Shown piece after piece: positions 1-64,000 of a stretch of 64,000 nt of DNA. Made by a program: the position numbers and the translations under genes. Source of the stretch: Brachyspira hampsonii (lineage in GTDB: Bacteria; Spirochaetota; Brachyspiria; Brachyspirales; Brachyspiraceae); assembly GCF_002214805.1 (NCBI RefSeq), contig NZ_CP019914.1:2790001-2854000 (forward strand). The letters run 5' to 3'. Positions within the stretch are counted from its first letter, which is position 1, and each line of letters begins with the position of its first letter. The notes beneath the pieces are model-generated. The model was not told where the DNA came from, made no database searches, and worked only from the letters and a program-made list of their open reading frames with translations.

Positions 1-405
1 ACTTTTATACTTGGTTATACAGATGAAAAAATTGGCATATACAATAAACTTCCGGTCATAATTTTTGATGATTTTACTACAGAAACAAAATATGTTAATT
101 TCCCTTTTAAAGTAAAATCTTCAGCAATTAAAATACTTAGCTCAAATAAATATAATTTAAAACTAATATATGAATTAATAAAAATGATTAAATTCAATGC
201 TGAAGCTCATAAAAGATATTGGATTTCTGAATATCAATATTTGGAGATAAAAATTCCAAAATCTATTGAAGAACAGCAAAAAATTGCGGGGCTGCTTTCG
301 GTTATAGACGAAGAGATTGACAATCTTAAAAAGCAGTTGGAGCTTCGCAAACAGCAGAAGAAAGGGCTTATGCAGAGGCTTCTAACCGGTGAGGTGAGGA
401 TTTAA
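1..405 (+). CDS. Type I restriction-modification specificity subunit (HsdS), C-terminal part, 5' end outside window
   Basis: The reading frame is open from base 1, so this is the 3' part of a longer gene. About 134 residues are visible. They cover the end of a target recognition domain (about residues 1-85) and then the conserved long helix that spaces the two DNA-binding halves of HsdS. The helix begins with an EEQQKIAG motif and ends KKGLMQRLLTGEVRI, a very typical HsdS C-terminus. HsdS gives a type I methylase/restriction complex its DNA specificity. No hsdM or hsdR lies downstream. The last 45 residues closely match the end of the broken hsdS at 50940-52102, and the similarity continues past both stop codons, which suggests a duplicated cassette. 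Confidence 0.85.
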   Translation, partial: TFILGYTDEKIGIYNKLPVIIFDDFTTETKYVNFPFKVKSSAIKILSSNKYNLKLIYELIKMIKFNAEAHKRYWISEYQYLEIKIPKSIEEQQKIAGLLSVIDEEIDNLKKQLELRKQQKKGLMQRLLTGEVRI

Positions 406-419
406 AGTTTTGAATATAA

Positions 420-485
420 TTGTATAATGAAAAGTACGATGCCGTACCTACAGTGGACTATCCGAAATATTAAGAAATACGGTGC
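420..485 (+). repeat. Degenerate dispersed repeat, copy A (downstream of hsdS)
   Basis: It starts with TTGTATAATGAA and contains GCCGTACCTACAGTGGAC and AATATTAAGAAATAC. A related copy lies at 985-1050: in a 45-base stretch I counted 33 identities by eye. A third, more diverged copy lies at 52117-52205, directly after the other hsdS, and shares AATATTAAGAAATAC exactly. None of the copies is coding. Confidence 0.55.
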
Positions 486-544
486 GGATCGCCGCTACGG
501 CAAGTAGTTTTTGTAAAAAAGAAGACAAAAAACAATTTTATTAT

Positions 545-842
545 TAGACTTGTTTCAAAACTCAAATTTTTAATATTTATAGTTTTTTAATTTAATATTT
601 TTTTGATTATAGTTGGGGCTTTGCCCACCGCTCTGCGTGCTTACGCAAAACCCACACTTCTTTTGGATGCTGTCCGCCAGTGGCGTGGCACATACGAAGT
701 ACGCCTTCGGCGAGAAGCAAAAAGACTGCATATTTATATACTAAAACAATAATTTATAAAACATATCAAACATTATTTTGTAAATTATAAAATTACGAAA
801 TTTTCATATGTAATCTTGTCAAGTAGTTTTGAAACAAGTCTA
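545..842. mobile_element. MITE-like element with 18-base terminal inverted repeats
   Basis: The ends TAGACTTGTTTCAAAACT (545-562) and AGTTTTGAAACAAGTCTA (825-842) are perfect reverse complements over 18 bases and enclose 298 bases. The interior has no open frame of note. Its centre (about 610-730) is much richer in G+C than the surrounding DNA. I found no clear target-site duplication. The structure fits a non-autonomous transposable element, but an unrelated structured intergenic repeat is also possible. Confidence 0.45.
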
Positions 843-854
843 TTGTTATGTTCT

Positions 855-901
855 CCGAAACCTATAAATGTATTCCAGCTAAAGCTGTAATACGGTTTCG
901 G
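855..901. other. Strong two-part hairpin
   Basis: The outer stem is CCGAAACC (855-862) with GGTTTCGG (894-901), a perfect 8-base match. The inner stem is GTATTCCAGCT (870-880) with AGCTGTAATAC (883-893), which pairs at 10 of 11 positions around a 2-base loop. Seven unpaired bases sit on the left side only. There is no T-run after it, so it does not look like a terminator. It could be part of a small RNA or of a repeat. Confidence 0.5.
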
Positions 902-984
902 CTCACTATTATATTATTTAGGGATTACTTTTTATTTATATGTTTGCATTATAGAATGTTATATCTTTTTATTTTAATATTTTG

Positions 985-1050
985 TTGTATAATGAAGAGT
1001 AATCAGCCGAACTTACATTGTACTATCTTAAAAGTTAAACGATACCGTGC
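985..1050 (+). repeat. Degenerate dispersed repeat, copy B
   Basis: It begins with TTGTATAATGAAGAG and continues GCCGAACTTACATTGTAC, with GATACCGTGC near the end. It aligns without gaps to copy A at 420-485 over the central 45 bases. It lies between the hairpin at 855-901 and the ferritin gene. Confidence 0.5.
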
Positions 1051-1176
1051 TACTTGGTGTGCGGTAACGGTTCCTAGGCTTATGAAATTATAAAGAATAT
1101 TATATTTTTTTCTTGATAATTTTAAAACATATTATAGAATACTTAAAGGTTATAAAATATTAAAAAGGAGTTTATT

Positions 1177-1719
1177 ATGTCCATAATAAAAGAGGATATT
1201 ATTAAATTGTTAAATGTGCAGTTAAATAAAGAATTATATTCTGCTAGTTTTTATTTTAATATGGCAGGTTGGTGCGATAAGAAAAGCTTGAAAGGATGCA
1301 GCAGCTTTTTATACGGACACTATAAAGAAGAATTAGAGCATTTTGAAAAATTTAGAGATTTTATAAATAAAGTTGGCGGACAGGCAGTTATAAATGATAT
1401 GCAGGCTCCTCAAAGCGAATTTAATTCTGTAGAGCATTTGTTTGAAACTGTATTAAAACATGAAGAATATATAACTTCATGCATAAATGAGTTAGTAGGA
1501 AAAGCTATGGATAATAAAGATTATATTACATCTAGATTCTTAGATTGGTTTATACAAGAACAGCTTGAAGAAGAAGAATTATTCAATGATATTATGGAAA
1601 AAATTAAAATGCTCGGCGACGGTAATTTAAATGGCAGAAACCTTTATACATTTGATAAGGCTATGAATACTTTGAATACTGAAAAGCATTCAGGCGGACT
1701 CGATATAAATGTACAATAA
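1177..1719 (+). CDS. ftnA: Ferritin, non-haem (FtnA type)
   Basis: An iron-storage protein of 180 residues that should form a 24-subunit shell, oxidise Fe(II) and store Fe(III) in the cytoplasm. The ferroxidase ligands are visible: Glu19, Glu52 with His55 (in KEELEHF), Glu96, Gln129 and Glu132, at the spacing expected for bacterial FtnA. Tyr26 next to the centre is also present. A good ribosome site (AAGGAG) lies just before the ATG. lptB follows after 30 bases, so the two may be co-transcribed. The C-terminal tail after about residue 160 is longer than the helical core needs and looks unstructured. Confidence 0.93.
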   Translation: MSIIKEDIIKLLNVQLNKELYSASFYFNMAGWCDKKSLKGCSSFLYGHYKEELEHFEKFRDFINKVGGQAVINDMQAPQSEFNSVEHLFETVLKHEEYITSCINELVGKAMDNKDYITSRFLDWFIQEQLEEEELFNDIMEKIKMLGDGNLNGRNLYTFDKAMNTLNTEKHSGGLDINVQ

Positions 1720-1749
1720 TAATTAATAATAATAATAAAGAGAGGGTAT

Positions 1750-2580
1750 ATGTTTAGTAAATTTCTTAATATTTTCAAAAAACAGGATAATACAAATACT
1801 ATGCCCTCTGCTCCTGTAACTGCTGAGAATTTTTTTAATTATGATAAATCAAACCCTTATGAGATTCGTGCTGTTAATCTCACTAAATATTATGGAAAGC
1901 GTAAGATAATAGGCGATATTTCTTATAATGTGAAGCAGGGCGAGGTTGTAGGGCTTTTAGGACCTAATGGGGCTGGAAAGACTACTAGTTTCTATATCAC
2001 TGTAGGATTCGTTACAGCAACTGCAGGAAATGTATATCTCAATGATCTTGATATTACAAAACTTCACATGCATGAAAGAGCCATTTTAGGAATAGGATAT
2101 TTACCTCAGGAGGCTTCTATTTTTCGTAAGATGTCTGTTGAGGATAATCTGCTTAGCATATTGGAATATAACAAAGCATTGTCTGCTAAGGATAGAATGG
2201 CTATAACAGATATGCTTCTTGAAGAGTTTAATATTACGCATGTACGAAAACAGAATGGCTATACTCTTTCAGGAGGTGAGAGAAGAAGATGCGAAATAGC
2301 AAGAGCTTTGACTGTTAATCCTAAATTTATATTATTAGATGAACCTTTTGCCGGAGTTGACCCTATTGCTGTTATAGATATACAGAACATCATAGCTTCT
2401 TTAAAAGAAAAGGGATTAGGAATACTGATTACCGACCACAATGTACGCGAAACTTTAAGAATTACTGATAGGGCGTACATAATGGGTAACGGACAAATAT
2501 TGGTAAAAGGCACTCCTGAAGAAATAATCAATAATCCATTAGCCCGTAAAGTTTATTTGGGTGAATCTTTCACTATGTGA
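1750..2580 (+). CDS. lptB: LPS/LOS export ABC transporter ATP-binding protein LptB
   Basis: The ATPase of the LptBFG complex, which extracts lipo-oligosaccharide from the inner membrane. Walker A is GPNGAGKTT (71-79), the Q-loop is Gln120, the signature is LSGGERRR (173-180), Walker B is ILLDEP (194-199) and the switch His is His230. The run GIGYLPQEASIFRK (115-128) is the hallmark that separates LptB from other ABC ATPases. A roughly 38-residue N-terminal extension precedes the ABC domain and is not part of the usual family length of about 240. A GAGAGGG ribosome site supports this start. In many bacteria lptB sits beside rpoN; here the rpoN cluster is at the other end of the window. Confidence 0.93.
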   Translation: MFSKFLNIFKKQDNTNTMPSAPVTAENFFNYDKSNPYEIRAVNLTKYYGKRKIIGDISYNVKQGEVVGLLGPNGAGKTTSFYITVGFVTATAGNVYLNDLDITKLHMHERAILGIGYLPQEASIFRKMSVEDNLLSILEYNKALSAKDRMAITDMLLEEFNITHVRKQNGYTLSGGERRRCEIARALTVNPKFILLDEPFAGVDPIAVIDIQNIIASLKEKGLGILITDHNVRETLRITDRAYIMGNGQILVKGTPEEIINNPLARKVYLGESFTM

Positions 2581-2653
2581 TTTTTGTTTTCTATATAAAA
2601 AAAGGAGCTTATTAAAGCCCATATTTTATTATTTTTATTATTTTCAATTATAA

Positions 2654-3574
2654 TCAATTAATTATATAATTTACTGCTTCTATAAATGTATTAAATGAAT
2701 TCTCTGTCATATAGTATCTGTTATTATCATTATGGCTTACTATTTCATAGTTATTGTCATCGAGTTTATTTAATACTTCATAGGATACATTACCATTCAA
2801 AGCCTGTATATTGATTTTATATAATGATGCGTTTTTACTTGTATTAGCATTAGTTATTAAACCGTCAGCATTTAAATTTGCCAAAGTAAATATGCTTGTA
2901 TAAACATCATTTGCTTTTACAGTATTATTATTCCAATTTTTTATCCAAGTATTATTAGTATCATTAGTATTTTTTGCCAATGTATATGAATTATTATTGT
3001 ATTCTATAGTTATCTGTTCTATATCATCATTTCTCACTTGAGATATAGTTTTGTTTATAAGGTCATTTTCTGTTTTATCGAATATATCTTTAGGATTTGA
3101 AGGAGTATTTCCAAGAAGATATATATTATTGTCATTATTTATTTTGGCATATACGCTATTTCCGAAAGTGGATTTCATACCAAATTTTATATTTCTTACT
3201 TCTTTCGATGAGCTGTCTAATGCTGAAACTGTTAATGCTTCTTCATCTGTTAATTTATATTTTGAAATGCTGTTATCATCTCCCCTTGAAACTATTTCTA
3301 TAGGCTGTATAGTACTCAAGGCATTTCTAATTGTATCTACCAAATTATTATCAGCATTATATTTATCATTTATAGTCCATTTATTATCATTGTATTTTAT
3401 AGATATAGTTTCATTTGCTCCTCTTTTTATAGTTATTTCAGATATATTTGAGTTTATTTTTTTTAATTCGGGAAGTGAATATCCTCTGTTTTTCATAAAT
3501 GTTACAGCAATTAATATTATTATTAAAATTACAATTATAGATGATAATGTTATATATTTTTTAGTTATATTCAT
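2654..3574 (-). CDS. Membrane-anchored DUF4340-like protein
   Basis: A 306-residue protein with one N-terminal hydrophobic segment (about residues 9-27), probably an uncleaved anchor, so most of it should face the periplasm. The rest is rich in Asn and beta-strand-like. A stretch around residues 135-180 (tyrosine-alanine-lysine, 'YLLGNTP', then 'ENDLINKTI...I') fits the pattern of DUF4340 domains, which in other bacteria accompany ABC-2 type exporters. No such exporter is adjacent. Its 3' end faces lptB, and its start lies about 70 bases from the ruvX stop. The function is unknown. Confidence 0.6.
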   Translation of the reverse strand: MNITKKYITLSSIIVILIIILIAVTFMKNRGYSLPELKKINSNISEITIKRGANETISIKYNDNKWTINDKYNADNNLVDTIRNALSTIQPIEIVSRGDDNSISKYKLTDEEALTVSALDSSSKEVRNIKFGMKSTFGNSVYAKINNDNNIYLLGNTPSNPKDIFDKTENDLINKTISQVRNDDIEQITIEYNNNSYTLAKNTNDTNNTWIKNWNNNTVKANDVYTSIFTLANLNADGLITNANTSKNASLYKINIQALNGNVSYEVLNKLDDNNYEIVSHNDNNRYYMTENSFNTFIEAVNYIIN

Positions 3575-3645
3575 ATTTTTATTACCTTTTTATATTTTTA
3601 TTAATATATATAACTATTTAATTATAAAAATAGTAAATAGTTATA

Positions 3646-4065
3646 TTATTGGTTTTTCTTATTCATATTAAGAACATTTAAATAATTTTCTAATATTAAA
3701 GCAGCTGCAATTAAATCATTAGCTTTATCTTTAACTTTTTTCTTTTTTCCTCTTAATATAAAATCTGCCTCTTTTGAAGTACCGTATTCATCAACAAATA
3801 CAATATCAACTTTCACACTTTTTAAAAGAAACTCAGAAAATCTTCTTATTTCAGAGCACCATTCGCTTTCTTTTCCTTCATCAGATAAAGGCAGACCAAA
3901 AACAACAGTATCAATATTTTTTTCTTCTATTATATCAATCAATGCCCGTTTTACTTTTCTAGCATTGCTTTCTTCTATGAGCCTGCATGGAAAAGGAATT
4001 TTTATATCCATATCCATAAAAGCAGTTCCTGTTTTTTTTCTTCCGAAGTCAACACCTAGTATCAT
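3646..4065 (-). CDS. ruvX: Putative pre-16S rRNA nuclease / Holliday junction resolvase, YqgF/RuvX family
   Basis: A 139-residue RNase H-fold protein. The family motifs appear in order: an N-terminal GVDFGRKKTG (4-13) with the first catalytic Asp, VVFGLPLS in the middle (the usual G-L-P-L strand), a DE-x-x-TS-x-EA element, and a final DLIAAALIL with the last catalytic Asp. The family processes the 5' end of 16S rRNA in Escherichia coli and has been linked to Holliday junction resolution. It lies 18 bases downstream of the U32 gene on the same strand, so the two are probably one operon. Confidence 0.85.
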   Translation of the reverse strand: MILGVDFGRKKTGTAFMDMDIKIPFPCRLIEESNARKVKRALIDIIEEKNIDTVVFGLPLSDEGKESEWCSEIRRFSEFLLKSVKVDIVFVDEYGTSKEADFILRGKKKKVKDKANDLIAAALILENYLNVLNMNKKNQ

Positions 4066-4083
4066 AATTTAATCTTCTTATTA

Positions 4084-5319
4084 TTAATCTTCTTCTATAG
4101 TGATAATGTCGTATTTTTTGAAATCATGCACTCCTGATTTAATATAGGCATTATCTATATTTCTAATGCTGTCTGTCTCTACAAATTCATTTTCTTCTGT
4201 TTTTATAAATAGTTTAAATCTATTATCATTATGTTTTATAAAATCTCTGCCTATATATATTAAATCATCTCCTTTTTTTATAGTGTTATATACAGTAATT
4301 TTTGCATATTCCTCACTGTCATCAGAAATCATACCCATAAGTCTTCTGCCTTTGAGATATCCTTTGAGAGTAGGTTTTATATTATCCCTACCGAAATAGA
4401 ATCCTGTATCTCTTTCTCTTCTGCTTATAGTTTCAAGCTCTTTCAAATAACTTGCAATAGGTTCTTTTTTTATAGCTTCAGGATATGAATCATAACCGAT
4501 TCTTTCAAGCAGATCTAATAACATTCTATAAACTCTAACTGTATTAGCTACATAGTATACGCTTTTCATTCTGCCTTCTATTTTTATAGAATCAATACCG
4601 GCTTTCTGAAGTAAATGCAGATATTCAGCCATCTGTAAATCTCTGCTGCTTAATATTGTAGAATGATTTTCTCCTTCTTCAATTTCCATAAACTCTCCGG
4701 GTCTTGTTTTTTCTTCTATATATGTTTTGAAATTCCATCTGCAAACCTGAGAGCATTCTCCTCCGTTGGCATCTCTATTATTTAAGAAATTTGATAACAA
4801 ACATCTTCCGGAATATGACATACATACAGCCCCATGAACAAAACTTTCTAATTCTAAATCAGTATTCGCCCTAATCTCTTTTATTTCATCTAAAGAAAGT
4901 TCTCTAGCTAATATTATTCTGCTGGCTCCTAAACTTTCATACATTTTGCAAGAATAACTATTTGTAACAGAAGCCTGAGTGCTTATATGAATATTAGCTT
5001 CCGGTATTGTTTCTTTTACTATACCTAATACTCCTAAATCAGACACTATAAATGCATCTATATTTAAATTTTGTATTTCTTTTAAATATGCTTTTAAATT
5101 ATTTTTATCATATTCATGCAGGAAAGCATTTAAAGTTAAATACATTTTTTTATTTAATTTTTTAGCTAACTGTGCACATTCAGCAAGTTCATCTATAGTT
5201 GTATTTTTGCTTTGATGTCTCAAATTAAATAATGCTCCGCCTATATATGCAGCATCAGCTCCATAATGATATGCTACTTCTAATTTTTCTTTATTTCCAG
5301 CAGGTGCTAAAAGTTCCAT
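4084..5319 (-). CDS. U32 'peptidase' family protein, probable tRNA hydroxylation factor (TrhP/YrrO-like)
   Basis: A 411-residue member of the U32 family. The N-terminal MELLAPAGN and the block from FVHGAVCM to QVCRW (160-195) are diagnostic. Four cysteines (Cys166, Cys173, Cys189, Cys193) are placed as the Fe-S-binding set of the family. Relatives such as TrhP (YegQ, YrrO) act in prephenate-dependent 5-hydroxyuridine formation in tRNA, while RlhA acts on 23S rRNA; this length fits TrhP/YrrO best. It may be transcribed with ruvX, which follows after 18 bases. Family assignment is firm; the exact RNA target is an inference. Confidence 0.8.
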   Translation of the reverse strand: MELLAPAGNKEKLEVAYHYGADAAYIGGALFNLRHQSKNTTIDELAECAQLAKKLNKKMYLTLNAFLHEYDKNNLKAYLKEIQNLNIDAFIVSDLGVLGIVKETIPEANIHISTQASVTNSYSCKMYESLGASRIILARELSLDEIKEIRANTDLELESFVHGAVCMSYSGRCLLSNFLNNRDANGGECSQVCRWNFKTYIEEKTRPGEFMEIEEGENHSTILSSRDLQMAEYLHLLQKAGIDSIKIEGRMKSVYYVANTVRVYRMLLDLLERIGYDSYPEAIKKEPIASYLKELETISRRERDTGFYFGRDNIKPTLKGYLKGRRLMGMISDDSEEYAKITVYNTIKKGDDLIYIGRDFIKHNDNRFKLFIKTEENEFVETDSIRNIDNAYIKSGVHDFKKYDIITIEED

Positions 5320-5502
5320 TTTTACATCCTATTATTTTTAATGCGGTTTATTTTATATCAAAATTGCCAAAAAGTATATATTTAATTTTTATTATTATTG
5401 TATAATTATTTATGAAAGTTTAATAAAATATATTTTTACATTTTTTTATATTTTTGTATTATTTTATATAAGTTTGAATTTTTTATATGAAAAGGAGTTA
5501 AT

Positions 5503-6294
5503 ATGATAATAGGATTTATTGGTGCCGGAGCTATGGGCGGAGCTTTAATAGAAGGCTTTATCAAATCCGGAATAGAGTATACCAATATTGTAGCAAGCGT
5601 AAAAACTATGGAGAAGAAAGATTATCTTGAAAAGAATCTAGGAATAAAAGTTTATACTGATAATAGAAAAGCAGCCAGCGAGGCAGATGTTTTATTTTTA
5701 GCAGTTAAGCCTTATATGATACCAGCTGTTGCTGCTGAGATATCATCATCTATTAAGGTTGGTTCTACCATTATAAGTGTGGCGGCCTCTGTATCTAAAA
5801 AGGATTTATCAAGATATTTCAGCGGAAGCAGAATAGTGAGGATAATGCCTAATACACCTGTTAAAACATGTAATGGTTTTACATCTGTTGTTGAAACAGA
5901 AAATAAGGTTGTTGAGAATGGCGTTGTAGAATTGATGAAAAAAGTGGGAATGGTTAAGGTTATTAAGGAAGAAGAAATACATGCTTATAATGCTATGGCC
6001 GGCTGTTCTCCTGCTTTTATGTATATATTAATAGAGGCTATGAGCGATGCAGGAGTTGTTATGGGAATAGACAGAAAAACATCTATAGAAATGGCGGCAC
6101 AGGTTTTTAAGGGAACGGGAGCTATGGTATTGGAATCAGGAAAGCATCCTGCTCAATTAAAAGATGGCGTATGCACTCCGGGGGGACTTACTATAAAGGG
6201 AGTTGAAGTTTTGGAAGAAAAAGGACTTAGAAGCGGTATTATAGAAAGTATTATTGCAAGCTATAATAAATCTATAGAAAGTGAAAAAAAGTAA
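5503..6294 (+). CDS. proC: Pyrroline-5-carboxylate reductase (proline biosynthesis)
   Basis: A 263-residue enzyme that reduces 1-pyrroline-5-carboxylate to proline with NAD(P)H. It starts with the Rossmann motif IIGFIGAGAMGGAL. The C-terminal half has the P5CR signature, visible as KDGVCTPGGLTIKGVEVLE. Length is normal for the family. The ribosome site AAAGGAG supports the start. The other proline gene, proB, is about 1.5 kb away on the opposite strand (7799-8944). No proA is seen in the window. Confidence 0.95.
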   Translation: MIIGFIGAGAMGGALIEGFIKSGIEYTNIVASVKTMEKKDYLEKNLGIKVYTDNRKAASEADVLFLAVKPYMIPAVAAEISSSIKVGSTIISVAASVSKKDLSRYFSGSRIVRIMPNTPVKTCNGFTSVVETENKVVENGVVELMKKVGMVKVIKEEEIHAYNAMAGCSPAFMYILIEAMSDAGVVMGIDRKTSIEMAAQVFKGTGAMVLESGKHPAQLKDGVCTPGGLTIKGVEVLEEKGLRSGIIESIIASYNKSIESEKK

Positions 6295-6377
6295 AAATTG
6301 TAGTATAGAATGCCGTTTTTTTATAATCGTTTATTGATAAAAAATATAATTGTAATAATCAAATTAAAAAATTCTAT

Positions 6378-6405
6378 TTGACTTTTTTAACTCAATTATT
6401 ATAAT
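6378..6405 (+). promoter_or_regulatory. Sigma-70 type promoter for the CheY-like gene
   Basis: TTGACT (6378-6383) and TATAAT (6400-6405) are separated by 16 bases. Transcription would start near 6412. This rules out the upstream ATG at 6406 as a start and favours the ATG at 6433, which has its own GGAG. Confidence 0.65.
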
Positions 6406-6432
6406 ATGAGTATAAGATACATGGAGAATACT

Positions 6433-6795
6433 ATGGCTAAGAAGACAATTTTAGTTTTAGATGATGAAAAAAGCATTAGAACTCTTTTTGAAGAAGAGTT
6501 TAAAGATGAAGGATATGATGTTGTATCCACAGATAGCGGTGAGGAAGCTTTAGAAATGCTTGATAAAGGTACTCCTCATATTGATCTAATAACATTGGAC
6601 ATAAAAATGCCTAAAATGGACGGCTTAGATTTTTTGGCTAAGGTTAGAGAAAAACATAGAGAATTGCCTATCATAATATGTACAGCATATAACAATTATA
6701 GACATGAGTTTTCTGTTTGGAATGCTGACGGCTATATATTAAAATCAGGAAATCTTACAGAGATTAAAGATAAGATAAAAAGATTAATAGGTTGA
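6433..6795 (+). CDS. CheY-like single-domain response regulator
   Basis: A 120-residue receiver domain with no output domain. The acidic pair is Asp10/Asp11, the phosphorylation site Asp56 (in LITLDIKMP), the switch Thr84 and the conserved Lys104. I chose the ATG at 6433 because GGAG lies 6 bases upstream and the earlier ATG at 6406 touches the -10 box. Unlike most receivers, Lys104 is followed by Ser rather than Pro. galT-like starts 7 bases after the stop, so they are probably co-transcribed. The partner kinase is not in the window. Confidence 0.88.
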   Translation: MAKKTILVLDDEKSIRTLFEEEFKDEGYDVVSTDSGEEALEMLDKGTPHIDLITLDIKMPKMDGLDFLAKVREKHRELPIIICTAYNNYRHEFSVWNADGYILKSGNLTEIKDKIKRLIG

Positions 6796-6802
6796 TATTT
6801 TT

Positions 6803-7804
6803 ATGCCGCATATTCGTAAAGACCCTGTAACAAAACAGTCTGTAATTATTTCATCTGAGAGAACAGGAAGACCTAGTGATTATGTTAATTTAGATAAAAA
6901 GCATATAGTTAATTCTGAACTCAGTTGTCCTTTTTGCAGAGGGCATGAGATGAAAACTCCGGATCCTGTTTATACTGTTTATGCCGAACAAGAAGAAATT
7001 TGGCAGGTTAGAATTGTACCTAATAAATACCCTATAATATCTGAAACCCATAAAAATGAATTGCCTAAAGAAAATAAGCTTTTTCATGCCAGCAGTTCTA
7101 AGGGGTTTCATGATGTAATTATAGAACATCCTAATCATTATTTTAATTTTTACCATGCACAGACAGAAGATTTCTTTTATATTTTTAAAGCTGTTATGAT
7201 GAGGCTTAAAGATTTAGGAAAAAATGAAGATATGATGTATAGTCTTTATTTTAAAAATTTCGGACCGGAGGCAGGAGCAAGTCTTTATCATTCACATTCT
7301 CAAATTATAACAACTCCTTTTATACCCGTTCAAATGTATGGTGAGATTAGCGGTGCTTTAGAATATTACACTGAAAATGAAAGATGCGTATACTGTGATA
7401 TAATAAAAGAAGAAAAATCATTAAATGAAAGGGTAATATGCGAAAATGAAAACTTTATAGCTATATGTCCGTTTGCTTCAAGATCTCCGTATCAGATATA
7501 TGTTATTCCTAAAGATCATGCAGACAGCATTATACATGTTTCTAGTTCTAATATTTTGGATTTTGCAAGTATATTGAAAGATATATTTGACAGATTATAT
7601 AAACTTTTGGGTGAAATTAGTTTTAATTATGTGCTTCATACTCTTTTACCAACACTTGAAAATAAATATAAAAATTCAAGCCATTGGTTTTTAGATATAA
7701 TGCCTAAAATGAGTAAATTGGCAGGATATGAATTAGGAAGCGGAGTGTTTATTAATTCTATTACTCCTGAAGATGCTGCCAATCAATTAAGAACTATATT
7801 ATAA
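6803..7804 (+). CDS. galT: Galactose-1-phosphate uridylyltransferase family protein
   Basis: A 333-residue GalT-like nucleotidyltransferase of the HIT superfamily. A zinc site is suggested by Cys42/Cys45 (CPFC) with His109, and a second CVYC pair lies at 195-198. The catalytic region is GASLYHSHSQI (158-168), so the active-site triplet is His163-Ser-His165 instead of the usual His-Pro-His. An HSHSQ form is also known from ADP-sugar phosphorylases of this family, so the true sugar nucleotide is uncertain. No galK or galE is adjacent. The last bases overlap the proB 3' end by 6 bases on the other strand. Confidence 0.8.
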   Translation: MPHIRKDPVTKQSVIISSERTGRPSDYVNLDKKHIVNSELSCPFCRGHEMKTPDPVYTVYAEQEEIWQVRIVPNKYPIISETHKNELPKENKLFHASSSKGFHDVIIEHPNHYFNFYHAQTEDFFYIFKAVMMRLKDLGKNEDMMYSLYFKNFGPEAGASLYHSHSQIITTPFIPVQMYGEISGALEYYTENERCVYCDIIKEEKSLNERVICENENFIAICPFASRSPYQIYVIPKDHADSIIHVSSSNILDFASILKDIFDRLYKLLGEISFNYVLHTLLPTLENKYKNSSHWFLDIMPKMSKLAGYELGSGVFINSITPEDAANQLRTIL

Positions 7805-8944
7805 TAATACTATATAATCTCTTGTAATAACAGCATCATAATTTTTATAGCCTAGTATTTTTAATATATCATCGGAGTGATGTCCTATTATTTTTTCTAC
7901 ATCATTAGAATTGTAATTAATTATTCCTCTAGCAAACTCATTTCCGTTTTCATCTATTATACTTACAATATCGCCTTTTTTGAAAGTATTAATTACTTTT
8001 GTTATTCCTATAGGAAGAAGGCTTGATTCTTTTTCTAAAACTGCCTTTTTAGCCCCAGCATTAACCATTAATTTACCTATTATTGTTGTGGCATAAGCAA
8101 TCCATCTCTTTTTTGTTGAAAGCTCATCATGCTCTTCAACAGGATAGAATATTGTTTTATCTTTTGTTTCAAAAATATCATTAAGTACATTAGGTCTTTT
8201 GCCATTAGCTATGAATAATGCACATCCGGATCTTGTAACTATTTTAGCAGCCTGAAGTTTTGTTTTCATTCCGCCTCTTCCGCCTTTTGAAGCATCAAGT
8301 CCTAAATCTTCTATTTCCTTTGTAACTTCAAATACTTCATATATGAATTTAGCATTAGGATTGGTCTTAGGATTATCATCATAAAGCCCATTTATATCTG
8401 ATAGTATTATAAGTAAATCCGCATCTAATTCGCTTGCTACCAAGGCAGAAAGTTTATCATTATCAGAAAAACTTATCTGAGTAACATCATATAATTGTTT
8501 AAGCTCATCGCTTGATACTGTATCATTTTCATTTATGATAGGTATAACTTTATATTTTAAAAGCATACTCAAAGTAGAATGCAAGTTTAAATACCTTCTT
8601 CTATTGGAGAAATCTTCTTCAGTTAGAAGTATTTGTGCAGTGATTATATCAAATTTTGAGAATCCGTCTTCATATATTGACATAAGCTGCGATTGTCCTA
8701 TAGCGGCACAAGCCTGTTTTAAAGCTACTTCATCTAAATCTACAGCATTAATTTTTTTAGCACCTAATCCCACAGCTCCTGAAGTAACTATTAAAACTTC
8801 TTTACCCATTTTATGAAATTTGGCAATGGCTTCTATAAATGAATATATTCTAGCTAGAGATATATATCCATCATCATTTCTCAAAACATTAGTACCGAAT
8901 TTGAATACTATTCTATTTATCTTGTTTAAATCTATACTTTTCAT
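7799..8944 (-). CDS. proB: Glutamate 5-kinase with C-terminal PUA domain
   Basis: A 381-residue enzyme that phosphorylates glutamate, the first step of proline synthesis and the usual point of feedback control by proline. The N-terminal amino-acid kinase domain (about 1-260) shows VFKFGTNVL, VTSGAVGLGAKK, INENDTVS and a GGRGGMKTKLQAA stretch that binds nucleotide. The C-terminal PUA domain occupies about 285-375, as in the long form of the enzyme. Convergent with the GalT-like gene, with a 6-base overlap of the two ends. Confidence 0.95.
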   Translation of the reverse strand: MKSIDLNKINRIVFKFGTNVLRNDDGYISLARIYSFIEAIAKFHKMGKEVLIVTSGAVGLGAKKINAVDLDEVALKQACAAIGQSQLMSIYEDGFSKFDIITAQILLTEEDFSNRRRYLNLHSTLSMLLKYKVIPIINENDTVSSDELKQLYDVTQISFSDNDKLSALVASELDADLLIILSDINGLYDDNPKTNPNAKFIYEVFEVTKEIEDLGLDASKGGRGGMKTKLQAAKIVTRSGCALFIANGKRPNVLNDIFETKDKTIFYPVEEHDELSTKKRWIAYATTIIGKLMVNAGAKKAVLEKESSLLPIGITKVINTFKKGDIVSIIDENGNEFARGIINYNSNDVEKIIGHHSDDILKILGYKNYDAVITRDYIVLL

Positions 8945-9008
8945 GCGAAGTATTATAAACTATATAATAAAAAAATAAAGATTTAATTTTTAATTATTTT
9001 TTAATAGT

Positions 9009-10334
9009 CTATTTATTTCCCCATACTCCTCCGAATTTAAAACTTAAACCTAAATAAAAATCATTATCTACAGTATAATGTCCGTTTTTTTCATTATAAG
9101 AAATAACCCCAACCTGATTTCTGTTTTCTAATTCATAATATTGATAATTATTTTTATATACAGGATCATAAGTGAATGTATCTGAAATCATTATTTTAAA
9201 GTCATCAGTTACATTAAAAGTTATTCTTAAGAACGCTCTGTATTTAAGCTGATAAATATCTTCGGCATCAGAAAATATATTATTATCATGTATGCCGAAA
9301 TGAGCAGTTATATCAAATTTCCATAATCTTCTAGCCTCAAAAAATATGAATCCGCTCATACCATAATATGGCTGTCCGCCATTGAAGGTTTGTACCGAAA
9401 AATCTGTATAATATCCATTATTGAAATGAGGTGTATTTGTGTTCGCTGCTCCGGGAAAATATTCATTATTTACTCTTATACCATGTCTAAACCAAAAGCC
9501 TTCAATTCCTACTGTAAATCTTCCGTCTCTTCCATTCTTGAAATAGAAAAATGCATTAACACTGTCGCCCCATTCTTTAATAGGCTGAGAACCTATTTCT
9601 GTAACAATGCCTGCCACACCTGTATTAATATAATCATTACTGTATGAAACTTTAGCCATTAAGCCTTTAGATGAATTGGCATCAAGCCCCATTTCTCCAT
9701 TGATTAAACCAACTCCAATAAAAACTCCAAAGAAATTGGCTTCTACCATTAAACCTGTATCATATCTTGGTATGAATTGTGTTTCATAACCTATAGGCAT
9801 GTCTCTTGGTCCTGAAAGTACTGTTGCTCTATTGCTGCTTACAGTATGATAATAAAATAATGTAGGGAAGTATGATGTCATAGGTATATTTTTTGTATAC
9901 GGCTCCAGAACTCCTGCTCTTATTCCTACATATTTAAAATTTATAAATATATTCATTTTAGAGAAATCAAAAACAGGAGGGGACATGTTTTGATAAAATC
10001 TTGCTTTATGTGATAATGGTTCATAGAATCTAGCATTGAATGCTGCTTCTATTGAGGCATATTTATATTCTTTTATGTAATGCAAGTCTCCGTATAATAA
10101 AACCCCTAATGTATCCTCATTTCCTGTCTGCTCTATTAAATCGCTCATTCTCCCATAAGCAACCATTTCTAAAGATGCTGATAATTGTCCGTATCTTTTT
10201 ATATCATTGGTATTTGTAGTTTGAGAATATGCTTTAATATTTAGAGTAATTAACATAATATAAAAAATAGAGAAATAAAAAAAATTAATTTTACCAATTA
10301 AGTTTTTATAGAGTTTTTTATTATACTTATTCAT
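9009..10334 (-). CDS. Putative outer-membrane beta-barrel protein
   Basis: A 441-residue protein with a hydrophobic signal segment (about residues 15-35) and a likely cleavage site after AYS. The mature part is rich in Tyr, Phe, Gly and Asn with alternating patterns typical of membrane beta-strands, and it ends in a strand-like aromatic segment FYLGLSFKFGGVW. That pattern fits an outer-membrane porin-like protein. I do not recognise a named family. It is a lone gene: proB ends the previous transcript and the ankyrin gene runs the opposite way. AAGGAG before the ATG supports the start. Confidence 0.6.
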   Translation of the reverse strand: MNKYNKKLYKNLIGKINFFYFSIFYIMLITLNIKAYSQTTNTNDIKRYGQLSASLEMVAYGRMSDLIEQTGNEDTLGVLLYGDLHYIKEYKYASIEAAFNARFYEPLSHKARFYQNMSPPVFDFSKMNIFINFKYVGIRAGVLEPYTKNIPMTSYFPTLFYYHTVSSNRATVLSGPRDMPIGYETQFIPRYDTGLMVEANFFGVFIGVGLINGEMGLDANSSKGLMAKVSYSNDYINTGVAGIVTEIGSQPIKEWGDSVNAFFYFKNGRDGRFTVGIEGFWFRHGIRVNNEYFPGAANTNTPHFNNGYYTDFSVQTFNGGQPYYGMSGFIFFEARRLWKFDITAHFGIHDNNIFSDAEDIYQLKYRAFLRITFNVTDDFKIMISDTFTYDPVYKNNYQYYELENRNQVGVISYNEKNGHYTVDNDFYLGLSFKFGGVWGNK

Positions 10335-10489
10335 AAAAGAATCTCCTTTTTTAAAATATTTAGATATATTAGTTTATATGTTATAATATATCAAGTAGTG
10401 AAATATGAAAATTATTATATTAATTGTTGTATATTTTTAAATATATACTATAATTTCATAAAAATATAATATAGTTAGAGGGTATTTCT

Positions 10490-11350
10490 ATGAAAAAAAT
10501 ATTTGTTGCGGTTAGTTTGTTTTTATTTAGTTTTATATTATATTCGCAAAATATGACGAATTCTGAAACTTTGGAAAATGATATACTTACCAACTCCAAC
10601 AATGAATTTTTTGATTATATAGAAAAAGGTGATGTTGGTAAAGTCAGAGAATTATTATCAAAAGGAACAAATGTTAATAGTACTAATTCTGAAGGCTGGT
10701 CAGCATTGCATGTAGCTGTTAGAGCAAATAATGCGGCTATAGTAAAATTATTATTATCTCATAAAAGAATTGATATGAATCCTGTATTTCCTGCTAATAC
10801 AATATTAATGGATGGAGAAAATAAATGGTATGCTGATGGTCAGACACCTCTTTTGCTTGCTTCATATTATGGTTATGCTGATATAGTTAGTATGCTTTTA
10901 AGCTATGGGGCTGATGTGCTTGCTAAAGATATTATAGATGATGCTATGGCCATTCATATTGCTGCTGCAAGGGGATATCCGAATGCAGTTGCGGCAATAT
11001 TGGAATCTGCTGCGGCAAAAAATTCGGATATAGATGTGGTTAATGTCGGCGACAGTACAGGTACTACTCCTCTAATGTGGGCTTCTATGAATAATCAAGT
11101 AACAGTTATAGCTACATTGATTAGATATAAGCCGGATATTAATTTTCAGGATGATGACGGCTGGACTGCTTTGCATTTTGCAGCCGCTTCTGATAGTTAC
11201 AGGGCTGTAGAGATTCTTTTGAAAAATAATGCAGATGCCAATATAGCTGACATAGAAGGTAAAAAACCGGTGGATATTACTACTGATACAGATATAAAAG
11301 CCCTGCTTAATAAATATACTTCAGAAGAATCTGAAAATAATAAAGAATAA
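10490..11350 (+). CDS. Exported ankyrin-repeat protein
   Basis: A 286-residue protein with an N-terminal signal peptide (about residues 1-20, ending near LYSQ). Ankyrin repeats follow from about residue 40: 'GWSALHVAVRANNAAIVKLLL', 'GQTPLLLASYYGYADIVSMLL', 'AIHIAAARGYPNAVAAIL', 'GTTPLMWASMNNQVTVIATLI' and 'GWTALHFAAASDSYRAVEILL' each begin a repeat. These form a protein-binding surface, here probably in the periplasm. The ligand is unknown. Brachyspira species are known for many ankyrin proteins. Confidence 0.85.
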   Translation: MKKIFVAVSLFLFSFILYSQNMTNSETLENDILTNSNNEFFDYIEKGDVGKVRELLSKGTNVNSTNSEGWSALHVAVRANNAAIVKLLLSHKRIDMNPVFPANTILMDGENKWYADGQTPLLLASYYGYADIVSMLLSYGADVLAKDIIDDAMAIHIAAARGYPNAVAAILESAAAKNSDIDVVNVGDSTGTTPLMWASMNNQVTVIATLIRYKPDINFQDDDGWTALHFAAASDSYRAVEILLKNNADANIADIEGKKPVDITTDTDIKALLNKYTSEESENNKE

Positions 11351-11417
11351 TGTAAATAATTGTTAATGTCATGCAAGTATATTTGCAGGCAATTTTTATT
11401 AGTAATAATAAAAAATT

Positions 11418-12248
11418 ATGGAAGCTAAAAAATTACAAAGATTTAGTGAATACAGCATGTCTACATATTTGCTTTGTCCTAGAAAGTATAGATATACTTA
11501 TATAGAAAAACCTTTTAAAAAGCAAAAAAGAAGTGTTAATGTTTATTTTATATTTGGTAATGCTATACATTTAGCTTGTAAAGAATTTTATGAGCAGAGG
11601 GCTGAAGAAAGAACTTTAGATAATTTATATAATATATTCAGAAATGTATGGAAAAGAAGCGGTATAAGAGCATTTTTCAATAGCAGGGAAGAAGAAAAAG
11701 AACTTGGCGAAAGAGGGCTTTATATGCTTTCTAATTTCTTTAATTCATTCGGACAGAAAGTACCTTATAGAATAGAAAGCTATATGGAAAATAGGGTAAG
11801 GGATTATATTTTATTTGGAAGAATAGACAGAATCGATTTATCTGCCGATGGAACATTACAGATTGTAGATTATAAAACAACAAAATACTATGATGTCGGT
11901 GAAGATAATGAGGAGAGAGAAAGAAAGACAATACAGCTGAAATTATATGCCTGTATATTGGACGGCCTTAAATGTAAGGTTACAAGCGGTTCTTATTATC
12001 ATTTTGAAGATGACAAATTAGATACTATAGAGTTTACGCCTGAATCCATTAATTATTTAAGAGAATGGTTTGATGAGATAGTTGATGATATAAGATATGA
12101 TAGGGCATTTGACAAAAAGGTTGGAAGGCATTGCGAGTTTTGCGATTTCTTTAAATTATGTCAGGGAAAAGAAGATAATATTGAAAATTTAGTTCTTCCT
12201 TCAGATGAGTTGTTTATGGCTAATATAGAAAATTCAGAAAATAATTGA
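11418..12248 (+). CDS. Standalone RecB-like PD-(D/E)XK nuclease with Fe-S cysteines
   Basis: A 276-residue protein related to the nuclease domain of RecB/AddB and to Cas4. The catalytic core is visible: His51, Asp137 in FGRIDRID, Asp151 and Lys153 in VDYKTTK, and QLKLYA (173-178). Four cysteines bracket it: Cys20 near the N-terminus, and Cys239, Cys242 and Cys248 at the end. This is the arrangement that holds a 4Fe-4S cluster in AddB and Cas4. No CRISPR array or cas gene is in the window. It ends 53 bases before the Eis-like gene. A role in DNA repair or recombination is likely but not shown. Confidence 0.82.
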   Translation: MEAKKLQRFSEYSMSTYLLCPRKYRYTYIEKPFKKQKRSVNVYFIFGNAIHLACKEFYEQRAEERTLDNLYNIFRNVWKRSGIRAFFNSREEEKELGERGLYMLSNFFNSFGQKVPYRIESYMENRVRDYILFGRIDRIDLSADGTLQIVDYKTTKYYDVGEDNEERERKTIQLKLYACILDGLKCKVTSGSYYHFEDDKLDTIEFTPESINYLREWFDEIVDDIRYDRAFDKKVGRHCEFCDFFKLCQGKEDNIENLVLPSDELFMANIENSENN

Positions 12249-12301
12249 TAGTAATTTATTTATATTAACTGTATTTTATGTAAAATATAGGTACAAAATC
12301 G

Positions 12302-13570
12302 ATGAGCGTTCATAATAGTAAAGATAATATAATAAAGAAAAAGAAAGATAAATTTAGAATAAGATATTTAACATTAGAAGATTTAGATGATTTTAACAAT
12401 TTATTAAGATATGCATTTCAAGTGAGCAATAATGAGCTTATAAATTTAGGCTATGATATTGATGAAATAAAACAGGCGAAATCTGCTGTATTAAGTAAGG
12501 CTAAAGTTTTGGGTTGGTTTGACGGTGAAAAGTTAGCTTCTCAAATTGCTGTTTATCCTATGAAAATGAATATACATGGGGTTATATATAAAATGGGAGG
12601 CGTTACCGGAGTTGCCACTTATCCTGAATATTCTAATCTTGGGCTTATGAATGATTTAATGATAAAGAGTATTGAGAATATGAAAAAGGAAGGTCAAACT
12701 ATATCTGTTTTATATCCTTATTCAATACCATTTTATAGAAGAAAGGGCTGGGAGATTATTTCCGACAAGATGAGTTTTGAGATAAAAGATACTCAGCTTC
12801 CAAAAAATATAACGAATAAGGGAAGGGTAGAGAGAGTTTCTTCTGACAGTGAAGATCTAATAGAGCTTTATAATGAATTTTCTCGTACAAGGCATGGTTC
12901 TTTAATCAGAGGAGATTTAGAATGGGAAGAGTATTGGAGATGGGAAGTAGATGATACTATAGTTGCAATATATTATGATGAAAAAGAGGAGGCTAAAGGT
13001 TTTTTAGTTTATGTTATAGAAAATGATGTGTTTCATATAAAAGAACTTGTTTATCTTAATTTTGAAGCTAGACTTGGACTTTGGAATTATATATCAGCAC
13101 ATTTCTCTATGGTAGATAAAGTTCAAGGTTATAATTATACTAATGAACCTATAGCATTTTTGCTTGAGGACAGCGAAATAAAAGAAATTATAAGACCTTA
13201 TATAATGGCTAGAATTACTGATGTCAAGGCATTTATTAATGATTATCCTTTTTTAAGAAGGCCTAAAAATAAAAAAATCAATTTAATAATAAAAGATAAT
13301 ATGGCTAAATGGAATAACGGAAGTTTTTTAATTTATTGGGACGAAAATAAAAATACTATTTGTAAGAGACTTAATAAAGAATATAAAAGAAATGGTAAAG
13401 ACAGATACATTATAAGAATGAATATTCAAACTCTTACAACAATGCTTATGAGTTATAAATCTCCTTCTTATCTGTACAAAATAGGAAGAATAGAATCCGG
13501 TATAAAAGGAATAAATTTATTGGAATCTATTATACCTAAAGAACAGGTTTATTTTTCTGATTATTTTTAA
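12302..13570 (+). CDS. Eis-like GNAT acetyltransferase
   Basis: A 422-residue protein with the Eis layout: an N-terminal GNAT domain (about 17-160; YKMGGVTGVATYPEYSNLGL holds the acetyl-CoA binding turn), a second GNAT-like domain, and a C-terminal SCP2-like domain. Proteins of this family acetylate amines, including aminoglycosides in mycobacteria. The substrate here is unknown. No clear ribosome site is seen in front of this ATG. The Rpn gene starts 50 bases downstream with its own promoter. Confidence 0.8.
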   Translation: MSVHNSKDNIIKKKKDKFRIRYLTLEDLDDFNNLLRYAFQVSNNELINLGYDIDEIKQAKSAVLSKAKVLGWFDGEKLASQIAVYPMKMNIHGVIYKMGGVTGVATYPEYSNLGLMNDLMIKSIENMKKEGQTISVLYPYSIPFYRRKGWEIISDKMSFEIKDTQLPKNITNKGRVERVSSDSEDLIELYNEFSRTRHGSLIRGDLEWEEYWRWEVDDTIVAIYYDEKEEAKGFLVYVIENDVFHIKELVYLNFEARLGLWNYISAHFSMVDKVQGYNYTNEPIAFLLEDSEIKEIIRPYIMARITDVKAFINDYPFLRRPKNKKINLIIKDNMAKWNNGSFLIYWDENKNTICKRLNKEYKRNGKDRYIIRMNIQTLTTMLMSYKSPSYLYKIGRIESGIKGINLLESIIPKEQVYFSDYF

Positions 13571-13611
13571 TACTGAAATATTATTTTGACAAACTTTATG
13601 ATTTTCAGTAT
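13570..13611. repeat. 9-base inverted repeat around the Rpn promoter
   Basis: ATACTGAAA (13570-13578) and TTTCAGTAT (13603-13611) are perfect reverse complements. They enclose the -35 box and reach into the -10 box of the promoter at 13586-13614, so they could be an operator. The stop codon of the previous gene lies next to the left arm. Confidence 0.4.
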
Positions 13612-13614
13612 AAT
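13586..13614 (+). promoter_or_regulatory. Consensus sigma-70 promoter, predicted leaderless start
   Basis: TTGACA (13586-13591) and TATAAT (13609-13614) are both perfect consensus boxes with a 17-base spacer. The ATG of the Rpn gene begins 7 bases after the -10 box, where transcription should start, and there is no Shine-Dalgarno sequence. The full-length message is therefore predicted to be leaderless. Confidence 0.7.
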
Positions 13615-13620
13615 ATATTT

Positions 13621-14514
13621 ATGAGAAAAAATTTAAATACTGCAAAAACTTTTAATCCTTTAAATGATTATTTTATGCGTTATATGTTTGCAAAAGAGGG
13701 ACATGAGCATATATTAAAAAATCTCATTAATTCTGTGAGAATAGACTCTAATCAAGAGCCTTTTGAATATATAGAAGTTTTGAACACTTTTAATTTAAAA
13801 GAAAATGTTTTTGATAAAGAATCAATAGCAGATGTTAAGGCTAAAACTAAATCAGGCGAAACTATAATTATAGAAATACAAAGAATAGGCAACCATTCAT
13901 TTATATACAGAAGTTTATACTATTGGGCTAAAAATTATTTTACAAATTTAAAATCTAAGGATATATATTCTGATTTAACACCTGTAATAAGTATTAATAT
14001 TTTAGATTTTAATTTGATAAAAGATATAGATAAACCTCATAGCTGTTATTTTATTAAAGAGTTAGAAACCAATCATATATTAACTAATCATTTGGAAATT
14101 CATTTTCTTGAATTGAAAAAGTTCATTAATAATAGTAATTTATATGAAGGCTTATCAGATTGGTTTGAGTTTTTAAATTCTAAGGATAAATTGGAGGATA
14201 CTATGGAAATATTAGTAAAGAAAAATCCTATAATGAAAGAAGTATATGATGAATATAATAAATTTGTTAATAGCAATGATTTATATAATGGCTACAGTAA
14301 TTATGAAAGAGATTATTTTAATGTTCTAATGCTTAATGAAGAGCGTATAAAGGGTATAGAGGAAGGAATGAAAAAAGGTATAGAACAAGGTATTGAACAG
14401 GGAGAAAAAAATAAGGCATTATCTATAGCTAGAAGTCTTAAAAAATCAGGTTTGGATGTAAAATTTATAAGCGATAATACAGGATTAACTATAGAGGAAA
14501 TAGATAAACTTTAA
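13621..14514 (+). CDS. Rpn family PD-(D/E)XK nuclease (recombination-promoting nuclease / putative transposase)
   Basis: A 297-residue protein of the Rpn/YhgA-like family. The N-terminal FNPLNDYFMRYMF block is typical. The nuclease residues are Asp71 (in IADVKAK), Glu85 and Gln87 (IIEIQ). The C-terminal region carries GIEEGMKKGIEQGIEQGE repeats and a final helix-turn-helix-like ISDNTGLTIEEIDKL. Rpn proteins cut DNA and, in Escherichia coli, act as toxins with antiphage effect whose C-terminal part is also made separately as an antitoxin. An internal ATG with a strong ribosome site at 14203 fits that scheme. The paralogue at 33169-34133 is frameshifted. Confidence 0.87.
   Translation: MRKNLNTAKTFNPLNDYFMRYMFAKEGHEHILKNLINSVRIDSNQEPFEYIEVLNTFNLKENVFDKESIADVKAKTKSGETIIIEIQRIGNHSFIYRSLYYWAKNYFTNLKSKDIYSDLTPVISINILDFNLIKDIDKPHSCYFIKELETNHILTNHLEIHFLELKKFINNSNLYEGLSDWFEFLNSKDKLEDTMEILVKKNPIMKEVYDEYNKFVNSNDLYNGYSNYERDYFNVLMLNEERIKGIEEGMKKGIEQGIEQGEKNKALSIARSLKKSGLDVKFISDNTGLTIEEIDKL
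14203..14514 (+). CDS. Candidate intragenic short Rpn product (RpnS-like antitoxin)
   Basis: GGAGG (14193-14197) lies 5 bases before an in-frame ATG at 14203, residue 195 of the Rpn protein. Translation from here would give 103 residues: the C-terminal region with the GIEQG repeats and the final DNTGLTIEEIDKL segment, without the nuclease. This site is much better than the start of the full-length gene, which has none. In Escherichia coli, short Rpn forms made this way block the long form. That this one is made, and what it does, is inference. Confidence 0.45.
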   Translation: MEILVKKNPIMKEVYDEYNKFVNSNDLYNGYSNYERDYFNVLMLNEERIKGIEEGMKKGIEQGIEQGEKNKALSIARSLKKSGLDVKFISDNTGLTIEEIDKL

Positions 14515-14523
14515 TATAAATTT

Positions 14524-15720
14524 ATGGAAGTTAAAATTATAGACACTGCTTACGGCGGATATGGAATTGCAAAAGATGAAAACGGAAAGGTTATATTTGT
14601 ACCCCATAGTGTTGAAGGCGATATATTAGATATTATTATAACTAAAGAAAGCAAAAAATTTTCTTATGCCTATATAAATAGAATAATAGAATCTTCTAAG
14701 TATAGAATAAATCCAAAATGCAAGTATGCTTGTATATGCGGAGGGTGTTTATTTAATCATATAGAATATAATAAACAATTAGATATAAAAAAGAATATAG
14801 TTTTAAATGCTCTTAGAAATATTGATTTTAATAAAGATATAAAAATAATTTGCAGTAAAGATTTTAATTACAGACTTAGAGTTAATATGATAGCCAATAA
14901 CGGAAGAGTTGGTTTTTATAGATTTAAAAGCAATGATTTTGTAAATATTGATGAATGCTTTATTTTAAAAGAGAGTTTATTTGAAAGAATAAAAAACTTT
15001 GCATCTGAAAACAATATAACAGGAAATATTTATGCTATAGAAAATAATAACGGCGAAGCTCTTGCTTTTATTGAACTTAATAAAAAAATAAATATAAAGC
15101 CTTTTGAAAGATATTTTAAAGGAATAACCGTAAAGTATAATAAAAATATTAAAAGCTACGGAGCGGACACTATACTTTATAAAACTAAATACGGCAATAT
15201 TCCGATAGGGCATAAAACATTTTTTCAAAGTAATTTATATCTTCTTGATGATTTTCAGTATAATGTTATTAAATATATAAATGATAATGAGAGTACTATA
15301 GTTGAGCTTTATGCAGGAAGCGGATTTTTTACAGCAGCTTTAGAAAATAGAATAAAAAGTTTTAATAATAATTATAGATTTATTTCTTCAGAGATAAATA
15401 AAGATTCTGTACTTATAGCAAATAAATATGGTTTAAAAATAAAAAATGAAGATGCTTTAATAACATTAAAAAATATTAATTATGATATTGATGTTTTAAT
15501 ATTAGACCCGCCTAGAGAAGGAATTAATAAAAAAGCAATAGATGAAATAATAAGAATTAAGCCTAAAAAAATTATATATGTTTCTTGCGATCCCATGACT
15601 TTTGCACGAGATATTAATTTATTAAAAGAGTATTATAATTTATCAGATTTAAATATTATAGATATGTTTGCTGATACTTATCATATAGAGCTTATTTCTT
15701 TTTTAGAATATAAAGTTTAA
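14524..15720 (+). CDS. 23S rRNA/tRNA 5-methyluridine methyltransferase (RumA/TrmA family)
   Basis: A 398-residue SAM-dependent RNA uracil methyltransferase. The N-terminal TRAM domain (about 1-58) is followed by an Fe-S set Cys66, Cys72, Cys75 (CGGC) and a later Cys in NIDECF. The catalytic domain shows ELYAGSGFF for SAM binding, LDPPREGIN, and the catalytic Cys in YVSCDP. The RlmD-type Fe-S motif suggests 23S rRNA as substrate, but I cannot tell which uridine. It begins 9 bases after the Rpn stop, has no ribosome site of its own, and is probably translated with the upstream gene. Confidence 0.88.
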   Translation: MEVKIIDTAYGGYGIAKDENGKVIFVPHSVEGDILDIIITKESKKFSYAYINRIIESSKYRINPKCKYACICGGCLFNHIEYNKQLDIKKNIVLNALRNIDFNKDIKIICSKDFNYRLRVNMIANNGRVGFYRFKSNDFVNIDECFILKESLFERIKNFASENNITGNIYAIENNNGEALAFIELNKKINIKPFERYFKGITVKYNKNIKSYGADTILYKTKYGNIPIGHKTFFQSNLYLLDDFQYNVIKYINDNESTIVELYAGSGFFTAALENRIKSFNNNYRFISSEINKDSVLIANKYGLKIKNEDALITLKNINYDIDVLILDPPREGINKKAIDEIIRIKPKKIIYVSCDPMTFARDINLLKEYYNLSDLNIIDMFADTYHIELISFLEYKV

Positions 15721-15811
15721 CTATTATTTTATTAAGTTTATTTTAATTCTTGTTATTAATATGTTACATGATATAATTAATATAATAATATAAAATTGGA
15801 ATCAATTAATA

Positions 15812-16273
15812 ATGATAAATAAAAAACTCATAGAAAGAAATAATTTGGACACTGTATTAAATAAATATAGAGAAGATAATAAAAAGATAGTATTTACAAA
15901 CGGCTGTTTCGACATACTTCATCGCGGACATGTTGAGTATTTGCAGAAGGCTAGAGAGCTTGGAGATTTACTCATATTAGGACTTAATAGCGATGATTCT
16001 GTAAAGCGTTTAAAAGGAAATGACAGACCTATTAATAATGAAATTGACAGAGCTATTGTTCTTTCTGCTTTAGAATGCATTAATTATATATCTATATTTG
16101 ATGAAGATACACCGCTTGAACTTATAAAAATAGTAAGACCGGATATTTTGGTAAAGGGCGGAGATTATAAAATAGAAAATGTTGTCGGAAGAGAATATTC
16201 AAAGGAGACTGTATTAATTGATTTTGTTGATGGATATTCTACTACTAATATTATAAAAAAAATTAATAGTTAA
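15812..16273 (+). CDS. rfaE2: D-glycero-beta-D-manno-heptose 1-phosphate adenylyltransferase
   Basis: A 153-residue nucleotidyltransferase equal to the second half of Escherichia coli HldE. It makes ADP-D-glycero-beta-D-manno-heptose for the lipo-oligosaccharide core. The motif NGCFDILHRGHVEYL contains the HxGH nucleotide site, and KGGDYK near residue 118 is conserved. The kinase half is absent from the window and must be a separate gene. hldD follows after 32 bases, so the two form a heptose operon. Confidence 0.93.
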   Translation: MINKKLIERNNLDTVLNKYREDNKKIVFTNGCFDILHRGHVEYLQKARELGDLLILGLNSDDSVKRLKGNDRPINNEIDRAIVLSALECINYISIFDEDTPLELIKIVRPDILVKGGDYKIENVVGREYSKETVLIDFVDGYSTTNIIKKINS

Positions 16274-16305
16274 TAATATAAATTATAAGAATCGGAGGAT
16301 TTAAT

Positions 16306-17262
16306 ATGATTATAGTAACAGGAGGAGCCGGATTTATTGGTTCTAATATAGTAAGGGGATTAAATGATTTAGGAATTGATGATATATTAATAGTAGATAA
16401 TTTGAAAAACGCTTCTAAACATAAGAATTTAAATAGAATTAAATTCAGAGATTATATTGATAAAGAAGATTTTAATTCGGATTATTTAAATTCATTTGTC
16501 AATGATAATAAAGTTGAGGCTATATTTCATCAGGGAGCTTGTTCTGATACTATGGAGACAGACGGCAAATATATGATGAAAAATAATTATGAATATACAA
16601 AAAATATACTTCATGTTTGTTTGTATAAAAAAATAAGATTTTTATATGCTTCAAGTGCTTCAGTATATGGTAATGGTGAAAATGGTTTTGAAGAGAATGA
16701 AAAAAATGAATATCCTTTGAATGTTTATGCTTTTTCAAAATATCAGTTTGACAGATATTTAAATAAATTATTCAAAGAAAATAAAGTTCAAAGTCAGGTT
16801 GTAGGACTTAGATATTTCAATGTTTACGGACCGCAGGAGAATCATAAAGGAAGAATGGCCTCTGTTGCTTTTCATTTGTTTAATCAGATAAAAGCAGGGG
16901 AGAGAATGAAAATATTTGAAGGAAGTGAGAATTTCCTTAGGGATTTTATACATATAGATGATGTTGTATCTGTTAATAATTTCTTTTTTGAGAATGAAAA
17001 TAAATCCGGTATATTTAATTGCGGTACAGGAAATGCTGAGAGTTTTGTAGAGATTGCTAAGGCACTAAAAGAAGTTTATAAATCAGCTGAAATAGAGTAT
17101 ATAGCATTTCCAGATGCTTTGAAAGGTAAATATCAGAAATATACACAGGCGGATTTAAAGAAATTAAGAGCTATTGGTTATGATAAGAGTTTTATGAATG
17201 TTAATACAGGCGTAAAAAAATATGCTGAAGTTTTAGAAAAAAGCGGCGGCTATTTGATGTAA
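16306..17262 (+). CDS. hldD: ADP-L-glycero-D-manno-heptose 6-epimerase
   Basis: A 318-residue short-chain dehydrogenase-like epimerase that finishes ADP-L-glycero-D-manno-heptose. The NADP-binding start is IIVTGGAGFIGSNI. The catalytic Tyr-x3-Lys is seen as YAFSKYQFD, with the Ser in YASSASVYG, and LRYFNVYGPQE follows as in the family. A GGAGG ribosome site precedes the ATG. Together with rfaE2 upstream it implies a heptose-containing core sugar in the outer membrane. Confidence 0.94.
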   Translation: MIIVTGGAGFIGSNIVRGLNDLGIDDILIVDNLKNASKHKNLNRIKFRDYIDKEDFNSDYLNSFVNDNKVEAIFHQGACSDTMETDGKYMMKNNYEYTKNILHVCLYKKIRFLYASSASVYGNGENGFEENEKNEYPLNVYAFSKYQFDRYLNKLFKENKVQSQVVGLRYFNVYGPQENHKGRMASVAFHLFNQIKAGERMKIFEGSENFLRDFIHIDDVVSVNNFFFENENKSGIFNCGTGNAESFVEIAKALKEVYKSAEIEYIAFPDALKGKYQKYTQADLKKLRAIGYDKSFMNVNTGVKKYAEVLEKSGGYLM

Positions 17263-17334
17263 AAATAGTATAAAGTGTTTTACGATTATGATTAATAATG
17301 ATTATATATTATATAAATATTTCAGGATTTTATT

Positions 17335-17781
17335 ATGAAAAAAATTATTTTAATCACATTTAGTATTTTATTTTTAGCATTGCCTTTATTTTCCCAAGAC
17401 CCTGAGCAGTCTGCAAAACTTCTTAAGTTAATAAACGAGGAGAGACAAAGAGCAGGACTTGAAACATATCAAACAAGTGAAGATTTGCAAAAAGCAGCAG
17501 CTATTAGAGCAGAAGAGATATCAAAAGTTTTTGAATCTAAAAGACCTGACGGAAGCGAAATGCATACTGTATACTTAGAAAATGGTATAAGAGTAGCTTA
17601 TTACGGAGAATCTATAAGAACAGGATATGAAACTGCAAGCGGTATATTCAAAGCTATGATTGAAGATCCAAGCGATTCTTCTTCTATATTAGATATGGAT
17701 TATACTCATATTGGCATTGGAATATATAAGAATGCTAAGAATACCTATTGGGCTATACTTTACTGTTCATTGGCAGAATAA
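17335..17781 (+). CDS. Secreted CAP (SCP/PR-1) domain protein
   Basis: A 148-residue protein with a signal peptide (residues 1-20, cleavage near LFSQ). The mature part has CAP-family features: LLKLINEERQRAGL at the start, a middle GSEMHTVYLENGI, a GESI segment, and DMDYTHIGIGIY near the end. It is shorter than typical CAP domains but appears complete. Bacterial CAP proteins are extracytoplasmic; their function is mostly unclear. A small lipoprotein gene begins 23 bases downstream. Confidence 0.75.
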   Translation: MKKIILITFSILFLALPLFSQDPEQSAKLLKLINEERQRAGLETYQTSEDLQKAAAIRAEEISKVFESKRPDGSEMHTVYLENGIRVAYYGESIRTGYETASGIFKAMIEDPSDSSSILDMDYTHIGIGIYKNAKNTYWAILYCSLAE

Positions 17782-17804
17782 AATATTTTAGGAGTGAGAA
17801 CTTT

Positions 17805-18014
17805 ATGAAAAAAATTATTTTTATTGCTTTTATTATTTTATCATTTGTTTTTGTATCTTGTGAAGATGATAAAGTCGAAAAAAGTATAGACAAAGTTACT
17901 GATAAAATAGAAAAGTCAATGGATAAAGCAGAAAAAAATATGGAAAAAGCTGGTGAAAAGCCTGAAAAGGCATTAGATGAAGCAGGAGAAAAAATAGAGA
18001 ATCTTTTTGATTGA
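17805..18014 (+). CDS. Small lipoprotein with charged coiled-coil
   Basis: A 69-residue protein. A lipobox FVFVSC places the acylated Cys at residue 19. The mature part is made of Lys/Glu-rich heptad-like repeats (IDKVTDKIEKSMDKAEKNM), predicted to be a helical coiled coil. I chose the ATG at 17805 because TAGGAG lies 9-14 bases upstream and a normal signal peptide follows. It follows the CAP gene by 23 bases and ends at a terminator. Function unknown. Confidence 0.75.
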   Translation: MKKIIFIAFIILSFVFVSCEDDKVEKSIDKVTDKIEKSMDKAEKNMEKAGEKPEKALDEAGEKIENLFD

Positions 18015-18042
18015 TTTGTTAATATTTTGTTTTAAAAATTAA

Positions 18043-18077
18043 AAAAGGCTTAAGTTTTTATTGAACTCAAGCCTTTT
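18043..18077. terminator. Bidirectional rho-independent terminator
   Basis: AAAAGGCTTAAGTTT (18043-18057) pairs with GAACTCAAGCCTTTT (18063-18077), with one mismatch and one G-T pair, and has A and T runs on either side. It sits between the small lipoprotein gene and the convergent lipoprotein at 18103-19032. Nearly the same stem recurs at 19251-19288. Confidence 0.85.
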
Positions 18078-18102
18078 ATTATTATTTATCTATAACTATT
18101 TA

Positions 18103-19032
18103 TTATTTTTTAGTATATATGTTTAAAGTTGTATTTTCTAACTCTAGTGTAAATAATGAATAGTTAATCTCGTTTGTATATGATCTGTCTTTAGCAACTT
18201 CTTGAATATACTTTTTATACTCTTCAGTATCTTGATGAGTTACTCGTAAATAATTTGCTGTTCTTGTCATAATATTATTTTCAAATTTTAAAGTAGATTT
18301 CATAGATATATTATAATATTTCATAGCTTCTAATGTTATTACACTTTCAGCCTCTGAATCGCTTATTGTTCCGGTAGCTGGTATATCCATTTTAGCAGAA
18401 TTGTTTAATATATATTCATTTTCAGAAACTTTTATCAATTTATCAGTATATTCTTGTTCAAAAGCAACGATACCATCTTGTATTGCTTTCATGCTAAAGT
18501 AACCGTTAGCTTTTATTTCTACTTCTTCACTAGCAGATTCATTGTATGCATGATAATATGTACCTGTATAGCTGCTTGGTATATATCCGCTTACTTCTTT
18601 CAAATTTCCGCTTACACTATTATCATTAATTGTACCAGATAATGATAAACTTCCGCCACTTAAATTAAGTGATACATCTACTGTATTCATATCAGAGGCA
18701 CTTTGAGCAAACATTACTGATTTTGTAACTGCTGATGAAGTATCATATTTTATAGTAGGCATTTGTCCTTTTATTGCATACTGTGAATCGGATATTTTAG
18801 TAACCATTTCTTTTTTTATCGTTAATAAAACATTATCCATATTCATATAAATACTTCCGTCTTCATTTATTGATAATCCAGAAGCATTTCCAAATGTTCC
18901 GAATGTAAAATTACCTGTAAAGGATTGTGAATGACTATTATTATCATTTGTTTGCGGTGCCGTAACTCTATCTCCGCATCCTACAGCAAATAAAGATAAT
19001 AACATCATTGATGTAAGTAAAAGTTTTTTCAT
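18103..19032 (-). CDS. Hypothetical lipoprotein
   Basis: A 309-residue protein with a lipoprotein signal: MKKLLLTSMMLLSLFAVGC, acylated Cys at residue 19. The next 20 residues are a Asn/Ser/Gln-rich linker. The remainder is Ser/Thr/Asn-rich and beta-strand-like (for example a SLNLSGGSLSLSG run near 125-140) and may be a small beta-barrel or sandwich. No family is recognised. CTCCTT on this strand (AAGGAG) supports the start. The gene is isolated between two near-identical terminators. Confidence 0.7.
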   Translation of the reverse strand: MKKLLLTSMMLLSLFAVGCGDRVTAPQTNDNNSHSQSFTGNFTFGTFGNASGLSINEDGSIYMNMDNVLLTIKKEMVTKISDSQYAIKGQMPTIKYDTSSAVTKSVMFAQSASDMNTVDVSLNLSGGSLSLSGTINDNSVSGNLKEVSGYIPSSYTGTYYHAYNESASEEVEIKANGYFSMKAIQDGIVAFEQEYTDKLIKVSENEYILNNSAKMDIPATGTISDSEAESVITLEAMKYYNISMKSTLKFENNIMTRTANYLRVTHQDTEEYKKYIQEVAKDRSYTNEINYSLFTLELENTTLNIYTKK

Positions 19033-19250
19033 ATTTTTCTCCTTAAAAAATATATTTATTAAATTTTTATTAATTAAAATTTTTGCAATAACAAAAGATA
19101 TTATATTATTGATTAAGTATGTATTTTTAATTGATAAATTATTATTGAAAACTATAAATTTAGAGCTTGTAGCTTGTTATACTTTATAAAAAGTGCATTA
19201 TTCATATAATATATGATATATTAATATTATTTAATGTCAATATGTAAATA

Positions 19251-19288
19251 AAAAGGCTTAAGTTATTAATAAACTCAAGCCTTTTTTT
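19251..19288. terminator. Rho-independent terminator of the response regulator gene
   Basis: AAAAGGCTTAAGTT (19251-19264) pairs with AACTCAAGCCTTTT (19272-19285), and a longer T-run follows. It can stop transcription from either side. Its stem is almost the same as the one at 18043-18077. Confidence 0.85.
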
Positions 19289-19307
19289 ATTTTTTTAATG
19301 AAATTAA

Positions 19308-19700
19308 TTATTTATTTTCCTGATCTTTTTTATATTCTATAGCTTCATTTACTATAGGAATTAATATATCAAAATCTAATGGTTTTTCTATTAATCTGAA
19401 AACACCTTCTGCAATAATCTCTTTTACCATTTCAGTATTGCCGTAAGCAGTAATTATTATAATAGGTATAGAACTTTTTCTTTTTTTCATTTCTCTTATA
19501 AGAGCAAGTCCTGTCATAGAAGGCATTAGCAAATCGGTAATAATAACATCAACAGGGTTATGTTCTAATATAGTTATAGCTGATTTACCATTTTCTGCTG
19601 TAACGATTTCAAAATCATGAGGCTCAAAAGTATATTTAATAAGATCCCTAATAGATTCTTCATCATCTACAGCAAGTATTAAAGGTTTACCATTAATCAT
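19308..19700 (-). CDS. Single-domain response regulator
   Basis: A 130-residue receiver domain without output domain. Asp12/Asp13 form the acidic pocket, Asp56 (VIITDLLMP) is the phosphorylation site, Thr84 the switch residue, and Lys106-Pro107 the conserved pair. The pattern, with ESIRDLIKYTF at the start, resembles receivers linked to chemotaxis or to large hybrid kinases. gltX lies 17 bases upstream on the same strand, so it is probably read through from gltX. Confidence 0.87.
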   Translation of the reverse strand: MINGKPLILAVDDEESIRDLIKYTFEPHDFEIVTAENGKSAITILEHNPVDVIITDLLMPSMTGLALIREMKKRKSSIPIIIITAYGNTEMVKEIIAEGVFRLIEKPLDFDILIPIVNEAIEYKKDQENK

Positions 19701-19717
19701 ATTTTACCCCAATTATA

Positions 19718-21163
19718 TTAAATATATTTAGATAATCTGTATAGAACATTTTTTTTGCCTAGAAGCTCGCATATATGTGATAATTCGCTTCCGGCAGAAC
19801 TTCCTGTCAATACATATCTTATAGGGTGATATAGATTAGGACCTTTTAATCCTGTTTCTTTCTGAGCTTTTTTGATTAATGCTTTCATATACTCATCAGT
19901 AATTTCATCAGTATTTTCTATATCATTTTTTATAAACTGAAGAAGTTTTTTACTTTCTTCTTTATTAACCATTTCTTTCATTTCATCAGTAAGCTCAAAA
20001 TCATTTTCAAAGAAAACAGGAACATATTTTACAATGTCGGATAAAACAACACAGTTATGTCTTATAACAGAAACAAGTTTTTTAGCCCAAGCATGTTCTT
20101 CTTCAGTATAATTTTCTTTTAAAAATCCGCTTTTTACTAGATATGGTATGAATAGTTCTGTAATTTCATCTAAATTTGTATTTTTAATATGCCAAGCATT
20201 CAAGTGCCTTAATTTAGCAGTATCGAAAATGGCTGGACTCTTAGAGAAACGGTCTAATTTAAAAGCTTTAATCATATCATCATCAACCATAGTTTCTAAA
20301 GCGTCTGGGTGAGTCCAACCAAGCAAAGCTAAGAAGTTTCTCATAGCCTGAGGAAGGAATCCTTCATCTTTGTATTCCATTAAAGTAGCAGCACCATGCC
20401 TTTTTGATAATTTTTTTCTGTCATTTCCAAGTATTGAAGAAGTATGAGCAAATTTAGGAACTTCAGCACCTAATGCCTGATAAATAAGTATTTGTTTAGG
20501 CGTATTTGATATATGATCTTCACCTCTTATTACATGCGAAATTTTCATAAGCATATCATCTATAACTACAGCATAGTTGTAAGTAGGAAATCCATTCTCT
20601 CTTACAATAATGATATCACCTATTTCATCACTATTTGTCTTTACAACTCCCCTTACATAATCATCAAAAGTAACTGTTTGATTTTTTGGAACTCTGAATC
20701 TTATTTTAGCAGGCTCTCCGTTAGCAACTCTTCTTTTAGCCTCTTCTAAAGGTATATCTCTGCATTTGCCGTCATAAATAATAGGCTGATTGAGAGTTCT
20801 CTGCATATTAGATTTTTTTTCTAATTCTTCGGAAGTACAAAAGCAATAGTATGCTTTACCTTCTTCCATTAGTTTTTCAGTGTATTTTTTATATATATCA
20901 AGTCTTTCAGACTGAAAATACGGACCGTAATCTCCTCCTACTTCAGGACCTTCGTCCCAATCTATTCCAAGCCATTTTAATGATTTTATAGCCATATCAA
21001 CAGCTTCTTTAGTACTTCTTTCTTGGTCTGTATCTTCTATTCTTAAAATTAATTTTCCTTTTATAGCTTTGGCGTACAGCCAATTAAATAATGCAGTTCT
21101 GGCATTTCCTATATGTAAAAAACCTGTTGGAGACGGAGCGAAACGAACTCTAACTTCTGACAT
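19718..21163 (-). CDS. gltX: Glutamate-tRNA ligase
   Basis: A 481-residue class I aminoacyl-tRNA synthetase. The HIGH-type motif is FLHIGNAR, near residues 16-23, and the KMSKS-type motif is KKLSKRHG. The C-terminal alpha-helical anticodon-binding domain is present. I chose the ATG at 21163 because AAGGAG lies just upstream and MSEVRVRFAPSPTG is the normal family start; the extra 13 residues of a longer frame are not conserved. Whether it also charges tRNA-Gln depends on a gatCAB system outside the window. Confidence 0.95.
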   Translation of the reverse strand: MSEVRVRFAPSPTGFLHIGNARTALFNWLYAKAIKGKLILRIEDTDQERSTKEAVDMAIKSLKWLGIDWDEGPEVGGDYGPYFQSERLDIYKKYTEKLMEEGKAYYCFCTSEELEKKSNMQRTLNQPIIYDGKCRDIPLEEAKRRVANGEPAKIRFRVPKNQTVTFDDYVRGVVKTNSDEIGDIIIVRENGFPTYNYAVVIDDMLMKISHVIRGEDHISNTPKQILIYQALGAEVPKFAHTSSILGNDRKKLSKRHGAATLMEYKDEGFLPQAMRNFLALLGWTHPDALETMVDDDMIKAFKLDRFSKSPAIFDTAKLRHLNAWHIKNTNLDEITELFIPYLVKSGFLKENYTEEEHAWAKKLVSVIRHNCVVLSDIVKYVPVFFENDFELTDEMKEMVNKEESKKLLQFIKNDIENTDEITDEYMKALIKKAQKETGLKGPNLYHPIRYVLTGSSAGSELSHICELLGKKNVLYRLSKYI

Positions 21164-21387
21164 AATTAACTCCTTGATTTTTGAACTTGACCTATTATAC
21201 ATTAAAATAAATAAATATCAATTAATATAACAGTTTTATGCAGAAATAAATTTTTAAGCAAACTTGTTTATTTAATGTATGATATGTATAATATATTAAT
21301 AGATAATATATGAATATTTTTAATATAAAACTTGAAATATTTTTATTAATATAATATAATAAGATGCAATTCTATATTTGGTGTATT

Positions 21388-21939
21388 ATGAGCAATATTG
21401 TTGTTATTACAGCCCCTTCGGCAGCCGGCAAAACTACTTTAATAAAGAAGTATATGGCTAATCATTCTAATGCAGTTTTCAGTGTTTCGCATACCACTAG
21501 AACTAAAAGAGAAAATGAAGTTGACGGTAAAGACTATTATTTCATAGATAAAGAGAAATTTGAAGAAATGATATCAGAAGGCGATTTCATAGAATGGGCA
21601 TTAGTTCATGATAATTATTACGGAACTTCATTCAAAGAATTAGAAAAAGCTGATGATGAAAATAATATTTTGATACTAGATATAGATATTCAGGGTGCTT
21701 TATATATAAAAGAAAAGGGAATAGATGCTAATTATATATTCATAACACCTCCTTCTATGGAAATTCTAAAAAAAAGGCTGGAAGATAGAGGAACTGAAAC
21801 TGAAGAAAGTATAAAACTCAGAATTTGGAATGCCAAAAGAGAATTAGAATATAAAGATCAATTTGATATTATCATAGAAAATGATGATATTGAAGAAGCT
21901 TATAAAAAATTAGAAGAAGCAATCAATTCAAAATTATAA
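21388..21939 (+). CDS. gmk: Guanylate kinase
   Basis: A 183-residue kinase that turns GMP into GDP. The P-loop is APSAAGKTTL at the N-terminus, and the GMP-binding region shows HTTRTKRENEVDGKDYYF. The second Met at 21388 gives the normal N-terminus MSNIVVITAPS; an earlier in-frame ATG at 21364 would add eight unusual residues. No strong ribosome site is visible for either. The probable omega subunit gene follows after 30 bases, as in many bacteria (gmk-rpoZ). Confidence 0.94.
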   Translation: MSNIVVITAPSAAGKTTLIKKYMANHSNAVFSVSHTTRTKRENEVDGKDYYFIDKEKFEEMISEGDFIEWALVHDNYYGTSFKELEKADDENNILILDIDIQGALYIKEKGIDANYIFITPPSMEILKKRLEDRGTETEESIKLRIWNAKRELEYKDQFDIIIENDDIEEAYKKLEEAINSKL

Positions 21940-21969
21940 ATTTAAATATATATACATGGAGTTTAATAT

Positions 21970-22386
21970 ATGGGTATAATACCGTTAGAGAAACTTATAG
22001 AATATAAAGGAAACCGCTATGAACTTAGCAAAGCTATGATTGAATTAGCTAAAAACGGCGGTACGCTTCTTAAAGGTGAAACTAAATACAGAGGCGGAAA
22101 ATATATACCTACTGTTATGAAAAACATACTTGACGGAAAAATTAAGTATGAATATGAAGAAGGTGTGGATATGACTGTAGATGAAGAAGCACCTTTTAAA
22201 CATTCTGAAGTAGCTTATGATGAGGGCGAATATGCTTCAGAAGATGATTCCTCAGAAGAAGAAAATGATTCTGAATATGCAGCTGCTGATTCAGATGATG
22301 CTGATGATGATTATGATGATGACTATGAAGAGGATGAAGAAAAATCCAAAAAGAAGAAAAAATCTTCAAAGAAAAAAGATGAATAA
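21970..22386 (+). CDS. rpoZ: Probable RNA polymerase omega subunit with acidic tail
   Basis: A 138-residue protein. Residues 1-30 (IPLEKLIEYKGNRYELSKAM) match the omega subunit core, where NRYEL is the most conserved part. The position directly after gmk supports it. From about residue 75 on, the sequence is a low-complexity tail: first very acidic (Asp/Glu/Ser), then a lysine cluster KKKKKSSKKK at the end. This tail is much longer than usual. Omega helps assemble the beta-prime subunit; what the tail adds is unknown. Confidence 0.72.
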   Translation: MGIIPLEKLIEYKGNRYELSKAMIELAKNGGTLLKGETKYRGGKYIPTVMKNILDGKIKYEYEEGVDMTVDEEAPFKHSEVAYDEGEYASEDDSSEEENDSEYAAADSDDADDDYDDDYEEDEEKSKKKKKSSKKKDE

Positions 22387-22393
22387 ATAAATA

Positions 22394-23356
22394 GTGAAAA
22401 AGATAGTATTTATATCAGGGGCAACAGCTTCAGGTAAAAGCAGTTTTGCTCATAAATTAATAGATAACTATTTCAATAATGCCGCCATAATATCTATAGA
22501 CTCTATACAGGTTTATAGATATATGGATATAGGCTCTGCCAAACCTTCCGCACAAGAAATAAAAAAATATAATTATAAAATGGTTGATATATTAGAACCT
22601 TCTGTTAATTTCAATATAAAAGAATACCTAGATATATTTAAAAATGTAATAAACAGCATAGATAATGTTCCTATATTCGGCGTAGGAGGTACAGGTTTTT
22701 ATATAGATGCTATAAAGTATGGTATTTTTGATGAAGAAAATGATAATCAGGAATCCTCACAAAAAATTAGAAAAGAGCTTTATGAAAGAATAGATAAATA
22801 CGGGCTTGAAAGTTTATATTTGGAGCTTTTAAATATTGATAAGGAAGCAGCAGAAAATATAGACAGATTTAATGCAAGACGAGTTGTGAGGGCTTTGGAA
22901 GTTTATTACAATACGGGAAGAAAATTCTCGGAATTAAAAAAATTAAGAAAACCTGTAATTGATTTGGATTATTTAAGCTATGTTATTGATATTGATAGAG
23001 AAACTCTTTATGATAATATTAATAAGCGTGTTGATATAATGTTTGAAAAGGGTTTGCTTGATGAGGTAAAAAAAATTATAGATATGGGAATAAATAATAC
23101 TTATACATCAATGCAAGCTATTGGATATAAAGAGATTTATGATTATTTAATTAATCAATCTATGAGTTTAGAGGATACTGTTGAGCTTATAAAAAAAAGA
23201 ACTAGAAATTTTGCTAAAAGACAGCTTACTTGGTTTAGAAGAGAAGAGCATAGAAGAATAAATGAAAATGATTTGCATAAAACTGCAGATGAAATAAAAA
23301 AATTTTACAATATAAAAAATTATAATATAATAAAAAATAATTTTGACAAAGAATAA
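22394..23356 (+). CDS. miaA: tRNA dimethylallyltransferase
   Basis: A 320-residue enzyme that adds dimethylallyl to A37 of tRNAs that read codons starting with U. The P-loop is ISGATASGKSSFA, followed by the conserved Asp-Ser in SIDSIQVYRYMDIGSAK. FGVGGTGFYIDA and QLTWFRRE are also family features. It starts at GTG (22394), 7 bases after the stop of the omega gene; no other in-frame start would keep the P-loop. It belongs to the gmk-rpoZ-miaA-pncC group. Confidence 0.94.
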   Translation: MKKIVFISGATASGKSSFAHKLIDNYFNNAAIISIDSIQVYRYMDIGSAKPSAQEIKKYNYKMVDILEPSVNFNIKEYLDIFKNVINSIDNVPIFGVGGTGFYIDAIKYGIFDEENDNQESSQKIRKELYERIDKYGLESLYLELLNIDKEAAENIDRFNARRVVRALEVYYNTGRKFSELKKLRKPVIDLDYLSYVIDIDRETLYDNINKRVDIMFEKGLLDEVKKIIDMGINNTYTSMQAIGYKEIYDYLINQSMSLEDTVELIKKRTRNFAKRQLTWFRREEHRRINENDLHKTADEIKKFYNIKNYNIIKNNFDKE

Positions 23357-23400
23357 AAAATATTTATAATTATATTATTATTAAAATTTAGGTGTTAATT

Positions 23401-23934
23401 ATGAATAATGAAGCAAGTGAAATAAATGAAGTAATGAAAGCTATAGAATCAAAATCAATAGAAGAAAAATCTATTGAAGTTGTAAAACTTTTAATAAATA
23501 GAAAATTAAAGATAACATCGGCCGAATCATGTACAGGCGGATTATTTGCTTCAAGCATAACATCAGTTTCAGGTTCTTCTGAATGTTTTGAAGGTTCTTT
23601 CGTAACTTATTCTAATGAAATTAAGCATAGGATTATAAATGTTAAGAAGCAGACATTAGAAAAATACGGAGCTGTAAGTGAAGAATGCGTACTTGAAATG
23701 GCAGAAAATACTAGAAAAATAATGAAAAGTGATATATCAATAGCAATAAGCGGAATAGCAGGACCATCTGGTGGAAGTGATGAGAAACCTGTTGGTTTGG
23801 TATGGATATGTTTAGCAGCAGAAGGCTATATTAAGGCTTATAAAAATATATTTTCAGGCAGCAGACAATCAGTAAGAGAGCAGAGTGTATTATTTTCTTT
23901 GAGTTTGGTTGAAAATTTCATAAAAAAATGTTAG
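23401..23934 (+). CDS. pncC: CinA C-terminal domain protein, nicotinamide-nucleotide amidohydrolase
   Basis: A 177-residue protein equal to the C-terminal domain of CinA. It deamidates nicotinamide mononucleotide in NAD recycling. The signature TSAESCTGGLFASSITSVSGSS is shortened here as SAESCTGG, then GSFVTYSNEIK and SGIAGPSGGS, all of which fit PncC. The first 20 residues are an extra Glu/Lys-rich stretch. I chose the ATG at 23401 with AGGTG upstream instead of the GTG at 23392. Confidence 0.9.
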   Translation: MNNEASEINEVMKAIESKSIEEKSIEVVKLLINRKLKITSAESCTGGLFASSITSVSGSSECFEGSFVTYSNEIKHRIINVKKQTLEKYGAVSEECVLEMAENTRKIMKSDISIAISGIAGPSGGSDEKPVGLVWICLAAEGYIKAYKNIFSGSRQSVREQSVLFSLSLVENFIKKC

Positions 23935-24010
23935 TCTGTAATAACATTAATATTAAATGATTAAATTTAACAAAAAAATCTAAAAAGTCCAATATAAATT
24001 TAAAAAATAT

Positions 24011-24108
24011 TATGTTTACTTGTTGACAAAAATAATTATGTAAACTAATATTCATAAAAAAAGAAAAATAGTTATGTAAACTCATAATTTTTTCATAAAG
24101 TAAACATA
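24011..24108. promoter_or_regulatory. Four copies of TATGTWWACT upstream of fliF
   Basis: TATGTTTACT occurs at 24011-24020 and, on the other strand, at 24099-24108. TATGTAAACT occurs at 24037-24046 and 24073-24082. The starts are spaced 26, 36 and 26 bases apart, so the group is symmetric. The second copy fills the spacer of the fliF promoter and copies three and four lie downstream of its start point. They look like binding sites for a regulator of the flagellar operon. Confidence 0.55.
24023..24051 (+). promoter_or_regulatory. Sigma-70 type promoter of the fliF operon
   Basis: TTGACA (24023-24028) and TAATAT (24046-24051) are 17 bases apart. Transcription would start near 24058, about 100 bases before the fliF ATG. 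No sigma-54 (GG-N10-GC) or sigma-28 type site is obvious to me. A copy of the TATGTAAACT motif overlaps the spacer and the first base of the -10 box. Confidence 0.65.
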
Positions 24109-24155
24109 ACTATATCCGATAAATTCTAAAGATAACTTTTATTAGGTGGTTTCTA

Positions 24156-33947: not shown

Positions 33948-34019
33948 GGTATAGAGAAAGGAATTAAACAAGGAATTAAACAAGGTATAGAACGAGGTAT
34001 AGAACGAGGTATAGAACAA
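33948..34019 (+). repeat. Six tandem 12-base units in the Rpn C-terminal coding region
   Basis: The units are GGTATAGAGAAA, GGAATTAAACAA (twice), GGTATAGAACGA (twice) and GGTATAGAACAA. Each encodes Gly-Ile-x-x in the -1 frame. The number of units could change by replication slippage without changing the frame, because 12 is a multiple of three. Confidence 0.85.
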
Positions 34020-34134
34020 GGAGAAATAAATAAAGCAAAAACTATAGCGTTAAATCTTAAAAATATTAATATGAGTATTGAAGATATAAGTAAAATGACG
34101 GGGTTAAGTATAGAAGAAATAGAGAGACTATGAT

Positions 34135-34289
34135 AAAAACTTGTGGGTGTCTAGCAAATTCGTATAATGCGTACAGATTCATTTGCTAGACCCAAAAAGC
34201 GAATAAGTTTTTATATATAAATAAAAATAAAAAACTTGTGAGTTCCTAATATTAGTAAGAATAGCATGTATTATTGCAAATAAGTTTTT
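34135..34289. repeat. Two tandem units framed by AAAAACTTGTG and AATAAGTTTTT
   Basis: Unit 1 spans 34135-34212 and unit 2 spans 34230-34289. Both start AAAAACTTGTG and end AATAAGTTTTT, whose AAAAACTT/AAGTTTTT ends can pair. Unit 1 also has a perfect 11-base inner stem, GTCTAGCAAAT (34149-34159) with ATTTGCTAGAC (34181-34191). The interiors differ otherwise. They fill the gap between the second Rpn gene and the hydantoinase gene and may act as a terminator. Confidence 0.55.
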
Positions 34290-34326
34290 TATAGTTAAAT
34301 AAAAGTTATAATTATAGGACTAGAAT

Positions 34327-35766
34327 ATGAAAAAAATTCTTATAAAAAATGGTACAGTAGTTAATGCTTTAGAAACTTATAAAGCTGATGTATTAATAGA
34401 AAATGAGAAAATTTCAAAAATAGGTTCTGATTTAAAATGCGAAGATGCAGAGATTATTGATGCTTCAGGTAAATATGTAATGCCTGGAGGTATTGATGTT
34501 CATACACATATGGATATAGATGTTGGCATAGGCAGAGCAGTTGATGATTTCTATACTGGTACTATTGCTGCTGCATGCGGAGGTACTACTACTATAGTTG
34601 ATCATATGGGGTTTGGTCCTAAAGGCTGCGATGTATTTCATCAATTAAAATATTATCATACTCTTGCTGACAATAAGGCGGTTATTGATTATAGTTTTCA
34701 TGGAGTGTTACAGCATGTTGATGAAGATGTACTTAAAGGACTTGAAACATTGGCAAAAGAGGAAGGTTTACAAAGTACAAAACTTTATTTAACTTATAAC
34801 TATAAAATAGAAGATGATAATGTTGTGCGTGTATTAAAGAAGATGAAAGAACTTAATGCCGTTTCTGCTTTTCATGCTGAAAATCATTATGTTATAGAAT
34901 ATTTAAAAAAGAAATTTATTGAAGAGGGTAAAACTTCTGCACATTATCACCCTATAAGCAGACCTCCTGAGGCTGAAGCTGAGGCAGTTAATAGGATTAT
35001 ACATTTATCTGTTATAGCGGGAAATGCCCCTGTATATATAGTGCATACTTCTGCAGGAAAGAGCGTTGATGAGATAGTTAATGCGAGAGCTTTAGGACAT
35101 AAAAATATTTTCTCTGAAACTTGCCCTCAATATTTAGTTTTGACAGATAAAGAGTATGACAGAGAAGACGGACTTAAATTTGTTATGTCGCCTCCTTTGA
35201 GAAAAAAAGAAGATAGCGAAAGATTATGGAAAGCTATTTCTGATGGACATATTCAAGTTATAGCTACAGATCATTGTCCTTTCAATTATGAAACTGATAA
35301 GGTTAAAGGAAAAGATAATTTTACTAAATGCCCTAATGGAGCAGGAGGAGTAGAGGAGAGATATCCTTTGATGTTTTCAGAAGGTGTCATGAAAGGAAGA
35401 ATAACAATTAATAAATTTGTTGAAACTTTATGTTATAATCCTGCTTTGATATACGGACTTTATCCAGAAAAAGGAGCTATTATACCAAATGCTGATGCTG
35501 ACATTACTATAATAGATCCTAAGAAAAAATCTGTAATTACAAAATCAAATATGCATGGAGCATGCGATTATACAGCTTATGAGGGAATGGAGCTTTTATG
35601 TTCTGTGGATACCGTTATATCAAGAGGAAAAATAGTATTTAAAGATAATAAGTTTTTAGGAACTAAGGGAGACGGAAAGTTTATAAAAAGAAAAACTTTA
35701 GATAAATATGCTGACTTTAATAATCATTTTAAATTAGGTGATTATATAGATATCGATTGCAATTGA
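34327..35766 (+). CDS. Dihydropyrimidinase / D-hydantoinase
   Basis: A 479-residue amidohydrolase that opens cyclic amides such as dihydropyrimidines or hydantoins. The two-metal site is visible: His59 and His61 in GGIDVHTHMD, the bridging Lys152 (STKLYLTY), His183 (AFHAEN), a later His in VHTSAGKS, and the Asp in IATDHCPF. Length is normal. No dihydropyrimidine dehydrogenase or carbamoylase lies nearby, so the natural substrate is open. It ends at a terminator shared with the convergent LacI gene. Confidence 0.88.
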   Translation: MKKILIKNGTVVNALETYKADVLIENEKISKIGSDLKCEDAEIIDASGKYVMPGGIDVHTHMDIDVGIGRAVDDFYTGTIAAACGGTTTIVDHMGFGPKGCDVFHQLKYYHTLADNKAVIDYSFHGVLQHVDEDVLKGLETLAKEEGLQSTKLYLTYNYKIEDDNVVRVLKKMKELNAVSAFHAENHYVIEYLKKKFIEEGKTSAHYHPISRPPEAEAEAVNRIIHLSVIAGNAPVYIVHTSAGKSVDEIVNARALGHKNIFSETCPQYLVLTDKEYDREDGLKFVMSPPLRKKEDSERLWKAISDGHIQVIATDHCPFNYETDKVKGKDNFTKCPNGAGGVEERYPLMFSEGVMKGRITINKFVETLCYNPALIYGLYPEKGAIIPNADADITIIDPKKKSVITKSNMHGACDYTAYEGMELLCSVDTVISRGKIVFKDNKFLGTKGDGKFIKRKTLDKYADFNNHFKLGDYIDIDCN

Positions 35767-35797
35767 TTATTTAAAAATATTTTTTAAAAAATAAAAA

Positions 35798-35836
35798 AAC
35801 AACTGATTATAATTTTTTCTAGTCAGTTGTTTTTTA
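35798..35836. terminator. Bidirectional terminator
   Basis: AACAACTGA (35798-35806) pairs perfectly with TCAGTTGTT (35823-35831), with A-run before and T-run after. It serves the hydantoinase gene on the + strand and the LacI gene on the - strand. Confidence 0.85.
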
Positions 35837-35839
35837 TAT

Positions 35840-36826
35840 TCATCTTACACTGTTTCTTTCTAAAAATTCATAATTAACATATATAACTTCTTTTACTTCT
35901 ATATTGTTAATTAAATCTATTAATGTATTTGCTGTGCATACTCCGGCATTGAAAGAATCGAATTTTATTGTTGAAAGTTCAGGCTCTATTATTTCATCGA
36001 TATCATATCCTCCGAAAGATATTACAGATACATCATCCGGAATTTTTAATCCCATTTCTTTTAATACTTTATATACTCCCAATGCCTGTCTGTCGGTTGA
36101 ACATATTATAGCATCAATATCTTTATTTTTCAGTAAATTTTCTGCCGCCGTTTTTGCTTTCTCATAAGAGAAATCTGCTACTTCTATTTTTATGTTTTCT
36201 ATGCCGTATTTTTTTAATCCATCTAATACACCGTTTCTTCTTGTTATACCAACAGCAATATCATTCTCATCTACTGTTATAAATCCTATATTTTTATGAT
36301 TTTTACTTCCTATATATTTTCCTATATCTATACCGGCATTATAATCATCATTAACTATGCTTATTCCCTCACTGCATTCCTGACCGTAAATTACTATTGG
36401 TATATCTGATTTTTTTAATATGTTTTTATGTTCTTCAGTGATATATGTAGCACTCAATACTATGCCATCAACATTTAATCTCTTTAATTTTTCTATATAC
36501 TGCAGTTCTAATTTATGCTGATGATTTGTATTCATTATGATAGGCATATAATGTTTTTCTCTAAGCGTTTTCTCTATCCCTGTTAATACTCTTGCTCCAA
36601 CTGTAGAGTCTAATGCTGGTACTATTATTCCTATAATATGACTTTTCTTTGCTTTTAATCTTGCAAATGTATTTGGTTCATAGTCATATTCTGATATTAT
36701 TTCTCTGATTCTTTTTTTTGTTTCTTCTTTCAGATATCCGCCATTAAAGTATCTGGATATAGTAGTTTTTGTTACGCCGGCGATTTCAGCTATTTCTTTC
36801 ATTGTAATTTTTTTATTTGTACCCAT
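35840..36826 (-). CDS. scrR: LacI-family repressor of the sucrose genes (ScrR-like)
   Basis: A 328-residue transcription factor. The helix-turn-helix is TMKEIAEIAGVTKTTISRYF (about 8-27), followed by the hinge and a periplasmic-binding-like effector domain with typical segments (IIGIIVPALDS, DIDAIICSTDRQALG, VSVISFGGYD). It is divergent from scrA, and a perfect 18-base palindrome lies at the start of the scrA transcript. It should repress scrA-scrB until a sugar phosphate or sugar releases it. The symbol rests on context, not on a search. Confidence 0.8.
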   Translation of the reverse strand: MGTNKKITMKEIAEIAGVTKTTISRYFNGGYLKEETKKRIREIISEYDYEPNTFARLKAKKSHIIGIIVPALDSTVGARVLTGIEKTLREKHYMPIIMNTNHQHKLELQYIEKLKRLNVDGIVLSATYITEEHKNILKKSDIPIVIYGQECSEGISIVNDDYNAGIDIGKYIGSKNHKNIGFITVDENDIAVGITRRNGVLDGLKKYGIENIKIEVADFSYEKAKTAAENLLKNKDIDAIICSTDRQALGVYKVLKEMGLKIPDDVSVISFGGYDIDEIIEPELSTIKFDSFNAGVCTANTLIDLINNIEVKEVIYVNYEFLERNSVR

Positions 36827-36913
36827 TTTTACTACCCTGATATTAATAAATTATATACTTTTTGCGTTAAAATACAAATTTATATAATTATTTTATAAAA
36901 ATATATATAATGC

Positions 36914-36941
36914 TTGACAAATATAAAAATATTGCTATAAT
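36914..36941 (+). promoter_or_regulatory. Promoter of scrA
   Basis: TTGACA (36914-36919) and TATAAT (36936-36941) are perfect consensus boxes with a 16-base spacer. The predicted start point lies within the operator at 36946-36963. Confidence 0.75.
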
Positions 36942-36945
36942 ATAC

Positions 36946-36963
36946 TATGTAACCGGTTACATA
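36946..36963. promoter_or_regulatory. LacI-family operator upstream of scrA
   Basis: TATGTAACCGGTTACATA is a perfect 18-base palindrome with the central CCGG-type C-G step that LacI-family proteins recognise. It begins 4 bases after the -10 box of scrA, so a bound repressor would block initiation. Confidence 0.85.
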
Positions 36964-36990
36964 TAAAACAATTTCAATAGGATTTTTATT

Positions 36991-38412
36991 ATGGCTATCA
37001 ATTATAAAAAAACTGCTGAAGAAATTATTAGAGTAGTTAATAAAGATAATATTATTTCTGCAACTTTTTGTGCCACTAGATTAAGATTAATAGTAAAAAA
37101 AAGGGAAAGTATAAAGGATTCAGATGTTCAGAAAATAGAGGGTGTTAAAGGAGTATTTTTTAATTCTGATCAATATCAGATAATATTGGGTACTGGAGTT
37201 GTAAATAAAGTTTATGCTGAAATCATTAATTTGGGTGTTACAGGAGCAGCAAAGCAAGATACAGAAGAAACTAAAAAAGTGGGAGAGAAAAATAATTTTA
37301 GAAAGTTCATTCGTATATTTGCTGATGTATTTGTACCTATAATGCCTGCTATGATTGCCACAGGTTTATTTTTAGGACTTAAAGGTGCTTTAATTAATGA
37401 CAGCTTTTTGGGACTATTTAATTTAGAAGTATCAAATATACCTGTTTCTGTTATGACATTTATGAGCGTTCTTACAGAAACTACATTTGCATTTTTGCCT
37501 GCTTTGGTATGCTGGTCAACATTCAGAGTTTTTGGAGGCTCTCCTATATTGGGTATATTATTAGGATTAATGCTTGTTTCACCTGCTTTGCCCAATGCTT
37601 ACTTGGTAGCCAATCCTGACAGCGGAGTTAAGCCTATAATGTTATTCGGATTTATACCTATAGTAGGATATCAGGGAAGCATACTTCCTGCACTTATTTC
37701 TGGTATTATAGGCTCTAAAATAGAATTAAATTTGAGAAAAGTAATACCAAATATAATAGATATACTAGCTACTCCGTTTTTAACATTACTTATAATGTTA
37801 TTATTGTCTTTAGCTGTGATAGGACCAATTTTCCATATAGTCGAACAATGGATATTGATAGCTATAAATTTTTCTTTATCATTACCTTTTGGAATAGGAG
37901 GATTTATAATAGGGTTTGGAATAATATTCATAGTTGTAACAGGGGTACATCATATAATGAATTTGATAGAAATATCATTGCTTGCTGCTACTTCTTTCAA
38001 CCCTATTAATCCTCTTTTATCCGTTGCTAATTTAGCTGCAGGTGCTGCTTGTTTAGCTGTTACATTAAAAACTAGAAGAAAAAGTGTAAAAGCTATGGGA
38101 TACGGTGCTGCATTATCAGCTTGGCTTGGTATAACAGAGCCTGCCATATTTGGTATAAATATAAGATACGGAATAAAACCTATGGTTTGCGGTGCTATTG
38201 CTGCCGGTATAACAGGATTAATAGCGAGATTATTAAATTTACAAGCTACTGCTAATGGAGTTACAGGAATACCCGGTGCATTGCTTTATATTTATGACGG
38301 AAAGCAGTTAGCTGGTTATGCTGCGGTTGCTTTAATTACTGTAGTTTTGTCTTTCACTATTACTTGGTTTTTTGGTGTTCCTGATGAGTATATGCAGGAA
38401 GATGATGAGTAA
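36991..38412 (+). CDS. scrA: PTS system sucrose-type EIIBC component
   Basis: A 473-residue membrane permease that imports and phosphorylates a sugar, most likely sucrose. The EIIB domain comes first (about 1-85), with the phosphorylated Cys27 in FCATRLRL. The EIIC domain (about 105-465) has about ten membrane segments and the GITEPAIFGIN motif. No EIIA domain is fused, so phosphate must come from a separate EIIA. It has its own promoter and operator. scrB follows in the same direction after a 133-base gap with a long hairpin. Confidence 0.9.
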   Translation: MAINYKKTAEEIIRVVNKDNIISATFCATRLRLIVKKRESIKDSDVQKIEGVKGVFFNSDQYQIILGTGVVNKVYAEIINLGVTGAAKQDTEETKKVGEKNNFRKFIRIFADVFVPIMPAMIATGLFLGLKGALINDSFLGLFNLEVSNIPVSVMTFMSVLTETTFAFLPALVCWSTFRVFGGSPILGILLGLMLVSPALPNAYLVANPDSGVKPIMLFGFIPIVGYQGSILPALISGIIGSKIELNLRKVIPNIIDILATPFLTLLIMLLLSLAVIGPIFHIVEQWILIAINFSLSLPFGIGGFIIGFGIIFIVVTGVHHIMNLIEISLLAATSFNPINPLLSVANLAAGAACLAVTLKTRRKSVKAMGYGAALSAWLGITEPAIFGINIRYGIKPMVCGAIAAGITGLIARLLNLQATANGVTGIPGALLYIYDGKQLAGYAAVALITVVLSFTITWFFGVPDEYMQEDDE

Positions 38413-38470
38413 AAATTAAAATAGACATTTACAAAATAATTCTACATAAATCCAATAAAATAATTTATTC

Positions 38471-38511
38471 ACTTAATATCATGTATATATTTTTTATACA
38501 TGATATTAAGT
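38471..38511. repeat. Perfect 17-base inverted repeat between scrA and scrB
   Basis: ACTTAATATCATGTATA (38471-38487) and TATACATGATATTAAGT (38495-38511) pair perfectly around a 7-base loop. No T-run follows and the stem is nearly all A-T, so it is a poor terminator. It may stabilise the scrA 3' end, or it may be a binding site. Confidence 0.7.
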
Positions 38512-38545
38512 ACTATTATGAATTTATTAATATAAGGAAAATGAA

Positions 38546-40024
38546 ATGAGGTTGGTTAGTAAAATTTTTGAAGAAGCAATAAAACGAAAAGAAACTGAAT
38601 ATTTTAATGATAATAACAATAAATGGAGATTGAATTTTCATTTAATGCCTCCCGTAGGCTGGCTCAATGATCCAAATGCTTTATCATATTTTAAAGGAGA
38701 GTATCATATATTTTTTCAATATTCTCCATTTGATGTTGAAGGCGGGTTAAAATTTTGGGGGCATTATATAAGTAAGGACTTAATCAATTATAAATATGTT
38801 GGAGCTGCTATATATCCTGATGAAAAATACGATTGTCATGGCGTGTATTCAGGTTCTGCCCTTATAGAAGATAATAAGTTATATGTTTATTATACAGGAA
38901 ATGTAAAACTTCTAGGCAGACATGATTACATAGAAAGCGGAAGAGAGGCTAATACCATGCTTACTGTCTCCGAAGATGGTATTAACTTCTCTGAAAAAGA
39001 ATGTTTAATGGAAATGAAAGATTATCCTAAAGATATAACTAATCATATAAGAGACCCTAAAGTATGGAAAGAAGACGATTATTATTATATGGTTCAAGGT
39101 GCCAGAAAATATGGTATAGACAGAAATAGTGATATTGGAGAAGTATTAATATTTAAGTCTGAAGATAAAAGGAATTGGAAGCATACAAGCACAGTAAAGT
39201 CTGAATATAGATTCGGATATATGTGGGAATGTCCTGACTTATTTAATTTAGACGGACAAAATATTTTAATAACATGTCCTCAAGGTGTCGAACAAGTTGA
39301 AAGCATATACGAAAATATATACCTTTCCGGATATTTTTTGATTAATGATGATTATAAAAATAAAGAATATATAGAAGTTAATAATTTCACAGTTCTTGAC
39401 AGAGGATTTGATTTTTATGCTCCGCAGACATTTTTAGATGAGAATGGAAATAGAGTTATTATAGGCTGGATGGGAGTTCCTGATACTGAAGATGATCATA
39501 AAAATTTAACTGTTCAATATGGTTGGCAGCATTGTCTTACTGTAGCTAGAGAGTTGAGTTTCAAAAATGGAAAACTTTATCAAAAACCTCATAGAAGTTT
39601 GGATAAATTAAGAGAGAAAAAAATATTTGAAAATAAATGTTCTTATGATTCATTATCTGATAATTTAATTTCAAAAGATATCAGTTCTTATGAAGTTTTA
39701 ATTGATAATATAAAAAGTTCTGAGAATTTTGAATTATTGATTTCAGATGGTGTTTCTATTAAATATAGAGATAATAAATTTATATTAGAGTTTGTAAACG
39801 ATATAGGAAAGAAAATAGGAGGCGGAAGATATAAAAGAAGTGCTGATTTAGAAAAGTTAGAAAATTTAAGAATATTGATAGATACTTCGGCTATAGAGAT
39901 ATTTATAAATGAAGGCGAGATGGTATTTTCTAGCCGATATTATCCTGATGAATATTCTTTTAAGGCTATTGGAAATATGAATTTAACAATATATAAATTA
40001 TCTGATTTTAAGATTAATCATTAA
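38546..40024 (+). CDS. scrB: Sucrose-6-phosphate hydrolase, glycoside hydrolase family 32
   Basis: A 492-residue enzyme that splits sucrose 6-phosphate into glucose 6-phosphate and fructose. The nucleophile is Asp42 in WLNDPNA (39-45), the stabiliser is the Asp of IRDPKVW, and the acid/base is the Glu of WECPDLF. The C-terminal ~130 residues form the usual GH32 beta-sandwich. No signal peptide, so it acts in the cytoplasm on the ScrA product. AAGGAAA before the ATG supports the start. Confidence 0.92.
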   Translation: MRLVSKIFEEAIKRKETEYFNDNNNKWRLNFHLMPPVGWLNDPNALSYFKGEYHIFFQYSPFDVEGGLKFWGHYISKDLINYKYVGAAIYPDEKYDCHGVYSGSALIEDNKLYVYYTGNVKLLGRHDYIESGREANTMLTVSEDGINFSEKECLMEMKDYPKDITNHIRDPKVWKEDDYYYMVQGARKYGIDRNSDIGEVLIFKSEDKRNWKHTSTVKSEYRFGYMWECPDLFNLDGQNILITCPQGVEQVESIYENIYLSGYFLINDDYKNKEYIEVNNFTVLDRGFDFYAPQTFLDENGNRVIIGWMGVPDTEDDHKNLTVQYGWQHCLTVARELSFKNGKLYQKPHRSLDKLREKKIFENKCSYDSLSDNLISKDISSYEVLIDNIKSSENFELLISDGVSIKYRDNKFILEFVNDIGKKIGGGRYKRSADLEKLENLRILIDTSAIEIFINEGEMVFSSRYYPDEYSFKAIGNMNLTIYKLSDFKINH

Positions 40025-40093
40025 TCTTTTTTGTTTGTAAATATTTAAAAATAGTTTATAATATCAGAATTACTAATTTTAAGGATATTGAAA

Positions 40094-40558
40094 ATGGCTA
40101 AACCGATAACAAAAGAAGGATATGATAAAGCTAAATCTAAACTTGCTGAATTAAAGGCTGAGTTTGAAACATTGCCTGCTATTATTGCAGAGGCTAGAGA
40201 AAAAGGCGATTTAAAAGAAAATGCTGAGTATCATGCTGCTAAAGAAAAGCAGGGATTATTGAATGCTCAAATATCAAAGTTAGAAAGTGATTTGGCAGGC
40301 TGTGAAATAATAGATCCTGCTAATTTGGATAAAGACACTGTAACTTTCGGTAAAAGGGTAAAAGTTAAAGATAAAACTAGAAATGCAGTTTTTGAATATA
40401 GAATAGTGGGTGAATTAGAAGCAGATATGAGTAAAAATGAAATAACTATAGTAACTCCTATTGCCAAAGGATTATTATCTAAAAAGGTTGGCGATGTTGT
40501 AACTATAAAAGTACCTGCTGGAGATAAAGTTTTAGAAATATTAGAGATTAGTATTTAA
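40094..40558 (+). CDS. greA: Transcription elongation factor GreA
   Basis: A 154-residue protein that rescues backtracked RNA polymerase by promoting cleavage of the transcript. The N-terminal coiled coil (about 8-75) has the acidic tip region EAREKGDLKENAEYHAAKE, shown here as GDLKENAEYHAAKE, which is diagnostic. The C-terminal domain ends with PIAKGLLSKKVGD. I chose the ATG at 40094 with AAGGA 8 bases upstream. The gene stands alone. Confidence 0.95.
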   Translation: MAKPITKEGYDKAKSKLAELKAEFETLPAIIAEAREKGDLKENAEYHAAKEKQGLLNAQISKLESDLAGCEIIDPANLDKDTVTFGKRVKVKDKTRNAVFEYRIVGELEADMSKNEITIVTPIAKGLLSKKVGDVVTIKVPAGDKVLEILEISI

Positions 40559-40693
40559 TTTATAAAGAATAGAATTTTTTTTATTATTATTAAACTTTTT
40601 ATATGTAATAATATTCTAAAATCATAATTTCGCTTGAAGTTTTTAAATAAAGTTATATATTTAAAAATATATTCCAGTTTTTAGGAGTTTTAT

Positions 40694-42187
40694 ATGTCAA
40701 AAATGAAAGTTATGATAGCATCATCTGAAGCAACACCATTTATAAAAACAGGAGGACTTGCTGATGTTGTTGGTGCTTTGCCTATTTATTTGAAGAAGCT
40801 TAATGTAGAAGCATTTGTAGTGCTTCCTAAATATAGAGATATCAATTTTCAAGATTGTTATTTAGAGAATGTACTTCCTACTATGGGAGTATGGATGGGT
40901 AATGGCGAAGAATGGTGTTCGGTATTTAAGACTGTAAAAGATGGAATTGATTTTTATTTTATAGAACATCATAATTTTTTCAGCCGAGAAGGACTTTATC
41001 ATGATGCTTCTTTCAATGATTATCAGGATAATGCTTGGAGATTCGGATTCTTTTCTCGTGCTGCTTTACAATTATGTAAGGATTTGCAGTTAAATGTAGA
41101 TGTGGTTCATGCTAATGATTGGCAGACTGCGGCTATTCCAGCATATATAAAAACTTGGCACTGGAATGACAAAGTAGGACATGCTGCTAGTATGCTTACT
41201 ATACATAATGCAAATTATCAGGGTATATATAATGCTGCTACTACTTATGATTATTTAGGTTTAGGTTGGAATAATTTTAGCCCTGATACTTTTGAGGATC
41301 ATGGTAATATAAATTTGCTTAAAGGCGGAATATTCTTTTCTGATGTAGTTACTACTGTAAGCCCTACTTATGCAAGAGAAATTTCATCTCCTTACGGAGG
41401 GCATGGTATGGCTCCTTACTTACAGAATAAGACAACAAGTTTTTTCGGAATACTTAATGGTATTGATGAAAATGTTTGGTCTCCTGAAAAAGATAAATTT
41501 ATACCTGAAAATTTTTCTGCAGATAAAATGGAAGGCAAAAAGGTATGTAAAAAAGAACTTCAGAAAAGATTTTTACTTGAGGAAGATGATGATGTTGTTT
41601 TGATAGGAGCAATAGGAAGATTTGTTGATCAGAAAGGATATCATTTTATAGCTTCCATAATAGATTCTTTAGTTAATAACATGAAAGTTCAGTTTTGTAT
41701 ACTTGGTACAGGAGATAAAGGTCTTGAAAGTTTCTTTGGAGATATACCTAAGAGATATCCGGGAAGGGTAGGTTCTTATATTGGTTATAATAATGAATTA
41801 TCACATTTGATAGAGGCAGGATGCGATTTGTTTGTAATGCCTTCTTTATTTGAGCCTTGCGGACTTAATCAAATGTACTCTTTAAGATATGGTACTTTAC
41901 CTATAGTTCATGCTACAGGTGGGCTTGAAGATACTGTTGAGAATTATAATGAGGAAACAGGAGAAGGTACAGGATTTAAATTCTATGATTCTACTTCTTC
42001 AGCATTATATAATACTATAGGATGGGCTGTAAGCGTTTATTATGATCATAGAGATAGATTTACTGCTATGCAAAAAAGGGCTATGAAAATAGATAATTCT
42101 TGGGAGAAAAGTGCCAAAGAATATGTTAAGGCTTATGAACTTGCTATTTTGAATAAGAATAATTATGATAGAAATTGCGGTTTATAA
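40694..42187 (+). CDS. glgA: Glycogen synthase (ADP-glucose type)
   Basis: A 497-residue GT5 glycosyltransferase that elongates glycogen from ADP-glucose. The N-terminal KTGGLADV loop (ADP-glucose binding) is complete. HANDWQTAAIP, and later FVMPSLFEPCGLNQMYSLRYG with the catalytic Glu, are typical. AGGAG precedes the ATG. The partner enzyme glgC is about 3.2 kb downstream on the same strand, with a DJ-1-like gene and three HAD genes between them. Confidence 0.94.
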   Translation: MSKMKVMIASSEATPFIKTGGLADVVGALPIYLKKLNVEAFVVLPKYRDINFQDCYLENVLPTMGVWMGNGEEWCSVFKTVKDGIDFYFIEHHNFFSREGLYHDASFNDYQDNAWRFGFFSRAALQLCKDLQLNVDVVHANDWQTAAIPAYIKTWHWNDKVGHAASMLTIHNANYQGIYNAATTYDYLGLGWNNFSPDTFEDHGNINLLKGGIFFSDVVTTVSPTYAREISSPYGGHGMAPYLQNKTTSFFGILNGIDENVWSPEKDKFIPENFSADKMEGKKVCKKELQKRFLLEEDDDVVLIGAIGRFVDQKGYHFIASIIDSLVNNMKVQFCILGTGDKGLESFFGDIPKRYPGRVGSYIGYNNELSHLIEAGCDLFVMPSLFEPCGLNQMYSLRYGTLPIVHATGGLEDTVENYNEETGEGTGFKFYDSTSSALYNTIGWAVSVYYDHRDRFTAMQKRAMKIDNSWEKSAKEYVKAYELAILNKNNYDRNCGL

Positions 42188-42217
42188 TGATTTGAATAAA
42201 TATTGGAGATATGGTTA

Positions 42218-42742
42218 ATGGGAAAAACTAATAAAATATTGTATGTTATGTCCGGTCAGAATTTTCAAGATGAAGAATATTTTGAGAGTAAAAAAATTTT
42301 TGAGGCGGCTGGTTATAAAACAGAAGTATCCTCTACATTTATAGGTACAGCTCAGGGTAAATTAGGCGGTATGACAAATATTGATTTACTATTCAGCGAG
42401 GTTGATGCCATTGAATTCGATGCTGTTGTATTTATAGGAGGAATAGGAAGTATAACTTTATGGGACGATTGGCGTACTCAGGGGCTTGCTAAGTTATTTT
42501 TGGATAATCAAAAGATAGTTGCTGGTATAGGAAGCGGTATTGTAATGATGGCTAATGCTAAAATACTAGAAGGAATTAATGTTACTTGTTTGTCTGCTGA
42601 TGAATCGCATGTGAGACATGGTAATGCCAATGTTTTGAAGGATAATGTTGTTGTTTCAGGAAACATTATAACAGCGAATGGTCCTGCTTCTTCAAAGGAA
42701 TTTGCCAATGCTGTTTTAGGGGCATTGAATAATATATCTTAA
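42218..42742 (+). CDS. DJ-1/PfpI family protein lacking the catalytic cysteine
   Basis: A 174-residue protein with the DJ-1/PfpI fold: YVMSGQNFQDEEYF at the start, AVVFIGGIGS for the central strand, and later GNIITANGPASSKEFA. At the place where the family has a nucleophile Cys-His (AICHG), it reads AGIGSG, so both residues are lost. It is unlikely to be a protease or glyoxalase and may bind a ligand or partner. I chose the ATG at 42218, which has TTGGAG 15 bases upstream. A terminator follows. Confidence 0.82.
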   Translation: MGKTNKILYVMSGQNFQDEEYFESKKIFEAAGYKTEVSSTFIGTAQGKLGGMTNIDLLFSEVDAIEFDAVVFIGGIGSITLWDDWRTQGLAKLFLDNQKIVAGIGSGIVMMANAKILEGINVTCLSADESHVRHGNANVLKDNVVVSGNIITANGPASSKEFANAVLGALNNIS

Positions 42743-42756
42743 TTAATTTTTATAAT

Positions 42757-42784
42757 AAAAGACCTAAAATTGTTTAGGTCTTTT
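42757..42784. terminator. Rho-independent terminator after the DJ-1-like gene
   Basis: AAAAGACCTAAA (42757-42768) and TTTAGGTCTTTT (42773-42784) form a perfect 12-base stem with a 4-base loop. It ends the glgA transcript before the HAD genes. Confidence 0.9.
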
Positions 42785-42882
42785 ATTTATTAAAAAACAA
42801 ACTGCATCTGATAAATAATAATTGTATTATTATTTAATTCTTAGCAGATTTCAAAACTATAAAATAAAGATGGTACTAACAG

Positions 42883-43680
42883 ATGATAAAGGCAGTATTT
42901 TTTGATATAGATGGTACTTTGGTTAGTTTCAATACGCATAAAATTTCTGATTATTCCAAAAAAGCTATTAAAATTTTAAAAGAAAAAGGAATAAAGATTT
43001 TTATAGCAAGCGGAAGGGCTTTATTTCAAATAGATAATTTAGATGGTTTAGAATTTGACGGCTATATAACAATAAACGGCGGAAGCTGTTTTATAAATGA
43101 TAATGGAAGCTATAAGGAAATATATAGAGTTTCTTTGGATAAAAATGATTTATTTGCTTTAGCTGATTATCTTAATAGAGATAAATTTCCTTGTACTGTA
43201 ATAACAAGTGATAATTTGTATATTAATTATAGAGGCGATGCTATTTCGCATCTTTATAATATGGCAAATGTTAAAGTTCCGGATTTTATAGATTTTAATG
43301 ATTATATAGCAAATAATTATGAAAGTATTCTTCAGCTTAATATTTTTGTAGATGAGGATAAAGAAAAATATTTAATGGATAATATCTTAAAAAATTCTAA
43401 ATCAAGCAGATGGCATTTTTCATTTGCTGATGTGAATTCAAAATATGCAGGTAAAGAAGTCGGTATAGATAAGATAATAGATTATTATGGTATAGATTTA
43501 TCTGAAACTATGGCGATAGGAGACGGCGGCAATGATATAAGTATGATTAAGCATGCTGCTGTAGGAGTTGCTATGGGCAATGCTAATGATAATGTTAAAG
43601 ATATAGCAGACTATATCACTGATGATGTTGATAATGACGGAGTATATAAGGCTTTGAAGCATTTTAATTTATTAGATTAA
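42883..43680 (+). CDS. Cof-type HAD phosphatase, tandem copy 1
   Basis: A 265-residue HAD hydrolase of the Cof/YidA type (C2 cap). Motif I is FFDIDGTLVSF (7-17) with the nucleophile Asp; motif II/III are seen as the IASGR segment and the late Lys; motif IV is GDGGNDISM. Such enzymes remove phosphate from sugar phosphates or cofactors. It is the most diverged of three tandem paralogues (42883-45302), and the first starts 98 bases after a terminator. Substrate unknown. Confidence 0.88.
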   Translation: MIKAVFFDIDGTLVSFNTHKISDYSKKAIKILKEKGIKIFIASGRALFQIDNLDGLEFDGYITINGGSCFINDNGSYKEIYRVSLDKNDLFALADYLNRDKFPCTVITSDNLYINYRGDAISHLYNMANVKVPDFIDFNDYIANNYESILQLNIFVDEDKEKYLMDNILKNSKSSRWHFSFADVNSKYAGKEVGIDKIIDYYGIDLSETMAIGDGGNDISMIKHAAVGVAMGNANDNVKDIADYITDDVDNDGVYKALKHFNLLD

Positions 43681-43704
43681 TATGCAGTAAATAAAGGTTT
43701 TTAT

Positions 43705-44493
43705 ATGATTAAGGCTGTATTTTTTGATATAGATGGTACTTTGGTTAGTTTTAAGACACATAAGATTTCAGATTCTTCTAAAGAAGCTATTAAAATTTTA
43801 AAAGAAAAAGGAATAAAGGTTTTTATAGCAACAGGAAGAATAAAAATGCATATAAACAATGTAGATGATTTAGAGTTTGACGGATATATAACTGCAAATG
43901 GTTTTGATTGTTATATAGAAGATAAGTCCATTTACAGACATTCTATAGCTGAAGATGAAATATATTCATTAATAGATTATCTCAAACATAAAGAACAATT
44001 TCCATGCTCTGTTATGATGGCTAAAGGTGTATTCATCAATTATATTACAGAGGAGGCTGCTAAGTATTTAGAATCTATTAATCTTAAAATAAATGTAGCG
44101 GAAAATTATTATGCTTTTTTAGAAGAAAATATAGATGATATTTTGCAGATAAATTTATTTGTAGATGAGAAAAAAGAAAAAGAATTAATGAGTAAAATAT
44201 TTAAAAATTGTGAATCCAGCAGATGGCATCCGGCTTTAACAGATGTTAATACTAAAGGCGGAGGCAAGCATATAGGTATAGACAAGATAATAGAATATTA
44301 CGGTATAGATTTATCTGAGACAATGGCTTTTGGGGACGGCGGCAATGATATAAGCATGATTAAGCATGCTGCTATAGGAGTTGCTATGGGCAATGCCAAT
44401 GATAATGTTAAAGATATAGCAGACTATATCGCTGATGATGTTGATAATGACGGAATATATAAGGCTTTAAAACACTTTAATATATTAGATTAA
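43705..44493 (+). CDS. Cof-type HAD phosphatase, tandem copy 2
   Basis: A 262-residue paralogue of the previous gene. The first 40 residues and the last 70 are nearly the same as in the flanking copies, while the cap (about 80-170) differs. The nucleophile Asp is in FFDIDGTLV, and the metal site is GDGGNDISM. It is closer to copy 3 than to copy 1. The difference in the cap, which sets substrate choice in this family, suggests a gene duplication followed by change of substrate. Confidence 0.88.
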   Translation: MIKAVFFDIDGTLVSFKTHKISDSSKEAIKILKEKGIKVFIATGRIKMHINNVDDLEFDGYITANGFDCYIEDKSIYRHSIAEDEIYSLIDYLKHKEQFPCSVMMAKGVFINYITEEAAKYLESINLKINVAENYYAFLEENIDDILQINLFVDEKKEKELMSKIFKNCESSRWHPALTDVNTKGGGKHIGIDKIIEYYGIDLSETMAFGDGGNDISMIKHAAIGVAMGNANDNVKDIADYIADDVDNDGIYKALKHFNILD

Positions 44494-44516
44494 TGTATAA
44501 ATGTGAGGATTTCTAT

Positions 44517-45302
44517 ATGATTAAGGCAGTATTTTTTGATGTAGACGGTACTTTAGTTAGTTTTAATACACATAAGATTTCAGATTCTTCAAAAGAGGCT
44601 ATTAAAATTTTAAAAGAAAAAGGAATAAAAGTTTTTATAGCAACAGGAAGAATAAAAAATCATATAAACAATGTAGATGATTTAGAGTTTGACGGATATA
44701 TAACAGCAAATGGTTTTGATTGTTATATAGGAGATAAATCAATTTACAGACATGGTATAGCTAAGGAGGAAATATATTCATTAATAGATTATTTAAAGAA
44801 TAAAGAACAATTCCCATGCTCTGTAATGATGAACAGCGGTATATATATTAATTATGTTACAGGTAAAGTTAAAAAAGTTTCTGAATCTATTAATCTTCCT
44901 ATACCTGCAGTTGATAATTATTATGATTTTTTAGAAGAAAATATAGATAATATTTTGCAGATAAATTTATTTGTAGATGAGAAAAAAGAAAAAGAATTAA
45001 TGAGTAAAATATTTAAAAATTGCGAATCCAGCAGATGGCATCCATACTTTACTGATGTTAATACAAAAGGCGGAGGCAAGCATATAGGTATAGACAAGAT
45101 AATAGAATATTACGGTATAGACTTATCTGAAACTATGGCTTTTGGAGACGGCGGTAATGATATTACTATGATTAAGCATGCTGCTATAGGAGTTGCTATG
45201 GGCAATGCCAATGAAGAAGTGAAGCTAGCTGCAGATTATATCACTGATGATGTAGATAATAATGGTATTTATAATGCTTTAAAACATTTTAATGTATTGT
45301 AA
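44517..45302 (+). CDS. Cof-type HAD phosphatase, tandem copy 3
   Basis: A 261-residue paralogue. The nucleophile motif here is FFDVDGTLV, and the metal site is GDGGNDITM. I chose the ATG at 44517 because GAGG lies upstream and MIKAVFFD matches the other copies; an earlier ATG at 44493 adds eight unshared residues. glgC follows after about 95 bases with its own GGAG. Confidence 0.88.
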   Translation: MIKAVFFDVDGTLVSFNTHKISDSSKEAIKILKEKGIKVFIATGRIKNHINNVDDLEFDGYITANGFDCYIGDKSIYRHGIAKEEIYSLIDYLKNKEQFPCSVMMNSGIYINYVTGKVKKVSESINLPIPAVDNYYDFLEENIDNILQINLFVDEKKEKELMSKIFKNCESSRWHPYFTDVNTKGGGKHIGIDKIIEYYGIDLSETMAFGDGGNDITMIKHAAIGVAMGNANEEVKLAADYITDDVDNNGIYNALKHFNVL

Positions 45303-45396
45303 TATATGATTAATAATCCTTGAAAAGTAATAATTTTTTTACTATACTTATATTATATGAATTATTTAGTATAACAAAAAATTACTGGAGTTTTTT

Positions 45397-46683
45397 ATGA
45401 GAGCATTTAATACTGTAGCTTTGATACTTGGAGGAGGCAGAGGAACAAGACTTTATCCTTTGGTAAAAGCTCGTTCTAAGCCTGCTGTATCTTTAGGCGG
45501 TCAATATAGAATGATAGACATACCTGTATCTAATTGTATAAATAGCGGATTTAGAAATATATATGTTATAACACAATTTAATAGTGCATCTTTGAATAAT
45601 CATATATATAATGCTTATAGATTTGATAACTTTTCAGGCGGTCATGTAAGTATACTTGCAGCTGAACAAACAGATACTAATATAGATTGGTATCAGGGAA
45701 CGGCTGATGCTGTTAGAAAGAATTTAGAGCATTTTGACAATGAATTTGTTAATAATGTTGTAATACTTTCAGGAGATCAAGTATATCGTATGAATTATAA
45801 TGTAATGCTTCAGCATATGCTTGAAACAGGTGCTGATATAGTTGTCGGTACTGTACCTGTTGTTAGAGAAGATGCTAAAGGTTTCGGTGTTATGCTTGTC
45901 AATAAAAGAGGTCAGATTACTAACTTCCATGAAAAGCCAAAAGAAGATGAGGTGCTTAATACTTTAAAATTAAGCGAAGATCAAAAGAAAATGTTTAATA
46001 TAGAAGATCCTAAAAAAGAATATTTGGCTTCTATGGGTATTTATGTATTTAGAAGAAATGTACTCAAAGAGATTTTAGCAGATGTATCTATGATAGATTT
46101 CGGAAAAGATATTATTCCTGAAGCTATAAAAAAATATAAAGTATTCAGTTATGCTTTCCAAGGTTATTGGGAAGATGTAGGAACTATTAAGGCTTATTTT
46201 GAAGCCAATATATCTTTCGGAAGTAAGAATCCTCCTTTTGATTTTTATGATGAAAAGGCTCCTATATATACGCATGTTCGTTACTTATCTCCTTCTAAAG
46301 TTGAAAAGGCTGCTGTAACATCTAGTATTATAGCAGACGGATGCAGGATAGAGAATGCTACTATAAAAGAATGTGTTATAGGTGTTCGTTCTGTAGTTCA
46401 AAGCGGTTCTACATTAGAAAGGGTAGTTATGATGGGAAGCGACTATTATGAGGATAGCGATGACATTGAAAGACTAAATGTTAAGCATATCCCTAAAATA
46501 GGTATTGGTAAAAAATGCACTCTTAAAAATGTCATTATAGACAAGAATGTGAGGATAGGAAATGATGTTGTTATTACAAATAAAAAGAAAATACAGCATC
46601 AGGATAGTGAATTCTATTGTATTAGAGATGGTATTGTAATAATTCCTAAAAATACAATAGTTAAAAGCGGTACAATTATCTAA
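45397..46683 (+). CDS. glgC: Glucose-1-phosphate adenylyltransferase
   Basis: A 428-residue enzyme that makes ADP-glucose, the donor for GlgA. The N-terminal GGGRGTRLYPLVKARSKPAV shows the nucleotide site, here as GGGRGTRLYPL. The middle has the YQGTADAVRKN substrate loop, and IIPEAIKKYKVF and WEDVGTI follow. The C-terminal left-handed beta-helix (about 290-428) is complete. ADP-glucose synthesis is normally the controlled step of bacterial glycogen formation. Confidence 0.95.
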   Translation: MRAFNTVALILGGGRGTRLYPLVKARSKPAVSLGGQYRMIDIPVSNCINSGFRNIYVITQFNSASLNNHIYNAYRFDNFSGGHVSILAAEQTDTNIDWYQGTADAVRKNLEHFDNEFVNNVVILSGDQVYRMNYNVMLQHMLETGADIVVGTVPVVREDAKGFGVMLVNKRGQITNFHEKPKEDEVLNTLKLSEDQKKMFNIEDPKKEYLASMGIYVFRRNVLKEILADVSMIDFGKDIIPEAIKKYKVFSYAFQGYWEDVGTIKAYFEANISFGSKNPPFDFYDEKAPIYTHVRYLSPSKVEKAAVTSSIIADGCRIENATIKECVIGVRSVVQSGSTLERVVMMGSDYYEDSDDIERLNVKHIPKIGIGKKCTLKNVIIDKNVRIGNDVVITNKKKIQHQDSEFYCIRDGIVIIPKNTIVKSGTII

Positions 46684-46711
46684 TATTTGTTAGTTTAAGT
46701 TTGTTTGTTGC

Positions 46712-46734
46712 GGGTAGGAGTTAATCTTCTACCC
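46712..46734. terminator. Possible terminator hairpin after glgC
   Basis: GGGTAGGAG (46712-46720) pairs with CTTCTACCC (46726-46734), with one G-T pair, around a 5-base loop. There is no clean T-run after it, so termination may be weak. Confidence 0.45.
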
Positions 46735-46805
46735 ATATTATTATAACAGAAAAAATAACAAAAATTGTAAATAAATTTATATATGGATATTAAGGAGAGT
46801 AAACC

Positions 46806-47234
46806 ATGAAAAAATTATTTATCTTTTTAGCATCATTATTTATTTTATCAGCTTCTAGTCTTTTTGCTGATATGGTAGTTCCACCTTCAGCATTGCCTCA
46901 GCAAGCTACTGCATTTATACAAAGAGTATTTCCGGGTGTTCAAATTTGGAAAGTTGAAAGAGACGGAAGAAAATTTGATGTAAATTTGTCTAATGGCGTA
47001 TCTATAGACTTTTTGCCTAATGGAGATTGGGAGAATATAGACAGTGAATATGCACCTATACCAGATGCAGCTTTTCCTCCTGCAGTTGTACAAGCTGTGA
47101 GAAATGCATATCCTCAGGCTGCTATTATTGATGCAGAAAAAGAGTGGGGAAATTATAAATTAAAATTAAATAATATGATGGAAGTTATGGTAACAGGTAA
47201 TGGTCAGATAATGGGACAGAAATTTGATGATTAA
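46806..47234 (+). CDS. Periplasmic PepSY-like protein
   Basis: A 142-residue protein with a signal peptide (residues 1-21, cleavage after LFA). The mature part has two PepSY-like halves, each with a 'FIQRVFPGVQIWKVERDGRKFDV' or 'AVRNAYPQAAIIDAEKEWGNYKL' type start. This resembles the PepSY-like (formerly DUF2874) family of small periplasmic proteins. AAGGAGAG precedes the ATG. Function unknown. It ends at a strong terminator. Confidence 0.75.
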   Translation: MKKLFIFLASLFILSASSLFADMVVPPSALPQQATAFIQRVFPGVQIWKVERDGRKFDVNLSNGVSIDFLPNGDWENIDSEYAPIPDAAFPPAVVQAVRNAYPQAAIIDAEKEWGNYKLKLNNMMEVMVTGNGQIMGQKFDD

Positions 47235-47252
47235 TCATTGAGTTAAAAATAT

Positions 47253-47290
47253 AAGCGGCAGGTATTAATATTAGTTCTGCCGCTTTTTTA
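47253..47290. terminator. Bidirectional terminator
   Basis: AAGCGGCAG (47253-47261) pairs perfectly with CTGCCGCTT (47277-47285), and Ts follow. It separates the PepSY-like gene and the convergent GH3 gene. Confidence 0.9.
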
Positions 47291-47294
47291 TTAA

Positions 47295-49670
47295 TTATTT
47301 ATTTAAAGTATTTATTAAATTTTCAATATCTTTTCTTGTAATGATTCCAGCACTCATAGTAGGAAGTGAGCGAAGAGGAGTTTCGAGTATCATACTTTCA
47401 AACATCTTTTTAGTATCTGTTTTATCATCTTTAAATATATCATTAATTCCTGATAAGAGTTTATTATAAAAATCTTTTGCTATATTTTCATCGAGTAAAT
47501 CTTTCAAATTATTATTAAGATGATAAGGTTTAGAGGCTTTAATATTTATAGGTTTTAATTTTCTTCCTAAAAGCTGCTGAAATTCATCATCTGAGATATT
47601 TATTTCTTTAAAGTTGAAATAGCTGTCAATTCTTTTTTGATAATAATTAATAGAATTTATTTCCATACTTTTACTTAATAATAAATTTCTTGATGAATTG
47701 CCTACATATATAGTATATATTCCGCTTTCTATTTCATATTGTTTTGTATCGGCATTATAGAAAGAGAAACTTCTTTTATTTAATTTTAATATGATAGTTT
47801 TAGTTTCACCCGGTTCTAAAAATACTTTTATAAAGGCTTTTAATTCTTTTTGTGCTTTAAATACATTGTTTTCAGGAGCAGAAATATAAATCTGAGCAAC
47901 CTCGCATCCGAATACATCACCCGTATTTTTTATATCAAAAACTACATGTATATTATCAAGCCCTGCAATAGTATTTGCATCTGAAACAATTAAATTCGAG
48001 AATTCAAAAGTTGTATATGATAATCCAAACCCAAATGGAAATAAAACATCTTTCTGTGCTTTATCATAATATCTGTAACCTACGAATATTGATTCTCTGT
48101 ATTCAACAGCTTTATTGCCTCCCGGAAAATATTTATAGCTTGGATTATCTTCCAAACTTAAAGGAAAACTTTCGGCTAATTTTCCGCTAGGATTAACTAT
48201 ACCAAATATTATATTGAAAGCGGCACTTACAGCGGCTTCTCCTGCTAAATATAAATTAAGCACTCCTTTTACTTTATCAATCCAAGTCATTAAAACAGGT
48301 GCACCAATAGAAAGTACAACAACTATATTTTTATTTACTTTTGAAATTTCTTCTATTAAATGATTGTGATTTTCCGGAAGATTTAGATGTTTTCTGTCAA
48401 AGCCTTCAGATTCATAAGAGTTGATAAGTCCTGCAAATATTATCACAATATCTTTATCTTTTGATATATTTACTGCTTCTTCTATTAAAGCATTATCTAT
48501 ATCCGGAGAGCTTGAATCGTATCCTTTAGCATAATTGAATTCTATATTATTTTCTTTGAAATATTCTTCTGCAGTGTCTAATTTATAAGGATTTATAAGA
48601 GAGCTTCCATTACCTTGATATCTAGGCTTTTGAGCAAATTCTCCTATTACAGCAATTTTACTATCTTTTTTGGCAGGAAGTATTTTATCATCATTTTTTA
48701 ATAATACTATAGAGTTTTCTGCAATTTTTCTAGCTATATTATGATGTTCTTCTCTGTCATAATCAAAATTATTATAAATGTTATCCATAGAATATAGCGA
48801 GAAATATAAAAGTCTTTCTACAGCTTTATTTAATGTTTTTTCATCTATAATGGTTTCTTTAATAGCATTATAAACTTTCTTATCATCTTCGCCGTTAGTT
48901 GAAGGCATTTGTAAATCAAGTCCAGCCTTTAGAGCTTCAACTCTGTCATTTACAGCACCCCAATCAGAAATAACAATTCCATCAAATCCCCATTCATTTC
49001 TAAGTATATCTGTAAGCAAATATTTATTTTCTGATGCGAATGTTCCATTAACACTATTATAGGAACACATAACGGTAGAAGGTTTAGCCTCTTTTATAGC
49101 TATTTCAAAGGCATATAAATATATTTCTCTTAAAGCCCTTTCATCAACAACACTATCTATTATAAGTCTTAAAGTTTCCTGATTATTAGCAGCAAAATGT
49201 TTAATGCTTGCTTGTATTCCATTATCTTCTAAACCGTTTATCCAACCTGATGCCATTTTTCCGGCTAGATACGGGTCTTCTGAAAAATATTCAAAATTTC
49301 TTCCGCAAAGAGGAGATCTTTTAATATTTACTCCCGGCCCTAATACCACAGAAACTTTATTTGCTTTAGCCTCTCTTGATATAGCTTCTCCCATTTCATA
49401 CATTATATTAGGATCAAATGAGCAGGCAGAGCAGCAGGCAGTAGGAAAGCAGGTTGATGAAAGAGATTTTTGCAAACTTAATTCTCCCGATTCTGTACTT
49501 TGTTTTCTAACGCCATGAGGTCCGTCAGTTAAGTATACGGAATCTATTTTTAGTCTGCTTATTTCTTTTGTAGACCAAAAATCTTTACCGCTTAAAAGAG
49601 ATGTCTTTTCTTCCAAAGTCATTTCTTTTATTAATTCTTTTATTTTTTGCGAGTATTTATTATCATTCAT
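47295..49670 (-). CDS. Glycoside hydrolase family 3 beta-glucosidase-like enzyme
   Basis: A 791-residue GH3 enzyme. The N-terminal TIM-barrel domain contains KHFAANNQE (158-166) and the nucleophile Asp236 in GIVISDWGAV. The C-terminal alpha/beta sandwich domain follows, then a fibronectin type III-like domain (FPFGFGLSYTTFEFS starts it, and near the end SRNLLLSKS). A further ~100-residue C-terminal extension is present. There is no signal peptide, so it probably acts on imported oligosaccharides in the cytoplasm. The exact sugar is unknown. Confidence 0.9.
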   Translation of the reverse strand: MNDNKYSQKIKELIKEMTLEEKTSLLSGKDFWSTKEISRLKIDSVYLTDGPHGVRKQSTESGELSLQKSLSSTCFPTACCSACSFDPNIMYEMGEAISREAKANKVSVVLGPGVNIKRSPLCGRNFEYFSEDPYLAGKMASGWINGLEDNGIQASIKHFAANNQETLRLIIDSVVDERALREIYLYAFEIAIKEAKPSTVMCSYNSVNGTFASENKYLLTDILRNEWGFDGIVISDWGAVNDRVEALKAGLDLQMPSTNGEDDKKVYNAIKETIIDEKTLNKAVERLLYFSLYSMDNIYNNFDYDREEHHNIARKIAENSIVLLKNDDKILPAKKDSKIAVIGEFAQKPRYQGNGSSLINPYKLDTAEEYFKENNIEFNYAKGYDSSSPDIDNALIEEAVNISKDKDIVIIFAGLINSYESEGFDRKHLNLPENHNHLIEEISKVNKNIVVVLSIGAPVLMTWIDKVKGVLNLYLAGEAAVSAAFNIIFGIVNPSGKLAESFPLSLEDNPSYKYFPGGNKAVEYRESIFVGYRYYDKAQKDVLFPFGFGLSYTTFEFSNLIVSDANTIAGLDNIHVVFDIKNTGDVFGCEVAQIYISAPENNVFKAQKELKAFIKVFLEPGETKTIILKLNKRSFSFYNADTKQYEIESGIYTIYVGNSSRNLLLSKSMEINSINYYQKRIDSYFNFKEINISDDEFQQLLGRKLKPINIKASKPYHLNNNLKDLLDENIAKDFYNKLLSGINDIFKDDKTDTKKMFESMILETPLRSLPTMSAGIITRKDIENLINTLNK

Positions 49671-49730
49671 AATTCAATACCTCAAAATGTGATTATTATA
49701 TCTATATAATAGTATAAATATTTTAGTAAA

Positions 49731-50252
49731 TCAATATAAATTGTATATATTCTTATGAAGAAGATTAACTATTTTTTTGTATTCATAACTTGTGAGTTCA
49801 TTTGATGACATTAATCTGAAATCTATAAATGAAACTTCTCCATTGTCAAGAAAATAAGGATATGGATATGTATCATTATATAAATAAAAACCTAGAGATC
49901 TATACCAATTTACTCTTCTATATGCTAAATCATTTGTATTTTCAGGCACAACCTCTACTATTATATTACTATACATTTTCATTAATTCTTTTAATGCATA
50001 AGAGCCGTAGCCTAAGCATCTGTATTGTTTCTCTATGGCAAAATATTCTATATATAAAAATTCTTCTAATATCCAGCATAAACAAACGCCGATATGAATA
50101 TCATCTTTTTTAATTTCATAAAGATTTTTTTTGAGTTTTTGATTATTTAAAGACTCTTTTAAACTCCAATTTTCTCGTATATTAAAAGAGTCTTTTATAA
50201 TTTCTTCGCTATAATTTGAGTAGTTAATACTTTCAATTAGTTTTATTTCCAT
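49731..50252 (-). CDS. GNAT family acetyltransferase, tandem copy B
   Basis: A 173-residue GNAT protein. The acetyl-CoA loop is seen as KQYRCLGYGSYAL (R/Q-x-x-G-x-G/A type), and the conserved NWYRSLGF lies near the end. It is a paralogue of the gene directly upstream, and its start overlaps that gene's end by 10 bases, which suggests coupled translation. Substrate unknown. Confidence 0.82.
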   Translation of the reverse strand: MEIKLIESINYSNYSEEIIKDSFNIRENWSLKESLNNQKLKKNLYEIKKDDIHIGVCLCWILEEFLYIEYFAIEKQYRCLGYGSYALKELMKMYSNIIVEVVPENTNDLAYRRVNWYRSLGFYLYNDTYPYPYFLDNGEVSFIDFRLMSSNELTSYEYKKIVNLLHKNIYNLY

Positions 50253-50806
50253 TTATCTAATTCATCTAATCTAGGTTTGTATACTTTATTATATATTATT
50301 TTTATTATATTGTCATGCTCATTTTTGTCTTGTAATTTTCTGCTTGTCATTATTTTCATTTTCATACTTGATATTTGTTGATTTTCATCAATGCAAGGCA
50401 TATCATAATCATAATCTGCAAGTATAAGTCCGAATCTTTTATACCATTCTATACGCTTTTTGGCTGTTTCATTTAAATCATAAGGTTCTACTTCTATAAC
50501 TATTAATTTTCTTTTAAGCATATCTAGTATTTTGGTAAGCACTTGAGAACCGTATTTTTTACCTCTTAAATTTTTATCTATAGCTAAATATTCTCCGTAA
50601 TTGAAATCCTCTAAATCCCAAAGCATAGTTAAGCCTATAGGTATATTATCATCTAATATAGCATAAAATTTATAATTATGATTATCTTTGTTTTCCAAAG
50701 TCATATCAAAATTCCATCTTTCTTCAGGAGGAAAAGCATATTCATATAATTGTTTATAAAAATCTTTGTTCTGTAAATTTTCTTTCATTTCAATTAATTT
50801 AATCAT
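50243..50806 (-). CDS. GNAT family acetyltransferase, tandem copy A
   Basis: A 187-residue GNAT protein. NLRGKKYGSQVLTKI is the acetyl-CoA binding loop, and EWYKRFGL near residue 139 is the matching C-terminal element. The DNA upstream is AT-rich and I see no clear promoter. With the overlapping gene at 49731-50252 it forms a two-gene unit that arose by duplication. Substrate unknown. Confidence 0.82.
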   Translation of the reverse strand: MIKLIEMKENLQNKDFYKQLYEYAFPPEERWNFDMTLENKDNHNYKFYAILDDNIPIGLTMLWDLEDFNYGEYLAIDKNLRGKKYGSQVLTKILDMLKRKLIVIEVEPYDLNETAKKRIEWYKRFGLILADYDYDMPCIDENQQISSMKMKIMTSRKLQDKNEHDNIIKIIYNKVYKPRLDELDKWK

Positions 50807-50939
50807 AATAAAAACTCCAATATTAGATTTAGTCCGATTATATACTATGTTTAAAATTAAGTAAATACACTATTTTTTTTATTACTTGAATAAATCATTA
50901 TATTGTTTATACTTTTTATAGTTGATGAGGTTTTTTATT

Positions 50940-52102
50940 ATGAGCAGTAACAAATTACAATTACCGATAGGCTGGAAAGAATGCAAATTGAATAATATAT
51001 GTTCTATAATAGGGGACGGATTGCATGGAACACCAAAATATAATGATGACGGTGAATATTATTTCATAAATGGAAATAATTTAATGAATGGAAAAATAGT
51101 TTTTAAAAATGATTCAAAAAAGTAGATGAAGCGGAATATAATAAATATAAAAAAACATTAAATGATACGACAATATTTTTATCTATTAATGGCACTATAG
51201 GAAGTACTGCATTATATAATAATGAAAAAGTAGTATTAGGAAAAAGCGTATGTTATTTGAATATAAATCCAAATAATGATAGAAAATTTTTAAAATACTT
51301 ATTAGACTCTCAAAAATTTCAAAATTATATATATAACTATTCTACAGGTACAACTATAAAAAATGTATCTTTAAAATTAATAAGAGAATATAATTGTGTT
51401 ATACCTCCTTTGGAAGAACAAAAAAGAATATCAGAAATTTTGTCTTTATGTGATGATGTGATAGAGAATATTAATAAATTAATAGAGAAAAAAGAGCAGT
51501 ATAAGAAAGGTGTAATGCAGAGAGTATTAAGCGGTAAAGTTCGATTTTACGGATTTACTGATAAGTGGAAAGAAATAAAAATATCTGATTTAGTTGAAAA
51601 AAATATTATTTTTATAGAAAAAGGAAAAAATATAAATAAAAATAAAATATTATCTGGAAGTATTCCTGTTATAGCAGGAGGTAAAGTTCCTGCATATTAT
51701 CATAGCGAGTATACACATGATTTTCCTTGTATAACTATCAGTGCATCAGGAGCTTATTCTGGTTATGTTTGGCTTCATAATGATAAAATTTGGGCTTCAG
51801 ACTGCAATGTTTTATATACTGAAAATAAAAAATATAATATTAAATTTTTATTTTATTATTTAAGTTATATACAAGAATCAATATATTATATGCAGACAGG
51901 CGGAGCACAGCCTCATATATATGCTAAGGATATAATTACTTTAAAAGTACCAAGTATAAGTATTGAGGAACAGAAAAAAATTGCAGGTTTTCTTTCAGTT
52001 ATAGATGATGAAATTGAGAATCTTAAAAAGCAGTTGGGTTTGAGAAAGGAACAGAAGAAAGGTATTATGCAGAGACTTTTAACAGGTGAGATAAGGATTT
52101 AA
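50940..52102 (+). pseudogene. Type I restriction specificity subunit HsdS, frameshifted
   Basis: Frame 0 runs from the ATG at 50940 (GATGAGG upstream) to a stop at 51123-51125. The rest is open in the -1 frame to 52102. One A missing from the run at 51116-51121 explains the break; with it, a normal HsdS of about 388 residues results. It would have a first recognition domain (about 1-155), a central helix (EEQKRISEIL to GVMQRVLSG), a second recognition domain, and the final EEQKKIAGFL to LLTGEIRI. The break is again an in-phase A AAA AAG (51116-51122), followed directly by TAG. No hsdM or hsdR is adjacent. Confidence 0.85.
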
Positions 52103-52116
52103 AATTTTGTATATAA

Positions 52117-52205
52117 TTGTATAATAAAAATTACTGAGCCTTATTCATATATTGTTATAATAGCATATATACAACTAGCTGTAATATTAAGAAATACTGT
52201 ACTGA
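52117..52205 (+). repeat. Degenerate dispersed repeat, copy C (downstream of hsdS)
   Basis: It begins TTGTATAAT and contains TAATATTAAGAAATAC, matching copy A (420-485) after the other hsdS. The similarity between the two hsdS 3' ends runs through the stop codons into these repeats. Confidence 0.5.
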
Positions 52206-52296
52206 ATGCATTATATAATCATTAATAATCAGATTGACTTTAAGTTTTAATATAGTATCATATAAACATAATTTTTGTATTTTTAAAGGATATAAT

Positions 52297-53112
52297 ATGA
52301 TTTTTGATTATAAAGGTATTACTAATAAAAATAAAGATTTAATATTTGTTGCAGGTCCTTGTGTAATAGAAAGCGAAGAAATGACAATGACTATAGCAAA
52401 AAAATTAAAAGAAATAAAAGATAAATTAAATATACAATTAGTTTTTAAAGGAAGTTTTGATAAGGCAAACAGAACATCTCTTTCATCTTTCAGAGGGCTT
52501 GGAATGAAAGAGGGACTTCAAATACTTCAGAATGTCGGTAAAGAATTTAATTTTCTAACTTTAACAGATATACATGTACCTACTGATGCTGAGGAAGCTG
52601 CTAAGTATGTTGACTTTTTACAGATACCAGCTTTTTTATGCAGGCAAACTGATATGCTTAGGGCGGCATGCGAAACAGGAAAAGCGGTTAATGTTAAGAA
52701 AGGACAATTTATAAGCGGTTATGACTGTAAATATATAGCTGATAAATGTACTGATGCTATAAATGAAAACAGATTATTTTTATGTGAAAGAGGTACAATG
52801 TTCGGATATGGTAATTTGATAGTTGACATGAAGAATTTGGAAATAATGAAAAATTATGCACCTGTTATGTATGATGCCACTCATTCACTTCAAATGCCTT
52901 CTGCTAATAACGGACAGTCAGGAGGGGCTAGGGAGTTTATACCTGCTATATTGAAATCGGCTGTTGCTTTGGGAATAGATGCTGTATTTATGGAGGTGCA
53001 TCCTAATCCTGATAAAAGTCCTTCAGATTCAGGTACTATATTTGATTTGAGTAAGGTTGAAGAGTTATGGGCCAAGGTTATAAAAATTAATGATTTAGTT
53101 AAGAGTTTATAA
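52297..53112 (+). CDS. kdsA: 3-deoxy-D-manno-octulosonate 8-phosphate synthase
   Basis: A 271-residue enzyme that joins phosphoenolpyruvate and arabinose 5-phosphate to make KDO 8-phosphate for lipo-oligosaccharide. FVAGPCVIESE, FKGSFDKANRTS, YDATHSLQMPS and FMEVHPNPDKSPSD are all family motifs. Both a conserved Cys in AGPCVIE and a HPNPD segment suggest the metal-dependent class. I chose the ATG at 52297 with AAAGGA upstream; the longer frame from 52234 has no ribosome site. The next gene starts 4 bases after the stop. Confidence 0.95.
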   Translation: MIFDYKGITNKNKDLIFVAGPCVIESEEMTMTIAKKLKEIKDKLNIQLVFKGSFDKANRTSLSSFRGLGMKEGLQILQNVGKEFNFLTLTDIHVPTDAEEAAKYVDFLQIPAFLCRQTDMLRAACETGKAVNVKKGQFISGYDCKYIADKCTDAINENRLFLCERGTMFGYGNLIVDMKNLEIMKNYAPVMYDATHSLQMPSANNGQSGGAREFIPAILKSAVALGIDAVFMEVHPNPDKSPSDSGTIFDLSKVEELWAKVIKINDLVKSL

Positions 53113-53116
53113 AAAT

Positions 53117-53797
53117 ATGAAAAAGATAGTTATTATACTTGCTTCAAGATTGGGTTCTACTAGACTTCCTAAAAAAGCATTAAAACCTATTGCTAATTGC
53201 GATAGTATGCTTGAGCTTATTATTAAAAGATTAAGAAGTTCTAAAAGGGCTAATGATGTAGTTGTAGCAACCGAAGAAAAATCTTATGAAGCTTTTAAAA
53301 ATATATTTGATAAATTGAAATGCAGTTATTTTATAGGAAGCGAAGAAGATGTGCTTAACAGATATAGAAAAGCCGCTGAAGAGTTCAATGCTGATATAGT
53401 TGTTCGTGCTACAGGTGATAATCCTTTGGTTAGCATTAAAGCATTGGATATGATTATAGATTATCATATAGAAAATAATGCTGATTTGAGTCATTATGAT
53501 TTACTTCCTTACGGCAGCGGTGTGGAAGTGATAAATTATGAGGCATTAAAAATAGCTGATGATAATTCTAATGACAGTTTTGAACATGAACATATCACAC
53601 AGTATCATTATAGAAATCCGGATAAATTTAAAATAGAAAATCCTAAAGTTAAAGAAGAATTTGCTATGCCGGAACTTAGAACTACAGTTGATACAATAGA
53701 AGATTATAATAATGTATGTAAGATTTTTGAAAAATATAATAATGACATATATATAGATGTTGATACTATAATAAGTGATATAAGAAATGGAAGATAA
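53117..53797 (+). CDS. SpsF-like cytidylyltransferase family protein
   Basis: A 226-residue nucleotidyltransferase. The start IILASRLGSTRLPKKALKPI and the later VVRATGDNPLVS and EHEHITQYHYRNP match the SpsF/acylneuraminate cytidylyltransferase group (COG1861). These enzymes activate acidic or other sugars as CMP derivatives for surface polysaccharides. It follows kdsA by 4 bases, so it could act on KDO or a related sugar, but it is not a typical KdsB. The next gene overlaps its end by 11 bases. Confidence 0.82.
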   Translation: MKKIVIILASRLGSTRLPKKALKPIANCDSMLELIIKRLRSSKRANDVVVATEEKSYEAFKNIFDKLKCSYFIGSEEDVLNRYRKAAEEFNADIVVRATGDNPLVSIKALDMIIDYHIENNADLSHYDLLPYGSGVEVINYEALKIADDNSNDSFEHEHITQYHYRNPDKFKIENPKVKEEFAMPELRTTVDTIEDYNNVCKIFEKYNNDIYIDVDTIISDIRNGR

Positions 53798-54170
53798 TAA
53801 AAGTTATTATGTTTATATAATACTTTGTGAAAATAATTCATACTATACAGGCATTACTAATAATCTTGTCAATAGATTCAATAAGCATGCAAAGGGCAGG
53901 GGAGCTAATTATACAAAATTTCGTAAGCCATTAAAATATTTATCAGCTTGGAAAGTGAAGAATGTTAATATTGCTTTGAGTATTGAACATTATATAAAAA
54001 GTGTGAATAAAAAAGTAAAAGCTGTATTTATAGAAAATAACAGACTTCTCAAAAGTTATTATATAAAAGAAATGAAATATAAAAAGAAAGATTTTAACAG
54101 TAATATAAGTATTAGAAGTGTCAGTAAAAAAGATATAGAATATATAAATAATATGCTTTATAATCAATAA
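53787..54170 (+). CDS. GIY-YIG domain protein (UPF0213/YhbQ type) with extended tail
   Basis: A 127-residue protein. The GIY-YIG motif appears as YVYI (8-11) and YTGIT (20-24), with the conserved Arg30 and His34 and a later Glu in SIEHYIK. This is the small YhbQ-type nuclease domain. The last ~45 residues, rich in Lys and Ile, extend beyond the usual ~85-residue domain and are not recognised. It overlaps the SpsF-like gene by 11 bases, so it is translated with it. Confidence 0.83.
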   Translation: MEDNKSYYVYIILCENNSYYTGITNNLVNRFNKHAKGRGANYTKFRKPLKYLSAWKVKNVNIALSIEHYIKSVNKKVKAVFIENNRLLKSYYIKEMKYKKKDFNSNISIRSVSKKDIEYINNMLYNQ

Positions 54171-54249
54171 TAGCAAACAAATTATATTATTTGACAATAA
54201 TATTTTTGTATTGTATCATTAAAAAAATTATATTAAATAAGGAATTATT

Positions 54250-55047
54250 ATGTCTTCTTTAAATACACAAATAAGAAAAGATATAGTAAGTATGGTTTAT
54301 AATGCCAATTCAGGACATATAGGCGGTTCTTTGTCATTGGTAGAAATAATGCATACTTTATATTTTAAGATTATGAATATTGATCCTAAAAATCCAAAGA
54401 TGGACGGCAGGGATATATTTATTATGTCTAAAGGACATGCTTCTGCTGTACTTTATTCTACATTAGCACATAGAGGATTTTTCCCAACTGATGAGCTTTT
54501 AACTTACAGAAAATTAGGCTCAAGACTTCAGGGGCATCCTTCCAAAAAGAATTTAGATTGTATTGAGGCTTCTACAGGTTCTTTGGGTCAGGGTGTTTGT
54601 ATAGCTTTAGGTGCTGCTTTAGGCTATAAATTAGATAAAAAAGATGCCAGAGTGTTTGTTATAGCTGGAGACGGAGAAGCTCAGGAAGGCACTTTCTGGG
54701 AATCTGCTATGGCTGCTGCTAATTATAAATTGGATAATTATACTCTTATAATAGACAATAATGGATTGCAGATAGATGGCAAAAATGATGATGTTATGAG
54801 TTTGGGTGATTTAGAAGCTAAAATGAAAGCATTCGGTTTTGAAACTTATGTTGTTGACGGACATAATGAAAAAGAACTTGAGGAAGTATTTGGTAAAAAA
54901 GTATCAGGAAAGCCTAAATGTGTGATTGCAAAAACAGTTAAAGGTAAGGGCGTTTCCTTTATGGAAAATGCTGTAGGATGGCATGGAAAAGCTCCTAATA
55001 AAGAAGAATATGAAAAGGCTATGGAAGAGTTGAATAAACTTGATTAA
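54250..55047 (+). CDS. Transketolase, N-terminal subunit
   Basis: A 265-residue protein equal to the first half of transketolase, which binds the pyrophosphate of thiamine diphosphate. GHIGGSLSLVEIMHTLYF, SKGHASAVLYSTLA, GSLGQGVCIALGAALG and the metal motif AGDGEAQEG are all present. It works with the next gene product in the non-oxidative pentose phosphate pathway. Split transketolases are common in anaerobes and archaea. The ATG has AAGGA upstream. Confidence 0.93.
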   Translation: MSSLNTQIRKDIVSMVYNANSGHIGGSLSLVEIMHTLYFKIMNIDPKNPKMDGRDIFIMSKGHASAVLYSTLAHRGFFPTDELLTYRKLGSRLQGHPSKKNLDCIEASTGSLGQGVCIALGAALGYKLDKKDARVFVIAGDGEAQEGTFWESAMAAANYKLDNYTLIIDNNGLQIDGKNDDVMSLGDLEAKMKAFGFETYVVDGHNEKELEEVFGKKVSGKPKCVIAKTVKGKGVSFMENAVGWHGKAPNKEEYEKAMEELNKLD

Positions 55048-55089
55048 TGAAAATTTTTGTTTAAGTATAAAATTTAAGGAATAATTACT

Positions 55090-56007
55090 ATGGAAAAAAA
55101 GGCAATAAGAAATGCTTATGGAGAGGCTTTAAAGCGTCTAGGCGAAATAAATAAAAATGTTGTAGTTTTAGATGCAGATTTATCCGGATCTACTATGACT
55201 AAACTTTTTAAATCTGCTTTCCCCGATAGATTTTTTAATATGGGAATAGCTGAACAAAATATGATGGGAGCAGCTGCAGGATTTGCTATTGAAGGTAAAA
55301 TACCTTTTGCTTCTACTTTTGCTATGTTCGGTGCGGGAAGAGCTTTTGAAATTATTAGAAATTCTATTTGCTATCCTAAATTAAATGTCAAAGTAGCAGT
55401 TACTCATGCCGGTATATCTGTCGGCGAAGATGGTGCTAGTCATCAAAGTATTGAAGATATATCTTTAATGCGTTCTATACCAAATATGACAGTAATTGTA
55501 CCTTGCGATGCTTTTGAGGCTGAAAAAGCTGTATTTGCTGCTGCTGAATATGACGGTCCATGCTATTTAAGAATGGCTAGACCTGCTACTAATATAATAA
55601 CAACTCAGGATACTCCTTTCAAAATAGGAAAAGCTAATATACTTAGAGAAGGTAAAGATGTATGTATATTTGCATGCGGAATAGTGGTATCAGAAGCTTT
55701 AGAAGCAGCTCAAATGGCTGAAAAAGACGGAATATCTGTAACGGTTGTTGATATTCATACTATAAAACCAATAGACAGAGAAATTATTGTAGAGATGGCT
55801 AAAAAGCATAAGAAACTTATTAGCGTTGAAGAGCATTCTATAATAGGCGGACTTGGTTCTGCCGTATCTGAAGTTTTGACAGATGAATATCCTGTTAAAC
55901 TTATAAGAATTGGTATAAAAGATACTTTTGGAGAATCTGGAACTGTTGAAGAACTCATTAATAAATATGGTCTTAATGCAAAGGCTATTTATGATGTTGT
56001 TAAATAA
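55090..56007 (+). CDS. Transketolase, C-terminal subunit
   Basis: A 305-residue protein equal to the second half of transketolase. The Glu that activates thiamine is in the stretch FFNMGIAEQNMMGAAAG, followed by FASTFAMFGAGRAFE and THAGISVGEDGASHQ. The C-terminal domain follows from about residue 185. It lies 42 bases after the N-terminal subunit and ends at a strong terminator. Confidence 0.93.
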   Translation: MEKKAIRNAYGEALKRLGEINKNVVVLDADLSGSTMTKLFKSAFPDRFFNMGIAEQNMMGAAAGFAIEGKIPFASTFAMFGAGRAFEIIRNSICYPKLNVKVAVTHAGISVGEDGASHQSIEDISLMRSIPNMTVIVPCDAFEAEKAVFAAAEYDGPCYLRMARPATNIITTQDTPFKIGKANILREGKDVCIFACGIVVSEALEAAQMAEKDGISVTVVDIHTIKPIDREIIVEMAKKHKKLISVEEHSIIGGLGSAVSEVLTDEYPVKLIRIGIKDTFGESGTVEELINKYGLNAKAIYDVVK

Positions 56008-56029
56008 TTAATGAATTATAGTTGATATA

Positions 56030-56066
56030 AAAAAAGGAGAGTATTAAAAAATACTCTCCTTTTTTA
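56030..56066. terminator. Bidirectional terminator
   Basis: AAAAAAGGAGAGTATT (56030-56045) pairs perfectly with AATACTCTCCTTTTTT (56050-56065) around four As. It ends both the transketolase operon and the ferredoxin-like genes on the - strand. Confidence 0.92.
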
Positions 56067-56076
56067 TGTTCCAAGA

Positions 56077-56256
56077 TTATTTTAAATTGAACTTAAACAT
56101 TTCTTTCAATTTATTTCTGCATCCTCCGCATTCTTTTCCGGCTTTAGTATGCTTTACAAGTTCTTTTAATGTTTTTATGTTATGTTCTTTTTCTAAATAC
56201 TTTATCTCTTCAATAGAAAGTTCCTTACATTTACATATAAAATCATTATTTATCAA
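56077..56256 (-). CDS. Small BFD-like [2Fe-2S] protein, TTG start
   Basis: A 59-residue protein with the cysteine pattern of bacterioferritin-associated ferredoxins: Cys8 and Cys10 (CKC) and Cys43 and Cys46 (CGGC). The start is TTG (56256), with GGAG 9 bases upstream; no ATG is available in frame before the first cysteines. It is 20 bases downstream of its paralogue at 56277-56495, so they form one operon. Such proteins pass electrons or deliver clusters; the partner is not clear. Confidence 0.78.
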   Translation of the reverse strand: MINNDFICKCKELSIEEIKYLEKEHNIKTLKELVKHTKAGKECGGCRNKLKEMFKFNLK

Positions 56257-56276
56257 TTTAGATATCTCCGTTTTTA

Positions 56277-56495
56277 TTATTTCTCTTCTATACTTTGAAT
56301 ATTTCCTGTTTTTTTATATTCTTCTAATAAATCTTTGATATCCCCTCTGCAGCTCCAACAGGTGATGCCTGCTTTTGTATGATGCATAACTTCTTCCAAT
56401 GTTGTATAATTATTTTCTTTAATTGCATCGATTACTTCTTTATATTTTATATTTTTACAAAAGCATATAGTGCTGTTCAAATTCTTTTCAAACAT
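56277..56495 (-). CDS. BFD-like [2Fe-2S] protein
   Basis: A 72-residue protein with Cys11 and Cys13 (CFC) and Cys46 and Cys49 (CWSC), the four cluster ligands of a BFD-like domain. The helix ENNYTTLEEVMHHTKAG precedes the second pair, as in the family. GGGAG lies before the ATG. With the 59-residue paralogue downstream it forms a two-gene unit. A ferritin gene is present at 1177, but far away, so a link to iron release is only a possibility. Confidence 0.83.
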   Translation of the reverse strand: MFEKNLNSTICFCKNIKYKEVIDAIKENNYTTLEEVMHHTKAGITCWSCRGDIKDLLEEYKKTGNIQSIEEK

Positions 56496-56574
56496 AAATT
56501 TCTCCCAAATTAATAATTGGATTCATTTTAACAATATTAGTAAATAAAATCAATACATATCTATCAGTATAATT

Positions 56575-57105
56575 TCATATTTTAAAGAATTTGCCGAAAG
56601 CAAACCATAATTGTAATGTTATTATACCATATAATATTAACGATAATCCAACTATAACACTAATATAAACGGCACCAAGTATAGGATTAAAAGTTAAAAT
56701 AATTCCTGCAATCAAAGTAAGTATTCCGCTTAATATTGAAAGTCCCCATTGATTATATCCTAGATTTTTAAGTTCAATAGAAGAAGATATTGCCACAACA
56801 CCTCTTACTATTACAAAGAAAGCAACCATATAAGGTATAAATGCACCACTTATTTGTAAATTAGAAATAATTATAATACCGCATATTGCTGATACTATAC
56901 CATCTAATAGAATTAAAGTAGAACCGGATTTATGTTTTAAGCTAAAGAAATAGAATATAGAACTTATTCCGGAGAATATTGTTAAAAATCCTATTATATA
57001 AGCTAACATTAAAACAGTTTCTATCGGATTAAATAATGTTGCTGCTCCTGATATTATCAATAGAATACCAAAAATTAACCATAAAACTCTTCCTAATTTT
57101 CCCAT
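56575..57105 (-). CDS. HdeD-like (DUF308) membrane protein
   Basis: A 176-residue protein with about six membrane segments, in the order and spacing of the HdeD/DUF308 family (for example VLWLIFGILLIISGAATLF and later GLSILSGILTLIAGIILTF). In Escherichia coli HdeD takes part in acid resistance at high cell density. I chose the ATG at 57105 because AAGGAG lies just upstream, inside the first codons of a longer frame starting at 57120. It stands alone. Confidence 0.82.
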   Translation of the reverse strand: MGKLGRVLWLIFGILLIISGAATLFNPIETVLMLAYIIGFLTIFSGISSIFYFFSLKHKSGSTLILLDGIVSAICGIIIISNLQISGAFIPYMVAFFVIVRGVVAISSSIELKNLGYNQWGLSILSGILTLIAGIILTFNPILGAVYISVIVGLSLILYGIITLQLWFAFGKFFKI

Positions 57106-57235
57106 ACAAAACTCCTTCATTATTATATATTAATTTATATATGATAATCAAATATATAAAAAAAGCAATATAAAAAATTATACTATTTTTTTTATTAAAA
57201 TTATTTTAATACTAATTGTTCCGATAATATTTACA

Positions 57236-58138
57236 ATGGATGATAATATTGAATTAGATATAGTGCATACACCTGTTATGCTTAAAGAAGTTCTGAGCTT
57301 CATACCAAATGATGCTAAAATAGCTGTTGATGCTACATTAGGTGAGGGCGGACATACTAAGGCAATGCTAGATTTAAATCTTGAAGTGCATAGCTTTGAA
57401 AGAGATTCAGCAATTCTTGAAATAGCTAAAAAAAGACTTAAAAATTATGATAAGTTTCATTACTATAATAATACTTATGATAAGATGATGGAAGAATTAG
57501 ATGATAGTATAATTGGTAATGTTGATTTTATGCTTTATGATTTAGGGGTGTCTTTATTTCATTTTAAGAAAGCTGAAAGAGGTTTTTCTTTTAAAGATAA
57601 TGTTATGCTTGATATGAGGCTTGGGATTAATGATAAAAGTGCTTATGATATTATAAATGGATACAGTGAAGAAGAATTGGAGAGGATATTTAGAGATTAT
57701 GGTGAGATGAGTAATGCTAAAAAAATGGCAAATATTATAGTAAGGGAAAGAAATAGAAGAAAAATAGAAACTTCAAGAGAATTAGAAAATATTATATTTC
57801 ATAATACAGATAAATCTCAAAGATACGGCAAAATTCACCCGGCAACTTTAGTTTTTCAGGCTATAAGAATAGAAGTTAATGATGAGCTTAATATACTTGA
57901 AAAATCAATATTGAATATACCTTCTATACTCAAAAAAAATGGTGTAGTTGTAGTTATGAGTTATCATTCTTTAGAAGATAGAATAATAAAAAGATTTTTC
58001 AAAGAAAATGAGAAAACTAAGAATAAAGAGGGTATATTTAAACTTCTAAATAATAAAGTTAAACTTCCGACAAATGAAGAGATAAAATCTAATCCTGCCA
58101 GCAGAAGTGCGAAGATGAGAATAGCTCAAAAGGTATAA
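57236..58138 (+). CDS. rsmH: 16S rRNA (cytosine-N4-)-methyltransferase RsmH
   Basis: A 300-residue methyltransferase that modifies C1402 of 16S rRNA. The start HTPVMLKEVLSFI, the SAM site DATLGEGGHTKAML, FMLYDLGVSLFH and the late VVMSYHSLEDRIIKRFF are diagnostic. It is usually the first gene of the division and cell wall cluster. Here only an FtsL-like gene follows, and then a convergent gene, so the rest of the cluster is elsewhere. No strong ribosome site is seen. Confidence 0.95.
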   Translation: MDDNIELDIVHTPVMLKEVLSFIPNDAKIAVDATLGEGGHTKAMLDLNLEVHSFERDSAILEIAKKRLKNYDKFHYYNNTYDKMMEELDDSIIGNVDFMLYDLGVSLFHFKKAERGFSFKDNVMLDMRLGINDKSAYDIINGYSEEELERIFRDYGEMSNAKKMANIIVRERNRRKIETSRELENIIFHNTDKSQRYGKIHPATLVFQAIRIEVNDELNILEKSILNIPSILKKNGVVVVMSYHSLEDRIIKRFFKENEKTKNKEGIFKLLNNKVKLPTNEEIKSNPASRSAKMRIAQKV

Positions 58139-58152
58139 TTTTGGAGATAAAT

Positions 58153-58488
58153 ATGAATGAAAAGAAGCAAAATGTAGATAAAAAAGAAAAGAAAACTTAC
58201 TCTATAGGATCGCTTTTTATAGTTATAATATTATTCGTGATAGTAATCAGTATTTTTACATTTGCAAGAAATGTTAAAGCTAATGAAATACTTATAGAAT
58301 TGTCAAAATTAGATAATGAAATAGAGCGTTTAGAAAAAGAGGTTAAAGTACTTAGTGCTGAGGAAGCAGAATATTCATCTCCTAACAGATTTATAGAAAC
58401 TGCTATAATAAACGGATTTACATCTGTAAGCGGTGATAATAATGATATACTTTATTTAAAAATAGAAGATGAAAATAATAATCAATAA
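58153..58488 (+). CDS. FtsL-like membrane protein
   Basis: A 111-residue protein with a charged N-terminus, one membrane segment (about 19-38) and a periplasmic coiled coil (about 45-70). This topology, together with the position directly after rsmH, is that of the division protein FtsL. Sequence conservation in FtsL is too low to be sure. I chose the ATG at 58153, with TTGGAG 6 bases upstream. Its end overlaps the hprK end by 7 bases. Confidence 0.65.
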   Translation: MNEKKQNVDKKEKKTYSIGSLFIVIILFVIVISIFTFARNVKANEILIELSKLDNEIERLEKEVKVLSAEEAEYSSPNRFIETAIINGFTSVSGDNNDILYLKIEDENNNQ

Positions 58489-59447
58489 TTATTTGCTATA
58501 TCTGGTTTTTTCTTTTCTATTTGAGCTATTAATGCTTTGTCTAATTCTTTAGCACTATTATATCCCATTTGTTTTAATCTGTAATTTTTGGCAGCAGTTT
58601 CTATAAGTATGCATACATTTCTTCCTGAGCGAACAGGTATTTTTTGATAAGGTACCTCAGTATTTAATATATTATAAGTTTTGTCAAATAATCCCATTCT
58701 GTCATATTGTTCATCATCTTTCCAATGTTCAAGTTCTATTATTAAATCAAGTCTTTTTTTATCTCTAATAGCACTCATGCCTGAAAGCCTGCTTATATCA
58801 ACTACACCGATTCCTCTAACTTCCATATTATGCTTTATGTATTCGTTCTTTCTTCCTATTATTCTGCCGTCTTTTAATTTTTTAAATTCAACTATATCAT
58901 CGGATATAAGTCTATGTCCTTTCGATATAAGCTCTAAAGTGGCTTCACTTTTTCCAACGCCGCTTTTACCTAAAATTAAAACGCCAACACCGAAAACCTC
59001 TACTAATCCGCCATGTATAGTAAAAGATTCCATGAATTCTTCCTCTATTAGGGCTTCTATTCCCCTAATCATATCAGATGTTTTTAATTCGCTTATTATT
59101 ACGCATATATTATTTTTTTTAGCTATTTCCAAGAACGATTCAGGAGGATTTATATTGTAAGTGAATATGCATATAGGTATTTGATAACTAAGCATTTCTT
59201 CAAATACATCTATTTTATTTTCTTCATCTAAAGTTAGAATATAATTAGCTTCGCCTTTTCCTAGTATTTGTATTCTTTCGTATGCAAAATCTTTGAAATA
59301 CTTAAATAATGCCATACCCGGTCTATTTATATCATAGCCTAATATTTCATTTTCCATTCCTATAAGACCGGTTAAGCGTCTTATTTTCAGAGCATTATTT
59401 TTAGCTTCATTAAGTTCAAAGAATTTAGATACTGTTATTTTAGGCAT
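58482..59447 (-). CDS. hprK: HPr kinase/phosphorylase
   Basis: A 321-residue enzyme that phosphorylates and dephosphorylates Ser46 of HPr. The N-terminal domain (about 1-130) is followed by the kinase domain with the P-loop GKSGVGKS (160-167). IHGGLVEVFGVGVLILGK precedes it, and the later MEVRGIGVVDI is the family signature. HprK links the PTS to regulation. It shares its first base with the last base of ptsN, as part of the rpoN-hpf-ptsN-hprK cluster. Confidence 0.95.
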   Translation of the reverse strand: MPKITVSKFFELNEAKNNALKIRRLTGLIGMENEILGYDINRPGMALFKYFKDFAYERIQILGKGEANYILTLDEENKIDVFEEMLSYQIPICIFTYNINPPESFLEIAKKNNICVIISELKTSDMIRGIEALIEEEFMESFTIHGGLVEVFGVGVLILGKSGVGKSEATLELISKGHRLISDDIVEFKKLKDGRIIGRKNEYIKHNMEVRGIGVVDISRLSGMSAIRDKKRLDLIIELEHWKDDEQYDRMGLFDKTYNILNTEVPYQKIPVRSGRNVCILIETAAKNYRLKQMGYNSAKELDKALIAQIEKKKPDIANNY

Positions 59448-59911
59448 TATATTTTCATTTCCTCTTTAGCAATAAGTTCCATAATCTCTTCAGGTTTTTC
59501 AACATTGATAAGTTTTTCCAAGAAATGAGGATTATCTCTTAGTATTTTTGCTATTGCAGTAAGAACTTTTAAATTTTCGCTGGCTGAAGTTTTTGGGGCT
59601 AGAAGCATAAAAACGGCAAATACTTTTTTCTTATCTACAGATTTATAATTAATTCCGTTTTTTACAGTTGCTACACTAAGTACAATATTGCTTACAGCAT
59701 CAGTTTTGGCATGAGGTATTGCTATACCGTTTCCCACACCTGTACTCATTAATTGTTCTCTTGCCATAATGGCATGTTCAGCATCATCTTTGCTTACAAG
59801 TAATTTGCATTCATCTAGTCGCTCAACCATTTTAGAGAGAAGACGCTCTTTATCCGTTTCCTGAACATCTATCATTATAGAATCTTTATTAATATAATCT
59901 ATTAAACTCAT
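59447..59911 (-). CDS. ptsN: PTS IIA component, PtsN type
   Basis: A 154-residue EIIA protein of the fructose/nitrogen class. The phosphorylated His67 lies in NGIAIPHAKTDAV. Next to rpoN and hpf it is most likely the regulatory IIA-Ntr rather than a sugar transporter part. I chose the ATG at 59911, with GGAGGG just upstream, rather than the start at 59926. The stop overlaps the hprK start. Confidence 0.9.
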   Translation of the reverse strand: MSLIDYINKDSIMIDVQETDKERLLSKMVERLDECKLLVSKDDAEHAIMAREQLMSTGVGNGIAIPHAKTDAVSNIVLSVATVKNGINYKSVDKKKVFAVFMLLAPKTSASENLKVLTAIAKILRDNPHFLEKLINVEKPEEIMELIAKEEMKI

Positions 59912-59948
59912 TATTATTCCCTCCAAAATGGTAATTATAAATTATAAA

Positions 59949-60725
59949 TTAGATATCAAACATTCTTATTAGAACAAATGAATTATCAGATTCTTTATAC
60001 AAAGCTTCTGCCTGTTCTGTTATGCTGCTTATGTAAACAACAAATTTTTTATCAGTGTTTTCTGTAAGATAATTTACAGCTTCACTCACATTATATTCTT
60101 TTATCAAATAATTTTCACTTTTGCTTGCATCTATGTGATTGTCAGGAGTTACACTAACTTCATCTATATTCCAATATTCTTCATTATTGTTGTATACTTC
60201 AAATACTTTATTATCATTGCCTTTAAATAAGAATACAGGAAATTTTCCTATTTTTATACTGAATAAATCCTCTCCTTGTTTAATAGGTAAATAAGCCATA
60301 TAAGGTTTTTTCTCGCTATTAAAGTGCAATACAGCATCAAGTTCATCTAAAGGTTTTTCGTATATTCCAACAGAATTGATTGAATAAGAATTGTCATCTT
60401 CTTCTGCCTGTACTGATTTATCTACAACAGCTCTTTGACTTCTGTCTATATTTATTTCTTTAGATTTTCTTATTTCTCTTTCTATCTTTTGAAACATAGT
60501 ATCTATTGCTACATACAAATCTTTTTCTTTTTCTTTATCATGAAATACTTTTTTACCGAAAGCTATAGTTCCCTGTACAGTATATTCGCCATGCATATAG
60601 TCGCAAATAATATTGGCATCTATTATTCTGTCTGCATGTATTTTGATATTTTGCATCTTATTTGCTATGTGTTCTCTGACATTTTTAGTGATTCTTACAT
60701 TCTTTCCAATAATATTTTGATGCAT
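59949..60725 (-). CDS. hpf: Ribosome hibernation-promoting factor family protein (long form)
   Basis: A 258-residue protein. Residues 1-105 are the HPF/RaiA domain (NIIGKNVRITKNVREHI at the start), which binds the 30S decoding region and shuts down translation. The C-terminal part starts with EKPLDELDAVLHF near 145 and resembles the dimerisation domain of long HPF, which joins two ribosomes. The tail is about 60 residues longer than usual and is diverged. AAGGAG precedes the ATG. It lies between rpoN and ptsN, the classical order. Confidence 0.85.
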   Translation of the reverse strand: MHQNIIGKNVRITKNVREHIANKMQNIKIHADRIIDANIICDYMHGEYTVQGTIAFGKKVFHDKEKEKDLYVAIDTMFQKIEREIRKSKEINIDRSQRAVVDKSVQAEEDDNSYSINSVGIYEKPLDELDAVLHFNSEKKPYMAYLPIKQGEDLFSIKIGKFPVFLFKGNDNKVFEVYNNNEEYWNIDEVSVTPDNHIDASKSENYLIKEYNVSEAVNYLTENTDKKFVVYISSITEQAEALYKESDNSFVLIRMFDI

Positions 60726-60741
60726 AAAGTCTCCTTTTGTT

Positions 60742-62058
60742 TTATCTGTTTCTTGATGAAAAAATATTCATACTTTTTCTATATTTAGCTACGGTTCTTC
60801 TTGAAATGTCAATACCTTCACTTTTGAGTATCAGTCTGACTTTTTCATCACTTAATTTTGCCTGAGAGTTTTCTATAATTCTTTTTATAATCTCTTTAAC
60901 GCCCCTAGAACCAAGTCCTCCGCCGACGGCTCTAGAGAAAAAATATTTTATAGAAAATGTACCCCAAACAGTGTTAAGATACTTACCATTAGCTATTCTG
61001 CTTATGGTGGATTCGCTTAAACTCACCTCCAAAGACATATCTTTTAAAGTTAATGGCTTCATAAACTCTTTTCCATACTCAAAGAAATTTATCTGAAATT
61101 TAAGCAGAGCTTCGCCTATTTTTAATAAAGTTTTTTTCCTATCATTATAGGCATTTATAAGGCTTTCAGCTTCTTTCTTTTTTTCTTTTAAAAAGTTTAT
61201 GCTATCTTTACTTTCTTCTCTATCTAATAGTTTAATATATTTTTTACTAATTTTCAAGTGGGGTATAAAAGTTTCATCTGTTTTTACAATCCAATGCTCA
61301 TTTTCCTTAAAGATAAATAATTCCGGTACTATATATTTAACGGATGATGTATCATATTCTCTGGCAGGGTAGGGCTCTAATGTCTGTATTAATTTTAAAG
61401 CCTTTAATACTGTATTAACTTCTATATTTAAATTCAAAGCTATTTTTTCGTAATTCTTTTTTGATAACTCATCTAAATAATTTTCTACAATCTTTATTGC
61501 CGTATCATATATAGCTTTATCATCATCTTCCTTCTGCTTCATTTTTAATTGTATAGAAAGACATTCGTTAATATTTTTTGCCCCAACACCGTAAGGATCA
61601 AATGTTTTTATTATAGAAATTATTTTTTCTATTTGTTTTATGTCGGCATTTAATATATTGGAAATCTCTCCGCTTTCAATAGTTAAATATCCGTCTTCAT
61701 TTATAAAACTGCATATTTGTTCTGCCAGCTCTATTTCTTTTTTATCATTAAAAGTAATATCTATTTGACTTTTTAAATGAGAAAATAGACTCTCTTTTGA
61801 ATTTTCTACCGTATTTTCTATTATAGAATTAATATCGTTTTCTGATGCCGCCGATGAGGATTTTGAATAATTATCATTAAAGTCATACTCTAAAAATGGA
61901 TTTTCTTCCATTGCTTTTTCTATCTTTTCTTTAAGCTCTATTGCCGGCAGTGATATAACATCAAGCCATACTCTAGTTTGATAATTAAGTCTTAAATCAT
62001 TTTTGATTGCAGTTCTTGTTTTTATGTAAGTGTTTGATGATAAAGAATTATTAATCAT
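60742..62058 (-). CDS. rpoN: RNA polymerase sigma-54 factor
   Basis: A 438-residue sigma factor. The C-terminal RpoN box is SRRTVAKYR (419-427) and recognises the -24 element. The core-binding domain and the preceding HTH (LTLKDMSLEVSLSESTISRIANGKY) are typical. The N-terminal activator-binding region (about 1-50) ends ENPFLEYDF as in the family, but has few glutamines. Its start overlaps the end of the DUF4132-like gene by 8 bases, so the two are coupled. Confidence 0.94.
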   Translation of the reverse strand: MINNSLSSNTYIKTRTAIKNDLRLNYQTRVWLDVISLPAIELKEKIEKAMEENPFLEYDFNDNYSKSSSAASENDINSIIENTVENSKESLFSHLKSQIDITFNDKKEIELAEQICSFINEDGYLTIESGEISNILNADIKQIEKIISIIKTFDPYGVGAKNINECLSIQLKMKQKEDDDKAIYDTAIKIVENYLDELSKKNYEKIALNLNIEVNTVLKALKLIQTLEPYPAREYDTSSVKYIVPELFIFKENEHWIVKTDETFIPHLKISKKYIKLLDREESKDSINFLKEKKKEAESLINAYNDRKKTLLKIGEALLKFQINFFEYGKEFMKPLTLKDMSLEVSLSESTISRIANGKYLNTVWGTFSIKYFFSRAVGGGLGSRGVKEIIKRIIENSQAKLSDEKVRLILKSEGIDISRRTVAKYRKSMNIFSSRNR

Positions 62059-64000
62059 AAAAACCTAAAGATAAATAATAAATCATTGTACTAATAAATC
62101 TTCTTTCTATATCAAAAGGAGAAATTATCTTGCCAAATTTATTATATTTTTCTAATTCATAAAATTTGATGCTTTCAATCAATACATCTTCATCATACAT
62201 ACTGCAGTCTATTTCGCATATTATTTTTAGAACATTATCTGCCATATAGTAAGATACATATTCATTATAATACTCTATTTTTATATTTAATTCCTTAGAT
62301 AATTTATCCATATATTCTAATGATAATTTTTGCCCTTTAAAAGAAATTATAGAATTATTTTCTACATCAGTGTCTTCTAATATATATCTTTTTATTTTAA
62401 TCTGTTCTACAGGCTGCTCTATCTCATATAATTCCAATTGATAATACCAAGTTTTGTAAGTATCTTCACCTGAATCAATAGGGTGATATAAAGTTATATA
62501 GCATTTAATTTGTTTAGGAAGTTCATATAAATCTTCATCTATAGAAATTAAAGAACCATCTTCCATATATCTGAAGCAGTCTATCAAATTTCCTTCTTCA
62601 TCATAAACTCCCCATATAAATGCCAATGTGAAATACTGCATTACAGGATTTTCTACAAATACTTCAAAAAATGTTTCATAATCCCATTTTCTGCCGTTAA
62701 ACATAACTTTTTTTAATTTTTCTTTTTGATATGTTATAATAGCTTCAAGTGAATTTCTTATATTAGCTAAATCTTTTTTTGCTTCTTCTGCTTTTGTTTT
62801 ATCGTCTCCTTCTATAGGTTCTGGGAGTTCTTTTATTATTTTATGATTTTCATTATCTATTACTTCCAAATAAGAATCGCTTAAAAGCTGAAGTGTAAAA
62901 CTTTGCTTACCGTAATTTATTATTTTATTTCTCTCTACATTAAAGCCTAAATTAGGTATAACTTTATCGAATAAATTATCAATAGGTATATTCAAACACT
63001 CAGATGCCTTCTCAAAAGATGATATTGCAGCATTTTTTAATACCTTATTTTTAGACATGTATATGATGTTATTTATTATCATTAATGCAAACTTTTCGCC
63101 GTTCATAGCTATTGCCGGTATTATATATGCCGCTAAAGATGATTTGAAATTATCATGCCAATATTCTATTCTGTCGTATAAACTTGCTATTTGATTATAG
63201 TCAGCATAAATACAGTATGGTATAATAATATTTTTTTTGTTTTCATCGCATCCATTATCAGACCAATATTTATATATTTTTTCAAATGCACTTCTAAGAG
63301 AATACATGTCAAATAAATCTATTATTCTGTCTATATCTTTTATTCTATAAGGCTCATCAAGAAGCATATATTCAATCAATATATATTTCATAACTTTTAC
63401 AGGTATTTTGATACTTTTATCACTTCTAAGAAGCACATCGGATATTAAATTCTCATCTACAAAATCTATTAAATTCTCATAATCATCATCATAATAATCA
63501 TCTATATATTGATTTATATCTTCAAGAGTTTTGAATTTAAATCCTTTTCTATTACAATTCCATTTTTTTATTATTTTTTTTAATTCAAATTGAACCTCTT
63601 TTCTATAAGCATGTATGCTGCTTTCAATATATGCTCTGGAATTATATTCATCTTCTTCTATTAACCTTAAAGCACATTTTATTATATCTTTATTTTTTAA
63701 ATGAAGTACATAGCAAATAGCAGAATAATTTGTGAATCCTGCTTTATCTTTTTTATATAGAAGTTCTAAAAAATCTATTAGGGCATAACTTTTATATGAA
63801 GCTGCTTTCAAAAATGTTTTATCATGAAACATTTCTATTGTGTAATCAGCATTTTTAGTAACCAGCTTTAATATATATTTTGTGCTGAAAATGTAAATAG
63901 GGTAGGTATATAGATATGTTATTATTAAGTCTTTTAAATCTAAATCATATCCCTGTAAATAATCCAATATCTCTTTTAATTTAATATTATAGAATTCCTT
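62051..64000 (-). CDS. DUF4132-like (MolR-type) protein, 5' end outside window
   Basis: The frame stays open from the last base of the window, so the visible 649 residues are only the C-terminal part. The N-terminal visible half is helical, rich in Lys, Ile and Asp. The C-terminal half (from about residue 370 on) fits DUF4132: a QSFTLQLLSDSYLEV segment, ELPEPIEGDDKTKAEEAKKDL in shortened form, NPVMQYFTLAFIWGVYD, and YEIEQPVEQIKIKRY. Such proteins often have WGR domains and unknown function. It overlaps rpoN by 8 bases. Confidence 0.6.
   Translation of the reverse strand, partial: KEFYNIKLKEILDYLQGYDLDLKDLIITYLYTYPIYIFSTKYILKLVTKNADYTIEMFHDKTFLKAASYKSYALIDFLELLYKKDKAGFTNYSAICYVLHLKNKDIIKCALRLIEEDEYNSRAYIESSIHAYRKEVQFELKKIIKKWNCNRKGFKFKTLEDINQYIDDYYDDDYENLIDFVDENLISDVLLRSDKSIKIPVKVMKYILIEYMLLDEPYRIKDIDRIIDLFDMYSLRSAFEKIYKYWSDNGCDENKKNIIIPYCIYADYNQIASLYDRIEYWHDNFKSSLAAYIIPAIAMNGEKFALMIINNIIYMSKNKVLKNAAISSFEKASECLNIPIDNLFDKVIPNLGFNVERNKIINYGKQSFTLQLLSDSYLEVIDNENHKIIKELPEPIEGDDKTKAEEAKKDLANIRNSLEAIITYQKEKLKKVMFNGRKWDYETFFEVFVENPVMQYFTLAFIWGVYDEEGNLIDCFRYMEDGSLISIDEDLYELPKQIKCYITLYHPIDSGEDTYKTWYYQLELYEIEQPVEQIKIKRYILEDTDVENNSIISFKGQKLSLEYMDKLSKELNIKIEYYNEYVSYYMADNVLKIICEIDCSMYDEDVLIESIKFYELEKYNKFGKIISPFDIERRFISTMIYYLSLGFYD

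Follow-up and report, generated by a model that had tools for sequence, protein, structure and literature searches.

A conserved in-frame internal start in a Brachyspira Rpn nuclease gene points to a candidate intragenic antitoxin

A full-length Rpn nuclease gene of the spirochaete Brachyspira contains a strong in-frame internal start signal, and this signal is conserved within the genus far beyond chance. The gene is probably a variant form of the Rpn-type gene-within-gene toxin–antitoxin, in which a long nuclease (RpnL) and a short form (RpnS) share one reading frame; we infer translation, toxicity, and neutralization from the sequence and by analogy with Escherichia coli. The RpnL/RpnS toxin–antitoxin itself is already known: in E. 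coli, the toxic long form of Rpn is bound and blocked by the short form, and the pair acts against phage (Zhong et al. 2023, PMC10327210). Features that appear from the sequence to be new are the occurrence of this arrangement in the PF12784 clade, a short form of ~100 aa (compared with E. coli and not with C. difficile), and a leaderless toxin start. The gene is located in a window of 64,000 nucleotides, the whole stretch of DNA analyzed, which derives from a complete 3.19-Mb Brachyspira genome (Table 1).

Table 1 Features of the rpn gene, with positions counted from the first nucleotide of the window
Feature	Position	Strand	Basis
rpnL, full-length Rpn nuclease, 297 aa	13621..14514	+	PF12784 E 5.5e-44, TIGR01784 E 2e-37
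Long-form promoter: TTGACA (13586-13591), 17-nt spacer, TATAAT (13609-13614)	13586..13614	+	12/12 consensus
Predicted leaderless RpnL start: 6 nt, then ATG, A = +1	13615..13623	+	Family spacing
Predicted catalytic motif D71 ... E85-I-Q87	13831..13881	+	Conservation and RpnA analogy
Internal Shine-Dalgarno GGAGG	14193..14197	+	Strong SD in 172/172 genus homologues
rpnS, predicted 103-aa short form from M195	14203..14514	+	Homologous Met with strong SD in 172/172
Four-residue repeats GIEE-GMKK-GIEQ-GIEQ in long helix	14353..14400	+	Sequence; lengths in 4-aa steps
C-terminal helical module, RpnA-S homologue	14401..14511	+	Profile match to 7TH0

Fold of the long form and its C-terminal module

The full-length protein exceeds the cut-offs of both family models (151 bits against 27.4 for PF12784 and 129.5 bits against 52.1 for TIGR01784), and the PF12784 nuclease model reaches residue 231. 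There are 22 PF12784 matches in the source genome and ~380 in the genus, distributed over 25 of 26 genomes. Relatives met in the genome scan include B. hampsonii, B. alvinipulli, B. innocens, and others, and the nearest homologue in another Brachyspira genome, that of B. hampsonii 30446, shares 98% identity. In an alignment of 67 Rpn sequences, Glu85 and Gln87 are invariant and Asp71 is conserved in at least 90%. By analogy with RpnA and from what is known of the PD-(D/E)XK fold, this D-ExQ set is predicted to provide the catalytic residues. Comparison of the whole protein using PADLOC gave no significant match.

In the AF2 model of the full protein, calculated with 67 homologues (pLDDT 90.5), the nuclease core is of the alpha/beta type and its final strand ends at residue 164. 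Linker helices follow at residues 176–217, and then a single long helix (residues 219–275) that bears the four-residue repeats and precedes two short C-terminal helices. Met195, at which the predicted short form begins, is found within linker helix 188–201 and is 50 residues ahead of the first repeat unit. The first-pass annotation placed the internal start exactly where the nuclease part ends. This placement is approximately correct, as the final core strand ends at residue 164, Met195 is in a linker helix, and the Pfam match continues past it. A search of the PDB for fold relatives of the full model was left unused because no match fell below E 0.001 (best match EcoO109I, E 0.085). Modeled alone, the short form is helical only (pLDDT 83, pTM 0.46).

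When the family profile is compared with the RpnA-S structure (PDB ID: 7TH0), residues 8–44 are matched with an E value of 2.7e-4. Short-form lengths in the genus range from 82 to 156 aa, save one frameshifted copy of 48 aa, and within each start type the differences in length are mostly multiples of 4 aa. The C-terminal modules are common to different N-terminal clusters: in 782 of 1517 pairs with an N-terminal identity of at least 85%, the identity of the C-terminal module is below 60%. Throughout the genus-wide rpn set, the C-terminal ~34 aa are swapped between paralogues whose nuclease parts are nearly identical, and such a swap would alter the specificity of toxin and antitoxin in one step. 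The window also contains a second PF12784 rpn gene (33169–33984), which has a leaderless-type start and an internal Shine-Dalgarno (SD) sequence, and in which a frameshift within the repeats cuts the short form to 48 aa.

Conservation of the internal start in intact and broken genes

The GGAGG of the first-pass annotation, situated 5 nt before the in-frame ATG of Met195 (14203–14205), was re-read in the sequence and is correct. This motif matches the anti-SD GGATCACCTCCTTT at the 3′ end of the 16S rRNA of the source genome. Here, an SD is considered strong at a duplex energy of −7 kcal/mol or lower. In 464 kb of the source genome, 2% of the internal Met codons in 328 genes are preceded by a strong SD, and 36 of these genes (11%) have at least one such in-frame ATG. 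Since 11% of genes have an equally strong one, a lone internal SD-ATG in a single gene is weak evidence. Two other Met codons were considered as internal starts and rejected: Met237 (14329), which is nearer to the repeats, is without an SD, and Met250 (14368) has a duplex energy of −5.8 kcal/mol at a site that is not conserved.

To survey the genus, as the first-pass annotation had suggested, a set of 172 distinct intact homologues from 26 genomes was used, in which the site was defined from the protein sequence alone. A strong SD is found at the homologous Met in 172 of these 172 genes, which are related and do not represent 172 independent cases, compared with 5 of 1089 other Met codons in the same genes. 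The SD is encoded through differing residues before the Met (LEDT, NKEVI, LEAS, KGED, and GGER), and the codons beneath it are fixed: Glu is encoded by GAG in 123 of 123 cases (94/94 and 29/29; genome GAG, 21%) and Leu by TTG in 41 of 41 (genome TTG, 22%). In a synonymous-recoding null with one representative for each of 17 clusters at 70% identity, the observed mean is −10.6 and the recoded mean is −5.3 (z −9.6). In the type D subfamily (34 genes), the homologous Met is missing, and a GGAGG or AGGAG is instead located 10–12 nt before the next conserved Met. The refuting condition named in the first-pass annotation, an SD-ATG conserved no further than the encoded residues demand, was checked in this way, and the reading withstood it: the signal is kept via different codons and residues and, in one subfamily, relocates with the Met. 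Based on its presence in all homologues and on the departure from synonymous recoding, the internal start signal is conserved far beyond chance. An origin of the SD by chance, or as a by-product of conserved residues, would be compatible with the 11% of genes noted above and with the KGED and GGER subfamilies, in which the residues alone yield a fair SD (null −7.0 to −9.3). Against the forced codons, the recoding result, and the variety of residues among subfamilies, such an origin is hardly credible.

The internal SD-ATG is also observed outside Brachyspira, where a strong SD-ATG 60–135 aa from the protein end was scored against codon-permuted controls. Among 54 PF12784 genes, mostly from other spirochaete families, 69% are positive (null 25%, z −12.5), and among 36 PF12784 genes, mainly from Bacillota, 72% are positive (null 28%, z −8.3). 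Because the remaining ~30% of non-Brachyspira PF12784 genes are without it, the strong internal SD-ATG is common beyond Brachyspira and not universal.

At least 27 copies with an interrupted long frame are present among the matches listed, some of them from metagenome bins, in which frameshifts can be errors. The short frame is kept in 26 of the 27 broken copies among the matches listed, which are not all independent (binomial p 2.6e-4 against one third). The strong SD is lost in 8 of these 27 listed copies, with some lesions hitting the SD itself, compared with 0 of 172 intact genes (Fisher 4e-8); when the hairpin-split group described below is removed, it is lost in 4 of 22 of the listed copies. 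This pattern would be expected if a strong short form is needed only as long as the nuclease remains functional. In several genomes, frameshifts fall just upstream of the internal SD and the short frame is open (L359, L360, L361, and L366).

Slowing of elongation has been proposed as a role for SD-like sequences, and in the AF2 model GGAGG sits at a domain border. It could then act by slowing ribosomes as they pass from the nuclease core to the coiled coil, which would aid folding, and not by initiating translation. This explanation is very unlikely, however, as GGAGG always precedes an in-frame ATG at a usable spacing and shifts with the Met in subfamily D, and the short frame persists in copies with a dead long frame. 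Initiation at the internal ATG is the preferred reading.

A further observation concerns a covarying hairpin of ~65–75 nt, with an A-rich left arm, a T-rich right arm, and a variable inner stem, that is often found in tandem. The left arm includes the final rpn codons and the TGA stop, and compensatory changes are seen in 12 of 20 pairs. In the window, copies are located downstream of the second rpn gene (34132–34215 and 34227–34292). The source genome contains 79 copies, many of them tandem. Most of these lie away from rpn, but an ordinary dispersed insertion without any link to rpn is doubtful, given that 43 of 171 rpn 3′ ends have the hairpin, compared with 0.45% of random windows. A search of four hairpin loci against Rfam gave no match, and the hairpin is a candidate terminator-like or REP-like mobile repeat. 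It splits five subfamily-C rpn genes (L367, L368, L369, L372, and L398, in genomes G025, G014, and G007), falling exactly after the nuclease part and before the internal SD. L367, L368, L369, and L372 stay in frame but gain an in-frame stop, such that the long and short forms become separate reading frames.

Promoter and start of the long form

In agreement with the first-pass annotation, which described a full-length start without a ribosome site, a strong SD is found at this start in just 1 of 168 family genes; the corresponding value for 328 background genes is 25%. A perfect TATAAT is located 3–10 nt upstream of the long-form ATG in 154 of the 168 family genes, with a spacing of exactly 6 nt in 135 of 168, and 107 of 156 have a −35 element that departs from the consensus at no more than one position. 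Among the background genes, a TATAAT near any of the first three ATGs is seen in 23 of 328 (7%), two of which are rpn genes; this arrangement is uncommon in the source genome and concentrated in rpn. The simplest reading of these sequences is that the long-form mRNA is leaderless in the genus, with the A of the ATG as +1. The SD at the full-length start is likely absent because the transcript is leaderless, a likely reason that was overlooked in the first-pass annotation.

If transcription were to begin upstream, with the TATAAT beside the ATG incidental, the long form would have a leader. Approximately 12 of the 168 genes are without the TATAAT-ATG arrangement, some having a longer leader. 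For the family, this possibility is nonetheless quite unlikely, considering the near-constant spacing of the TATAAT, the accompanying −35 elements, the missing SD, and the rarity of the arrangement in the background. As a general property outside the genus, a leaderless long start was rejected, since the long form has an SD at its start in many of the relatives. A search for an internal promoter in rpn revealed no sigma70-like signal exceeding the synonymous null.

Leaderless mRNAs in E. coli have a low translation efficiency and a different dependence on initiation factors and on stress (PMC9031893, PMC8485053). In Mycobacterium tuberculosis, toxin–antitoxin genes are likewise carried on leaderless mRNAs; leaderless transcripts make up ~25% of the total in that organism (PMC8485053), whereas the leaderless-type arrangement is uncommon in the source genome, with a concentration in rpn.

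Proposed function and relation to known Rpn systems

In the proposed mechanism, a single mRNA that starts at or beside the first ATG would bear two in-frame starts. Initiation at the first ATG, at the leaderless 5′ end of the mRNA, would yield RpnL, a PD-(D/E)XK nuclease that ends in a coiled-coil/helical module. From the internal SD and the ATG at 14203, RpnS (~103 aa) would be made, comprising the linker helix, the repeat helix, and the C-terminal module only. By the precedent of E. coli RpnA, RpnS may bind the same module in RpnL and thereby restrain the nuclease, and the work of Zhong et al. (PMC10327210) suggests a role against phage. Because the long start is predicted to be leaderless and the short start is SD-led, translation would be initiated in one mode for the presumed toxin and in another for the presumed antitoxin, and this contrast may set or shift the S:L ratio. 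The intragenic-antitoxin design that the first-pass annotation proposed for a spirochaete thus gains support from the conserved SD-ATG and the homology to 7TH0, with inhibition remaining a prediction.

As in E. coli RpnA-L/RpnA-S and other E. coli Rpn systems, a single gene contains a PD-(D/E)XK part, an in-frame internal SD-ATG, and, at the C terminus, a helical module that varies and bears four-residue repeats; the modules are homologous by profile. Likewise, a C. difficile rpn gene cloned in E. coli gives RpnS by way of a predicted RBS and start within the gene (PMC10327210). The Brachyspira gene differs from the E. coli systems in several respects. Its nuclease belongs to PF12784, whereas that of RpnA belongs to PF04754. 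At 103 aa, the predicted short form would be twice as long as the 49-aa E. coli RpnA-S, a difference that was missed in the first-pass annotation. In E. coli rpnA, an SD-like GAAGGA is located 6 nt before the long-form ATG, in contrast to the predicted leaderless start in Brachyspira. Published short forms start 8–20 residues before the repeats (PMC10327210), and the gene is called an RpnL/RpnS variant because Met195 breaks this rule of the published cases (C. difficile left out). Three observations are counted against the RpnL/RpnS reading: the short form begins ~50 residues before the repeats and not 8–20; no internal promoter rises above the null, unlike in E. coli rpn genes, which have internal transcription starts; and ~30% of the PF12784 genes outside the genus are without a strong internal SD-ATG.

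The internal start could also be real and give rise to an obligate subunit of the nuclease, rather than an inhibitor, as Cas11d is for Cas10d. Cas11d is a needed subunit and not an inhibitor, and the Cas10d and Cas11d proteins are unrelated to Rpn. In type I-D CRISPR, a large and a small product are likewise made from one gene by means of an internal start (cited in PMC10327210). The sequence evidence reveals a conserved internal product and not the activity of that product, and RpnA-L and RpnA-S co-purify as a complex (PMC10327210). In contrast, the E. coli short form blocks both cleavage and toxicity (PMC10327210), and the broken copies, which retain the short frame without a nuclease, are easier to reconcile with an antitoxin that acts on its own than with a subunit. 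A subunit role is considered unlikely, and the short form is treated below as an antitoxin.

How RpnL is set and released is listed as open by Zhong et al. (PMC10327210). One tentative suggestion, which is more doubtful than the toxin–antitoxin assignment itself, is that the two initiation modes form a sensor of translation mode, with the nuclease leaderless and the inhibitor made from a strong internal SD. If so, impairment of SD-dependent 30S initiation or of the anti-SD would reduce the inhibitor to a greater extent than the nuclease, and phage takeover, ribosome cleavage, and some antibiotics would be possible triggers. The toxin would then be freed without proteolysis of the antitoxin, which would explain RpnL release in this clade.

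The prior basis of the intragenic-antitoxin design consists of five genes of E. coli, a further E. coli gene borne on a plasmid, and a single gene of C. difficile. The present analysis adds a third phylum, in which a nucleotide-level selection signature is seen and a genome can contain up to ~40 copies, and the design apparently spans much of the PF12784 clade. Finally, the combination of a predicted leaderless long form and an SD-led short form would offer a concrete, testable mechanism for toxin setting and release.
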